A DNA stretch of 32,533 nt from a virus. Position numbers and translations under genes: made by a program. Below the pieces are notes generated by a model that had not been told where the DNA came from, searched no databases, and saw only the letters and a list, made by a program, of their open reading frames with translations. Shown here in pieces: positions 1 to 32,533 of this stretch (positions are counted from its first letter, which is position 1; each line of letters starts with the position of its first letter). Location of the stretch: the IMG/VR virus record IMGVR_UViG_3300005529_001093, positions 1 through 32,533 of that record; one strand, given 5' to 3'.

Positions 1-861
1 ATGCTCGGGAGTTGGGACGAGCCCAAGAAAATCCAGCTCACGTCCTGGCTCGTCGAACAGCGTAGGCTAGGCGTCTCGTGCCCCGAAATATCAAGCACCA
101 CTTTGGAGGAGGTAACGAAGAGGCGCCCGCTGTCGATTCACGTCAGGGCAGACGCTTTACTACGCTACCTTGACGCCAAGAGCGACCTACTGGGTACGGT
201 CGTGAAATTCTATGCGTTGGACAACAGCAAGGCTCCGGGACCCGCGAACGAGTTGCTGGCTTGGACTGCCTCCCGGCAAATTTCCGAAGTCATTACACTC
301 GCTGAATATTGCCGTGAAGAAGGCTGGATCGAGCACCGCGCCACAGAGCGGACAGGGTCATCCCAAAATACAGTTCATGAATTGATGCTCAGGCCGCCTG
401 GCTATGCGCGCCTTGCCGAACTTGACGGGATCAATCCTGGATCGAAACAAGCCTTCGTCGCCATGTGGTTCGACGACTCAATGAAGGCTGCCTACGAAGA
501 CGGCATCGCCCCAGCCATTCGGCAAGCGGGTTATGAACCCATGCGGATTGACCGCAAGGATCATAACAACAAGATCGACGACGAAATTATCGCCGAGATC
601 AGGCGTTCTCGGTTCCTTGTCGCCGATTTCACGCAAGGCGACACGGGTGCCCGTGGTGGTGTCTATTATGAGGCCGGATTCGCTCACGGCCTCAACATAC
701 CTGTGATCTTCACTTGCCGTACCGACGCCATCGACAAGGTGCACTTCGACACGCGCCAATACAACCACATCACTTGGGCAACTCCGGGCGAACTGAATGA
801 ACGTCTCGCCAAGCGCATCTCAGCGACGCTCGGTGACGGGCCGTTGAAAAAGGTTGTGTGA
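1..861 (+). CDS. Protein with nucleoside deoxyribosyltransferase/TIR-like C-terminal domain
   Basis: The reading frame is open from the first base, so the protein may begin upstream and the 286 aa seen may lack the true N-terminus. Residues about 85-145 look like a winged helix (helices, then a short wing near RPPGY). Residues about 149-260 have the Rossmann-like pattern of nucleoside 2-deoxyribosyltransferase/TIR-like domains: a first strand FVAMWF, an acidic strand end FLVADFT (about 206-211), and YYEAGFAHG (222-230), whose Glu matches the catalytic Glu of that superfamily. Such domains cleave N-glycosidic bonds in nucleosides or NAD-like molecules and occur as effectors in bacterial defence; that role here is inference. 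Only 3 nt separate the stop from the next start, so the two genes form an operon. The superfamily call is fairly secure; substrate and partner are unknown. Confidence 0.75.
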   Translation: MLGSWDEPKKIQLTSWLVEQRRLGVSCPEISSTTLEEVTKRRPLSIHVRADALLRYLDAKSDLLGTVVKFYALDNSKAPGPANELLAWTASRQISEVITLAEYCREEGWIEHRATERTGSSQNTVHELMLRPPGYARLAELDGINPGSKQAFVAMWFDDSMKAAYEDGIAPAIRQAGYEPMRIDRKDHNNKIDDEIIAEIRRSRFLVADFTQGDTGARGGVYYEAGFAHGLNIPVIFTCRTDAIDKVHFDTRQYNHITWATPGELNERLAKRISATLGDGPLKKVV

Positions 862-864
862 GCG

Positions 865-2985
865 ATGGAGTTCCGCATCGCCGACACATTCACGGACAGC
901 CTTTTGCGGTTAACCGCGCAGGAACAGAAGGCAGTGAAGACGACCGCCTTCGACCTGCAGATGAATCCGTCATCACCCGGCTTGTCATTTCACAAGCTCG
1001 ATCGCGCCAAGGATGCGAATTTCTGGTCGGTGCGCGTCAATGCCGACGTCCGGCTCATCGTGCATCGTACCACTTCGAGCCTCCTGCTCGCCTATGTCGA
1101 TCACCACGACGACGCATACAAATGGGCGGAGCGGCGCAAGATCGAGCGTCATCCGACGACCGGCGCTATGCAGCTGGTCGAGATCCGCGAGCGCATTCAG
1201 GAAGTCGAGATCGTCAGGCCGAAGGAGGCCGCGGAACCCGAGGCGGCTCCGAGTCCATCGCCGAAGCCGAAGCTCTTCGACAACCTCCGCAAGTTCGAAT
1301 TGATGGCCTTCGGCGTTCCCGAGGAATGGGTCGATGATGTGCGCACCGCGACCGAGGACAGCCTCTTCGACATCATCGCGCATCTGCCGCAGGAGGCGCA
1401 GGAAGCGCTCCTGAAGCTAGCGGTCGGCGAAAAGCCCGAACCGCCGCCGCCAGCGCCAGTAGAAGCCGATCCGTTCGCGCACCCGGACGCGCGGCGGAGG
1501 TTCCGCGTCCTGACCAATATCGAGGAATTGGAGCGTGCGCTCGAATACCCATGGGATAAGTGGGCGGTCTTCCTGCATCCCTCGCAAGCCGCTCTGGTTG
1601 AACGAAGCTATTCCGGACCGGCACGAGTCTCCGGCTCGGCGGGAACCGGGAAAACGATCGTGGCCCTGCATCGCGCGGCTCATCTCGCCCGAGCAAACCC
1701 GCAAGCACGTGTGCTGCTGACCACTTTCTCGAAGGCGCTCGCAAACGCATTGCGCGTCCGGCTTGCGACGCTCATTGGGAACGAGCCGACCATCGCTTCC
1801 CGGATCACGGTGAAGGCCATCCCCGCAGTAGGGTACGATCTTTACAGCGAGCGTTTCGCGCAGCCGAACATTGCTGTGCCGGCGCTGATCAAAAACCTGC
1901 TCGCCAAAGCGGCGTCGGAAGTCGAAGGCCACAAATTCTCGTCGCACTTCCTGTTCGGGGAATGGAGCGACGTGGTCGACGCGTGGCAACTGAAGTCCTG
2001 GGAGACGTATCGGGATGTCTCGCGCCTCGGCCGCAAGACAAGAATCGGCGGAAAGCAGCGGGAAATCCTCTGGTCTATATTCGAGCGCTTGCGAGCCGGC
2101 CTTGCAGAGAAGAAAGCGGTGACGTGGGCTGATGTGTTCGGCCGTCTCACCGACGATCTCGCCGCCCGCGGTGCGGCGCCGTTCGACTACGCAGTTGTAG
2201 ACGAGGCCCAAGACCTCGGCGTCGCCGAGGCGCGATTTCTCGGGGCGTTGTCGGGTGGCAAACCGAATGGCCTCTTCTTTGCGGGCGATCTCGGCCAACG
2301 CATCTTCCAGCAGCCGTTCTCGTGGAAGACCCTTGGGCTCGATGTGCGAGGGCGATCTTTCACCTTGCGGATCAACTATCGGACTTCGCACCAGATACGG
2401 ATGCATGCGGATCGACTGCTACCGGCTACGGTCTCGGACGTGGACGGCAATGCCGAAGGCCGCCGTGGCACAGTGTCGGTGTTCGACGGACCGCCGCCAC
2501 TGGTCACGGTGTGCGAGGATACAGGCAAGGAAGCCGAAACCGTCGGTGCCTGGATCGCGGAACGGCTGGGCGAGGGGTGTCAGCCGCACGAGATCGGGGT
2601 CTTCGTTCGATCCGAAGCCGAACTGAAGAGGGCACGGGCTGCGCTGAAAATTGCGGGTGCCCGTTCTGTCGAACTCAGCGACAAGGTTGAAGTCGAAGAC
2701 GGCTCGGTGGCCATTAGCACTATGCATTTCGCCAAGGGCTTGGAGTTCCGATCTGTCGTCGTCATGGCCTGCGACGATGAGGTCATTCCCCTGCAAGAGC
2801 GCATCGAGAGTGTCGCCGACGACGCCGACCTCGAAGAAGTCTACGATACTGAGCGGCATCTGCTCTACGTCGCATGCACGCGCGCGCGGGACCACTTGTT
2901 GGTAACCGGCGTTGATCCCGTTTCGGAATTTCTGGACGACTTCCTGAAGGGCGATCAAGGGCGATCCGCGCAAGCCCGCGCCTGA
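865..2985 (+). CDS. RelE/ParE-like domain fused to UvrD-type superfamily 1 helicase
   Basis: This 706-aa protein has two parts. Residues 1 to about 95 resemble a RelE/ParE toxin fold: helix pair, HKLDRAKDANFWSVRVNADVR-like strands, then an LLLAYVDHHDDAYKWAERR ending. A proline-rich linker follows near 120-200. The rest is a superfamily 1 helicase: Walker A GSAGTGKT at 257-264, Walker B DYAVVDEAQD at 441-450, an ISTMHFAKGLEF motif, and the C-terminal LLYVACTRARDHL box. UvrD/Rep-type proteins translocate on single-stranded DNA using ATP. ATG at 865 is the first in-frame start after the upstream stop. The 3' end overlaps the convergent spanin gene by 31 bp. RelE-UvrD fusions exist in bacteria; whether the RelE part cuts RNA here is unknown. 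Together with the upstream gene it could be a defence pair (inference). Confidence 0.85.
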   Translation: MEFRIADTFTDSLLRLTAQEQKAVKTTAFDLQMNPSSPGLSFHKLDRAKDANFWSVRVNADVRLIVHRTTSSLLLAYVDHHDDAYKWAERRKIERHPTTGAMQLVEIRERIQEVEIVRPKEAAEPEAAPSPSPKPKLFDNLRKFELMAFGVPEEWVDDVRTATEDSLFDIIAHLPQEAQEALLKLAVGEKPEPPPPAPVEADPFAHPDARRRFRVLTNIEELERALEYPWDKWAVFLHPSQAALVERSYSGPARVSGSAGTGKTIVALHRAAHLARANPQARVLLTTFSKALANALRVRLATLIGNEPTIASRITVKAIPAVGYDLYSERFAQPNIAVPALIKNLLAKAASEVEGHKFSSHFLFGEWSDVVDAWQLKSWETYRDVSRLGRKTRIGGKQREILWSIFERLRAGLAEKKAVTWADVFGRLTDDLAARGAAPFDYAVVDEAQDLGVAEARFLGALSGGKPNGLFFAGDLGQRIFQQPFSWKTLGLDVRGRSFTLRINYRTSHQIRMHADRLLPATVSDVDGNAEGRRGTVSVFDGPPPLVTVCEDTGKEAETVGAWIAERLGEGCQPHEIGVFVRSEAELKRARAALKIAGARSVELSDKVEVEDGSVAISTMHFAKGLEFRSVVVMACDDEVIPLQERIESVADDADLEEVYDTERHLLYVACTRARDHLLVTGVDPVSEFLDDFLKGDQGRSAQARA

Positions 2986-3206
2986 TCGCGCAGCGCGGCG
3001 TAGTCCAGCATCGCCCGTTCAAGTGCTGCGCCGGGCGGCAGTCGCTCGATTTCCGCTGCGAGACGCGCCTGGAAGGCCCGGTCGTAGGCCGCGATCGGCG
3101 GGCAGACAACCGATGGCCTAGAAGGAGCCGTCGCGCAGGCGCTCAGCGAGAGCGTCGCGATGATGAGGGGCGACAGCGCCCGCTTCGAGCATCCGGTCTT
3201 TCGCAT
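2955..3206 (-). CDS. Outer-membrane spanin lipoprotein (Rz1-like)
   Basis: An 83-aa protein with a basic N-terminus, a hydrophobic stretch and a lipobox LSAC at residues 20-23, followed by a proline-containing periplasmic part ending in a helix rich in Ala, Arg and Glu. This is the plan of an o-spanin, the lipoprotein that joins the inner-membrane spanin to fuse the membranes at lysis. The start lies inside the preceding i-spanin gene in another frame (3118-3206 shared), as in lambda Rz/Rz1. An AGGAGG Shine-Dalgarno stands 6 nt before the ATG. The 3' end overlaps the helicase gene on the other strand. Assignment rests on lipobox, size and nesting; the sequence itself is divergent. Confidence 0.7.
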   Translation of the reverse strand: MRKTGCSKRALSPLIIATLSLSACATAPSRPSVVCPPIAAYDRAFQARLAAEIERLPPGAALERAMLDYAALRDQARACADRP

Positions 3207-3351
3207 CGGAAGCCTCCTGTTGGGATTTGAGTTCGGCTTCGCGGGCCTTCGCCGCCTCGACGGCGGCGCCCGCGCGTCGGCCGGCGGCGAAGATCGCCGC
3301 GGTGGCGATTGCCACCGCGACGATGAGGGCGAGAGCGATCCAGCCGGTCAC
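3118..3351 (-). CDS. Inner-membrane spanin (Rz-like), GTG start
   Basis: A 77-aa protein starting with GTG at 3351; the start overlaps the stop of the upstream gene as GTGA. Residues about 3-23 form one transmembrane helix (WIALALIVAVAIATAAIF), followed by an Ala/Glu/Lys-rich helix with heptad character (about 26-56), typical of i-spanins that span the periplasm as coiled coils. The o-spanin gene begins within its 3' part in another frame. The same frame stays open upstream to 4119, but that extension is antisense or out of frame to good genes and Arg-rich, so it is rejected. Function is inferred from topology and nesting. Confidence 0.65.
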   Translation of the reverse strand: MTGWIALALIVAVAIATAAIFAAGRRAGAAVEAAKAREAELKSQQEASDAKDRMLEAGAVAPHHRDALAERLRDGSF

Positions 3352-3545
3352 TTCAGGGCTCCAGCGATGCCGGCGCGCAGCGTGCCGAGGCCGAGCGCGG
3401 CGAGAACATGGGTGAGCCAGTCGGGGCCAACCTCTATGCCCGGCACGTCGATGCCGAGGCCTTTCTCGACGACTACGACCAATAAGAGGACGGCAGCGAT
3501 GATGTAGGTGCGGTAGCCCGCACCGAATTGAAGAACGGCGTTCAT
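3348..3545 (-). CDS. Small membrane protein, possible holin
   Basis: A 65-aa protein with one clear hydrophobic segment (YIIAAVLLLVVVVEKGLGI, about 13-31) and a second weaker one near the C-terminus (LTHVLAALGLGTLRAGIAGAL). It has a strong AAAGGAG Shine-Dalgarno before ATG 3545 and is coupled to the spanin gene by a GTGA overlap. Its place between endolysin and spanins is where a holin or related lysis protein is usual. No specific family is recognised; the holin role is inferred from size, topology and position. Confidence 0.6.
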   Translation of the reverse strand: MNAVLQFGAGYRTYIIAAVLLLVVVVEKGLGIDVPGIEVGPDWLTHVLAALGLGTLRAGIAGALK

Positions 3546-3569
3546 GGAAGTCTCCTTTGGTGGGTTGGA

Positions 3570-4139
3570 TCAGGCCTCGTTGACGGAGAGGCTGCCGCTC
3601 GCAGCGAGAGGGATGGGTCGGACGTTTGCGGGCCGGGCGCGGTAAGCGGGGCGGCGCACCGCCACGAGCCGGTTGCGCGACAGCCGCGTGATCGTGACGC
3701 GATCGGATTGATTGCCGCCTAGGACGTGGAACGCGCTCGCGTCGTGGCCGACATAGAGGCCGACGTGCCCGCCGCCCTTGCGCTTGAAGACGAGAACGTC
3801 GCCGAGCGCCGCGGCTCCTTTCGGAACCGACGTGCCGAACGACACCCATTCGAGCGCCGACAGATAGAGGCGTGGGGGATTGCGTTCGAGGCGTCGCTCG
3901 GCGTTCGCGCGATGCGCGATGATCGCCATGAATAGGCCGCACCACGGGATCGCATCGTGCCGATAGACGCCGGCATAGGCGCGGCCGAGCCCGGCGGCTT
4001 CGAGTTCGTCTTGCCAGCCGACGATCTTCGGATTGTCGGCGGCGCCTGGCGCCTCGAGCGTTCCGAATTCCTTCAGCGCCTCGGCGATCATCCGCGGGCC
4101 GGGTTCGGCTTCGAGCCATTGGTATTGGACAGGCAGCAT
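3570..4139 (-). CDS. Endolysin-like peptidase (TIGR02594/CHAP-NlpC fold)
   Basis: A 189-aa protein matching the plan of the TIGR02594 family of phage and bacterial cysteine-peptidase-fold proteins. The likely catalytic Cys is C67 in IPWCGLF, the His is H125 in GGGHVGLYVG, and the third polar residue is N143 in LGGNQSD. These enzymes cut peptide or amide bonds in the cell wall. Lying just before the putative holin and spanins, it is the best endolysin candidate. There is no signal peptide, so export would need a holin. The C-terminal 40 residues are basic and may aid envelope binding (inference). A strong hairpin at 4161-4183 separates it from the tail genes. Confidence 0.75.
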   Translation of the reverse strand: MLPVQYQWLEAEPGPRMIAEALKEFGTLEAPGAADNPKIVGWQDELEAAGLGRAYAGVYRHDAIPWCGLFMAIIAHRANAERRLERNPPRLYLSALEWVSFGTSVPKGAAALGDVLVFKRKGGGHVGLYVGHDASAFHVLGGNQSDRVTITRLSRNRLVAVRRPAYRARPANVRPIPLAASGSLSVNEA

Positions 4140-4160
4140 TTGAGACCTCCAGAAACGACG

Positions 4161-4183
4161 AAGCCCGCCGGAGGGGCGGGCTT
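4161..4183 (-). terminator. 9-bp hairpin before the endolysin gene
   Basis: AAGCCCGCC (4161-4169) and GGCGGGCTT (4175-4183) form a perfect 9-bp GC-rich stem with a 5-nt loop. It lies in the gap between a small membrane-protein gene and the endolysin start. Neither side carries a long T run, so termination is probably weak or factor-assisted. It may attenuate tail-gene transcripts before the lysis genes or act as an RNA processing/stability stem. Confidence 0.6.
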
Positions 4184-4207
4184 TCGTGGGAAGACGGATG
4201 ATTGGTT

Positions 4208-4468
4208 CTATTCGGCTGGTGGCCGGTGCTCGACGACGCGATCGAGCTTGGCCTCGATCTTCAAGAGATGCTGGACGAGGCGAGCCTCCACGTCCTTCAT
4301 GTAGGCGACCGAGGCATAGTTGGTCGCGACGTGGAGCTTGAAGTCGGAGATCTCGGTTCGGATGCTCTCAAGGGCTTTGTCGGCCGCGGTCTTTTGCGTT
4401 TGAAGCAGCCAGAAAAGGCCCCCGAGCGCCGGTATTTCTATCGCCGTGATCCACCATTGAAGGTCCAT
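4208..4468 (-). CDS. Small membrane-anchored coiled-coil phage protein
   Basis: An 86-aa protein with an N-terminal hydrophobic segment (WWITAIEIPALGGLFWLL, residues 5-22) followed by a charged, heptad-like helix reaching the end (KDVEARLVQHLLKIEAKLDRV). Proteins of this shape are common in alphaproteobacterial phages between tail fibre and endolysin genes; some resemble XhlA-type lysis accessory proteins. A lysis-timing or holin-accessory role is inferred from topology and position only. It is followed by the 4161-4183 hairpin. Confidence 0.65.
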   Translation of the reverse strand: MDLQWWITAIEIPALGGLFWLLQTQKTAADKALESIRTEISDFKLHVATNYASVAYMKDVEARLVQHLLKIEAKLDRVVEHRPPAE

Positions 4469-4479
4469 CGCAAATCTCC

Positions 4480-5127
4480 TCAGAAGGCTGCGGCTATCGC
4501 GAACTCAATGTTCACGTAGAGGCGGACGACACCGGCGGCGCCCATCGCCGTCAGGTTGGTGATGACGAGCCCTTCGTTGGGCGCGAGCACAATCAACTGG
4601 TCGCCGGTGTACTGGTCCCAGAGGTTGTTCTGGTCCGGAACGAGGCCTTGGCCGGCGCCGCCGGACCACGCTCCGATCTGGGCAAGGGCGTTTGTGTCGA
4701 GCGTCCGGGTGCCGGCCGTCAGGGCCGCGGCGGCGGCGATCCTCGCATCCAAAGAATTCGGCGCGGCGAGCGAGGTGCGCACCTTGGTATTGTTGCCGGC
4801 GATCGACACGGCGGTGCCGCCGGAATCCGACGCAGTGAAGGAGCGGGCGACGAGGAGCCCGTAGTCGACGGCCTGTGGGGTCGTGAAGGCCGTCGTCGTG
4901 AGGAAACCAAGGCCAATGCGCCGGACTAGGACGAGCTCGCCATTGCCTGCGGCGTTCCTAAGCGAAAGCACCGGGCCGTTCGCCGCCACGCCGGTCAACG
5001 CACCGGACTGCGCTCCGAAAGCGAAATACCCGGTCAGCTCGAAGGGTCGAAGCGTCGCCCTGAGGGCATTCTTGGCGGCGTCGACAAACGCCATGTTCCC
5101 GGTGTTTGGGTCTTCCAAAACGGCCAT
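4480..5127 (-). CDS. Putative virion protein downstream of DUF2793 protein
   Basis: A 215-aa protein rich in Ala, Gly, Thr and Asn, with beta-strand-like alternation and no enzyme motif, as expected for a fibre or decoration protein. The C-terminal part (TAMGAAGVVRLYVNIEFAIA, about 192-211) looks like a terminal beta-sandwich strand pair. It begins 4 nt after the DUF2793 gene on the minus strand and lies in the tail-fibre region. I do not recognise the family; a structural tail-tip or fibre role is inferred from composition and context. Confidence 0.65.
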   Translation of the reverse strand: MAVLEDPNTGNMAFVDAAKNALRATLRPFELTGYFAFGAQSGALTGVAANGPVLSLRNAAGNGELVLVRRIGLGFLTTTAFTTPQAVDYGLLVARSFTASDSGGTAVSIAGNNTKVRTSLAAPNSLDARIAAAAALTAGTRTLDTNALAQIGAWSGGAGQGLVPDQNNLWDQYTGDQLIVLAPNEGLVITNLTAMGAAGVVRLYVNIEFAIAAAF

Positions 5128-5131
5128 GTGA

Positions 5132-6070
5132 TCACCCGATCTGATAGTTGACTTTGATGTTGCGTTTCGCCGCTCCGCCGCGAGGCGCGGACCAGTAGAC
5201 GGTCGCCTGGCCGCTGCCGGGCGACGCCGCGAAGGTGATGCCGGCGTACATCTGGGCTTCGTCGGCGCGCGTGCCCTTACCGGTGTACGGGCCAGGCGCG
5301 AGCTGAACGAGGAGCTTGGAGGTCGACTTGATGGCTGTGTCGGTCAGCGTGAACTTGCCGCTGTGCACCGCGATGGTGCCGAGATTGATCTCGGCCGTGG
5401 CGATCAGCTTGCCCGGCTCGGGAAGCAAGCGCCCCGAAGTCCGATCGATTGAGAAGGCGACGAAATAAGTCGAGCCGTCCGGGCTGACCTTGAAGGCGAA
5501 GTTGTCGTCGCCGAGGAGGCCAATTTCCGCGCGGCCGGAAAAGTTGTCCTGGAAGAGAAGCGACGCCGTCTTTGCCGGGGCCTCTTTGTTGATGGTGAAG
5601 CGGATATCGCCGTTGCCGCCGTAGGCGGTTTCGAGCGTGGCAAACAGGATTGCGTTGCTCTTTACGGCAAGCTTGTTTGTCGCGTCGGCGGCCGTATTGA
5701 TGCCGACCATCGGCAAGTTCTGGAGGGCGAGAACCGACATGAGATCGGTCCACACTGAGCCGGTGAAGATCAGGAGCCGCAGCTCGTCTGCGAGATAGGC
5801 CAGCAGCCCTTTCTCTCCCGGGTAGAACCGCCACGCGCCGTCGAGGCAGAAGGCGATCTCGCCGGCATGACCCGCCCAGGCGCCGGTTGGACTCGCGGCG
5901 ACTAGATAGGTGTCACCGTCAGCCGGGCTGCCAGGAGGCGCCGCCAGATCGCGATCGAGGAGGTAGAGGTCGATGAGCGCGTCGAGCTGATTCAGCGCGT
6001 CGTTATGGGTAACCTCCTTCTGCGCCTGCCCTTGCGCGATGTAGGGCAGGCCGAAGCGCGGCGTCGGCAT
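5132..6070 (-). CDS. DUF2793 tail fibre-associated protein
   Basis: A 312-aa protein whose N-terminus carries the DUF2793 signature (RFGLPYIAQGQAQKEVTHN, then ALNQLDALIDL), followed by a domain with GSPADGDTYLVAASPTGAWAG and AFCLDGAWRFYPGEKG. DUF2793 proteins are widespread in alphaproteobacterial phages and gene transfer agents, usually just after the host-specificity gene, as here. The C-terminal half is beta-rich and ends near YWSAPRGGAAKRNIKVNY. It is probably a virion component at the tail tip, perhaps linking fibres or binding carbohydrate; the exact role is not established. Confidence 0.85.
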   Translation of the reverse strand: MPTPRFGLPYIAQGQAQKEVTHNDALNQLDALIDLYLLDRDLAAPPGSPADGDTYLVAASPTGAWAGHAGEIAFCLDGAWRFYPGEKGLLAYLADELRLLIFTGSVWTDLMSVLALQNLPMVGINTAADATNKLAVKSNAILFATLETAYGGNGDIRFTINKEAPAKTASLLFQDNFSGRAEIGLLGDDNFAFKVSPDGSTYFVAFSIDRTSGRLLPEPGKLIATAEINLGTIAVHSGKFTLTDTAIKSTSKLLVQLAPGPYTGKGTRADEAQMYAGITFAASPGSGQATVYWSAPRGGAAKRNIKVNYQIG

Positions 6071-6103
6071 CAGTTCGGTTCCTGGCTTGTGGAATTTGTC
6101 TGG

Positions 6104-9100
6104 TCAGAGCGTGGCGGGAGCGGGCCAGCCGCGGCCGACGGTTGCGGAGATCTGATAGACCCTCACCGCAACCGAGGACTGCGCCGATCCGAAGTCAGCC
6201 GTTTGCTGCGCGGCGGTGTAGGTCGCAGCCGGCGACGTGGCCGAAAGGGTGCGGACCGCATCGGAGCCGTCGAGGATATCGACTTCGTAGCGTTCGCTTT
6301 CTTCGTTGAGCGGAACATCGGTTCCGTCGGACCACACACCGCCGAAGCGCGTGCGCCGAACCCAGGCGATCGAAAGGTCGCCCGCGCCGTTGCGGATGCC
6401 GGCGACATGCACCGGCGACCACGGCATCAGGCCCACACACCGCGCGGTGAACGTTTCCTGCTGCCAGGCCACGTCGGACGGATCGAGGCTACTTGGTCCC
6501 CATTTGTAGAAGCGAGCCACTCCACGTTCCGCGAGCGCGGCATGAATCTGTGCGACGGCCGCGTCAAGCACGACGACGCGTGCGCCGGCTGTGACCGGCG
6601 ATTGCATGGCGTGTTCGGTCCCGAGGCGACCGCGCAGCAGTTTGGTGAGATCGTAGACGCCTGCGCTGACGAGTGTCGCGGTGCAGTACTGGAGGATTTC
6701 CCAGTCGCCGGTGGCGTTCTTGATCATGAGGGCGTTTGCCCGGCCGGAGAGCACCGTGTCCTCGGGCACGCTTGCCAGCGCGCCCGAATAGAGCTGAACG
6801 CGTAGCGTATTGACTACGTCGTAGTAGTCCGTCGGTCCCGAATAGAAGTCGAAGAGCGTTTCGCCGATTGCCGCCCTGATGGGCAGGACAGTATCGATGG
6901 CGAAGCTGTCGCCGGTCGGGCTGTCCAGGAGCGTGACGCCGGCAAACGGCGCGGCCGAGACGCCCACATAGGGCGCGTAGGCGACATCGCTGTCGCCTAG
7001 CATCGGAACATCCATGAGTTCCAGGATGGCGCGGCCGTAGACCGGCGGTGGATTGAACACAGGGGTCGTGTCTCCCGGAAGCGGTGGCGCGTAGATGGCG
7101 CCCTCCGACCGTTGCCCTTCCATCGATCGCGCCCAGGCGTCGTTGATCCTCGTGAGGCGGAACTCGCGAGCCCGCCCGTCGATGACGAGGTTGATCACGT
7201 CGCTGGCGTCGAGGGCGATCTGATCAGGCGGCAATCCGTGCTTCGAAGTCTCCCTGCCGATCCAGGCCTCGGCAAGAGCCCGGTCCGCGATGGCCTGTGC
7301 CTGAATCTCGTCCATGACGAGCGGGACGGTCACGTCCGTCTTGCGCTCCGAATAGCCAGCGATACGGCTCGCCGAGACGGTCCCCGACTCATAGTTGCCG
7401 CTTCCGTCGATGAACGTCACCGAGACGATGTCCGGCAGGTCGGTTTCCTGAGCGCGCGTGAGCGTGACGATGTCGCCCTGCTCGGACAGGACGCAATCGT
7501 CGGGATCGAATGTGCCGACGGCGGCGCGCCCGCGAGGCAGGAAGCGGATCAGGCCCTCGCTCTCGACCGCATCGAACGCGAAGGCGTTCATCAGCAGCTC
7601 GATCTCCGCGCGCGGGCTCATCGGCCGGTCGCGGACATAGCCGACCACGATCCCGGCGAGGGCCGTCACGTCGTATTCGATGAACCCGACGCGCTTGCAG
7701 CGCTCCGCCACCAGCGCGGCCAAATCGGCGAGCCCGACCTTGCCGTTGAGCCAATGCCCAAGCGGCCAGAGGTCGCCGTCACCCCATGCGTCGGTGCGGG
7801 ACGGCCATGCCGGGTAGGGCCGAGCGTCAAATGTCCACACCGCAACAAGTCCGATCATTGGGCCGCCGTAAACCGAGGATGTCGGATTGTTGGCGCCCCA
7901 ATAGGAGAGCATCGCCTCGATGCCGCGGCGCTGGATCAGGTCATCGCGCGTGCCCCGCGAATGGTAGGGCAGCAGGCTTTCCGACGACTTTGGATCAAAG
8001 AAGACATTCGGCTGATTGGTCCCCTTGTCGACCGACGGGATGCCGAATTCGGTGAAGCGGATCGGCTTCGACTGCGCCACCCAGCCTGTGGGCGATCCGC
8101 TCTGGACGCCGCCGGGCCGGTTGTAGTGCTGATTGAGCCACCAGTTGCGAAAATCCTTGGCGCGGAACACCCACGGCTTTCCGTAGGCGCCGTCCGTGAT
8201 CGCTGTGCGAGCCTGCGTGTCGCGTGCGTTTGCGTCGGCATAGTACCAATCGTAGTCCTCGCCGCCTTCAACGTTTCCGCGGAGGTAGCCTAGATCGTAA
8301 ATCGAAGCGGCGCCGGCGAGGGCATCGAGGTGCGCATTGCCGTCCCGCCAATCGGAGAGCGGCACGTAAAGATCGACGCCGACGAAATCGACGTTGCCGT
8401 CTGACCACAGCGGATCGAGGTGAAAGAACAGGTCGCCGGTGCCGTCGCCCGGATTGTAGTTGTTGTATTCCGACCAATCCGCCGCGTAGCCGACCTTCAC
8501 GCCGCTGCCTAGGATCGACTTCACGTCTGCGGCGAGCGTCTTCATCCTCGCCACGGCCGGAAAGTTGGTTGCGCTGTCGCGAACCGTCGTCAGCCCCCTG
8601 AGCTCGGACCCGATCAGGAAGGCGTCCACTGCGCCGGAGTCGACCGAATTGATCGCGGCGCAGAGCTTCGCGTAGTGCAGGATGAAGCGGCGGAAGCTCC
8701 ATTCGCTCGGCCCCGAATAGTTCGTCGTGACTTCGTTTGTGCTGCCGTTCACCGAGACGGTGATGTTGGAAGCGGCAACTGCTCCAAAGAACGAGTTGAT
8801 CTGCGTGGTGGCCCCGGAAGTCTTGTCGACCGTTCCGGGCCGCCCTGGCGCCGGCGAGCAGGTGATGCGCCCGCGCCAGGGATAGATCGGCTGACCTGCG
8901 CTTCCGGTCCACGGATCGGTCAGGGCGTTGCCTGCGGCGATGTCCATGAACACGAAGGGATAGAAAATGACCGAGTGACCGCGCGCCTTCAGGTCGCGAA
9001 TCGCCCGCACGACCGAATCGTCTGACGGAGTGCCACCATAGGCCGGGCGGCCATCGACGGTGCTGACCACCAACGCGGCGCCGCGCGTGAGCGTGTGCAC

Positions 9101-10030
9101 CTTCCAGGAGTTCGGCGTGGTCGTCTTTGCCGAGACTTCGACCTTCGGCCGGATCGTGCAGGTTCCGGCGCGTAGATCGTCGCCGAACCATCCCACGACC
9201 AGCAGAACGGTGCCGGTGTTCGGAATCGATGCTTCGAGATCATCGAGAGCGACGTTCCAGTCTGCCGTGTCTTGCCCCGCGAATTGGTTTTCTGGCGTCG
9301 TCGCCCCACCGCCGAGATCGCGTGTGTGGACTATGGTGTCGTAGACGCGCTCGCCGGCGCCCGGGATCAAGGTAATCGCCTGGATGATATCCTCGAGCCC
9401 CGATCCATCCGAAGGCGAAACGCGGCGGAACACCTCGAACATGAGCTGCGGCAGACGGTTGCCGAACTGCGTGATCTGGAGGTTGTCGAAGACAACGTAG
9501 GCCGTGCCGCGATAGGCCGGCGTGTTATCCGTGCCTTCGATTCCCTCGATCAGCGAATCTGGCGACTGCCCGGCGGCGCCGCGATGCAGGCGCATCGTGA
9601 CGCCGGTCATGTCGAGTTGCTTGCCGTCGGCCCAGACTCTGCCGACCCTATCGATCACGCCCTCGCAGAGCCCGACAGCGAAATTCGCATAATAGGTGTA
9701 GGTGGTCGTTTCGACCGTGGAGCCACCGCCACCCTTGCCGCCGCCGCTCGATTCGTTCTTGGCGACTTCCTTGAACTTGGTCGCCCAGATGATTTGACCC
9801 GCGAGCCTCGTTCGGCCGGCGATCTCCGGGATCGGCGCGCCCTCGGTCGAGGCCTGCACCTGCAGATTGTCGAGACGCGGACCTTCCTGCTTCTGCGGTC
9901 CGGGACCGAACAGACGTGCATCGATGTAGCTTCCGGCGACGGTCGCAGCCGCGGTCGCCACGGCCGTTATCCACGCAGCGGCGCCCTGCGTCAGGGCCGT
10001 GGCCGCGACGGTCAGAACGAGGGTCGCCAT
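6104..10030 (-). CDS. Tail tip/host-specificity protein with GTA TIM-barrel domain (RcGTA gp15-like)
   Basis: A 1308-aa protein, close to the length of RcGTA gp15 (about 1300 aa). It opens with an Ala-rich hydrophobic stretch (residues 1-40), then an LQVQASTEGAPIPEIAGR-type segment typical of central tail hub/fibre proteins. The middle part (about 340-770) matches the GTA TIM-barrel-like domain, with a start near VRAIRDLKARGHSVIFYPF, a VGVDLYVPLSDW strand and a WTFDARPYPAWP segment. About 800-980 fits the Phage-tail_3 domain. The C-terminus is Ig-like and beta-rich. It should sit at the tail tip and contact the cell surface; in RcGTA the orthologue is a structural part of the megatron. It lies 5 nt after the NlpC/P60 gene. 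Confidence 0.9.
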   Translation of the reverse strand: MATLVLTVAATALTQGAAAWITAVATAAATVAGSYIDARLFGPGPQKQEGPRLDNLQVQASTEGAPIPEIAGRTRLAGQIIWATKFKEVAKNESSGGGKGGGGSTVETTTYTYYANFAVGLCEGVIDRVGRVWADGKQLDMTGVTMRLHRGAAGQSPDSLIEGIEGTDNTPAYRGTAYVVFDNLQITQFGNRLPQLMFEVFRRVSPSDGSGLEDIIQAITLIPGAGERVYDTIVHTRDLGGGATTPENQFAGQDTADWNVALDDLEASIPNTGTVLLVVGWFGDDLRAGTCTIRPKVEVSAKTTTPNSWKVHTLTRGAALVVSTVDGRPAYGGTPSDDSVVRAIRDLKARGHSVIFYPFVFMDIAAGNALTDPWTGSAGQPIYPWRGRITCSPAPGRPGTVDKTSGATTQINSFFGAVAASNITVSVNGSTNEVTTNYSGPSEWSFRRFILHYAKLCAAINSVDSGAVDAFLIGSELRGLTTVRDSATNFPAVARMKTLAADVKSILGSGVKVGYAADWSEYNNYNPGDGTGDLFFHLDPLWSDGNVDFVGVDLYVPLSDWRDGNAHLDALAGAASIYDLGYLRGNVEGGEDYDWYYADANARDTQARTAITDGAYGKPWVFRAKDFRNWWLNQHYNRPGGVQSGSPTGWVAQSKPIRFTEFGIPSVDKGTNQPNVFFDPKSSESLLPYHSRGTRDDLIQRRGIEAMLSYWGANNPTSSVYGGPMIGLVAVWTFDARPYPAWPSRTDAWGDGDLWPLGHWLNGKVGLADLAALVAERCKRVGFIEYDVTALAGIVVGYVRDRPMSPRAEIELLMNAFAFDAVESEGLIRFLPRGRAAVGTFDPDDCVLSEQGDIVTLTRAQETDLPDIVSVTFIDGSGNYESGTVSASRIAGYSERKTDVTVPLVMDEIQAQAIADRALAEAWIGRETSKHGLPPDQIALDASDVINLVIDGRAREFRLTRINDAWARSMEGQRSEGAIYAPPLPGDTTPVFNPPPVYGRAILELMDVPMLGDSDVAYAPYVGVSAAPFAGVTLLDSPTGDSFAIDTVLPIRAAIGETLFDFYSGPTDYYDVVNTLRVQLYSGALASVPEDTVLSGRANALMIKNATGDWEILQYCTATLVSAGVYDLTKLLRGRLGTEHAMQSPVTAGARVVVLDAAVAQIHAALAERGVARFYKWGPSSLDPSDVAWQQETFTARCVGLMPWSPVHVAGIRNGAGDLSIAWVRRTRFGGVWSDGTDVPLNEESERYEVDILDGSDAVRTLSATSPAATYTAAQQTADFGSAQSSVAVRVYQISATVGRGWPAPATL

Positions 10031-10035
10031 GGAGA

Positions 10036-10476
10036 TCAGTCCGCGAGATCAGGAAACGAGAACGCGAAGCGCAGGCGGCGGCGCGATCCGCCTCCGGTCC
10101 AAAGCGAAACCTCGGCGACCGGATGGGCTTCGATCGAATGCACCATGCGGCCGGGCGCGGTCAGAAAAGCGCAGTGCTTGGCCGGCGAGTGGTCCTTCAT
10201 CGCGAAGAGCAGCACGTCGCCGTGCCGGATATCGCCGATCGCGACCGGAATCATGTGCCTACCGGCCGCTTCCGCGAGCGTCTCGCGGCCGATCGCCTCC
10301 GCCCAGTCGCGCGTATAGGGCGGCGGCTGTTCGGGTTCTTCGCCGTAGATCGCCCGCCAGACGCCGCGCACAAGCCCGAGGCAATCGCAGCCGACACCTT
10401 TGAGCGACGCCTGATGCACATAGGACGTGCCGATCCAGGAGCGCGCTTCGGCGACGATGTCCGCTCGGCTAACCAT
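10036..10476 (-). CDS. NlpC/P60 tail-associated peptidoglycan peptidase (RcGTA gp14-like)
   Basis: A 146-aa protein of the phage NlpC/P60 family. The catalytic Cys is C32 in GVGCDCLGLVRGVWR; candidate His residues are H101 (KHCAFL) and H113 (MVHSIEAH). The frame is open upstream to 10560, but ATG 10476 is preferred: it has GGTGGA about 7 nt upstream, overlaps the DUF2163 stop by only 8 nt, and gives the usual family length. The enzyme likely cuts cell-wall peptides during DNA entry or helps assemble the tail tip. It is the third gene of the RcGTA-like tail-tip series. Confidence 0.88.
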   Translation of the reverse strand: MVSRADIVAEARSWIGTSYVHQASLKGVGCDCLGLVRGVWRAIYGEEPEQPPPYTRDWAEAIGRETLAEAAGRHMIPVAIGDIRHGDVLLFAMKDHSPAKHCAFLTAPGRMVHSIEAHPVAEVSLWTGGGSRRRLRFAFSFPDLAD

Positions 10477-11359
10477 TGAGCGATCCACCGTCGTTGCCAT
10501 CGCCCTGCTTGGCATAGGACAGCGCGAAATCGTTGCCCGGCATGTGCGGAAATCCGCCAAAGTTGATGACGTTGGAGAAGCGGTCGCGGCAAGTCGCCAA
10601 GGTCTTGTCGCAACCAGCAGTGATCGAGAACGTGTCGCCCACCTGAATCGGCCGTGGCATCGGCAAGAACAGCGATAGCCGCGAGTTCGGGCTGCCCTGC
10701 GAATGCGCCTTCACCTCGATCGCGACACCGGCGTTGTCACCGGTCGCCCACACGATCTTTCCGCGGCTGAAGATGCCCGAGGCGAACGAACCGATGCCGC
10801 TCGCGGTGAAATCGAAATTGCTGATGACACTCGCGACCGTCCCGCTGCCGTGATGCGCGGACGCGCCAAGATCAATGCTGCAGCGCGTATCGCCAAGCTC
10901 CCAGGCGCAGGTGCGCTGGAAGACGCGGCCGGCGCTTTGGTCGAGGCGCGCGGCAAGCCCCCGAAGCTCTGCCGAGAACGCCGTTTCACTGCGCGTGACC
11001 TGGCCGAGGAAGCCGGATCGCAGGACGACGCGCTGCGACACGTCCTGCCAGTTCACCCGCATGATCGCGACCGACGCGTCGTCATAAAGTCCGGCGTTGA
11101 GGTCATCCTCGGTGATCGCGGCCGACGAGAGCGCGCCGTCCACGTCGAGGTTCGACACGCCAAGCCCGAGCTGATCTTCGATCGCGGTCGCGGTGAAGCC
11201 GCTCGCCGCCTTGTAGGTCGTGCCGTCGATCACGAGGTCGCGATCATGATCGGTAAAGCCCAGGACCGCACTGTCCTTCCGCTCGACGCGCCAACAATGG
11301 CAAAGGGTCGTGACTCCACCGCCAAGATGCGCGGCGAGGCCGGCGTCGAGCGTCTTCAT
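10469..11359 (-). CDS. DUF2163 tail-tip hub protein (RcGTA gp13-like)
   Basis: A 296-aa protein of the DUF2163/phage_BR0599 type. Hallmarks are the N-terminal HLGGGVTTLCHCWRVERKD and LGFTDHDRDLVIDG segments, and the C-terminal GDTFSITAGCDKTLATCRDRF motif with its paired cysteines, followed by FGGFPHMPGND. In RcGTA the equivalent protein is a baseplate hub component holding an iron-sulfur cluster through conserved cysteines; that this copy does so is inference from C-rich motif conservation. Its ATG overlaps the DUF2460 stop (ATGA), so the genes are coupled. Confidence 0.9.
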   Translation of the reverse strand: MKTLDAGLAAHLGGGVTTLCHCWRVERKDSAVLGFTDHDRDLVIDGTTYKAASGFTATAIEDQLGLGVSNLDVDGALSSAAITEDDLNAGLYDDASVAIMRVNWQDVSQRVVLRSGFLGQVTRSETAFSAELRGLAARLDQSAGRVFQRTCAWELGDTRCSIDLGASAHHGSGTVASVISNFDFTASGIGSFASGIFSRGKIVWATGDNAGVAIEVKAHSQGSPNSRLSLFLPMPRPIQVGDTFSITAGCDKTLATCRDRFSNVINFGGFPHMPGNDFALSYAKQGDGNDGGSLNG

Positions 11360-11946
11360 TCGTTGACCTCAGTGAGATTGATCTGCGGGACGATCTGCTG
11401 ATCCCAGGCGTTTGCCTGGACGGGAAGCTTGTCGGTATCGAAGCGCACGGGCACGTCGAAATCGAACGTCGCAGTCGGCGCCGATCCCGGCGCGCTCCCA
11501 AAAGTTACCAAGCCTGTCAGATAGTCGATGCCGGACGGTGTGACCGGCGATCCGCCGATTTTGATCGCAACGGTTCCCAGAACCGGCTTCGTGACCGTGC
11601 GGACGTGTTCGTATCCGCCGATATTGTACCGCTTGACGAGTTGCCAGACCGTGGGTGTCACCTGAACCATCGCCACGCCGGCCGCGCCGTAGTCGCTCCA
11701 ATCCTTGAAGCGGAACGAGTAGCCGCGTCCCTTCACGATGTAGAAATGGGCGATGACCGCCTGCATTTCGGCGCGGGTGCGGATGCCGGTCGAGATGTTC
11801 CATTCGCCGCGCGCGTTCGCCCATTGGATGTTGCGGCGCTCCGATCCCGATCCCAGCGTCACCACGTTGGTCGAAAAGCCGGGTCCGCCGGTCGCGCCGC
11901 GTGCCACCGCGTCCGGAAAGGAAATGTCGAGGAAGGGCTGCGGCAT
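11356..11946 (-). CDS. DUF2460 distal tail protein (RcGTA gp12-like)
   Basis: A 196-aa DUF2460 protein: N-terminal FLDISFPDAVARGATGGPGF, central RNIQWANARGEWNISTGIRT, and KGRGYSFRFKDWSDY, all family signatures. In RcGTA and related siphophages this is the distal tail protein ring joining tube and tip. It starts 3 nt after the tape-measure stop on the minus strand and ends in an ATGA overlap with the DUF2163 gene. Length is as expected for the family. Confidence 0.92.
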   Translation of the reverse strand: MPQPFLDISFPDAVARGATGGPGFSTNVVTLGSGSERRNIQWANARGEWNISTGIRTRAEMQAVIAHFYIVKGRGYSFRFKDWSDYGAAGVAMVQVTPTVWQLVKRYNIGGYEHVRTVTKPVLGTVAIKIGGSPVTPSGIDYLTGLVTFGSAPGSAPTATFDFDVPVRFDTDKLPVQANAWDQQIVPQINLTEVNE

Positions 11947-11949
11947 GGT

Positions 11950-14900
11950 TTATCTCCCGCGCATCCCGATCTGCACGGCGCGTGAGAGGTCGGCCGCGAG
12001 TTGAGTCCGGCTTGCCTGAAACGCTGACGGGCTGGGCGTCTGGATCGTGACGTAGACGTTTGGTTGGGCGCCGCGGTCGCCACGGTTGTAGCGCCGCGTT
12101 TCCTCCCGGTTGAGCACGCGCTCGCCGCGTTGGAGGATTGCCGGCACCTCGTCGGGCGAAAGGAACGCACCGTCATGCAGACGCGGCGCGAAATGGAACA
12201 AGGCTATCGGCACCGCGCGCGTGGCTGAGAGTTGCTCGGCCATGCCGCCGGCGTGCCCGACGCCGAAGCCTTTCATGATCGACCCGATGATGCCCCCGAC
12301 CGAGGACATGGTTGGTAGGTTGGAGCCGAAGAGAAGGTTCTTCAGCGGGTTCAGCAGGGCGAGCTTGATCAGTTCCTTGTTGATGTCGAGGATCGCCGCG
12401 CGTCCGGCGTCGGCCCATGACTCCCAATCGGTCTTTCCTTCCGCGATCAAATCGGCGAAGTGTCCGAACACGGTATCGGTTAGGCCGACGAGCTCTTGCG
12501 TCGATGACCGCGCCAGCGAAAGCGACTGGTTCAGCCGCTCGATCGCGCCGGCATTGGCGATGACGACCTGCGCTTCCTTGGACCCGAGATCGATGCCCTG
12601 CTGGATAAGCTGCTGCTTGGCCTGAAGCTGCGCGATCTCGATCGCGGCCAGGGACTCGTTCGTGCCGGCGAGTTCGATCTGCCTCTGCAGAAGCGTAATC
12701 TGGTTCGTCTGCGTCTCGATCTGGCCAAGAGCGGCGTTGCGCGCCTCCTCGGCATTCAGCAGGCCGTAGGCGCCGCGCAGGGCGTCGATAACGCGGGTCA
12801 GCGTCGTCTTCGCATCGCCTTCCGCGAGTGACTGCGCCACGAGCAGCGGGCGAAGCGCCTGCTCAACCTGCATCTGGCGCCGGGCCTGCTCGATAGTGAT
12901 CGCGCCTGACGCGATGGCGTCGTTGAGGCGCTTCTGCGCGGCGGCTTGAGCACCCAGATCATCGGCCGATTTAGCGGACTGCGCGGCGGTCTGCGCGATC
13001 TCTTCGGCGAGGATCTGCCGCATACGTGTCTCGACATCGACGCCGTTGCGGATCGCCTCGGTGAGCGCCTTTTGTCTCGCCTCAGCTTCCTGCGCCGCGG
13101 CGGCGCCCTTGAGATAGGCGTTCGCCACTTCGAGCGAAGCCCGCGCATTCACGGTGAGCGTGAGCGACTGCTCGGCAATCGCGTGCGTCGCCTCGGCGCG
13201 CGCCTTCGTTCCGGCCCGCGTGATCTCCGCTTCGGCCGTTGCTGTCGTGACAACCTGCCCCGACAGCTCGATGCGGCGCCGTTCCTCCGCAATGGCGGCT
13301 CGCTGCGCCGGCGTCTTGGCTTCAAGCGCCTGGATTTCAAGCTCGTCCAGCCGGCGGGCCTTCTCGGCGGGAGCGAGCCAGGTCTGAACGGCCCGCGTCA
13401 CCGCGTCATAGGCGGCTTCGACCTGCGCGAGGTCCGTCACCTTCTGCCTGGCCAGCGGATCGGTCAGGGCAGTCGCCAGACTGGCCTGTTGCTGCCGCAA
13501 TGCCTGGAGATCGTTGAAGCCCGGCGTGGCGCTCCGGGCGATGTCGCCCGCCAACACGGAGGTGCGGGCTGCGAGGGCGTCCGCCTTCGCTTGATCGGCA
13601 CGCCGTTGGAGCTCGTCGAGCTGTCGCCTGACATTGGCGATGTCGGCGTCGATATCCGAAAGTGGACGCTCGAAGAGATACCGCGCGCCCCACGGGCCGG
13701 TGACCCTGGCGCGCTCCTGCTGCAAATCCTCCAGCCTCTGCTGGAGCGTCGGATCGGTGGCGCGATCGATCGCGCGGCCGATGGCATCCACCGCGTTCGA
13801 CGCGGTGCGCGTCACGAAATCCCAGGCCTGGCCGAGCGCCGTCGTCGCCTCGGCGGCGTCAACAAGGGACGGCTTCAGGGTGTCGAACAGAACTCTTTGG
13901 GCGGCGGTGAGATCGTTCTGAGCCGCGAGCGTCTTGATAAGTTGTCGTGTCCGATCGTCGTAGCCGCCGACCTTGGCGTTGAGAACATCGACGCCCCGAG
14001 CCGGATCGGCGAAGGCGTCGGCGAGTTCCTTGGTCGCAGCCGCGATGTCCTGGCCGGTGGTTGCGGCGTAGTTCTTCGCCGCGGTAATCAAGTCGCCGAA
14101 TTGGTCGACGCCGATTCTGCCGGTGCGGAGGAACGCCACCTCCATGTCGCGGGCCGCCGCCACCGAAATGCGCCCGGCAGCCGAGGCGCTGTCGGCGATC
14201 CGATTAAGTTGGTCGACCGTGGAACCGGCGGCGCGCCCGACGCCGGCGGTGGCAACCTGAAGCTCCTTCTGCGCGGTGATGTAGCTGTAGTAGGCGTAAA
14301 GCGCCGTTCCACCGATCGCGGCGAGCCCGGCGACCAACAAGGTGGTGGGCGACACCAGCCCGAGGACGACGCGACCGAGTTCCTTTAGGACGCCGCCGAC
14401 GCCCATGCCCGACCCGGCGAAGACCTGCGCGATCTGGGTGCCCTGCTGCAACAGGACAGTGAGCGGCCGCTGCCCGCCAGCGAGGCCGACGACAACATCG
14501 TTCAGCTGGTAGCCGAGATTGACCACCTGGTAGCTCGCGAGGCGGGAGCCTTCGCCGACGCCCTTGAGCGCCTTCGCCGTGGCGTCGAAGCGGGTCCGCG
14601 CGAGCTGATGCGCTGCGGCTTGTTCCTGCGCCGAGATCGTTCCCGCCTTTGATAGCGCGTTCGCCTCGGCGATCTCGGTATTGAGCCTTGCCTGTGCGGC
14701 GCCGAGTGGGTCGATCTGTGCGCGCAGTGCCTTGGTACGCGCTTCAAGGTCTTCGGTGGCCTTCGCGGCGTCCTCGAACACCTTCGCGGATTCGCGGGCG
14801 GAGCTGGCACCGGACGTGCCAATCCCCATGAAGGCATTGAACTTGCGCTGCGCGTCGTCCGCGCTGGCCGCCTGCTTGGCTGCTTGGGCGAGACGCTGAA

Positions 14901-15060
14901 GGCGCTGCGTTTCGCGATCGGTGGCCACGCCAGCGGCGTCGATCGATGCGGCGGTCTTGCTGAACGCGTCCTGGCCGGCCTTGCCGACCTCATCGAACGC
15001 TCGCTTGACGTCATCCTTGCCCGTGACGCCGATGCGGATCGAGACGTTGCGGTCGGTCAA
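11950..15060 (-). CDS. Tail tape measure protein, TTG start
   Basis: A 1036-aa protein, mostly long Ala/Gln/Arg/Glu helices, with the prophage tail-length (PF06791-type) segment: SYQVVNLGYQLNDVVVGLAG and VLLQQGTQIAQVFAG at about 176-215, then a hydrophobic membrane-like stretch at about 231-261 (LVSPTTLLVAGLAAIGGTAL). The C-terminus has the usual tape-measure ending (HDGAFLSPDEVPAILQRGERVLNREE). It sets tail length and probably inserts into the host membrane on DNA entry; at about 0.15 nm per residue the tail would be near 150 nm (inference). The start is TTG at 15060, overlapping the chaperone stop as TTGA, which implies coupled translation. Confidence 0.92.
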   Translation of the reverse strand: MTDRNVSIRIGVTGKDDVKRAFDEVGKAGQDAFSKTAASIDAAGVATDRETQRLQRLAQAAKQAASADDAQRKFNAFMGIGTSGASSARESAKVFEDAAKATEDLEARTKALRAQIDPLGAAQARLNTEIAEANALSKAGTISAQEQAAAHQLARTRFDATAKALKGVGEGSRLASYQVVNLGYQLNDVVVGLAGGQRPLTVLLQQGTQIAQVFAGSGMGVGGVLKELGRVVLGLVSPTTLLVAGLAAIGGTALYAYYSYITAQKELQVATAGVGRAAGSTVDQLNRIADSASAAGRISVAAARDMEVAFLRTGRIGVDQFGDLITAAKNYAATTGQDIAAATKELADAFADPARGVDVLNAKVGGYDDRTRQLIKTLAAQNDLTAAQRVLFDTLKPSLVDAAEATTALGQAWDFVTRTASNAVDAIGRAIDRATDPTLQQRLEDLQQERARVTGPWGARYLFERPLSDIDADIANVRRQLDELQRRADQAKADALAARTSVLAGDIARSATPGFNDLQALRQQQASLATALTDPLARQKVTDLAQVEAAYDAVTRAVQTWLAPAEKARRLDELEIQALEAKTPAQRAAIAEERRRIELSGQVVTTATAEAEITRAGTKARAEATHAIAEQSLTLTVNARASLEVANAYLKGAAAAQEAEARQKALTEAIRNGVDVETRMRQILAEEIAQTAAQSAKSADDLGAQAAAQKRLNDAIASGAITIEQARRQMQVEQALRPLLVAQSLAEGDAKTTLTRVIDALRGAYGLLNAEEARNAALGQIETQTNQITLLQRQIELAGTNESLAAIEIAQLQAKQQLIQQGIDLGSKEAQVVIANAGAIERLNQSLSLARSSTQELVGLTDTVFGHFADLIAEGKTDWESWADAGRAAILDINKELIKLALLNPLKNLLFGSNLPTMSSVGGIIGSIMKGFGVGHAGGMAEQLSATRAVPIALFHFAPRLHDGAFLSPDEVPAILQRGERVLNREETRRYNRGDRGAQPNVYVTIQTPSPSAFQASRTQLAADLSRAVQIGMRGR

Positions 15061-15718
15061 GGTTCACTTTCCCTGCGGTAGGCGCGCACGACGAGCGCCT
15101 CGATCTCGGGCAGCGCATCAATGAGGATTGGACTGAGGGCGCCCATCGCGTCCGCGAGGAGAAGGACGGCGGCGAAGTCGAGCCCGTAGACGCCGCCCAT
15201 GACGGCACGCACCTGACCGGCCGAGCGGCTGAAGACTTGCCAGGCCGCAATGCCGTCGTCGGTCTGAGGCGCGTGTTCTAGGTACGGGCAGGCCCCGCAG
15301 CTTTCCGGGCACGCGGCGCAGTAGGCTTCGCCCCCGCCGAAGTGCCAGTCGGCGAGAGCGAGAAGGCGTTTTTTTCATCGGCCCGGATCAAGGCTGGCGT
15401 GACATAGAGCCGGTCGATGGCGTCGAACGCCTGCCAGAGCTCAAGCAGTGCCTCGATGTTCTCCGGCGTCGGCGCGACCGCATCGCCATCGGCGTTGCCA
15501 ACGCCGCCCCACTCGAGGACTCCCCAGCGCGCGATGCTGCGCGTGAAGGCGGCGCTGCCCACAAAAATCGCTTCGCCGTCTGGTGTCTTCATCGCATCGG
15601 CGGCGGCTTGCCGTGCGGCGATGATCGCGGCGATGGTGATAGGGCGAACTTTGATCCGCACACCCGGGATGAGATCGAGCCAAAAGGGGTCGCGCTGCTG
15701 CGCGGCAAGCTTGAGCAT
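15057..15718 (-). CDS. Tail assembly chaperone GT fusion made by -1 frameshift (DUF1799-like C-terminal part)
   Basis: The product would be 220 aa: 117 codons of the upstream chaperone, a -1 slip at A AAA AAC (15368-15374), then 103 residues in the new frame ending at 15057. The second frame has a TGA immediately before the A run and no convincing start of its own, yet is clearly protein-coding: it reads ALADWHFGGGEAYCAACP, a CxxCx3CxxC cluster, then AAWQVFSRSAGQVRAVMGGVYGLDFAAVLLLADAMG, resembling DUF1799 proteins of phage chaperone pairs. The cysteine cluster may bind zinc (inference). As in lambda G/GT, this pair should coat the tape measure and recruit tail-tube subunits. Its stop overlaps the tape-measure TTG. 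Confidence 0.82.
15278..15718 (-). CDS. Tail assembly chaperone G-type (unshifted product)
   Basis: A 146-aa protein with its ATG at 15718, preceded by GAGGA 7 nt upstream; the longer open frame to 15946 overlaps the tail-tube gene and is not used. The body (WLDLIPGVRIKVRPIT, IIAARQAAADAM, ENIEALLELWQAFDAIDRLYVTPALI) is helical as in lambda gpG-like and HK97 gp13-like chaperones. At codon 117 it meets the slippery heptamer; ribosomes that do not slip add about 29 low-complexity residues and stop at 15278. It sits between tail tube and tape measure, the standard place for this pair. Confidence 0.85.
   Translation of the reverse strand: MLKLAAQQRDPFWLDLIPGVRIKVRPITIAAIIAARQAAADAMKTPDGEAIFVGSAAFTRSIARWGVLEWGGVGNADGDAVAPTPENIEALLELWQAFDAIDRLYVTPALIRADEKNAFSLSPTGTSAGAKPTAPRARKAAGPART
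15368..15374 (-). promoter_or_regulatory. -1 ribosomal frameshift site A AAA AAC
   Basis: Read on the minus strand, a G is followed by seven A and a C; the zero frame is GAA AAA AAC, so the heptamer A AAA AAC has the canonical X XXY YYZ phase. A -1 slip moves ribosomes into the DUF1799-like frame, which has no other good start. A GC-rich stretch follows that could fold as a stimulator, but I did not define a stem. Such sites are conserved in the tail-chaperone genes of tailed phages. Confidence 0.88.
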
Positions 15719-15762
15719 CGTGTTCCTCGTGATGTTGAAGGGCTTTCGCTCGAAGCGAGCGG

Positions 15763-17049
15763 TCAGTAGGCGGAAACGTCGTTCACCAGCGTCGCCGTGC
15801 AGGTCTTCGCTAGGGTGGGGTGTTCCGACGCCTGCCAGTCGAAGGTCGCCTGCACGCCAGCCGGCCCCGTGATTGGGAGCTTGGGCTTGGGTAGATAGAC
15901 GTTGTGCACGGTGAACCGGAGCAACTTTCCGGACGCAATCGACCACTCGAAGATCAGCTCGATCGGGGTTCCAGCTACCGCAAGATCGAGCAGCGTTGTA
16001 TCCGCGAAGCGAATACCGACTTGACCAGTGACAGCGAGCATCGCGGGGTCGGCCCCGGCGATTCGGCCGTCTGGTCGGATGACCTCGACCTTGTCGAGGC
16101 CGTTCGAATAGCTGAAATTCCCAGAGACGACATTTCCGAGCGGAACGCCGTCGCGGCGGATTTGCCCCGTGAACTGGGTGAAACGTTCGATCACCAGTTC
16201 CGTCGGCGAACCTGCGCCTGAGGAGCCGCTGCGCGTCTCGCCTTGTGCGACGACGCTGACGGTTCCGTTCAGCAGCCCGGAGCGTTGCAGCTGGATCGCC
16301 AGCTTGTCCGCCATCGCACCGAAATTCATGCCGTAGCTTGGCACGTCGGGCATGCCGACTTCGATCGAGGCGGACGGCAGTGTAAGCAGACCGGACGTGA
16401 AGGTGTGGTTGTACGGCCCGGAAGCCGAGCCCCCGGCGAGCGTGCTGCCAGAAGGCGTCGCCTTGGAGTCAGGAGATGTCGAGGCGGCCAACGCTACGCT
16501 GTTGCCGCCGGTGCCGACCGTGTCGGACACAATCAGGATCGAGTCGCCGGCGAGGTTGAGCGTGTAGGTCTGGGCAGAGAAGGCCGAAACGGCGCTCCCG
16601 TTCATGCCGATGACGGCGTTGGAGAGAGTCTCAAGCAGGCTTGCGCCGATTTTGCTCTGGTTGCCGGCGGGCGTGCCGGTCACGAACGTCCAGGCCTGCC
16701 CGCCGATCGAGATCGTGCTGTTGTTCGCCGGCTGTCCGCTGAAGGCGAAATTGCCCGTCGCAGCGATGCCCTGGGCCGATGTTGGCGCTCCTAGCAGGAG
16801 CTTCAACCAATAGCCGAAGGTCCTGAGATCGAGCGGCACTACCACGTCGCCATCGTTGTTGATGACATCGCGCGCGGGCTGTTGAGGATCGCGCCCGTAG
16901 CCGAGCAGATCGCTTTCGATCAGGTTCTGCTGTTCGCCAAGCGCCGCCGACACGAACGGCACCTGCTTGAAGCCGGAGCCGGGCGAAACGCCATAGGTGG
17001 ATTCGAACGCCAAAGCCATGACGGCGTTGGCGCCGCGCGCGCGGGCCAT
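15763..17049 (-). CDS. Major tail tube protein with inserted beta domain
   Basis: A 428-aa protein. The N-terminus (ALAFESTYGVSPGSGFKQVPF, then a WLKLLLGAPT segment near 81-90) and the part after residue 210 (YNHTFTSG, LPSASIEVG, YGMNFGAMADKL) read as one continuous tail-tube protein of the phage tail tube 2 type. Between them, about residues 94-209, lies a Ser/Thr/Gly-rich segment (ISIGGQAWTFVTGTPAGNQ...ILIVSDTVGTGGNSVAL) that looks like a separate beta-sandwich. The tube core should form the hexameric ring lumen; the insertion would sit on the outside. A strong AAGGAGG precedes ATG 17049, as expected for an abundant protein. Confidence 0.85.
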   Translation of the reverse strand: MARARGANAVMALAFESTYGVSPGSGFKQVPFVSAALGEQQNLIESDLLGYGRDPQQPARDVINNDGDVVVPLDLRTFGYWLKLLLGAPTSAQGIAATGNFAFSGQPANNSTISIGGQAWTFVTGTPAGNQSKIGASLLETLSNAVIGMNGSAVSAFSAQTYTLNLAGDSILIVSDTVGTGGNSVALAASTSPDSKATPSGSTLAGGSASGPYNHTFTSGLLTLPSASIEVGMPDVPSYGMNFGAMADKLAIQLQRSGLLNGTVSVVAQGETRSGSSGAGSPTELVIERFTQFTGQIRRDGVPLGNVVSGNFSYSNGLDKVEVIRPDGRIAGADPAMLAVTGQVGIRFADTTLLDLAVAGTPIELIFEWSIASGKLLRFTVHNVYLPKPKLPITGPAGVQATFDWQASEHPTLAKTCTATLVNDVSAY

Positions 17050-17070
17050 GCGAGCCTCCTTGAAAGAATC

Positions 17071-17505
17071 TCAGGTGAGAGGATTAGAAATTGCGTAATT
17101 GGCGATGATCGCCGTGTCGGCCCATCGGCCGGAGATTGCGCCCGCTGTTTCCAGATCGTCCGATGTGGGCGCCTCCGGCTCGATGAAGTCGCAAAGGCCG
17201 CCGAGTGTTCGATCGGCGGCGACGGCCGCGCCAATCGCCGACAGCATTTGATCGAGCGCCTGCTCGCGGGTCAGCATGCCGGACGAGAATGCGGCGATTT
17301 CGACCGGCACGCGATGGGCGTAAACGTAGGTAAGCGGCGAGAGGAGAACTTCCGGCTCGCCCGGATCTCCATCGCGGATGATCACGAGGCCGCCTGGCGG
17401 AATTCGCTCCGGCTTGTCGAGGTTGCGCTTAACCTCGGCGGACGGCAGGGCGGTGGCGACAAGCGTCTTGATCGCGTCAAGCACCTGTTCGCGCCGACTC
17501 GTCAT
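17071..17505 (-). CDS. Tail terminator/tail completion protein
   Basis: A 144-aa protein with an N-terminal helix (REQVLDAIKTLVATAL), a strand pair (GGLVIIRDGDP), a YVYAHRVPVEIAAF strand and a C-terminal DTAIIANYAI strand. This alpha-beta order fits the tail terminator family (lambda gpU, HK97 gp9-like), which caps the finished tail tube and joins it to the head. Position between DUF6441 and the tail-tube gene agrees. Sequence identity within this family is low, so the call leans on fold pattern and gene order. Confidence 0.75.
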   Translation of the reverse strand: MTSRREQVLDAIKTLVATALPSAEVKRNLDKPERIPPGGLVIIRDGDPGEPEVLLSPLTYVYAHRVPVEIAAFSSGMLTREQALDQMLSAIGAAVAADRTLGGLCDFIEPEAPTSDDLETAGAISGRWADTAIIANYAISNPLT

Positions 17506-17508
17506 TGC

Positions 17509-18153
17509 CTATCTCCAATGCGTCGCTATGAGGCCGGACACGCGATCGGCCCAGCGGTTGCCTGCGCCCTCGACATCGAACCGCTTCCTTGGATTCACCA
17601 ACGGCACGAGCAAGAAGATCACGAGGAACTTCCTGCCCCCGGTTAGAGGCGCACTAATCGCTTTGAAAGACTTGCGCCGGCGCCATCGCGCCGGCTGCCT
17701 CGCGTAGGAGGCGTCGGTCACGAGAAGCGCGTACCCGGCGCGCGCGATGAAGCGCAGCTTGACGCCGGTTTCCGTCTCCCAGATCGCGGGCGTTAGTCGC
17801 CGGTTCTTGACCGTCGTGTGACGGACGCCGGCGTCCCTGGTTGGGATGGCGAGGTAGCGGCGGTTCCGCGCCACGATCGGAACGCCGCGCTCGAAGGCGT
17901 CGACGATATAGGGCGCTCGGGACCACACGTAGGCGGCCGAATTGATACTGGGGCGGGTCTCAGGAAAGCGCTTGCCTCGCCACGTTTTTGCCAAGCGCGC
18001 GCCGAGGCCCGCGCCCATGACTTGCTGCCGGAGTTCATCCTTCAAGCCGGCCTGGACATCGTCCATGGCCTCGGCGACCGCCTTCTCCGTGTCGTCATAG
18101 GCGGGCTTGAGGAGACCCTTAAGCTCCTCAGCCTTGAAGGTGAGCCGCATCAT
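17509..18153 (-). CDS. DUF6441 family protein (putative tail completion)
   Basis: A 214-aa protein of the DUF6441 type: helical N-terminus (AEAMDDVQAGLKDELRQQV), then GAGLGARLAKTWRGKRFP, VWSRAPYIVDAFERGVPIVAR and RRYLAIPT, which are the family signatures. These proteins sit between head-tail joining and tail-terminator genes and are comparable to minor tail protein Z-type completion proteins. The start is one of two consecutive ATG codons (18153, 18150), directly after the stop of the upstream gene. The C-terminus is basic and includes a hydrophobic FLVIFLLVPLV strand. Confidence 0.8.
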   Translation of the reverse strand: MMRLTFKAEELKGLLKPAYDDTEKAVAEAMDDVQAGLKDELRQQVMGAGLGARLAKTWRGKRFPETRPSINSAAYVWSRAPYIVDAFERGVPIVARNRRYLAIPTRDAGVRHTTVKNRRLTPAIWETETGVKLRFIARAGYALLVTDASYARQPARWRRRKSFKAISAPLTGGRKFLVIFLLVPLVNPRKRFDVEGAGNRWADRVSGLIATHWR

Positions 18154-18474
18154 CTAATTGGGCTCAGATGCTTCGCAGGTCCAAACAAGTCCTAGGCTGT
18201 CCCGCGTCGGCGTGCCGATGATGTCGAAGAGATCGCCGTCGATCTCAACCGTATCTCCCGCCGCCGGCACAGCGACTTCGGTCGAACGCACGTCGATGAG
18301 CACCGCGGACAGAACGGTTCGGCTATTCCCAAACCCAACAATCTCGTCCGGTGACTTCCGGACGATGCGGACAGCTATGCCGGCGCCGGCTCCGCCCGCG
18401 CGCCAGAGCGCGTCTGCCGCGACATTGGCGTCGCGAAAGATCGCGTCGATCGCCGCGCCGAAGGCCGCCTGCAT
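18154..18474 (-). CDS. Head-tail joining protein (gpFII-like)
   Basis: A 106-aa protein with an N-terminal helix (FGAAIDAIFRDANVAADALWR), then beta strands (GIAVRIVRKSPDE, SAVLIDVRSTEVAVP), GDTVEIDGDLFDIIG and a C-terminal SLGLVWTCE strand. Size, order of elements and position fit lambda gpFII-type head-tail attachment proteins. It follows the decoration gene by 5 nt, and its stop abuts the DUF6441 start with no gap. Confidence 0.78.
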   Translation of the reverse strand: MQAAFGAAIDAIFRDANVAADALWRAGGAGAGIAVRIVRKSPDEIVGFGNSRTVLSAVLIDVRSTEVAVPAAGDTVEIDGDLFDIIGTPTRDSLGLVWTCEASEPN

Positions 18475-18479
18475 CAGAG

Positions 18480-18830
18480 TTACGCTTCGTTGGCGCGCGC
18501 CACGCCGTTCAGTCGAACACGCCCGACAGTGCTGCCGGCGGCGTTATCGACGGCGATTGCAGCCGCACCGATCAACAGGTTGCCGGTGGCGACATTGGTG
18601 CAGCGTTTGTTGGTGTTGTCCCAGTAGGTCAACTGGCCCACGGTCCACGCTTGCGAGCCGATCTTGGTGAGATCGAATAGGCCGGTGGTCTTGAGCGCCA
18701 CATCGGCGCCGCTCAAGGCATCCGCTGTGCAGACGCCAAAGAGCTGCCCCACCTGTGCGCCCTGGCCGGAAGTCCGGTCGTAGGGCGCTGCGACAGTGAT
18801 GGTGTCGCCCGCCTGGACGAAATTCTTCAT
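18480..18830 (-). CDS. DUF2190 capsid decoration protein
   Basis: A 116-aa DUF2190 protein: it opens MKNFVQAGDTITVAAPYDRTSG, then GQLFGVCTADALSGADVAL, GLFDLTKIGSQAWTVG and a YWDNTNKRCTNV segment, all family hallmarks. DUF2190 proteins decorate or stabilise heads in lambda-like phages and stand next to the capsid gene. An AGGAG precedes ATG 18830. It is separated from the capsid gene by a strong hairpin (18851-18875), so its dose may be set by read-through. Confidence 0.9.
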   Translation of the reverse strand: MKNFVQAGDTITVAAPYDRTSGQGAQVGQLFGVCTADALSGADVALKTTGLFDLTKIGSQAWTVGQLTYWDNTNKRCTNVATGNLLIGAAAIAVDNAAGSTVGRVRLNGVARANEA

Positions 18831-18850
18831 AACTGGTCTCCTGAAATGGA

Positions 18851-18875
18851 AAGGGGCCGCACGGCGCGGCCCCTT
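18851..18875 (-). terminator. 10-bp hairpin between capsid and decoration genes
   Basis: AAGGGGCCGC (18851-18860) and GCGGCCCCTT (18866-18875) form a perfect 10-bp stem with a 5-nt loop. On the minus strand the stem is followed by TTTCCATTTC, a weak T-rich tail. This is terminator-like and could lower transcription past the capsid gene or protect its mRNA 3' end. Activity is inferred. Confidence 0.65.
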
Positions 18876-18905
18876 CGGGTTGTTCCTAGTTGCCGATGAT
18901 GATCA

Positions 18906-20951
18906 TCAAGCCGGGTTGGCGCCCGCGTTGTAGAAGACGCCGCGGAAGTCGAGCGCTTTGGCAGCGAAGTCGTGCCGCACTTTGATCTCGACGCCGTCCA
19001 CCTCGAAGCCCGCCCGCTGATCAATGAACGGTTCGGTCTGCCCTTCGAGGTGGGCGTATTCGACCGTGTCGACAAGGTTCGGATCGGCGGCGAGATACCA
19101 GGGCTGCGGACCGCCGGTCTTGAACAGGCGCGGCTCCTCGACGATTTGCAGCGATCCGGTAAAGGCATTCACGTCGGCGGCCTTCACCGGCGTGGTCGCG
19201 GCAATCATCTTGCGGGCTTCGATCGAGCGCTGACCGGGTGGGACGAGGATGTAGCGCGGCCGAGCGTCGATATACTGCTTGTCCGCCCCGGCGCCGTCGC
19301 CGAGATCCTTCTGCTGGGTCATCTTCTCCCAGGCCTCCGAAAGCGCCGTTTCTGCGATCACCGCAGCCGTGCCGATGTTGCCGTGGTTGGCATGGAAGAG
19401 GGCCACGGTGTCGGCGAGGACGGCGTTGGCGAGGAGCACGTTGTAGACGATGCCCGATTCCAGGTCGGCTGCCCGCTGCCCGGCGGTGCCGAGCGCGCGA
19501 TCGAAGGCCCGGAGGTCGTCGTTGATGATCGCCTGCCGCGTGAGTGCGACGATGCGGCCGTAGGTGGCGAGCTGATAGGACTCGCGGCCTTCGGCGATCG
19601 ATCCATAGCTGAACTCGGCGCCCTCCATCACCGCCTTGAGCGCAGGGAAGCTGCCAATCTGCGTCGGATACATCGGCTTGAAGTCGGTCGCCGTGGTGCC
19701 GCGCGCCCACTGCTGGAACGTCCGCGGCGTTCCCGCGTAAGCTTGGCGCAGGCGCTTGCCCGCGACCGCCGCCAGGATCAGCGGGAAATCAGAAGTCGAC
19801 TGCATTCCGACCGCGCGTGTCGCCTGATAGGCGATCTCGTTCGGCGTCAAACCGCGGGTCCGCACGCCGGCGGCCTCGAGACAATCCCTCGCCACATCGA
19901 TCAGTCGCATGCCGCGATATTCGCGGGCGCGGTCCGTCATGTGGAAGGACTGCGGCTGCGCCCGATGGAGCATCGCCTCGGCGATAGCCTCGCGGCGCGT
20001 CACGGTAGCGTCGAGGCCGCCCGCCGGCATGGAGATCTGCGAGTGGCCGGTGCCGCGCGCATCGCGCTCCGCCAGCTTGTCGAGAATGACTTTGCGCGCG
20101 TCAGGGACCGAGACGTTTCGCTTGACGAGATCGTCGGCGACTGCGCGGTCGAGTGTGAATCGATCGACCAGCCCGGTGATCGTAGTAATGCGCTCCTGCT
20201 CCTCTGCGCGGACCTGGTCGGCATTGACCACGGTCGTTGCCGGAGGCGAAGCCGCGCGGCTCGCGTCGGGAGCGGGATCGTGCGGGTCGGCGGCCGGCGT
20301 GTTGCCCGGCACGTCGTCGTGCTGCGACATGGCATGGTTCTCCTGGTTGTCGGGCTTCACCCGGTTGGTGATCTCGAAGGGAAATAGGCGGTCAGGCGGC
20401 TCCGACCTGACTTGGGCGCCTGGATCGGCGCCGATCGTTACGAAGCTGATTTCGTAGGGCGTCCAGCGCTCGACGAACCACTTCTCGACATCGCCGGCCT
20501 GCTCGGATTTCTCGATGCGAACCTTGTCGATCGCGTAGCCGACTGAGACGTTGCGGACGATCTTGTCGGCGACCAGCGCGAACATGCGATCCGCCGCCTC
20601 GTCGACACCGGCCTTGGGAAAGCGCACGCTTGCCTTGCCTTCGCCGCCGTCGATCGATGCGCGTTCGACCACCGCCACCTGCGACTGCGTCGACCAGACG
20701 TTGTGGCTGTCGAGAACCGCCGCCCCAGAATTCAGGCGGGATAGATCGACAGCCTTTTCCGACACGACGAGGATTTCGTCGTAGTTGAGAATCCGCCCGC
20801 TTTCCCAATCGTACTTGCGCCGACGAACTGCCGCTCCCGTCGTCCAGACGAGATCGATCGAGCGGGCCTCGGCATCGATGGAGGAAACCGGCGCAAGCCG
20901 GGTCTGCATCGGGAGCGCGTCGCGGCGCTCCCGAAGGGCTGGTTCAGGCAT
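18906..20951 (-). CDS. Prohead protease-major capsid protein fusion
   Basis: A 681-aa protein. Residues 1 to about 190 are an HK97/U35-type prohead protease: H83 in VLDSHNVW, S136 in VRNVSVGYA and a likely third residue E167 in WTPYEISFVTIG. A polar Asp/Pro/Ala-rich stretch and a helix (about 205-290) could act as scaffold. The rest is an HK97-fold capsid protein (TSDFPLILAAVAGKRL, FPALKAVMEGAEFSYGSIAEG, VALTRQAIINDD, RPRYILVPP). Protease-capsid fusions of this kind are known in phages. AGGAGG precedes ATG 20951. An in-frame ATG at 20330 with its own Shine-Dalgarno could yield a protease-free 474-aa form. The protease should remove the scaffold during maturation. Confidence 0.93.
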   Translation of the reverse strand: MPEPALRERRDALPMQTRLAPVSSIDAEARSIDLVWTTGAAVRRRKYDWESGRILNYDEILVVSEKAVDLSRLNSGAAVLDSHNVWSTQSQVAVVERASIDGGEGKASVRFPKAGVDEAADRMFALVADKIVRNVSVGYAIDKVRIEKSEQAGDVEKWFVERWTPYEISFVTIGADPGAQVRSEPPDRLFPFEITNRVKPDNQENHAMSQHDDVPGNTPAADPHDPAPDASRAASPPATTVVNADQVRAEEQERITTITGLVDRFTLDRAVADDLVKRNVSVPDARKVILDKLAERDARGTGHSQISMPAGGLDATVTRREAIAEAMLHRAQPQSFHMTDRAREYRGMRLIDVARDCLEAAGVRTRGLTPNEIAYQATRAVGMQSTSDFPLILAAVAGKRLRQAYAGTPRTFQQWARGTTATDFKPMYPTQIGSFPALKAVMEGAEFSYGSIAEGRESYQLATYGRIVALTRQAIINDDLRAFDRALGTAGQRAADLESGIVYNVLLANAVLADTVALFHANHGNIGTAAVIAETALSEAWEKMTQQKDLGDGAGADKQYIDARPRYILVPPGQRSIEARKMIAATTPVKAADVNAFTGSLQIVEEPRLFKTGGPQPWYLAADPNLVDTVEYAHLEGQTEPFIDQRAGFEVDGVEIKVRHDFAAKALDFRGVFYNAGANPA
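20328..20344 (-). promoter_or_regulatory. Internal in-frame start (AGGAG plus ATG) in the protease-capsid gene
   Basis: On the minus strand AGGAG (20344-20340) stands 9 nt before an in-frame ATG at 20330 (codon 208, reading MSQHDDVPGN). The site lies exactly between the protease domain and the scaffold-like region. Translation from here would give a 474-aa scaffold-capsid protein without protease, as lambda does with C and Nu3. This is inferred from sequence alone. Confidence 0.55.
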
Positions 20952-20965
20952 CGCGTGCCTCCTGA

Positions 20966-22507
20966 TCAGGATTTGTTGGCGGTGGGCTTGGGTTTCGCGG
21001 TGCTTTGGTCAGCTGCCTGTTCCTGCTGATAGAGGCCCTGCTGCGTCACCTTGCGCGGATCGCTGTCGAGAACGATGCCGAGCTCGTCCAGCTTGGCGTT
21101 CGTCGCGGCGATTTCGGCGAGAATGTCGTCGAGGTCTTCGCCCTGGCGGCCGATGACGCGGGGCAACGACGTGGCGCCCATGCGTAGCATCATGAGATCG
21201 GCGCGCGCGTCATCAAGCGGGTTGAGATACTCGAAGCGAGGCGGCGACCAGTTCACGGCGATCTTCGGCACCGGAACGAGACCGGCGACGTAGGCCGCCT
21301 CGATGAACCAGTCCCAGATCGGCTGGCAGAACATCGGAATGACGATTTGCCACTGGATCGCTTCGACGATCCTGCGGAACTCCACGATCCCGGCGCGGAT
21401 CGATGAGTAGTTCACCTGACTAAGATCGCCGGTGAGAAGCTCGTAGGGAAGCCGGAACCCCGCGGCGATGATGTGAAGCTGGGCGCGGAGCCACTCGCTC
21501 ACGCCGGCGGTCGCCGCTGGCTGGTTGAACTTGATGTCTTTGGCGCCGCGCGCGTAGGCGATTAGGCCAGGCTCAAACTGCTCGATGGTCTTGCCATCGG
21601 AATCGACCACCGACGGGGCCACGCCTTGATCGGCGTCGTCCCCGCCGGTCACGATGCCGACAAGGCAGGCCTCTGTCTTCTTGCGAACGAGTTCGGCATT
21701 GGTCCAATCGTCGAGATCGCGAAGCGCTCGCATGACCGGGGCGCCCCATGGCACACCCCGCTGCTGCACGCGGTCGCGTTTGAAGAGATGGACAACACCG
21801 TCAGCCGGAACGCGCACCGACGCGAAGCCGCGCGACAACGGAACCGCGATGTCGCCCGGATGATCCGGGAAGAGCCAATATCCGACACGACGGCCGAGCG
21901 GATCGTATTCGATCCCGCGGACGGTGCGGCTGCCGTCGGCGCGGCCGTCGATCTTTGATTCATCGAGATGATCGGCCTCGTTGATCTGGATTTGCAACGG
22001 AACGGGCAAGCCGTCGCTGGCACGGCGGATTCGGCGGCGTGCGAAGATATCGCCTGCTTCCACCATTCCCGACACCGCGAGTGTCGTGAGGCCATGAAAG
22101 TCGCTGCGGCCGTCTGCGTCGCAGACGCTCGACCAGCGCCCAAAGAGATCATCGATTGTCTTGTTGAGCGTTTCATCGCCGCTCGCCGCGCGGGGACAGA
22201 TTCCCGAGCCGACGATGTTGCTAACCCAGGCGCTGACTGCCTTGGCCGCGTGCGGATTGTTGCGCACGAGATCGCGCATACGATTGCGCAGAACCGCGCC
22301 TGCTGAAGCGATCTCCGCATCCGCCGAAGCACCCGCCGAGCGCCAGCCGTCGGTTCGCCGGCCGGCCGCGGCGCCGTCATAGGCGCGTTTCGTCAAGTCA
22401 TCGAAGGCCTGGCGCGCGATGAGCCGCTTGACTGCGGCGCGCGGGGCTATAACCGCCACCGCCCGGTCGATTAGGGACGGCGTGGGAAGGAGTTTTGTGC
22501 CGATCAT
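20966..22507 (-). CDS. Portal protein (lambda gpB-like, Phage_portal_2)
   Basis: A 513-aa protein matching lambda-family portals: ARGRDLVRNN-type segment (RNRMRDLVRNNPHAAKAV), WVSNIVGSGICP, EAGDIFARRRIR, VQQRGVPWGAPVMRALRDLDDW and AELVRKKTEACLVGIV, and the late QLHIIAAGFRLPYELLTGDLSQVNYSSIRAG motif. The portal ring is the DNA gate and the site for terminase docking and head-tail joining. ATG 22507 overlaps the gpW-like stop as ATGA. The C-terminal tail (from about 485) is Gln/Lys-rich and low in complexity. Confidence 0.95.
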   Translation of the reverse strand: MIGTKLLPTPSLIDRAVAVIAPRAAVKRLIARQAFDDLTKRAYDGAAAGRRTDGWRSAGASADAEIASAGAVLRNRMRDLVRNNPHAAKAVSAWVSNIVGSGICPRAASGDETLNKTIDDLFGRWSSVCDADGRSDFHGLTTLAVSGMVEAGDIFARRRIRRASDGLPVPLQIQINEADHLDESKIDGRADGSRTVRGIEYDPLGRRVGYWLFPDHPGDIAVPLSRGFASVRVPADGVVHLFKRDRVQQRGVPWGAPVMRALRDLDDWTNAELVRKKTEACLVGIVTGGDDADQGVAPSVVDSDGKTIEQFEPGLIAYARGAKDIKFNQPAATAGVSEWLRAQLHIIAAGFRLPYELLTGDLSQVNYSSIRAGIVEFRRIVEAIQWQIVIPMFCQPIWDWFIEAAYVAGLVPVPKIAVNWSPPRFEYLNPLDDARADLMMLRMGATSLPRVIGRQGEDLDDILAEIAATNAKLDELGIVLDSDPRKVTQQGLYQQEQAADQSTAKPKPTANKS

Positions 22508-22713
22508 CGATCGCCACGCCCGAATGTGGCGAAGCCCGCAACCGGCCGCGGGTTGCCTGCGGCCGAACTGATCGCGCCCTCGATCGTCTGAATGCGCTTC
22601 ATCAGGTCGTCGGCCGAGCCGTATTCGACGGTCTTGCCGTCGTAGGTCACGCGGAGTGTGCCGCTGGCATAGGCCGACTTCAGCGCGTCCAACTCGGCCT
22701 GCGACCAGCTCAT
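22504..22713 (-). CDS. Head-tail joining protein gpW-like
   Basis: A 69-aa protein with a helix (SQAELDALKSAYASG), a hairpin (LRVTYDGKTVEYGSADD) and a second helix (LMKRIQTIEGAISSA), the fold order of lambda gpW (68 aa). ATG 22713 is chosen because it overlaps the terminase stop as ATGA; the frame is open a little further to 22752. gpW stabilises packaged heads and prepares them for tail attachment. It sits between terminase and portal as in lambda. Confidence 0.9.
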   Translation of the reverse strand: MSWSQAELDALKSAYASGTLRVTYDGKTVEYGSADDLMKRIQTIEGAISSAAGNPRPVAGFATFGRGDR

Positions 22714-24713
22714 TTCAACCATCCCTTGCCGCCATTGCGACCACCCAGCCATTCCGAGCGGCGCTTCTCGCCGGACCTGGCCGGCGGGCGGACTTGTCCG
22801 GCGGCGTAATCCGTCGGACGATCTGCCGCGATTTGTTGCTCAAGCATCTGCCATTTGGCGTCGAGCCATCGATCGATGCCGAGGAGCCAGGAAGCAGCCC
22901 GCGCATAGACGCGACAATCGAGCGCCTCATTGCGCTCGCGCATTTGCCGCCACTCCAGTTTCGAGAATCCGCGGCGGTCGCGAACGATGGTGAGTTGCTC
23001 GGCCGTGAGCTGCTTGACCCATTCAGCGGTGATCCCCGCCGGGAGATGGATGAAGCCGTCCGGGAACGTCACGCCTTCAGCGAATTCCTCGTCGGTGGGG
23101 CGCTCAAGCCGAAGGAAGCGATAGGTCTCCGACTTGAAGACTGCGCCAGCGACCCTCCAAAGCTTCACGCCACGGCGAATCTTGCGGCCGTCTTCAGTGG
23201 CATCGACGTAACTCGGGCCATCGACCGGCGCAGAGCGGTCGAAACCGTCAACGCCCTTGATCGCCACCGCCACGCCGCCACCGAAACGACGAACCCAGGA
23301 ATAGACTTGCGAAGTCGTGCGGCCGTCGCCTGAATCGATGGCAAGGCGCGCGATCTGCATCGAGGCGCCGCCCTCGTGCTGCCATGTAGCGCCGAGCAGT
23401 TTCGTCAGCTCATTCCAAACATCCGACCCCGACGTGTTTCCCTCGAGGACCACGTGATCGACGAGCCAGCTTTCGAGGCCCCGACCCCAGGCCCAGACAT
23501 CCACCTCGATGCGGTCAATCTGAACGTCGCCGCCTGCGGTAAGAATGAGCCCGCCAGCCGGCACCGTGCCCAGCGAGTGATCTCTCGGCCGATCATAGAG
23601 CTGCTTCCAATCGGGTGCCTCGCCACGCTCCTGCCAGGTTTCGCCGAGCAGCGTGTTCTTTGCGGCCTTCAGCGCCGCATCGTTTCCTTGCGCCGCTTCC
23701 CATTCGCGCGCGATCTGCGCCCATGAGAGCCATCCGACCGGCGAGTAGAGACCCGAGATGTGGAAACCGACGACGTGCGGATCGGAGCATTCGGCGGTCG
23801 CACGCCACTCGCCGTCAGCGAGCATCGCCGTCTTGTGATGCTCGGCGATGCCGCGCTCGCAGGATTCGCAAGCGTATTCGGCAGTCTCGGGCTTGCCCTT
23901 CTCCCAGCGAAGCCGCTCGAACCGAAGCCATTGCATCGCCCCGCAATGCGGGCACGGCACGAAGTACCGGCGCCGGTCGCTTGCTTCGTATTCGCGCTCG
24001 ATGCGCGAAAGGCCGCGGATGGTCGGCGTCGAAACCATGAATACCTTCCGGCGGTGGCCGAACGTCCTTGTCCGAGCCTCGGCTAGCGCGATCGGATCGC
24101 CTTCGCCGTCAACGTCGCCGTCGTAGGCATCGATCTCGTCGAGGAAGAGCCAGCGGGCGGGCATCGATCGGAGGCCGACTGCGCTGTTGGCGCCGGTCAG
24201 GACGAGCTGCCCGCCGGCGAAGCGCTTCGCGAGGACCGTGTTGCCGCTGTCGCGCGAGCGCGACGGCATGATCAGGAGACGCAGTTCCGGGCACTCCTCG
24301 ATCAGCGGCTCGATCCGCTGCTGGGAAAGCCGCTTTGCGAGATCCGTCGTCGGCTGGACCGCGAGGAACGGTCCCGGTGCCTGATGAATGCAATAGCCGA
24401 TCCAGTTGTTGCCGGCCTCGGTCGCGCCAACCTGGGCGGCCTTCATGAATACGATCCGTCGCGCCGGATCGGACGGCGACAACGCATCCATGATTGCGCG
24501 CATGTAGGGCGTGCGATCCGTCCGATAGCGCCCGGCTTCAGATGAAGCGCGCGAGGAGAGAATGCGATGGCGATCCGACCATTCAGAGACCGTCAGCGTG
24601 GGATCGGGCGCAAGCCCGCGCTCCCAGGCGCGGATGATGTCGGCCTCGCCGTCATAGGTCTCACCGGAGTTCGACCCGGACGTCCGAGAGCTCGGCGAGA
24701 TGCCGTCGGACAT
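22710..24713 (-). CDS. terL: Terminase large subunit (GpA family)
   Basis: A 667-aa GpA-type terminase. The ATPase has a Walker A-like KAAQVGATE (91-99) and Walker B WLFLDEID (188-195), preceded by LAVQPTTDLAKRLS. A zinc-binding insert typical of this family has CPHC (254-257) and CESC (282-285). The nuclease domain begins near GGDVQIDRIEVDVWAWG, with D397 a likely metal ligand. The enzyme cuts concatemers and pumps DNA into the prohead; GpA-type enzymes usually act at cos ends (family knowledge). It overlaps the small terminase gene by 53 nt. Confidence 0.95.
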   Translation of the reverse strand: MSDGISPSSRTSGSNSGETYDGEADIIRAWERGLAPDPTLTVSEWSDRHRILSSRASSEAGRYRTDRTPYMRAIMDALSPSDPARRIVFMKAAQVGATEAGNNWIGYCIHQAPGPFLAVQPTTDLAKRLSQQRIEPLIEECPELRLLIMPSRSRDSGNTVLAKRFAGGQLVLTGANSAVGLRSMPARWLFLDEIDAYDGDVDGEGDPIALAEARTRTFGHRRKVFMVSTPTIRGLSRIEREYEASDRRRYFVPCPHCGAMQWLRFERLRWEKGKPETAEYACESCERGIAEHHKTAMLADGEWRATAECSDPHVVGFHISGLYSPVGWLSWAQIAREWEAAQGNDAALKAAKNTLLGETWQERGEAPDWKQLYDRPRDHSLGTVPAGGLILTAGGDVQIDRIEVDVWAWGRGLESWLVDHVVLEGNTSGSDVWNELTKLLGATWQHEGGASMQIARLAIDSGDGRTTSQVYSWVRRFGGGVAVAIKGVDGFDRSAPVDGPSYVDATEDGRKIRRGVKLWRVAGAVFKSETYRFLRLERPTDEEFAEGVTFPDGFIHLPAGITAEWVKQLTAEQLTIVRDRRGFSKLEWRQMRERNEALDCRVYARAASWLLGIDRWLDAKWQMLEQQIAADRPTDYAAGQVRPPARSGEKRRSEWLGGRNGGKGWLK

Positions 24714-25230
24714 ACTGTTCCAGAACCGTTTCCATTGCGTGGGGATCGACGCGAAGTTCGGCGGCCATCAGCGCTGCGACGCGTGCGGGCCACTGCACCC
24801 AGGCATCTCGCTCGCGGCGGGCCAGGGAGAACACGTTCGAAATGGCTCGATTGCGATCGACGAGATCGCCCTTGAGCTTGCCGAGGCGGATACGCCGCTC
24901 CTGCGCCTTGATCACCTCATTGGCCGTGCGCGCCTGAACGAAGGTCATGTTTCCGGCGGCGGGCGTGGGCTCGCCGCTTTCGCGCAAGGTTTCGCGGACG
25001 GCTTCGACCGCCGCTATCGGCACCGGGCGCGGTGCACTGCGCGGCGGCGTTGCTTTGGGCGCGGCGCGCACCTGTGCCGGATCGGAGGCCGCCGCCCAGG
25101 CCCGATCGGCCTTAACGGGATCGATCGTGCCATCCTCTTCAACGGCAATGCGGCCCGAGGCGATGGCCTTTCGAACCGCCATGTCGGAGATGCCGCGATG
25201 GCGCGCATAGGCCCTTCGCGACAGACCCAT
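24661..25230 (-). CDS. Putative terminase small subunit (Nu1-like)
   Basis: A 189-aa protein with an N-terminal helix-turn-helix (SRRAYARHRGISDMAVRKAIASGRI), a linker rich in Ala and Pro, and a C-terminal helical part (ANEVIKAQERRIRLGKLKGDLVDRNRAI... LARRERDAWVQWPARVAALMAAEL) typical of Nu1-type small terminases, which bind DNA near cos and recruit the large subunit. ATG 25230 has GGGAG 8 nt upstream, so it is preferred to an in-frame TTG at 25245. It overlaps the large subunit start by 53 nt, and its promoter must lie in the 108-bp gap before it. Confidence 0.85.
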   Translation of the reverse strand: MGLSRRAYARHRGISDMAVRKAIASGRIAVEEDGTIDPVKADRAWAAASDPAQVRAAPKATPPRSAPRPVPIAAVEAVRETLRESGEPTPAAGNMTFVQARTANEVIKAQERRIRLGKLKGDLVDRNRAISNVFSLARRERDAWVQWPARVAALMAAELRVDPHAMETVLEQYVRRHLAELSDVRVELR

Positions 25231-25338
25231 CGGGTGGGCTCCCAATCAAAAATAACGAGCGATTAGAGCGACTTAGGAGTTGCTCCGTTTCGATAGTCGA
25301 GGCTGTCTGCGACCCGTCCTAACGCACGGAGATCGCTC
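25231..25338. promoter_or_regulatory. Divergent intergenic region between small terminase and plus-strand gene pair
   Basis: This 108-bp gap separates genes read outward on both strands, so it should hold a leftward packaging/late promoter and a rightward promoter. It carries GGGAG for the small terminase (25239-25243) and GGAG (25328-25331) 7 nt before the plus-strand ATG. It also has an A/T-rich patch at 25247-25256. I see no convincing -35/-10 pair. A cos site could lie here by analogy with lambda, but none is identified. Confidence 0.4.
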
Positions 25339-25590
25339 ATGAAAAAGCCTCGCAAAGTTCATCCCGCCGACGCCGCCAACGCCGAGACTTTGGCTCGCGC
25401 CGTTCGCTTCGACGTTGCCCTTTTTCTCGGAACGGGCCGCTACGCCCGGGCGAGCGCGCCGACCCTTGAAGGCGCGCGCATCGAGGCCCAGCGCCTCGTC
25501 GCCGAAAACCCAAGCCCCTTCGGACGTCGCATGCCGCTGATTTACGGCGTCACCACCGAAGGCCGCGCCGCACTGATCACCTCGAACTAA
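25339..25590 (+). CDS. Small conserved-looking hypothetical protein, moron-like
   Basis: An 83-aa protein on the strand opposite to its phage neighbours, with GGAG 7 nt before ATG. It has a basic start (MKKPRKVHP), a helix-strand region (AETLARAVRFDVALFLGTGRYARA) and a second helix (ARIEAQRLVAENP), ending in a strand-like IYGVTTEGRAALI. Codon use looks like its GC-rich neighbours. No family function is known to me. It pairs with the next plus-strand gene, 23 nt away, as a probable two-gene cargo unit. Confidence 0.65.
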   Translation: MKKPRKVHPADAANAETLARAVRFDVALFLGTGRYARASAPTLEGARIEAQRLVAENPSPFGRRMPLIYGVTTEGRAALITSN

Positions 25591-25613
25591 CCCCCAACCC
25601 AAGGTGCAATGCC

Positions 25614-26102
25614 ATGACCATTGAAGCCACGACCTACGACAAGAAGTTTAACGCCCAACGCGGCGCGCAGCGTGCCGGGTTGAAGCCCGGCGAGTTCGAA
25701 GTGTTCAAAACGGCGGACGGCCGCTTCGGCTGGCGCGCGCTCGGCGCGGCCACGACGGAGGTTGCAGAACCATCGATCCAGATCTCGGACCCGGCGCTTG
25801 CGGAACGCCCCGTCGCGCGGGCGAATGCAGCATCGTCGGCCTCCGGCCCGAAAACCGGCAAGCGCAAGGCAATCATCGAGCAGGCGCAAGCCGGCACGCT
25901 TCCCGTTGCGCCGGATTTCTCGAAGCCGACGCACGCGCGGTTTCGGGCGAAGCTCGCCAAGCTGGTGGCGCTCGCCGAGGCGGGGGATGTCGACGGCCTC
26001 AAGGCCATCGAGATCAATCCGGTTTCAACAAGCCCGAAGGCGATGGCGCGCTATCGCGATCTCGCAATCGTCGCCATCGAGGCGCGGCGATCCGCCGCTT
26101 GA
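25614..26102 (+). CDS. Hypothetical protein with conserved C-terminal RYRDLAIVAIEAR segment
   Basis: A 162-aa plus-strand protein, with AAGGTG upstream of ATG 25614. The N-terminus (FNAQRGAQRAGLKPGEFEVF, then GRFGWRALG) looks like a small beta domain; a polar linker follows; the C-terminal half (ARFRAKLAKLVALAEAGDVDGLKAIEINPVSTSPKAMARYRDLA) resembles a segment seen in many small alphaproteobacterial accessory proteins of unknown function. Its stop abuts the stop of the convergent PLP-fold gene with no base between. Function is unknown; cargo status is inferred from strand and position. Confidence 0.72.
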   Translation: MTIEATTYDKKFNAQRGAQRAGLKPGEFEVFKTADGRFGWRALGAATTEVAEPSIQISDPALAERPVARANAASSASGPKTGKRKAIIEQAQAGTLPVAPDFSKPTHARFRAKLAKLVALAEAGDVDGLKAIEINPVSTSPKAMARYRDLAIVAIEARRSAA

Positions 26103-26807
26103 TCAGGGCCGGGCAGGCCCGGCCACATTCCAGAATACGATGCGGCCCGGACCCTTCCGGGCCGTCATCGTCTCCCACGCTTTCGCGTCGTAATGCGGAT
26201 CGGACGGAAAAGGCGGCATCGTCTTGGCCACATCCGAAAATGGGCGCGGATGAATATGGATCGCGGCGCCCGCCACGTCATGAGCATCAAGTTCCCGCCC
26301 GACCTGAACCACATGGCGGCGGGCTCGCGGCCACGCCTTCGCCAGCGCACGGGCGAGCACGCCAGAACCAGCGGCGCACCAGACTTCATCGGGATCAAGC
26401 CCGGTTGCGAGAGCGGCCTCGGCGAGGCGGGTAATCGCTTCGGGCAGATCGACGCCGAACGGCACGAGCCGTGCGCCGCTAGCCTTCGCATACTCCTTCG
26501 CCCGGGCCTGCACGACCGAGAGATATCCAGGCCGAACCGGCACGACCTTCGCGCCGAGCCTTGCGGCTTCGAGCGTTCGCGGATGAAGTTTCGCTCGCGC
26601 CGCGACAAAAACGGTAGCCCGCTTGCCGAGATCGCGCGCGACCGTGGCGAGCGCCGTCTGCGCGCCGCCTTCGGCCGGACTCGCGTAAATCGCCTCGTCT
26701 GTCCCCTCGAACAGCACTGACATGAACCGCGCCTTGGTGCCGCCGGGAAAAAGATCGTCCCGGATCACCAACACGCCGCTATGCTCGCGAACGACCGGCG
26801 GCGTCAC
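26103..26807 (-). CDS. PLP-dependent enzyme-like phage protein
   Basis: A 234-aa protein starting with GTG at 26807, overlapping the methyltransferase stop as GTGA. It looks like a reduced fold-type II PLP enzyme (ACC deaminase/D-cysteine desulfhydrase-like): RDDLFPGGTKARF places a candidate PLP lysine at K25, YASPAEGGAQTALA (41-54) is a substrate/cofactor loop, and CAAGSGVLARAL (144-155) is a glycine-rich phosphate-binding loop. Similar proteins occur in phages beside ParB and DNA methyltransferase genes; their reaction is unknown to me. At 234 aa it is shorter than the roughly 330 aa usual for cellular enzymes. A role in phage DNA modification is speculation from context. Confidence 0.75.
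   Translation of the reverse strand: MTPPVVREHSGVLVIRDDLFPGGTKARFMSVLFEGTDEAIYASPAEGGAQTALATVARDLGKRATVFVAARAKLHPRTLEAARLGAKVVPVRPGYLSVVQARAKEYAKASGARLVPFGVDLPEAITRLAEAALATGLDPDEVWCAAGSGVLARALAKAWPRARRHVVQVGRELDAHDVAGAAIHIHPRPFSDVAKTMPPFPSDPHYDAKAWETMTARKGPGRIVFWNVAGPARP
26107..26124. terminator. GC-rich inverted repeat at the convergent gene junction
   Basis: GGCCGGGC (26107-26114) and GCCCGGCC (26117-26124) are a perfect inverted repeat with 2 nt between them, so about six base pairs could form around a 6-nt loop. It lies just after the abutting stop codons of two converging genes, inside the end of the PLP-fold gene. It may serve as a terminator for plus-strand transcripts; there is no T run. 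Confidence 0.4.
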
Positions 26808-27754
26808 GGAAGGGCCTCTGCGCCATCAGCAGCGAGCTGGGTTTCGATCTCGCCGAACTCGACTTCGCCGCAAGCTTCCGTTGCGCGCCGGGGATCGCCC
26901 TTAACGAAGACAAGCACGCTTTGGTGCGTGCGACCGAGCTTGCGGGCGGCAGTGAATTGTCGGCCGGTGCGGATCGGCAGCGAGCCAACCGCGGTGACGA
27001 GAATTGCATCGTTGTAGAGATGGGCGCCCGCCGCCTCGAAGGCCTCAATCGTTTGGCCCGGCAGGTTCACATAACAGCCGCGAGCATCACGCACGTCGCC
27101 GACGACCCAGACCGCAAAGCGATCGTTCTTCAGCTTCGCGATGGCGTCGCCGATAATCGCGGCCAGTGCTTCGAAGAAGGCGGCCTCGTCCATAGTCGAG
27201 AGATCGGCCGGATCGTCAGAATAGCGTTCCAGATTCCAATAGGGCGGGCAGGAGAAGACCAGGTCCGCCTCGACAGTGGCGGCAAGTGCACCAAGATCGC
27301 GCGCATCGCCGGTGAGCCACTCCGGGAACGGTTCGGCGGCGAGGGCCAGCTGCGCGCGGTTTGCGGCGACCTGTTCGGGCCGCAATTCGATTCCGACATA
27401 TCGGCGACCAAGCCGGGAGGCGACAATGCCGCGAACTGAACCGCCCGCGAAGGGATCAAGGACGATGCCGCCCGGCGGGCAGAACCAGCGATAGGCGATC
27501 TCGCACAAGACCGGATCGAAGATCGATGTGCCCGAAGCGGTCGGTGCGTCCGAGGCTTCGTAGTGCTCGGCGAGAAACTCCTCGGTCGTCAATTCACGGC
27601 CGAGCTCGGCTTCGCGGGCGCGCTTCTTCGAGTAGAAGCCAGGGTCGCCCGAGGTGTGCGAGGGCATCAACACGCCGCCATTCGAGGGCGCGCCGACCTC
27701 ATGCTCGCCGCGCATCAGATCCTGGCCGAAGGTGCGGGCGAGACCCTTAGCCAT
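26804..27754 (-). CDS. DNA methyltransferase (N4-cytosine/N6-adenine type)
   Basis: A 316-aa protein with methyltransferase motif I DPFAGGSVRG (100-109), RRYVGIELRPEQVAANR after it, and the catalytic motif IV CPPY (169-172). The order (motif I before motif IV) and CPPY fit amino-methyltransferases acting on adenine N6 or cytosine N4. The segments ARTFGQDLMRGEHEVG and EELTTEEF-type (LGRELTTEEFLAEHYEA) are typical of phage copies that stand next to a ParB-domain gene. ATG 27754 overlaps the ParB-domain gene by 8 nt. No restriction enzyme gene is nearby, so it is likely an orphan that protects phage DNA or marks it for regulation. Confidence 0.9.
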   Translation of the reverse strand: MAKGLARTFGQDLMRGEHEVGAPSNGGVLMPSHTSGDPGFYSKKRAREAELGRELTTEEFLAEHYEASDAPTASGTSIFDPVLCEIAYRWFCPPGGIVLDPFAGGSVRGIVASRLGRRYVGIELRPEQVAANRAQLALAAEPFPEWLTGDARDLGALAATVEADLVFSCPPYWNLERYSDDPADLSTMDEAAFFEALAAIIGDAIAKLKNDRFAVWVVGDVRDARGCYVNLPGQTIEAFEAAGAHLYNDAILVTAVGSLPIRTGRQFTAARKLGRTHQSVLVFVKGDPRRATEACGEVEFGEIETQLAADGAEALP

Positions 27755-28490
27755 GGGCGGTCTTGTCCTTCTTTCCGGTCCAGCCACGATCCAGCGGGCG
27801 GGGCGAGCCACCCGGCGCTGCGTTGTTCCGGTTGCGATAGTGATTGAGGCCGGGCTCGGTCACGCCATCGGCGACGCCATAGGTCGCACCTTCGCCGCGG
27901 CCGAGTTCGGAGCGGATACCGAGATCGATCCAGGCGCGCTTGCGATCCTGCCACCAGCCCTTGCGGGCATCGAGTACCGAGAACGGCGGAATGCCGAAGC
28001 GTTCGGCAAGTGTCGCGCGTTGCGTTTCGTTCGAAGGATCGGGCGAAGTCTCACCGGCCGCCGGGCCATCGCCGCCAGTGTCGGCGACGAGGCCATCGAG
28101 CAGTCGGCCGAGTTCTTCCTCGGCAAAGCCCAGAAGATCGAGATCGAAGGCGTCTTCCCGGAGGGCCGCGATTTCAGCTTTGAGCATCGCGTCGTCCCAG
28201 CCCGCGTTTTCCGCGATCCGGTTGTCGGCGATGACCAGCGCTCGACGCTGGGATTCGGAAAGGTGCGAAAGCACGATCACCGGCACATCGGCGAGCCCGA
28301 GCTTCACGGCCGCGAGAACGCGCCCGTGGCCGGCAATGATCACATCGTCGGCCCCGATCAGCACCGGGTTCACGAAACCGAATTCGGCAATTGAGCCCGC
28401 GATCTGCGCGATCTGATCGCCCGAATGCGTCCGCGCATTGCGGACATAGGGGATCAGCCGCGCAATCGGGCGGGTCTCGATTGTCAGCAT
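27747..28490 (-). CDS. ParB-domain protein linked to DNA methyltransferase
   Basis: A 247-aa protein. Residues about 5-95 are a ParB N-terminal (Srx-like) domain: LIPYVRNARTHSGDQIAQIAGSI, FVNPVLIGADDVIIAGHGRVLAA with the GHxR box, and ALVIADNRIAENAGWD. The C-terminal part has FGIPPFSVLDARKGWWQDRKRAW, a segment I know from phage methyltransferase proteins. In this domain class some members bind CTP or act as nucleases; here a role in guiding the methyltransferase is inferred. Two ATGs lie side by side (28493, 28490); GGAG is 5 nt before the second, which is chosen. The longer open frame to 28733 crosses the repeat cluster and looks non-coding. Confidence 0.85.
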   Translation of the reverse strand: MLTIETRPIARLIPYVRNARTHSGDQIAQIAGSIAEFGFVNPVLIGADDVIIAGHGRVLAAVKLGLADVPVIVLSHLSESQRRALVIADNRIAENAGWDDAMLKAEIAALREDAFDLDLLGFAEEELGRLLDGLVADTGGDGPAAGETSPDPSNETQRATLAERFGIPPFSVLDARKGWWQDRKRAWIDLGIRSELGRGEGATYGVADGVTEPGLNHYRNRNNAAPGGSPRPLDRGWTGKKDKTAHG

Positions 28491-28493
28491 CAT

Positions 28494-28898
28494 GTCTCCG
28501 TTGACTGCGAACCGGGTGCGAACCGCGAACCTGTGGGCGGGTGCGAACCCGGTTCGCGAACCTGTCGCTAGCTCAAGGCCGCGCCTTTGCCGCCCGCATG
28601 CGTTGAGGGCCGGGAAGAACCTAAAGGGGGCGGGGGTCGGTCGCTTCGATGCGTCTTGCGCGTCGAAGGCGCGCGTGGTCGCTGCGTTCGCTGAATGCGA
28701 CGGTGCTAGGAAGCATGTCGACCACGCCTGCACCTCTCGCGATCATGGCAGGAAATATCGCCAAATCGTTTGAAAATGTCTCGCGCGAAGTTCGACGAAC
28801 TGGCGTCACCGTGCGCCTGTTGAGCGCTGGCGCGAGCCGTCCCCACGTCGTCGAACGCGCGTTCAAGTCGCCCCTACGCGCGCGCGAAGACGGGCTCC
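28494..28898. other. Weakly coding 405-bp stretch between ParB-domain and DUF6362 genes
   Basis: The part next to the ParB-domain start holds the GCGAACC repeat cluster (28507-28562). The rest has overlapping open frames on both strands, none recognised. A locally A/T-rich patch at about 28741-28800 contrasts with the GC-rich surroundings, as in an origin unwinding region or promoter. No rRNA, tRNA or clear terminator is seen. Confidence 0.4.
28507..28562. repeat. Cluster of five GCGAACC repeats with a 15-nt palindrome
   Basis: GCGAACC occurs at 28507, 28518, 28525, 28543 and 28556. An inverted copy GGTTCGC (28551-28557) makes the palindrome GCGAACC-C-GGTTCGC at 28543-28557. Spacings between starts are 11, 7, 18 and 13 nt. 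The cluster lies just before the ParB-domain start (28490). It looks like an operator array or iterons for a phage DNA-binding protein, with the HTH protein at 28899-29354, the ParB-domain protein or the primase-helicase as candidate binders (inference). Confidence 0.7.
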
Positions 28899-28902
28899 TC
28901 AT
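28621..28902 (-). CDS. Possible small coupled ORF after DUF6362 gene
   Basis: A 93-aa open frame whose ATG at 28902 overlaps the DUF6362 stop as ATGA, the coupling used by many genes here. The product is Arg-rich with one hydrophobic part (LAIFPAMIARGAGVVDML) and resembles nothing I know. An overlapping plus-strand frame at 28649-28951 is about equally protein-like (AGNIAKSFENVSREVRRTG), so at most one of them is real. The ATGA overlap is the only positive evidence. Confidence 0.3.
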   Translation of the reverse strand: MRSPSSRARRGDLNARSTTWGRLAPALNRRTVTPVRRTSRETFSNDLAIFPAMIARGAGVVDMLPSTVAFSERSDHARLRRARRIEATDPRPL

Positions 28903-29354
28903 GACGCCTGCCTACTTGGTTTTGGGGTGCGAGCCTTCTGCTCCGGCTTGAGGCGATGGCTGATCTTAATCAGCGCTGTTGCCCACCAGCGCCATGCCGT
29001 GGCGCGGCTTACGCCTAGCCTGCGGCAGATCGGCTTCCAGCGCATGCCCTCGGCCCGCATCCAGACGACGCGCGCCTCGTCGGGTTCAAGCCAGAACAGC
29101 CAGGCGAAGCACTCATCCATGCGGTCGATGGATTGCGGCGTTGCCCAGATCTTCATGGGCTGGCGCTCCATTGCCATGATCTCCCACGTCGTTCGCACGA
29201 TCGCCGGCCAGACGTTGAAATAGCCCTGCGGTTTGTCGTCAGGCAGACGGCGCAGGGTGCGCGCCGCCTCCTCGAAGCGGTCCTCGATCTCGTTCGGCGA
29301 AAGCGGTCCAGAGAAGCGCTTGCTCGTCGTGCGCCTCAGGGCGGGTGCAGGCAT
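28899..29354 (-). CDS. DUF6362 helix-turn-helix phage protein
   Basis: A 151-aa protein with the DUF6362 pattern: IEDRFEEAARTLRRLPDDKPQGYF, VWPAIVRTTWEIM, SIDRMDECFAWLFWLEPDEARVVWMRAEG, then a helix-turn-helix RWKPICRRLGVSRATAWRWW (about 105-124). The last part resembles sigma region 4-like or transposase-type DNA recognition. A strong GGAGGAAA precedes ATG 29354. The family is common in early/control regions of alphaproteobacterial phages; a role as regulator of late genes or of the nearby repeat cluster is inferred, not shown. Confidence 0.85.
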   Translation of the reverse strand: MPAPALRRTTSKRFSGPLSPNEIEDRFEEAARTLRRLPDDKPQGYFNVWPAIVRTTWEIMAMERQPMKIWATPQSIDRMDECFAWLFWLEPDEARVVWMRAEGMRWKPICRRLGVSRATAWRWWATALIKISHRLKPEQKARTPKPSRQAS

Positions 29355-29373
29355 GGGATTTCCTCCGGGTTTG

Positions 29374-30072
29374 CTAGAACGGGATTTCGTCGCCGTGCTC
29401 CCAATCGATTGGCGGCTTGGTGGAAGGGTTTTCGGTGCCGCGATCAGGCGGCAGCGCGTTTAGGCCAGCGAAGCCCGCTGAACGGAATCGCCCGTTGCGG
29501 GCGGGCTGATTGCGGGCTTGCCTTGTCTCGCCTTCTGTCGCGGCGCCAGAACCGATCGCAAGTTTCGCGGTTGTGCCCGCGGGCCGAACCGCGGTGACTT
29601 CGGCGCCAGGGACGGCTTCCTTCGTGGCGCGGACGGTGTCGCCGAATGCCTCGATCGCCAGGGCGACTTCGGCCAGCGTCCAGACCGCGCCCTTGCGTTC
29701 CTTAGCGATGGCGAAGGCCTCGTCGGAATTATGCACAATGGCGATGACTTCGCCGGTCTCGGGCAGCACGGTTTCCCAGATCGTCGGCGCGAGGGGCCTC
29801 CACCCCGCCTTGATCGCGGCGGCATCGAGAGCACCCCAGGCGCGCAGCATCGCTTCGGCCTGGGCCGAAAGAGCGGCCGGAACATCCGAGCGGATCGCTT
29901 CATTGAGACGTTCGGCTTGCGACCGAAACCGAACGGCGAGCGGCGCATCAACAAGCTTTGGCAGGCGATCAATTCCCCATTTGCGTTCCATGGCGGAAGC
30001 CACCGCATCGAGGCGATCGAGCGAGGCTTTCGCCAGATCGGCGGCGGGCATCGGGTTGAGGGCGGCGGTCAT
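29374..30072 (-). CDS. Replication-region protein with SSB-like acidic C-terminal tip
   Basis: A 232-aa protein. The N-terminal two thirds are helical and Ala-rich (ADLAKASLDRLDAVASAMERKWG, PAALSAQAEAMLRAWG), with a strand-like TGEVIAIVHNSDEAFAIAKER at about 106-126. A disordered Arg/Asn/Pro-rich linker leads to the ending DWEHGDEIPF. That tip matches the end of bacterial SSB (DDDIPF), which recruits replication and repair proteins. There is no obvious OB fold, so it is not a normal SSB. ATG 30072 overlaps the previous stop (ATGA), linking it to the primase-helicase. It may recruit host replication factors (inference). Confidence 0.75.
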   Translation of the reverse strand: MTAALNPMPAADLAKASLDRLDAVASAMERKWGIDRLPKLVDAPLAVRFRSQAERLNEAIRSDVPAALSAQAEAMLRAWGALDAAAIKAGWRPLAPTIWETVLPETGEVIAIVHNSDEAFAIAKERKGAVWTLAEVALAIEAFGDTVRATKEAVPGAEVTAVRPAGTTAKLAIGSGAATEGETRQARNQPARNGRFRSAGFAGLNALPPDRGTENPSTKPPIDWEHGDEIPF

Positions 30073-30290
30073 GCCAGCACCCTCCGCTGGGAGCGCGGCG
30101 CGGCACGCTTCCGCGTGCGCGCCAGCGCGGTATCCCCGAAGGGGATACTCGCCTGTCTCCGTTTCCGTCTCCGCTTTGAAATCAATGGTTTGGCGGGGCG
30201 TTGCCGCGTCTCCGCGACGTTTCCGCCTCCAATGAATTCAACGACTTCGCGGATGTCTCCGCCCCGTCTCCGCCGATCCTTCGCGGTCAT
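30069..30290 (-). CDS. Basic 73-aa ORF coupled on both sides
   Basis: A 73-aa frame with ATGA overlaps at both ends: its start overlaps the primase-helicase stop (30290-30287) and its stop overlaps the next start (30072-30069). The product is very rich in Arg and Lys (DRRRRGGDIREVVEFIGGGNVAETRQRP, KRRRKRRQ), as a nucleic-acid binding peptide might be. The richness partly reflects the GTYTCCG repeats and a hairpin inside the frame, so the region may instead be mainly a DNA element. No family is recognised. Confidence 0.5.
   Translation of the reverse strand: MTAKDRRRRGGDIREVVEFIGGGNVAETRQRPAKPLISKRRRKRRQASIPFGDTALARTRKRAAPRSQRRVLA
30130..30148. repeat. Perfect 8-bp inverted repeat GTATCCCC-GAA-GGGGATAC
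   Basis: GTATCCCC (30130-30137) and GGGGATAC (30141-30148) are perfect inverse copies around GAA. The 3-nt spacer allows a tight hairpin; the symmetry also suits a dimeric operator. It lies next to the GTYTCCG repeats and inside the 73-aa frame. There is no T run on either strand. Confidence 0.6.
30155..30272. repeat. Seven GTYTCCG repeats, iteron-like
   Basis: GTCTCCG occurs at 30155, 30167, 30208, 30255 and 30266, and GTTTCCG at 30161 and 30219, all in one direction. The first three sit head to tail at 6-nt steps. Another GTCTCCG lies at 28494-28500 beside the GCGAACC cluster. Direct repeats beside a primase-helicase gene suggest a replication origin or autoregulatory array; they could also be by-products of Arg codons in the 73-aa frame. 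Confidence 0.55.
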
Positions 30291-32521
30291 TCGAATTCCT
30301 CCGCAGTTTCGTGATTTCGGCCGGCGCCGCGCATATCGCGCTCGTCCAAAGGGATGATCCGCAGGCCGTAGGATTTGGTTTTGGCGTTGAAGAGCGCCCG
30401 TTCGATCGCGCCGTCGCTCATCAGCCGGGCGAGGACATCGGCGACGGTTTCGGAGGCGCAGCGGAGCGCTTTGCCGACGACGCCGGGCGCATAGCGATCC
30501 TTCGCGCGCGGTTGGTCGGAGAGCGGTGCGCCGGCATTCCAGGCGGTTCGGATCGCCTCGAAGAGGGCCGCTTCGATTTCAGATGACCGATCGAGCCTTG
30601 TCGCTTGCTCGTTCGGATCGCCGGGCACGAGGGCGCCGACTTCCTCGCCATTGGCGATGGTGATCGAGACGCGCTTGAACCAGCGCGCCGAGCCGGACGC
30701 GAGCGACAGATTTGCCTTCGCATCGTCGAGCCGCACCCAGAGGCGGCGCTCCTCGGCCTCGAGGCCGAACTTATCGGCATCGCTTTGCGACATCGCAAAG
30801 AGCGTGCGCATGATCCGAGCAACGCCGCCCAGAGACGACGCACCGCGGGAGGCAGAGAGCGAGCCGGCCCAGGCATCGGGCGAAGCGGCGGGCGGCTTGC
30901 CGGTGTGGTGGACGATCATCACAGCGCAATCGCCGCGACGGGCCACCTCGCGCCACATCGCCCCGACAGCCTTGATCTGGGCGTTATTGTTCTCGTCGAC
31001 CTCGTGGGTTTCGACGAAGGGATCAACGATCAATAGGCCGACACCTTCGGCCTTCACGCGTTCGGTGATCGCCTCGATGTCCGGCAGGCGCACGACAGCG
31101 CCGTCCTTGGTCGCCTTGGCGATGACGAGCGGGCGTTCGGAACCCGAATTGAGCCCGAACTTGCCGCGCAGATCGGCGGGCGCGACGTTCCATTGCTGCA
31201 TGATCGCCGCAAGGCGGCGCCGCAGTTCGTTGCGGTCGTCCTCGTTGTTCCAGACCCACGCCCTGATCGTCTCGTGGACAGTTTCGCCGACGATCTCACC
31301 CCGGCCAGTGACGCCGGCCACCGCAAGCGCGATGCCAAGCGTTGATTTGCCGGCGCCCGGCGGCGCCACGAGCACGGTGAGGTGGCCGCGGATCGCGAAC
31401 GAGCCGACCAGCCAGCGGCGACGCGGAATCATCGCCGCGTGTGAGCCGTCCTCCCATTGGATTTCGATGGGCGGAGGCGGAAGCTTGTCGTCGATGGCGA
31501 CCTGCGAGTTCGGGATGTTCCACTTGCGCCGCGCGCCGAGGATCATCGAGGCAAGCTGGTGGCGCGTCTGGTCGGGCGTAAAGCTTCGACCATCGGCTGC
31601 CTGGCCGATGGTCAAGGCGGGCGCGAAGGCGAGGATCTCGGCATCCGACAATCCCCGCGCCACCCAATTGCCGACGAGGCGAACGGCGTTCTGGTGCCAA
31701 CGGTCGTTGCGCTGGATCGCCGCCAGCGTCGCCTCGACCGACAGACTGCCGATGGGCAGGTCGAGTGGCGTGGGCGCGGAGGGAGGAGTCGTGCTCGGAC
31801 GAGCAGGTTGCTCCGGAGGTGTCGGCGCAGGGCTGGGACGCGGAGCGGGTGCGGCGAAGGCCTGTCCGAGCGTCGCCGCCCAATAGGCAGGCGGGCGACC
31901 ATCCTCGGGGATATGTACCTCGGTGGCTTCACGAACGCGCCCGGGCTTCACCGGCCAGGCGATTGATCCGCCAAGCCGGAGCACGCGGGACGGGTTCGAG
32001 ACGGTGCTGTCGCCGCCGAGCGCCAAGCCGATACCGGAGCACAGCGTCTTGATCGCCGCACCGTCCCGTTCGGCCTCCGCGAGCCGCCACCACATTTGCG
32101 CCCGCACATGCGGATGTCGGCCGGTGACGATGGTGATGGTCGGCGGCGCACCCGCCGCCTTCGCGGCATGAACAGCGGCGCTGACGCAATCGTCGTCGAT
32201 ATCGGCCCAGGCGAACGGCGCGGAATAGAAGGCCACATCCGAAGCTCGCCGGTCGAGCGCCGTTCCGGGTTTGCGGAGCGCGGCACCCAGATAGACGTTG
32301 CAGCCTTCGACGCGGTTCAGCGCTTCGGCGCGTTCCGCCAGCGCCTCGAGTTCATCGGTTCCGAACAATTGCCCGCGCGAGAGCGCCCCGGTGGCAGGGT
32401 CCGTCCAAGCCAGTTCGATCAGCCCATCCAGCGCGCCATCAAAGCCGCCGCCGAACACCTGTTCGACATGGCGCAGCATCGCTTGCGCGTCGGGCTCTGG
32501 AATTGGCGCAAGCGTTGTCAT
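30287..32521 (-). CDS. Primase-helicase (RepB-like primase domain plus RecA-like RepA/AAA_25 helicase)
   Basis: A 744-aa replication protein. The N-terminal third is primase-like (RepB_primase/AEP type): NVYLGAALRKPG, AWADIDDD as the acidic metal site (about 107-114), TIVTGRHPHVRAQMWWRL, and a SNPSRVLRLGGSIAWPVK segment. A Pro-rich linker follows. The C-terminal half is a RecA-like ATPase of the RepA/AAA_25 type: Walker A APPGAGKST, VWNNEDDRNELRRRL, Walker B LLIVDPF and VMIVHHTGKP. It should open and prime phage DNA. ATG 32521 is 12 nt from the window edge, so the promoter and any upstream start are out of view. It is the first gene of the coupled chain to its left. Confidence 0.88.
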   Translation of the reverse strand: MTTLAPIPEPDAQAMLRHVEQVFGGGFDGALDGLIELAWTDPATGALSRGQLFGTDELEALAERAEALNRVEGCNVYLGAALRKPGTALDRRASDVAFYSAPFAWADIDDDCVSAAVHAAKAAGAPPTITIVTGRHPHVRAQMWWRLAEAERDGAAIKTLCSGIGLALGGDSTVSNPSRVLRLGGSIAWPVKPGRVREATEVHIPEDGRPPAYWAATLGQAFAAPAPRPSPAPTPPEQPARPSTTPPSAPTPLDLPIGSLSVEATLAAIQRNDRWHQNAVRLVGNWVARGLSDAEILAFAPALTIGQAADGRSFTPDQTRHQLASMILGARRKWNIPNSQVAIDDKLPPPPIEIQWEDGSHAAMIPRRRWLVGSFAIRGHLTVLVAPPGAGKSTLGIALAVAGVTGRGEIVGETVHETIRAWVWNNEDDRNELRRRLAAIMQQWNVAPADLRGKFGLNSGSERPLVIAKATKDGAVVRLPDIEAITERVKAEGVGLLIVDPFVETHEVDENNNAQIKAVGAMWREVARRGDCAVMIVHHTGKPPAASPDAWAGSLSASRGASSLGGVARIMRTLFAMSQSDADKFGLEAEERRLWVRLDDAKANLSLASGSARWFKRVSITIANGEEVGALVPGDPNEQATRLDRSSEIEAALFEAIRTAWNAGAPLSDQPRAKDRYAPGVVGKALRCASETVADVLARLMSDGAIERALFNAKTKSYGLRIIPLDERDMRGAGRNHETAEEFE

Positions 32522-32533
32522 TCGCGAGTCCGC

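Follow-up and report, generated by a model that had tools for sequence, protein, structure and literature searches.

The programmed −1 frameshift behind gpG and gpGT of phage lambda was reportedly described by Xu, Hendrix and Duda in 2004 and is reviewed in PMC5009743. In this phage, gpG forms a coat around the tape measure protein, gpGT uses its T part to bind the tail tube protein, and the molar ratio of gpG to gpGT is about 30:1 (PMC5009743). Low-level frameshifting between G and T is widespread among long-tailed phages, and the heptamer A_AAA_AAC is less shift-prone than A_AAA_AAG in E. coli (PMC5009743). A paper on Rhodobacter phages, RcKemmy and RcOceanus among them, treats such a frameshift as customary in genes for tail chaperones (PMC8601537).

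The window, which is the whole stretch of 32,533 nucleotides analysed here and comes from a virus contig of 32.5 kb, contains a locus that we read with high confidence as a tail-assembly chaperone pair of the lambda G/GT type, made by programmed −1 frameshifting and carrying a four-cysteine (Cys4) domain in the shifted frame. Its features are listed in Table 1. The gene directly upstream encodes the Phage_tube_2 tail tube protein and the gene downstream encodes the TMP_2 tape measure protein, whose TTG start overlaps the stop codon of the T-like frame. This position between the tube and tape-measure genes is the classical place for a G/GT pair. A Phage_tube_2 protein also lies directly upstream in nine of ten divergent loci, while in the tenth the ORF picked is probably not the tube gene, a pattern that fits, but does not prove, a T domain serving that tube family. 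By analogy, Phage_tube_2 is the presumed partner of the T-like domain and TMP_2 that of the G-like domain.

Table 1. Features of the G/GT locus and its flanking genes, in window coordinates
Feature	Position	Strand	Details
Tape measure protein, TMP_2	11950..15060	−	E 4.7e-51; TTG start
Predicted GT fusion, complete	15057..15718	−	220 aa = 117 zero-frame + 103 shifted
−1 frame, T-like domain	15057..15374	−	105 codons from heptamer + stop TGA 15059-15057
Stub ORF from GTG 15212	15057..15212	−	51 aa; could be reported by a gene caller as the shifted domain
DUF7697 (PF24752) match	15066..15203	−	residues 58-103 of shifted frame
ORF1, gpG-like tail assembly chaperone	15278..15718	−	ATG start 15718, 146 aa, zero frame
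CxxCx3CxxC cluster, CAACPESCGAC	15288..15320	−	Cys19, 22, 26, 29 of shifted frame
RNA hairpin, proposed frameshift stimulator	15328..15361	−	13 bp (15361-15349 with 15340-15328), 8-nt loop
Trp10-His11, invariant, also in hairpin loop	15342..15347	−	from alignment
Slippery heptamer A_AAA_AAC	15368..15374	−	canonical phase GA(A AAA AAC) GCC, from reading of ORF1 frame
TGA closing the −1 frame, adjoining heptamer upstream	15375..15377	−	from reading frame
Shine-Dalgarno-like GAGGAA	15723..15728	−	upstream of ORF1 ATG
Tail tube protein, Phage_tube_2	15763..17049	−	E 9.5e-52

ORF1, the G-like half, has a match to PHROG 313, "Tail assembly chaperone", at E 5e-11. ORF1 and the shifted part were folded as two separate AF2 models, the former with a pLDDT of 89.6. 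The top VIA-align match of the ORF1 model is the HK97 tail assembly chaperone 2ob9 (Z 5.5, 95 residues aligned, rmsd 5.2; next match Z 3.5), a likeness that is suggestive only. Foldseek of the same model against the PDB gave no match at E ≤ 0.001, and PDB sequence searches with profiles of ORF1 or of the shifted part returned nothing meaningful. With ORF1 as query, only four loci were found among viral contigs, which indicates that the G half diverges faster.

Several other regions of the window merit description. The tail-tip genes (6104-11946) are of gene-transfer-agent type and comprise DUF2460, a Phage_phiJL001_Gp84_N/BR0599 hub, NlpC/P60, and a GTA_TIM megaprotein with Rcc01698_C. The capsid gene (18906-20951) encodes 681 aa with Phage_capsid_4 as its C-terminal half, and its RcKemmy relative is annotated as a capsid-protease fusion. 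A DNA methylase ORF (N6_N4_Mtase, 26804-27811) overlaps a ParB_N-like ORF (27747-28733; weak match, below cut-off). At the left edge (1-2985), the plus strand, opposite to that of the phage genes, encodes a protein of 286 aa that weakly matches Nuc_deoxyrib_tr and a UvrD-like helicase of 706 aa; this pair may be host DNA or a cargo/defence gene.

The slip site and its conservation

The preliminary description placed A AAA AAC in canonical phase, with a TGA just before the A run and no good start for the −1 frame downstream. Reading of the minus strand confirms these points. From 15374 to 15060 the −1 frame contains no stop codon; it adds 103 residues after the slip (15368-15060) and offers its first start-like codon, GTG 15212, only past the cysteine cluster. 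The sequence AAAAAAC occurs once in the window with both strands counted, and shuffled sequences give a chance expectation of 1.39; the presence of the heptamer alone is thus not significant, and the argument rests on its exact position and its conservation.

Both were followed in 234 usable loci collected from IMG/VR contigs, annotated phages and bacterial genomes, which form 109 clusters at 90% nucleotide identity. In 108 of the 109 clusters, an invariant Trp-His is preceded, at a distance of exactly 27 nt, by an in-phase XXXYYYZ heptamer, which is A_AAA_AAC in 102, G_GGA_AAC in four and A_AAA_AAA in two. The two alignment-based scans relied on peptide patterns that lie no further upstream than the second codon of the heptamer and allow every residue to be encoded by any of its codons. 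As an independent check, genomes were searched with the DUF7697 model, which excludes the slip site, the WH motif and the cysteines. This search found 21 family loci in Alphaproteobacteria, some overlapping with the first set, and the heptamer stands at −27 in 20 of them; in L245 and L262, which have WS/WA variants in place of WH, its position was read by eye. The remaining locus, L260, is frame-broken and has an ATG before the domain. Within the heptamer, the second Lys codon of the shifted frame is AAA in all 109 clusters; AAA accounts for 40 of 182 Lys codons in the upstream zero frame and for 29 of 182 in ten genes of the window. The C that ends the heptamer may be under a further constraint from the invariant Arg3 (CGN). 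The conservation in related phages that the preliminary description had proposed to look for is present. Its core claim, a programmed −1 frameshift joining two tail-chaperone parts with a four-cysteine cluster in the shifted domain, is supported by the heptamer in 108 of 109 clusters and by cysteines invariant in an 83-row alignment.

The lone exception among the clusters is a Methylobacterium prophage lineage (L059/L170) with A_CAA_AAC. Its shifted domain is intact (L059:2140-2821 and L170), and this heptamer is either a weaker slip site or a sign of a prophage in decay. A metagenomic locus, L057:2125-2761, lacks one A of the run together with about 30 nt that include WHFGGG, which places both parts in one frame. 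This in-frame fusion is probably decay or an assembly error and was set aside.

Indels in A runs are common errors, and with the in-frame fusion of L057 as an example it could be asked whether a sequencing error or gene decay has simply split one ORF in the window. In 108 of 109 clusters, which come from isolates as well as metagenomes, the two parts stand in one and the same frame relation, and isolate phages are so annotated. This conservation refutes the idea of decay or an indel, to which we assign a practically negligible probability. The frame might also be changed by RNA polymerase rather than by the ribosome: the seven consecutive As of the window, and the eight found in Nostoc and Synechococcus relatives, form runs of a kind that can allow transcriptional slippage. 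However, the four clusters with G_GGA_AAC at the same place have no long homopolymer, the heptamer keeps its codon phase, its Z base is C and not A in nearly all clusters, and a hairpin set off from the slip site by 6 nt is what ribosomal frameshifting usually involves. Polymerase slippage is accordingly judged very unlikely.

The second frame might also be expressed with no frameshift, either from its own internal GTG or ATG, giving products of about 51-77 aa, or by reinitiation after the ORF1 stop, and both GTG 15212 and the two separate ORFs of a Nostoc phage record speak for such a start. In the window, however, the best-conserved part of the domain, with the WH motif and the four cysteines, lies upstream of the first possible start. 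No ATG, GTG or TTG occurs in the −1 frame between the last stop and the WH motif in 51 of the 109 clusters, so the conserved residues of the shifted domain could be produced there only by frameshifting; in the remaining clusters the open −1 frame extends, by chance, beyond the heptamer on its upstream side. On the downstream side, no start codon is available within 87 nt of the heptamer in the 109 clusters. In 40 of them ORF1 terminates immediately ahead of the hairpin, at a stop codon some 10 nt from the first base of the heptamer. The preliminary description had named relatives whose second frame has an ordinary start as evidence against it; none was found, except perhaps the frame-broken L260. 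Independent initiation in place of a frameshift is thus extremely improbable; a short internal product made beside the fusion is possible.

The downstream hairpin

The proposed stimulator of the frameshift is an RNA hairpin that starts 6 nt after the heptamer, with a predicted stability of −24.5 kcal/mol (z −3.4). Its stem codes for the conserved peptide around LALAEWHFGGG, and the codons used there are unusual. Leu7 is CTC or CTT in 108 of the 109 clusters and never CTG, although these genes use CTG more than any other codon for Leu. GGG encodes Gly14 in 90 clusters, compared with about 15% elsewhere, and Ala6 and Ala8 avoid GCG across the clusters. These choices keep the pairing at Leu7 in 108 of 109 clusters, where 56 would be expected, and at Gly14 in 91 of 109, where 17 would be expected, the binomial p-values for these counts being indicative rather than true probabilities since the clusters share ancestry. 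When these peptides are recoded with synonymous codons, the folds become less stable: the native sequences have a mean z of −2.3, with 72 of 109 below −2. In 56 aligned sequences, 90.9% of cells are paired, and when the partner is slid along the alignment this value reaches at most 58.5%. Codon choice that preserves the hairpin shows selection on the RNA beyond that on the protein.

Strict covariation is sparse, with compensatory changes at three pairs, mostly the outermost. Applied to the alignment, in which few positions covary, RNAalifold preferred a different, weak structure and missed the 13-bp hairpin. The case for the hairpin therefore rests on the codon choice and the recoding tests. 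A scan against Rfam gave only two sub-threshold chance matches.

The shifted domain and its family

The four cysteines C19, C22, C26 and C29 are invariant in the 83-sequence alignment of the shifted domain, along with K2, R3, L7, A8, W10, H11, G14, G15 and P30. The CxxCx3CxxC spacing is kept in 103 of the 109 clusters. More distant relatives, such as L259, L264 and L266, keep four cysteines with other spacings, the gaps between Cys2, Cys3 and Cys4 varying among relatives. This variation favours a structural zinc site over an iron-sulphur site, and the cluster is probably such a zinc site, as judged from its sequence pattern. Alternatively, the frameshift would be as described here with cysteines that hold an iron-sulphur cluster or are redox-active. 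The four cysteines, the last followed by proline, recall ferredoxin-type motifs, and the lambda tail protein gpL carries an iron-sulphur cluster. The varied spacing is nevertheless better suited to structural zinc, and we consider the iron-sulphur or redox assignment unlikely. A further idea, that the Cys4 site must be loaded with metal (or reduced) before the fusion can bind the tail-tube protein, so that assembly would be sensitive to metal or redox state, is speculative and improbable; to our knowledge no such control of tail assembly is known for lambda-type GT. Among open-licence papers, a search for zinc together with tail assembly chaperones found nothing relevant by title or abstract.

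The preliminary description had announced a CxxCx3CxxC cluster before a DUF1799-like segment. The cluster is where it was said to be, and the family assignment has to be replaced. Against Pfam, the shifted part matches DUF7697 (E 4e-13; 49.5 bits, cut-off 27), while DUF1799 (PF08809), the family against which it had been proposed to compare these 103 residues, reaches 19.6 bits and falls under its cut-off of 26. Membership in DUF1799 was rejected on this score, which marks it as a weak, sub-threshold relative only. All 83 aligned shifted domains match DUF7697 at E ≤ 0.01 and 21 of the 83 match DUF1799 at the same threshold; all 83 also match PHROG 11212. No paper on DUF7697 was found among open-licence papers.

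The AF2 model of the shifted part has a pLDDT of 90.6. Its top matches in BFVD include several "tape measure chaperone" proteins with Foldseek probabilities near 1, at E values of 2e-3 to 7e-2 with none ≤ 1e-3, those of T1-like phages falling between 5e-3 and 7e-2. Foldseek against the PDB gave no match at E ≤ 0.001, and VIA-align gave only Z values under 4. The models of the G and T halves thus weakly resemble tail or tape-measure chaperones.

The database families cover only the last 50 or so residues of the shifted domain. The DUF7697 model has 52 positions and begins at shifted-frame residues 57-58, and PHROG 11212 has 55 and begins at residue 55, which is the codon GTG 15212. This coincidence with the start of the stub ORF suggests that both models were probably built from truncated stub gene calls that lack the cysteine half. 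The view that standard gene calling would miss the second protein altogether was too strong: stubs of about 50-77 aa can be found, as in the Nostoc phage record, where a second ORF of 77 aa is listed separately, and some relatives have been joined correctly.

Proposed mechanism and comparison with known systems

The heptamer with its phase and conservation, the absence of alternative starts, the selection on the hairpin, the invariant cysteines and the gene neighbourhood are all established by the sequences examined, and from them we infer the slippage and its level, the metal binding and the protein partners. The following sequence of events is proposed. Most ribosomes would translate ORF1 alone and produce the gpG-like protein. 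Some would pause at the hairpin with AAA and AAC in their decoding sites, step back one base on A_AAA_AAC and continue in the −1 frame. This would yield a fusion of 220 aa, its final 103 residues forming a compact domain that contains the four invariant cysteines. If lambda is a guide, the G part would coat the tape-measure protein and the T-like part would recruit the Phage_tube_2 tail-tube protein, with the slip setting a G:GT ratio that matters for tail assembly. Pairing a weak heptamer with a strong hairpin could plausibly keep that ratio low but steady.

The frameshift itself is of a well-known kind. The distinctive parts are the Cys4 shifted domain and the selected hairpin, of which no earlier description was found. 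The locus explains DUF7697 and PHROG 11212, both of unassigned function, as the C-terminal end of a tail chaperone made by frameshifting, from which gene callers apparently removed the cysteine-bearing half. It also provides a simple signature for annotating many alphaproteobacterial phages and prophages: Trp-His preceded at 27 nt by an XXXYYYZ heptamer, with a hairpin about 6 nt past the heptamer. In addition, it is a natural bacterial case of A_AAA_AAC, a heptamer described as weak in E. coli, together with a strong conserved hairpin, so that what the hairpin contributes can be tested directly.

A comparison with lambda gpG/gpGT shows the same gene order (tail tube, G, T, tape measure), a −1 shift near the end of G, a shifted domain that overlaps the start of the tape-measure gene and the same proposed role. 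The heptamer and the hairpin differ, and the two systems were compared in sequence by family scans alone, so that no further similarity is claimed. HK97 gp13/gp14 likewise has an annotated −1 frameshift, and its chaperone 2ob9 is the structure to which the ORF1 model aligned best. A third resemblance is to DUF1799 and the T1-like tape measure chaperones, exemplified by Enterobacter phage F20, in which the cores GMNGPTGLDY and VMGGVYGLDF correspond; the T model has F20 and similar models named "tape measure chaperone" among its matches, but the shifted part scores below the DUF1799 cut-off. The preliminary description had held that the four-cysteine cluster is absent from lambda GT, and this is correct: lambda T has none, and neither do the shifted part of HK97 gp14 and the F20 protein.

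The Rhodobacter phages RcKemmy and RcOceanus and their relatives, in contrast, have a homologous shifted domain with 43-44% identity and the same cysteine motif. They also show the same frame relation, and their tail assembly chaperones are annotated as a joined CDS. The difference lies in the slip site, which is G_GGA_AAC in these phages and A_AAA_AAC here.
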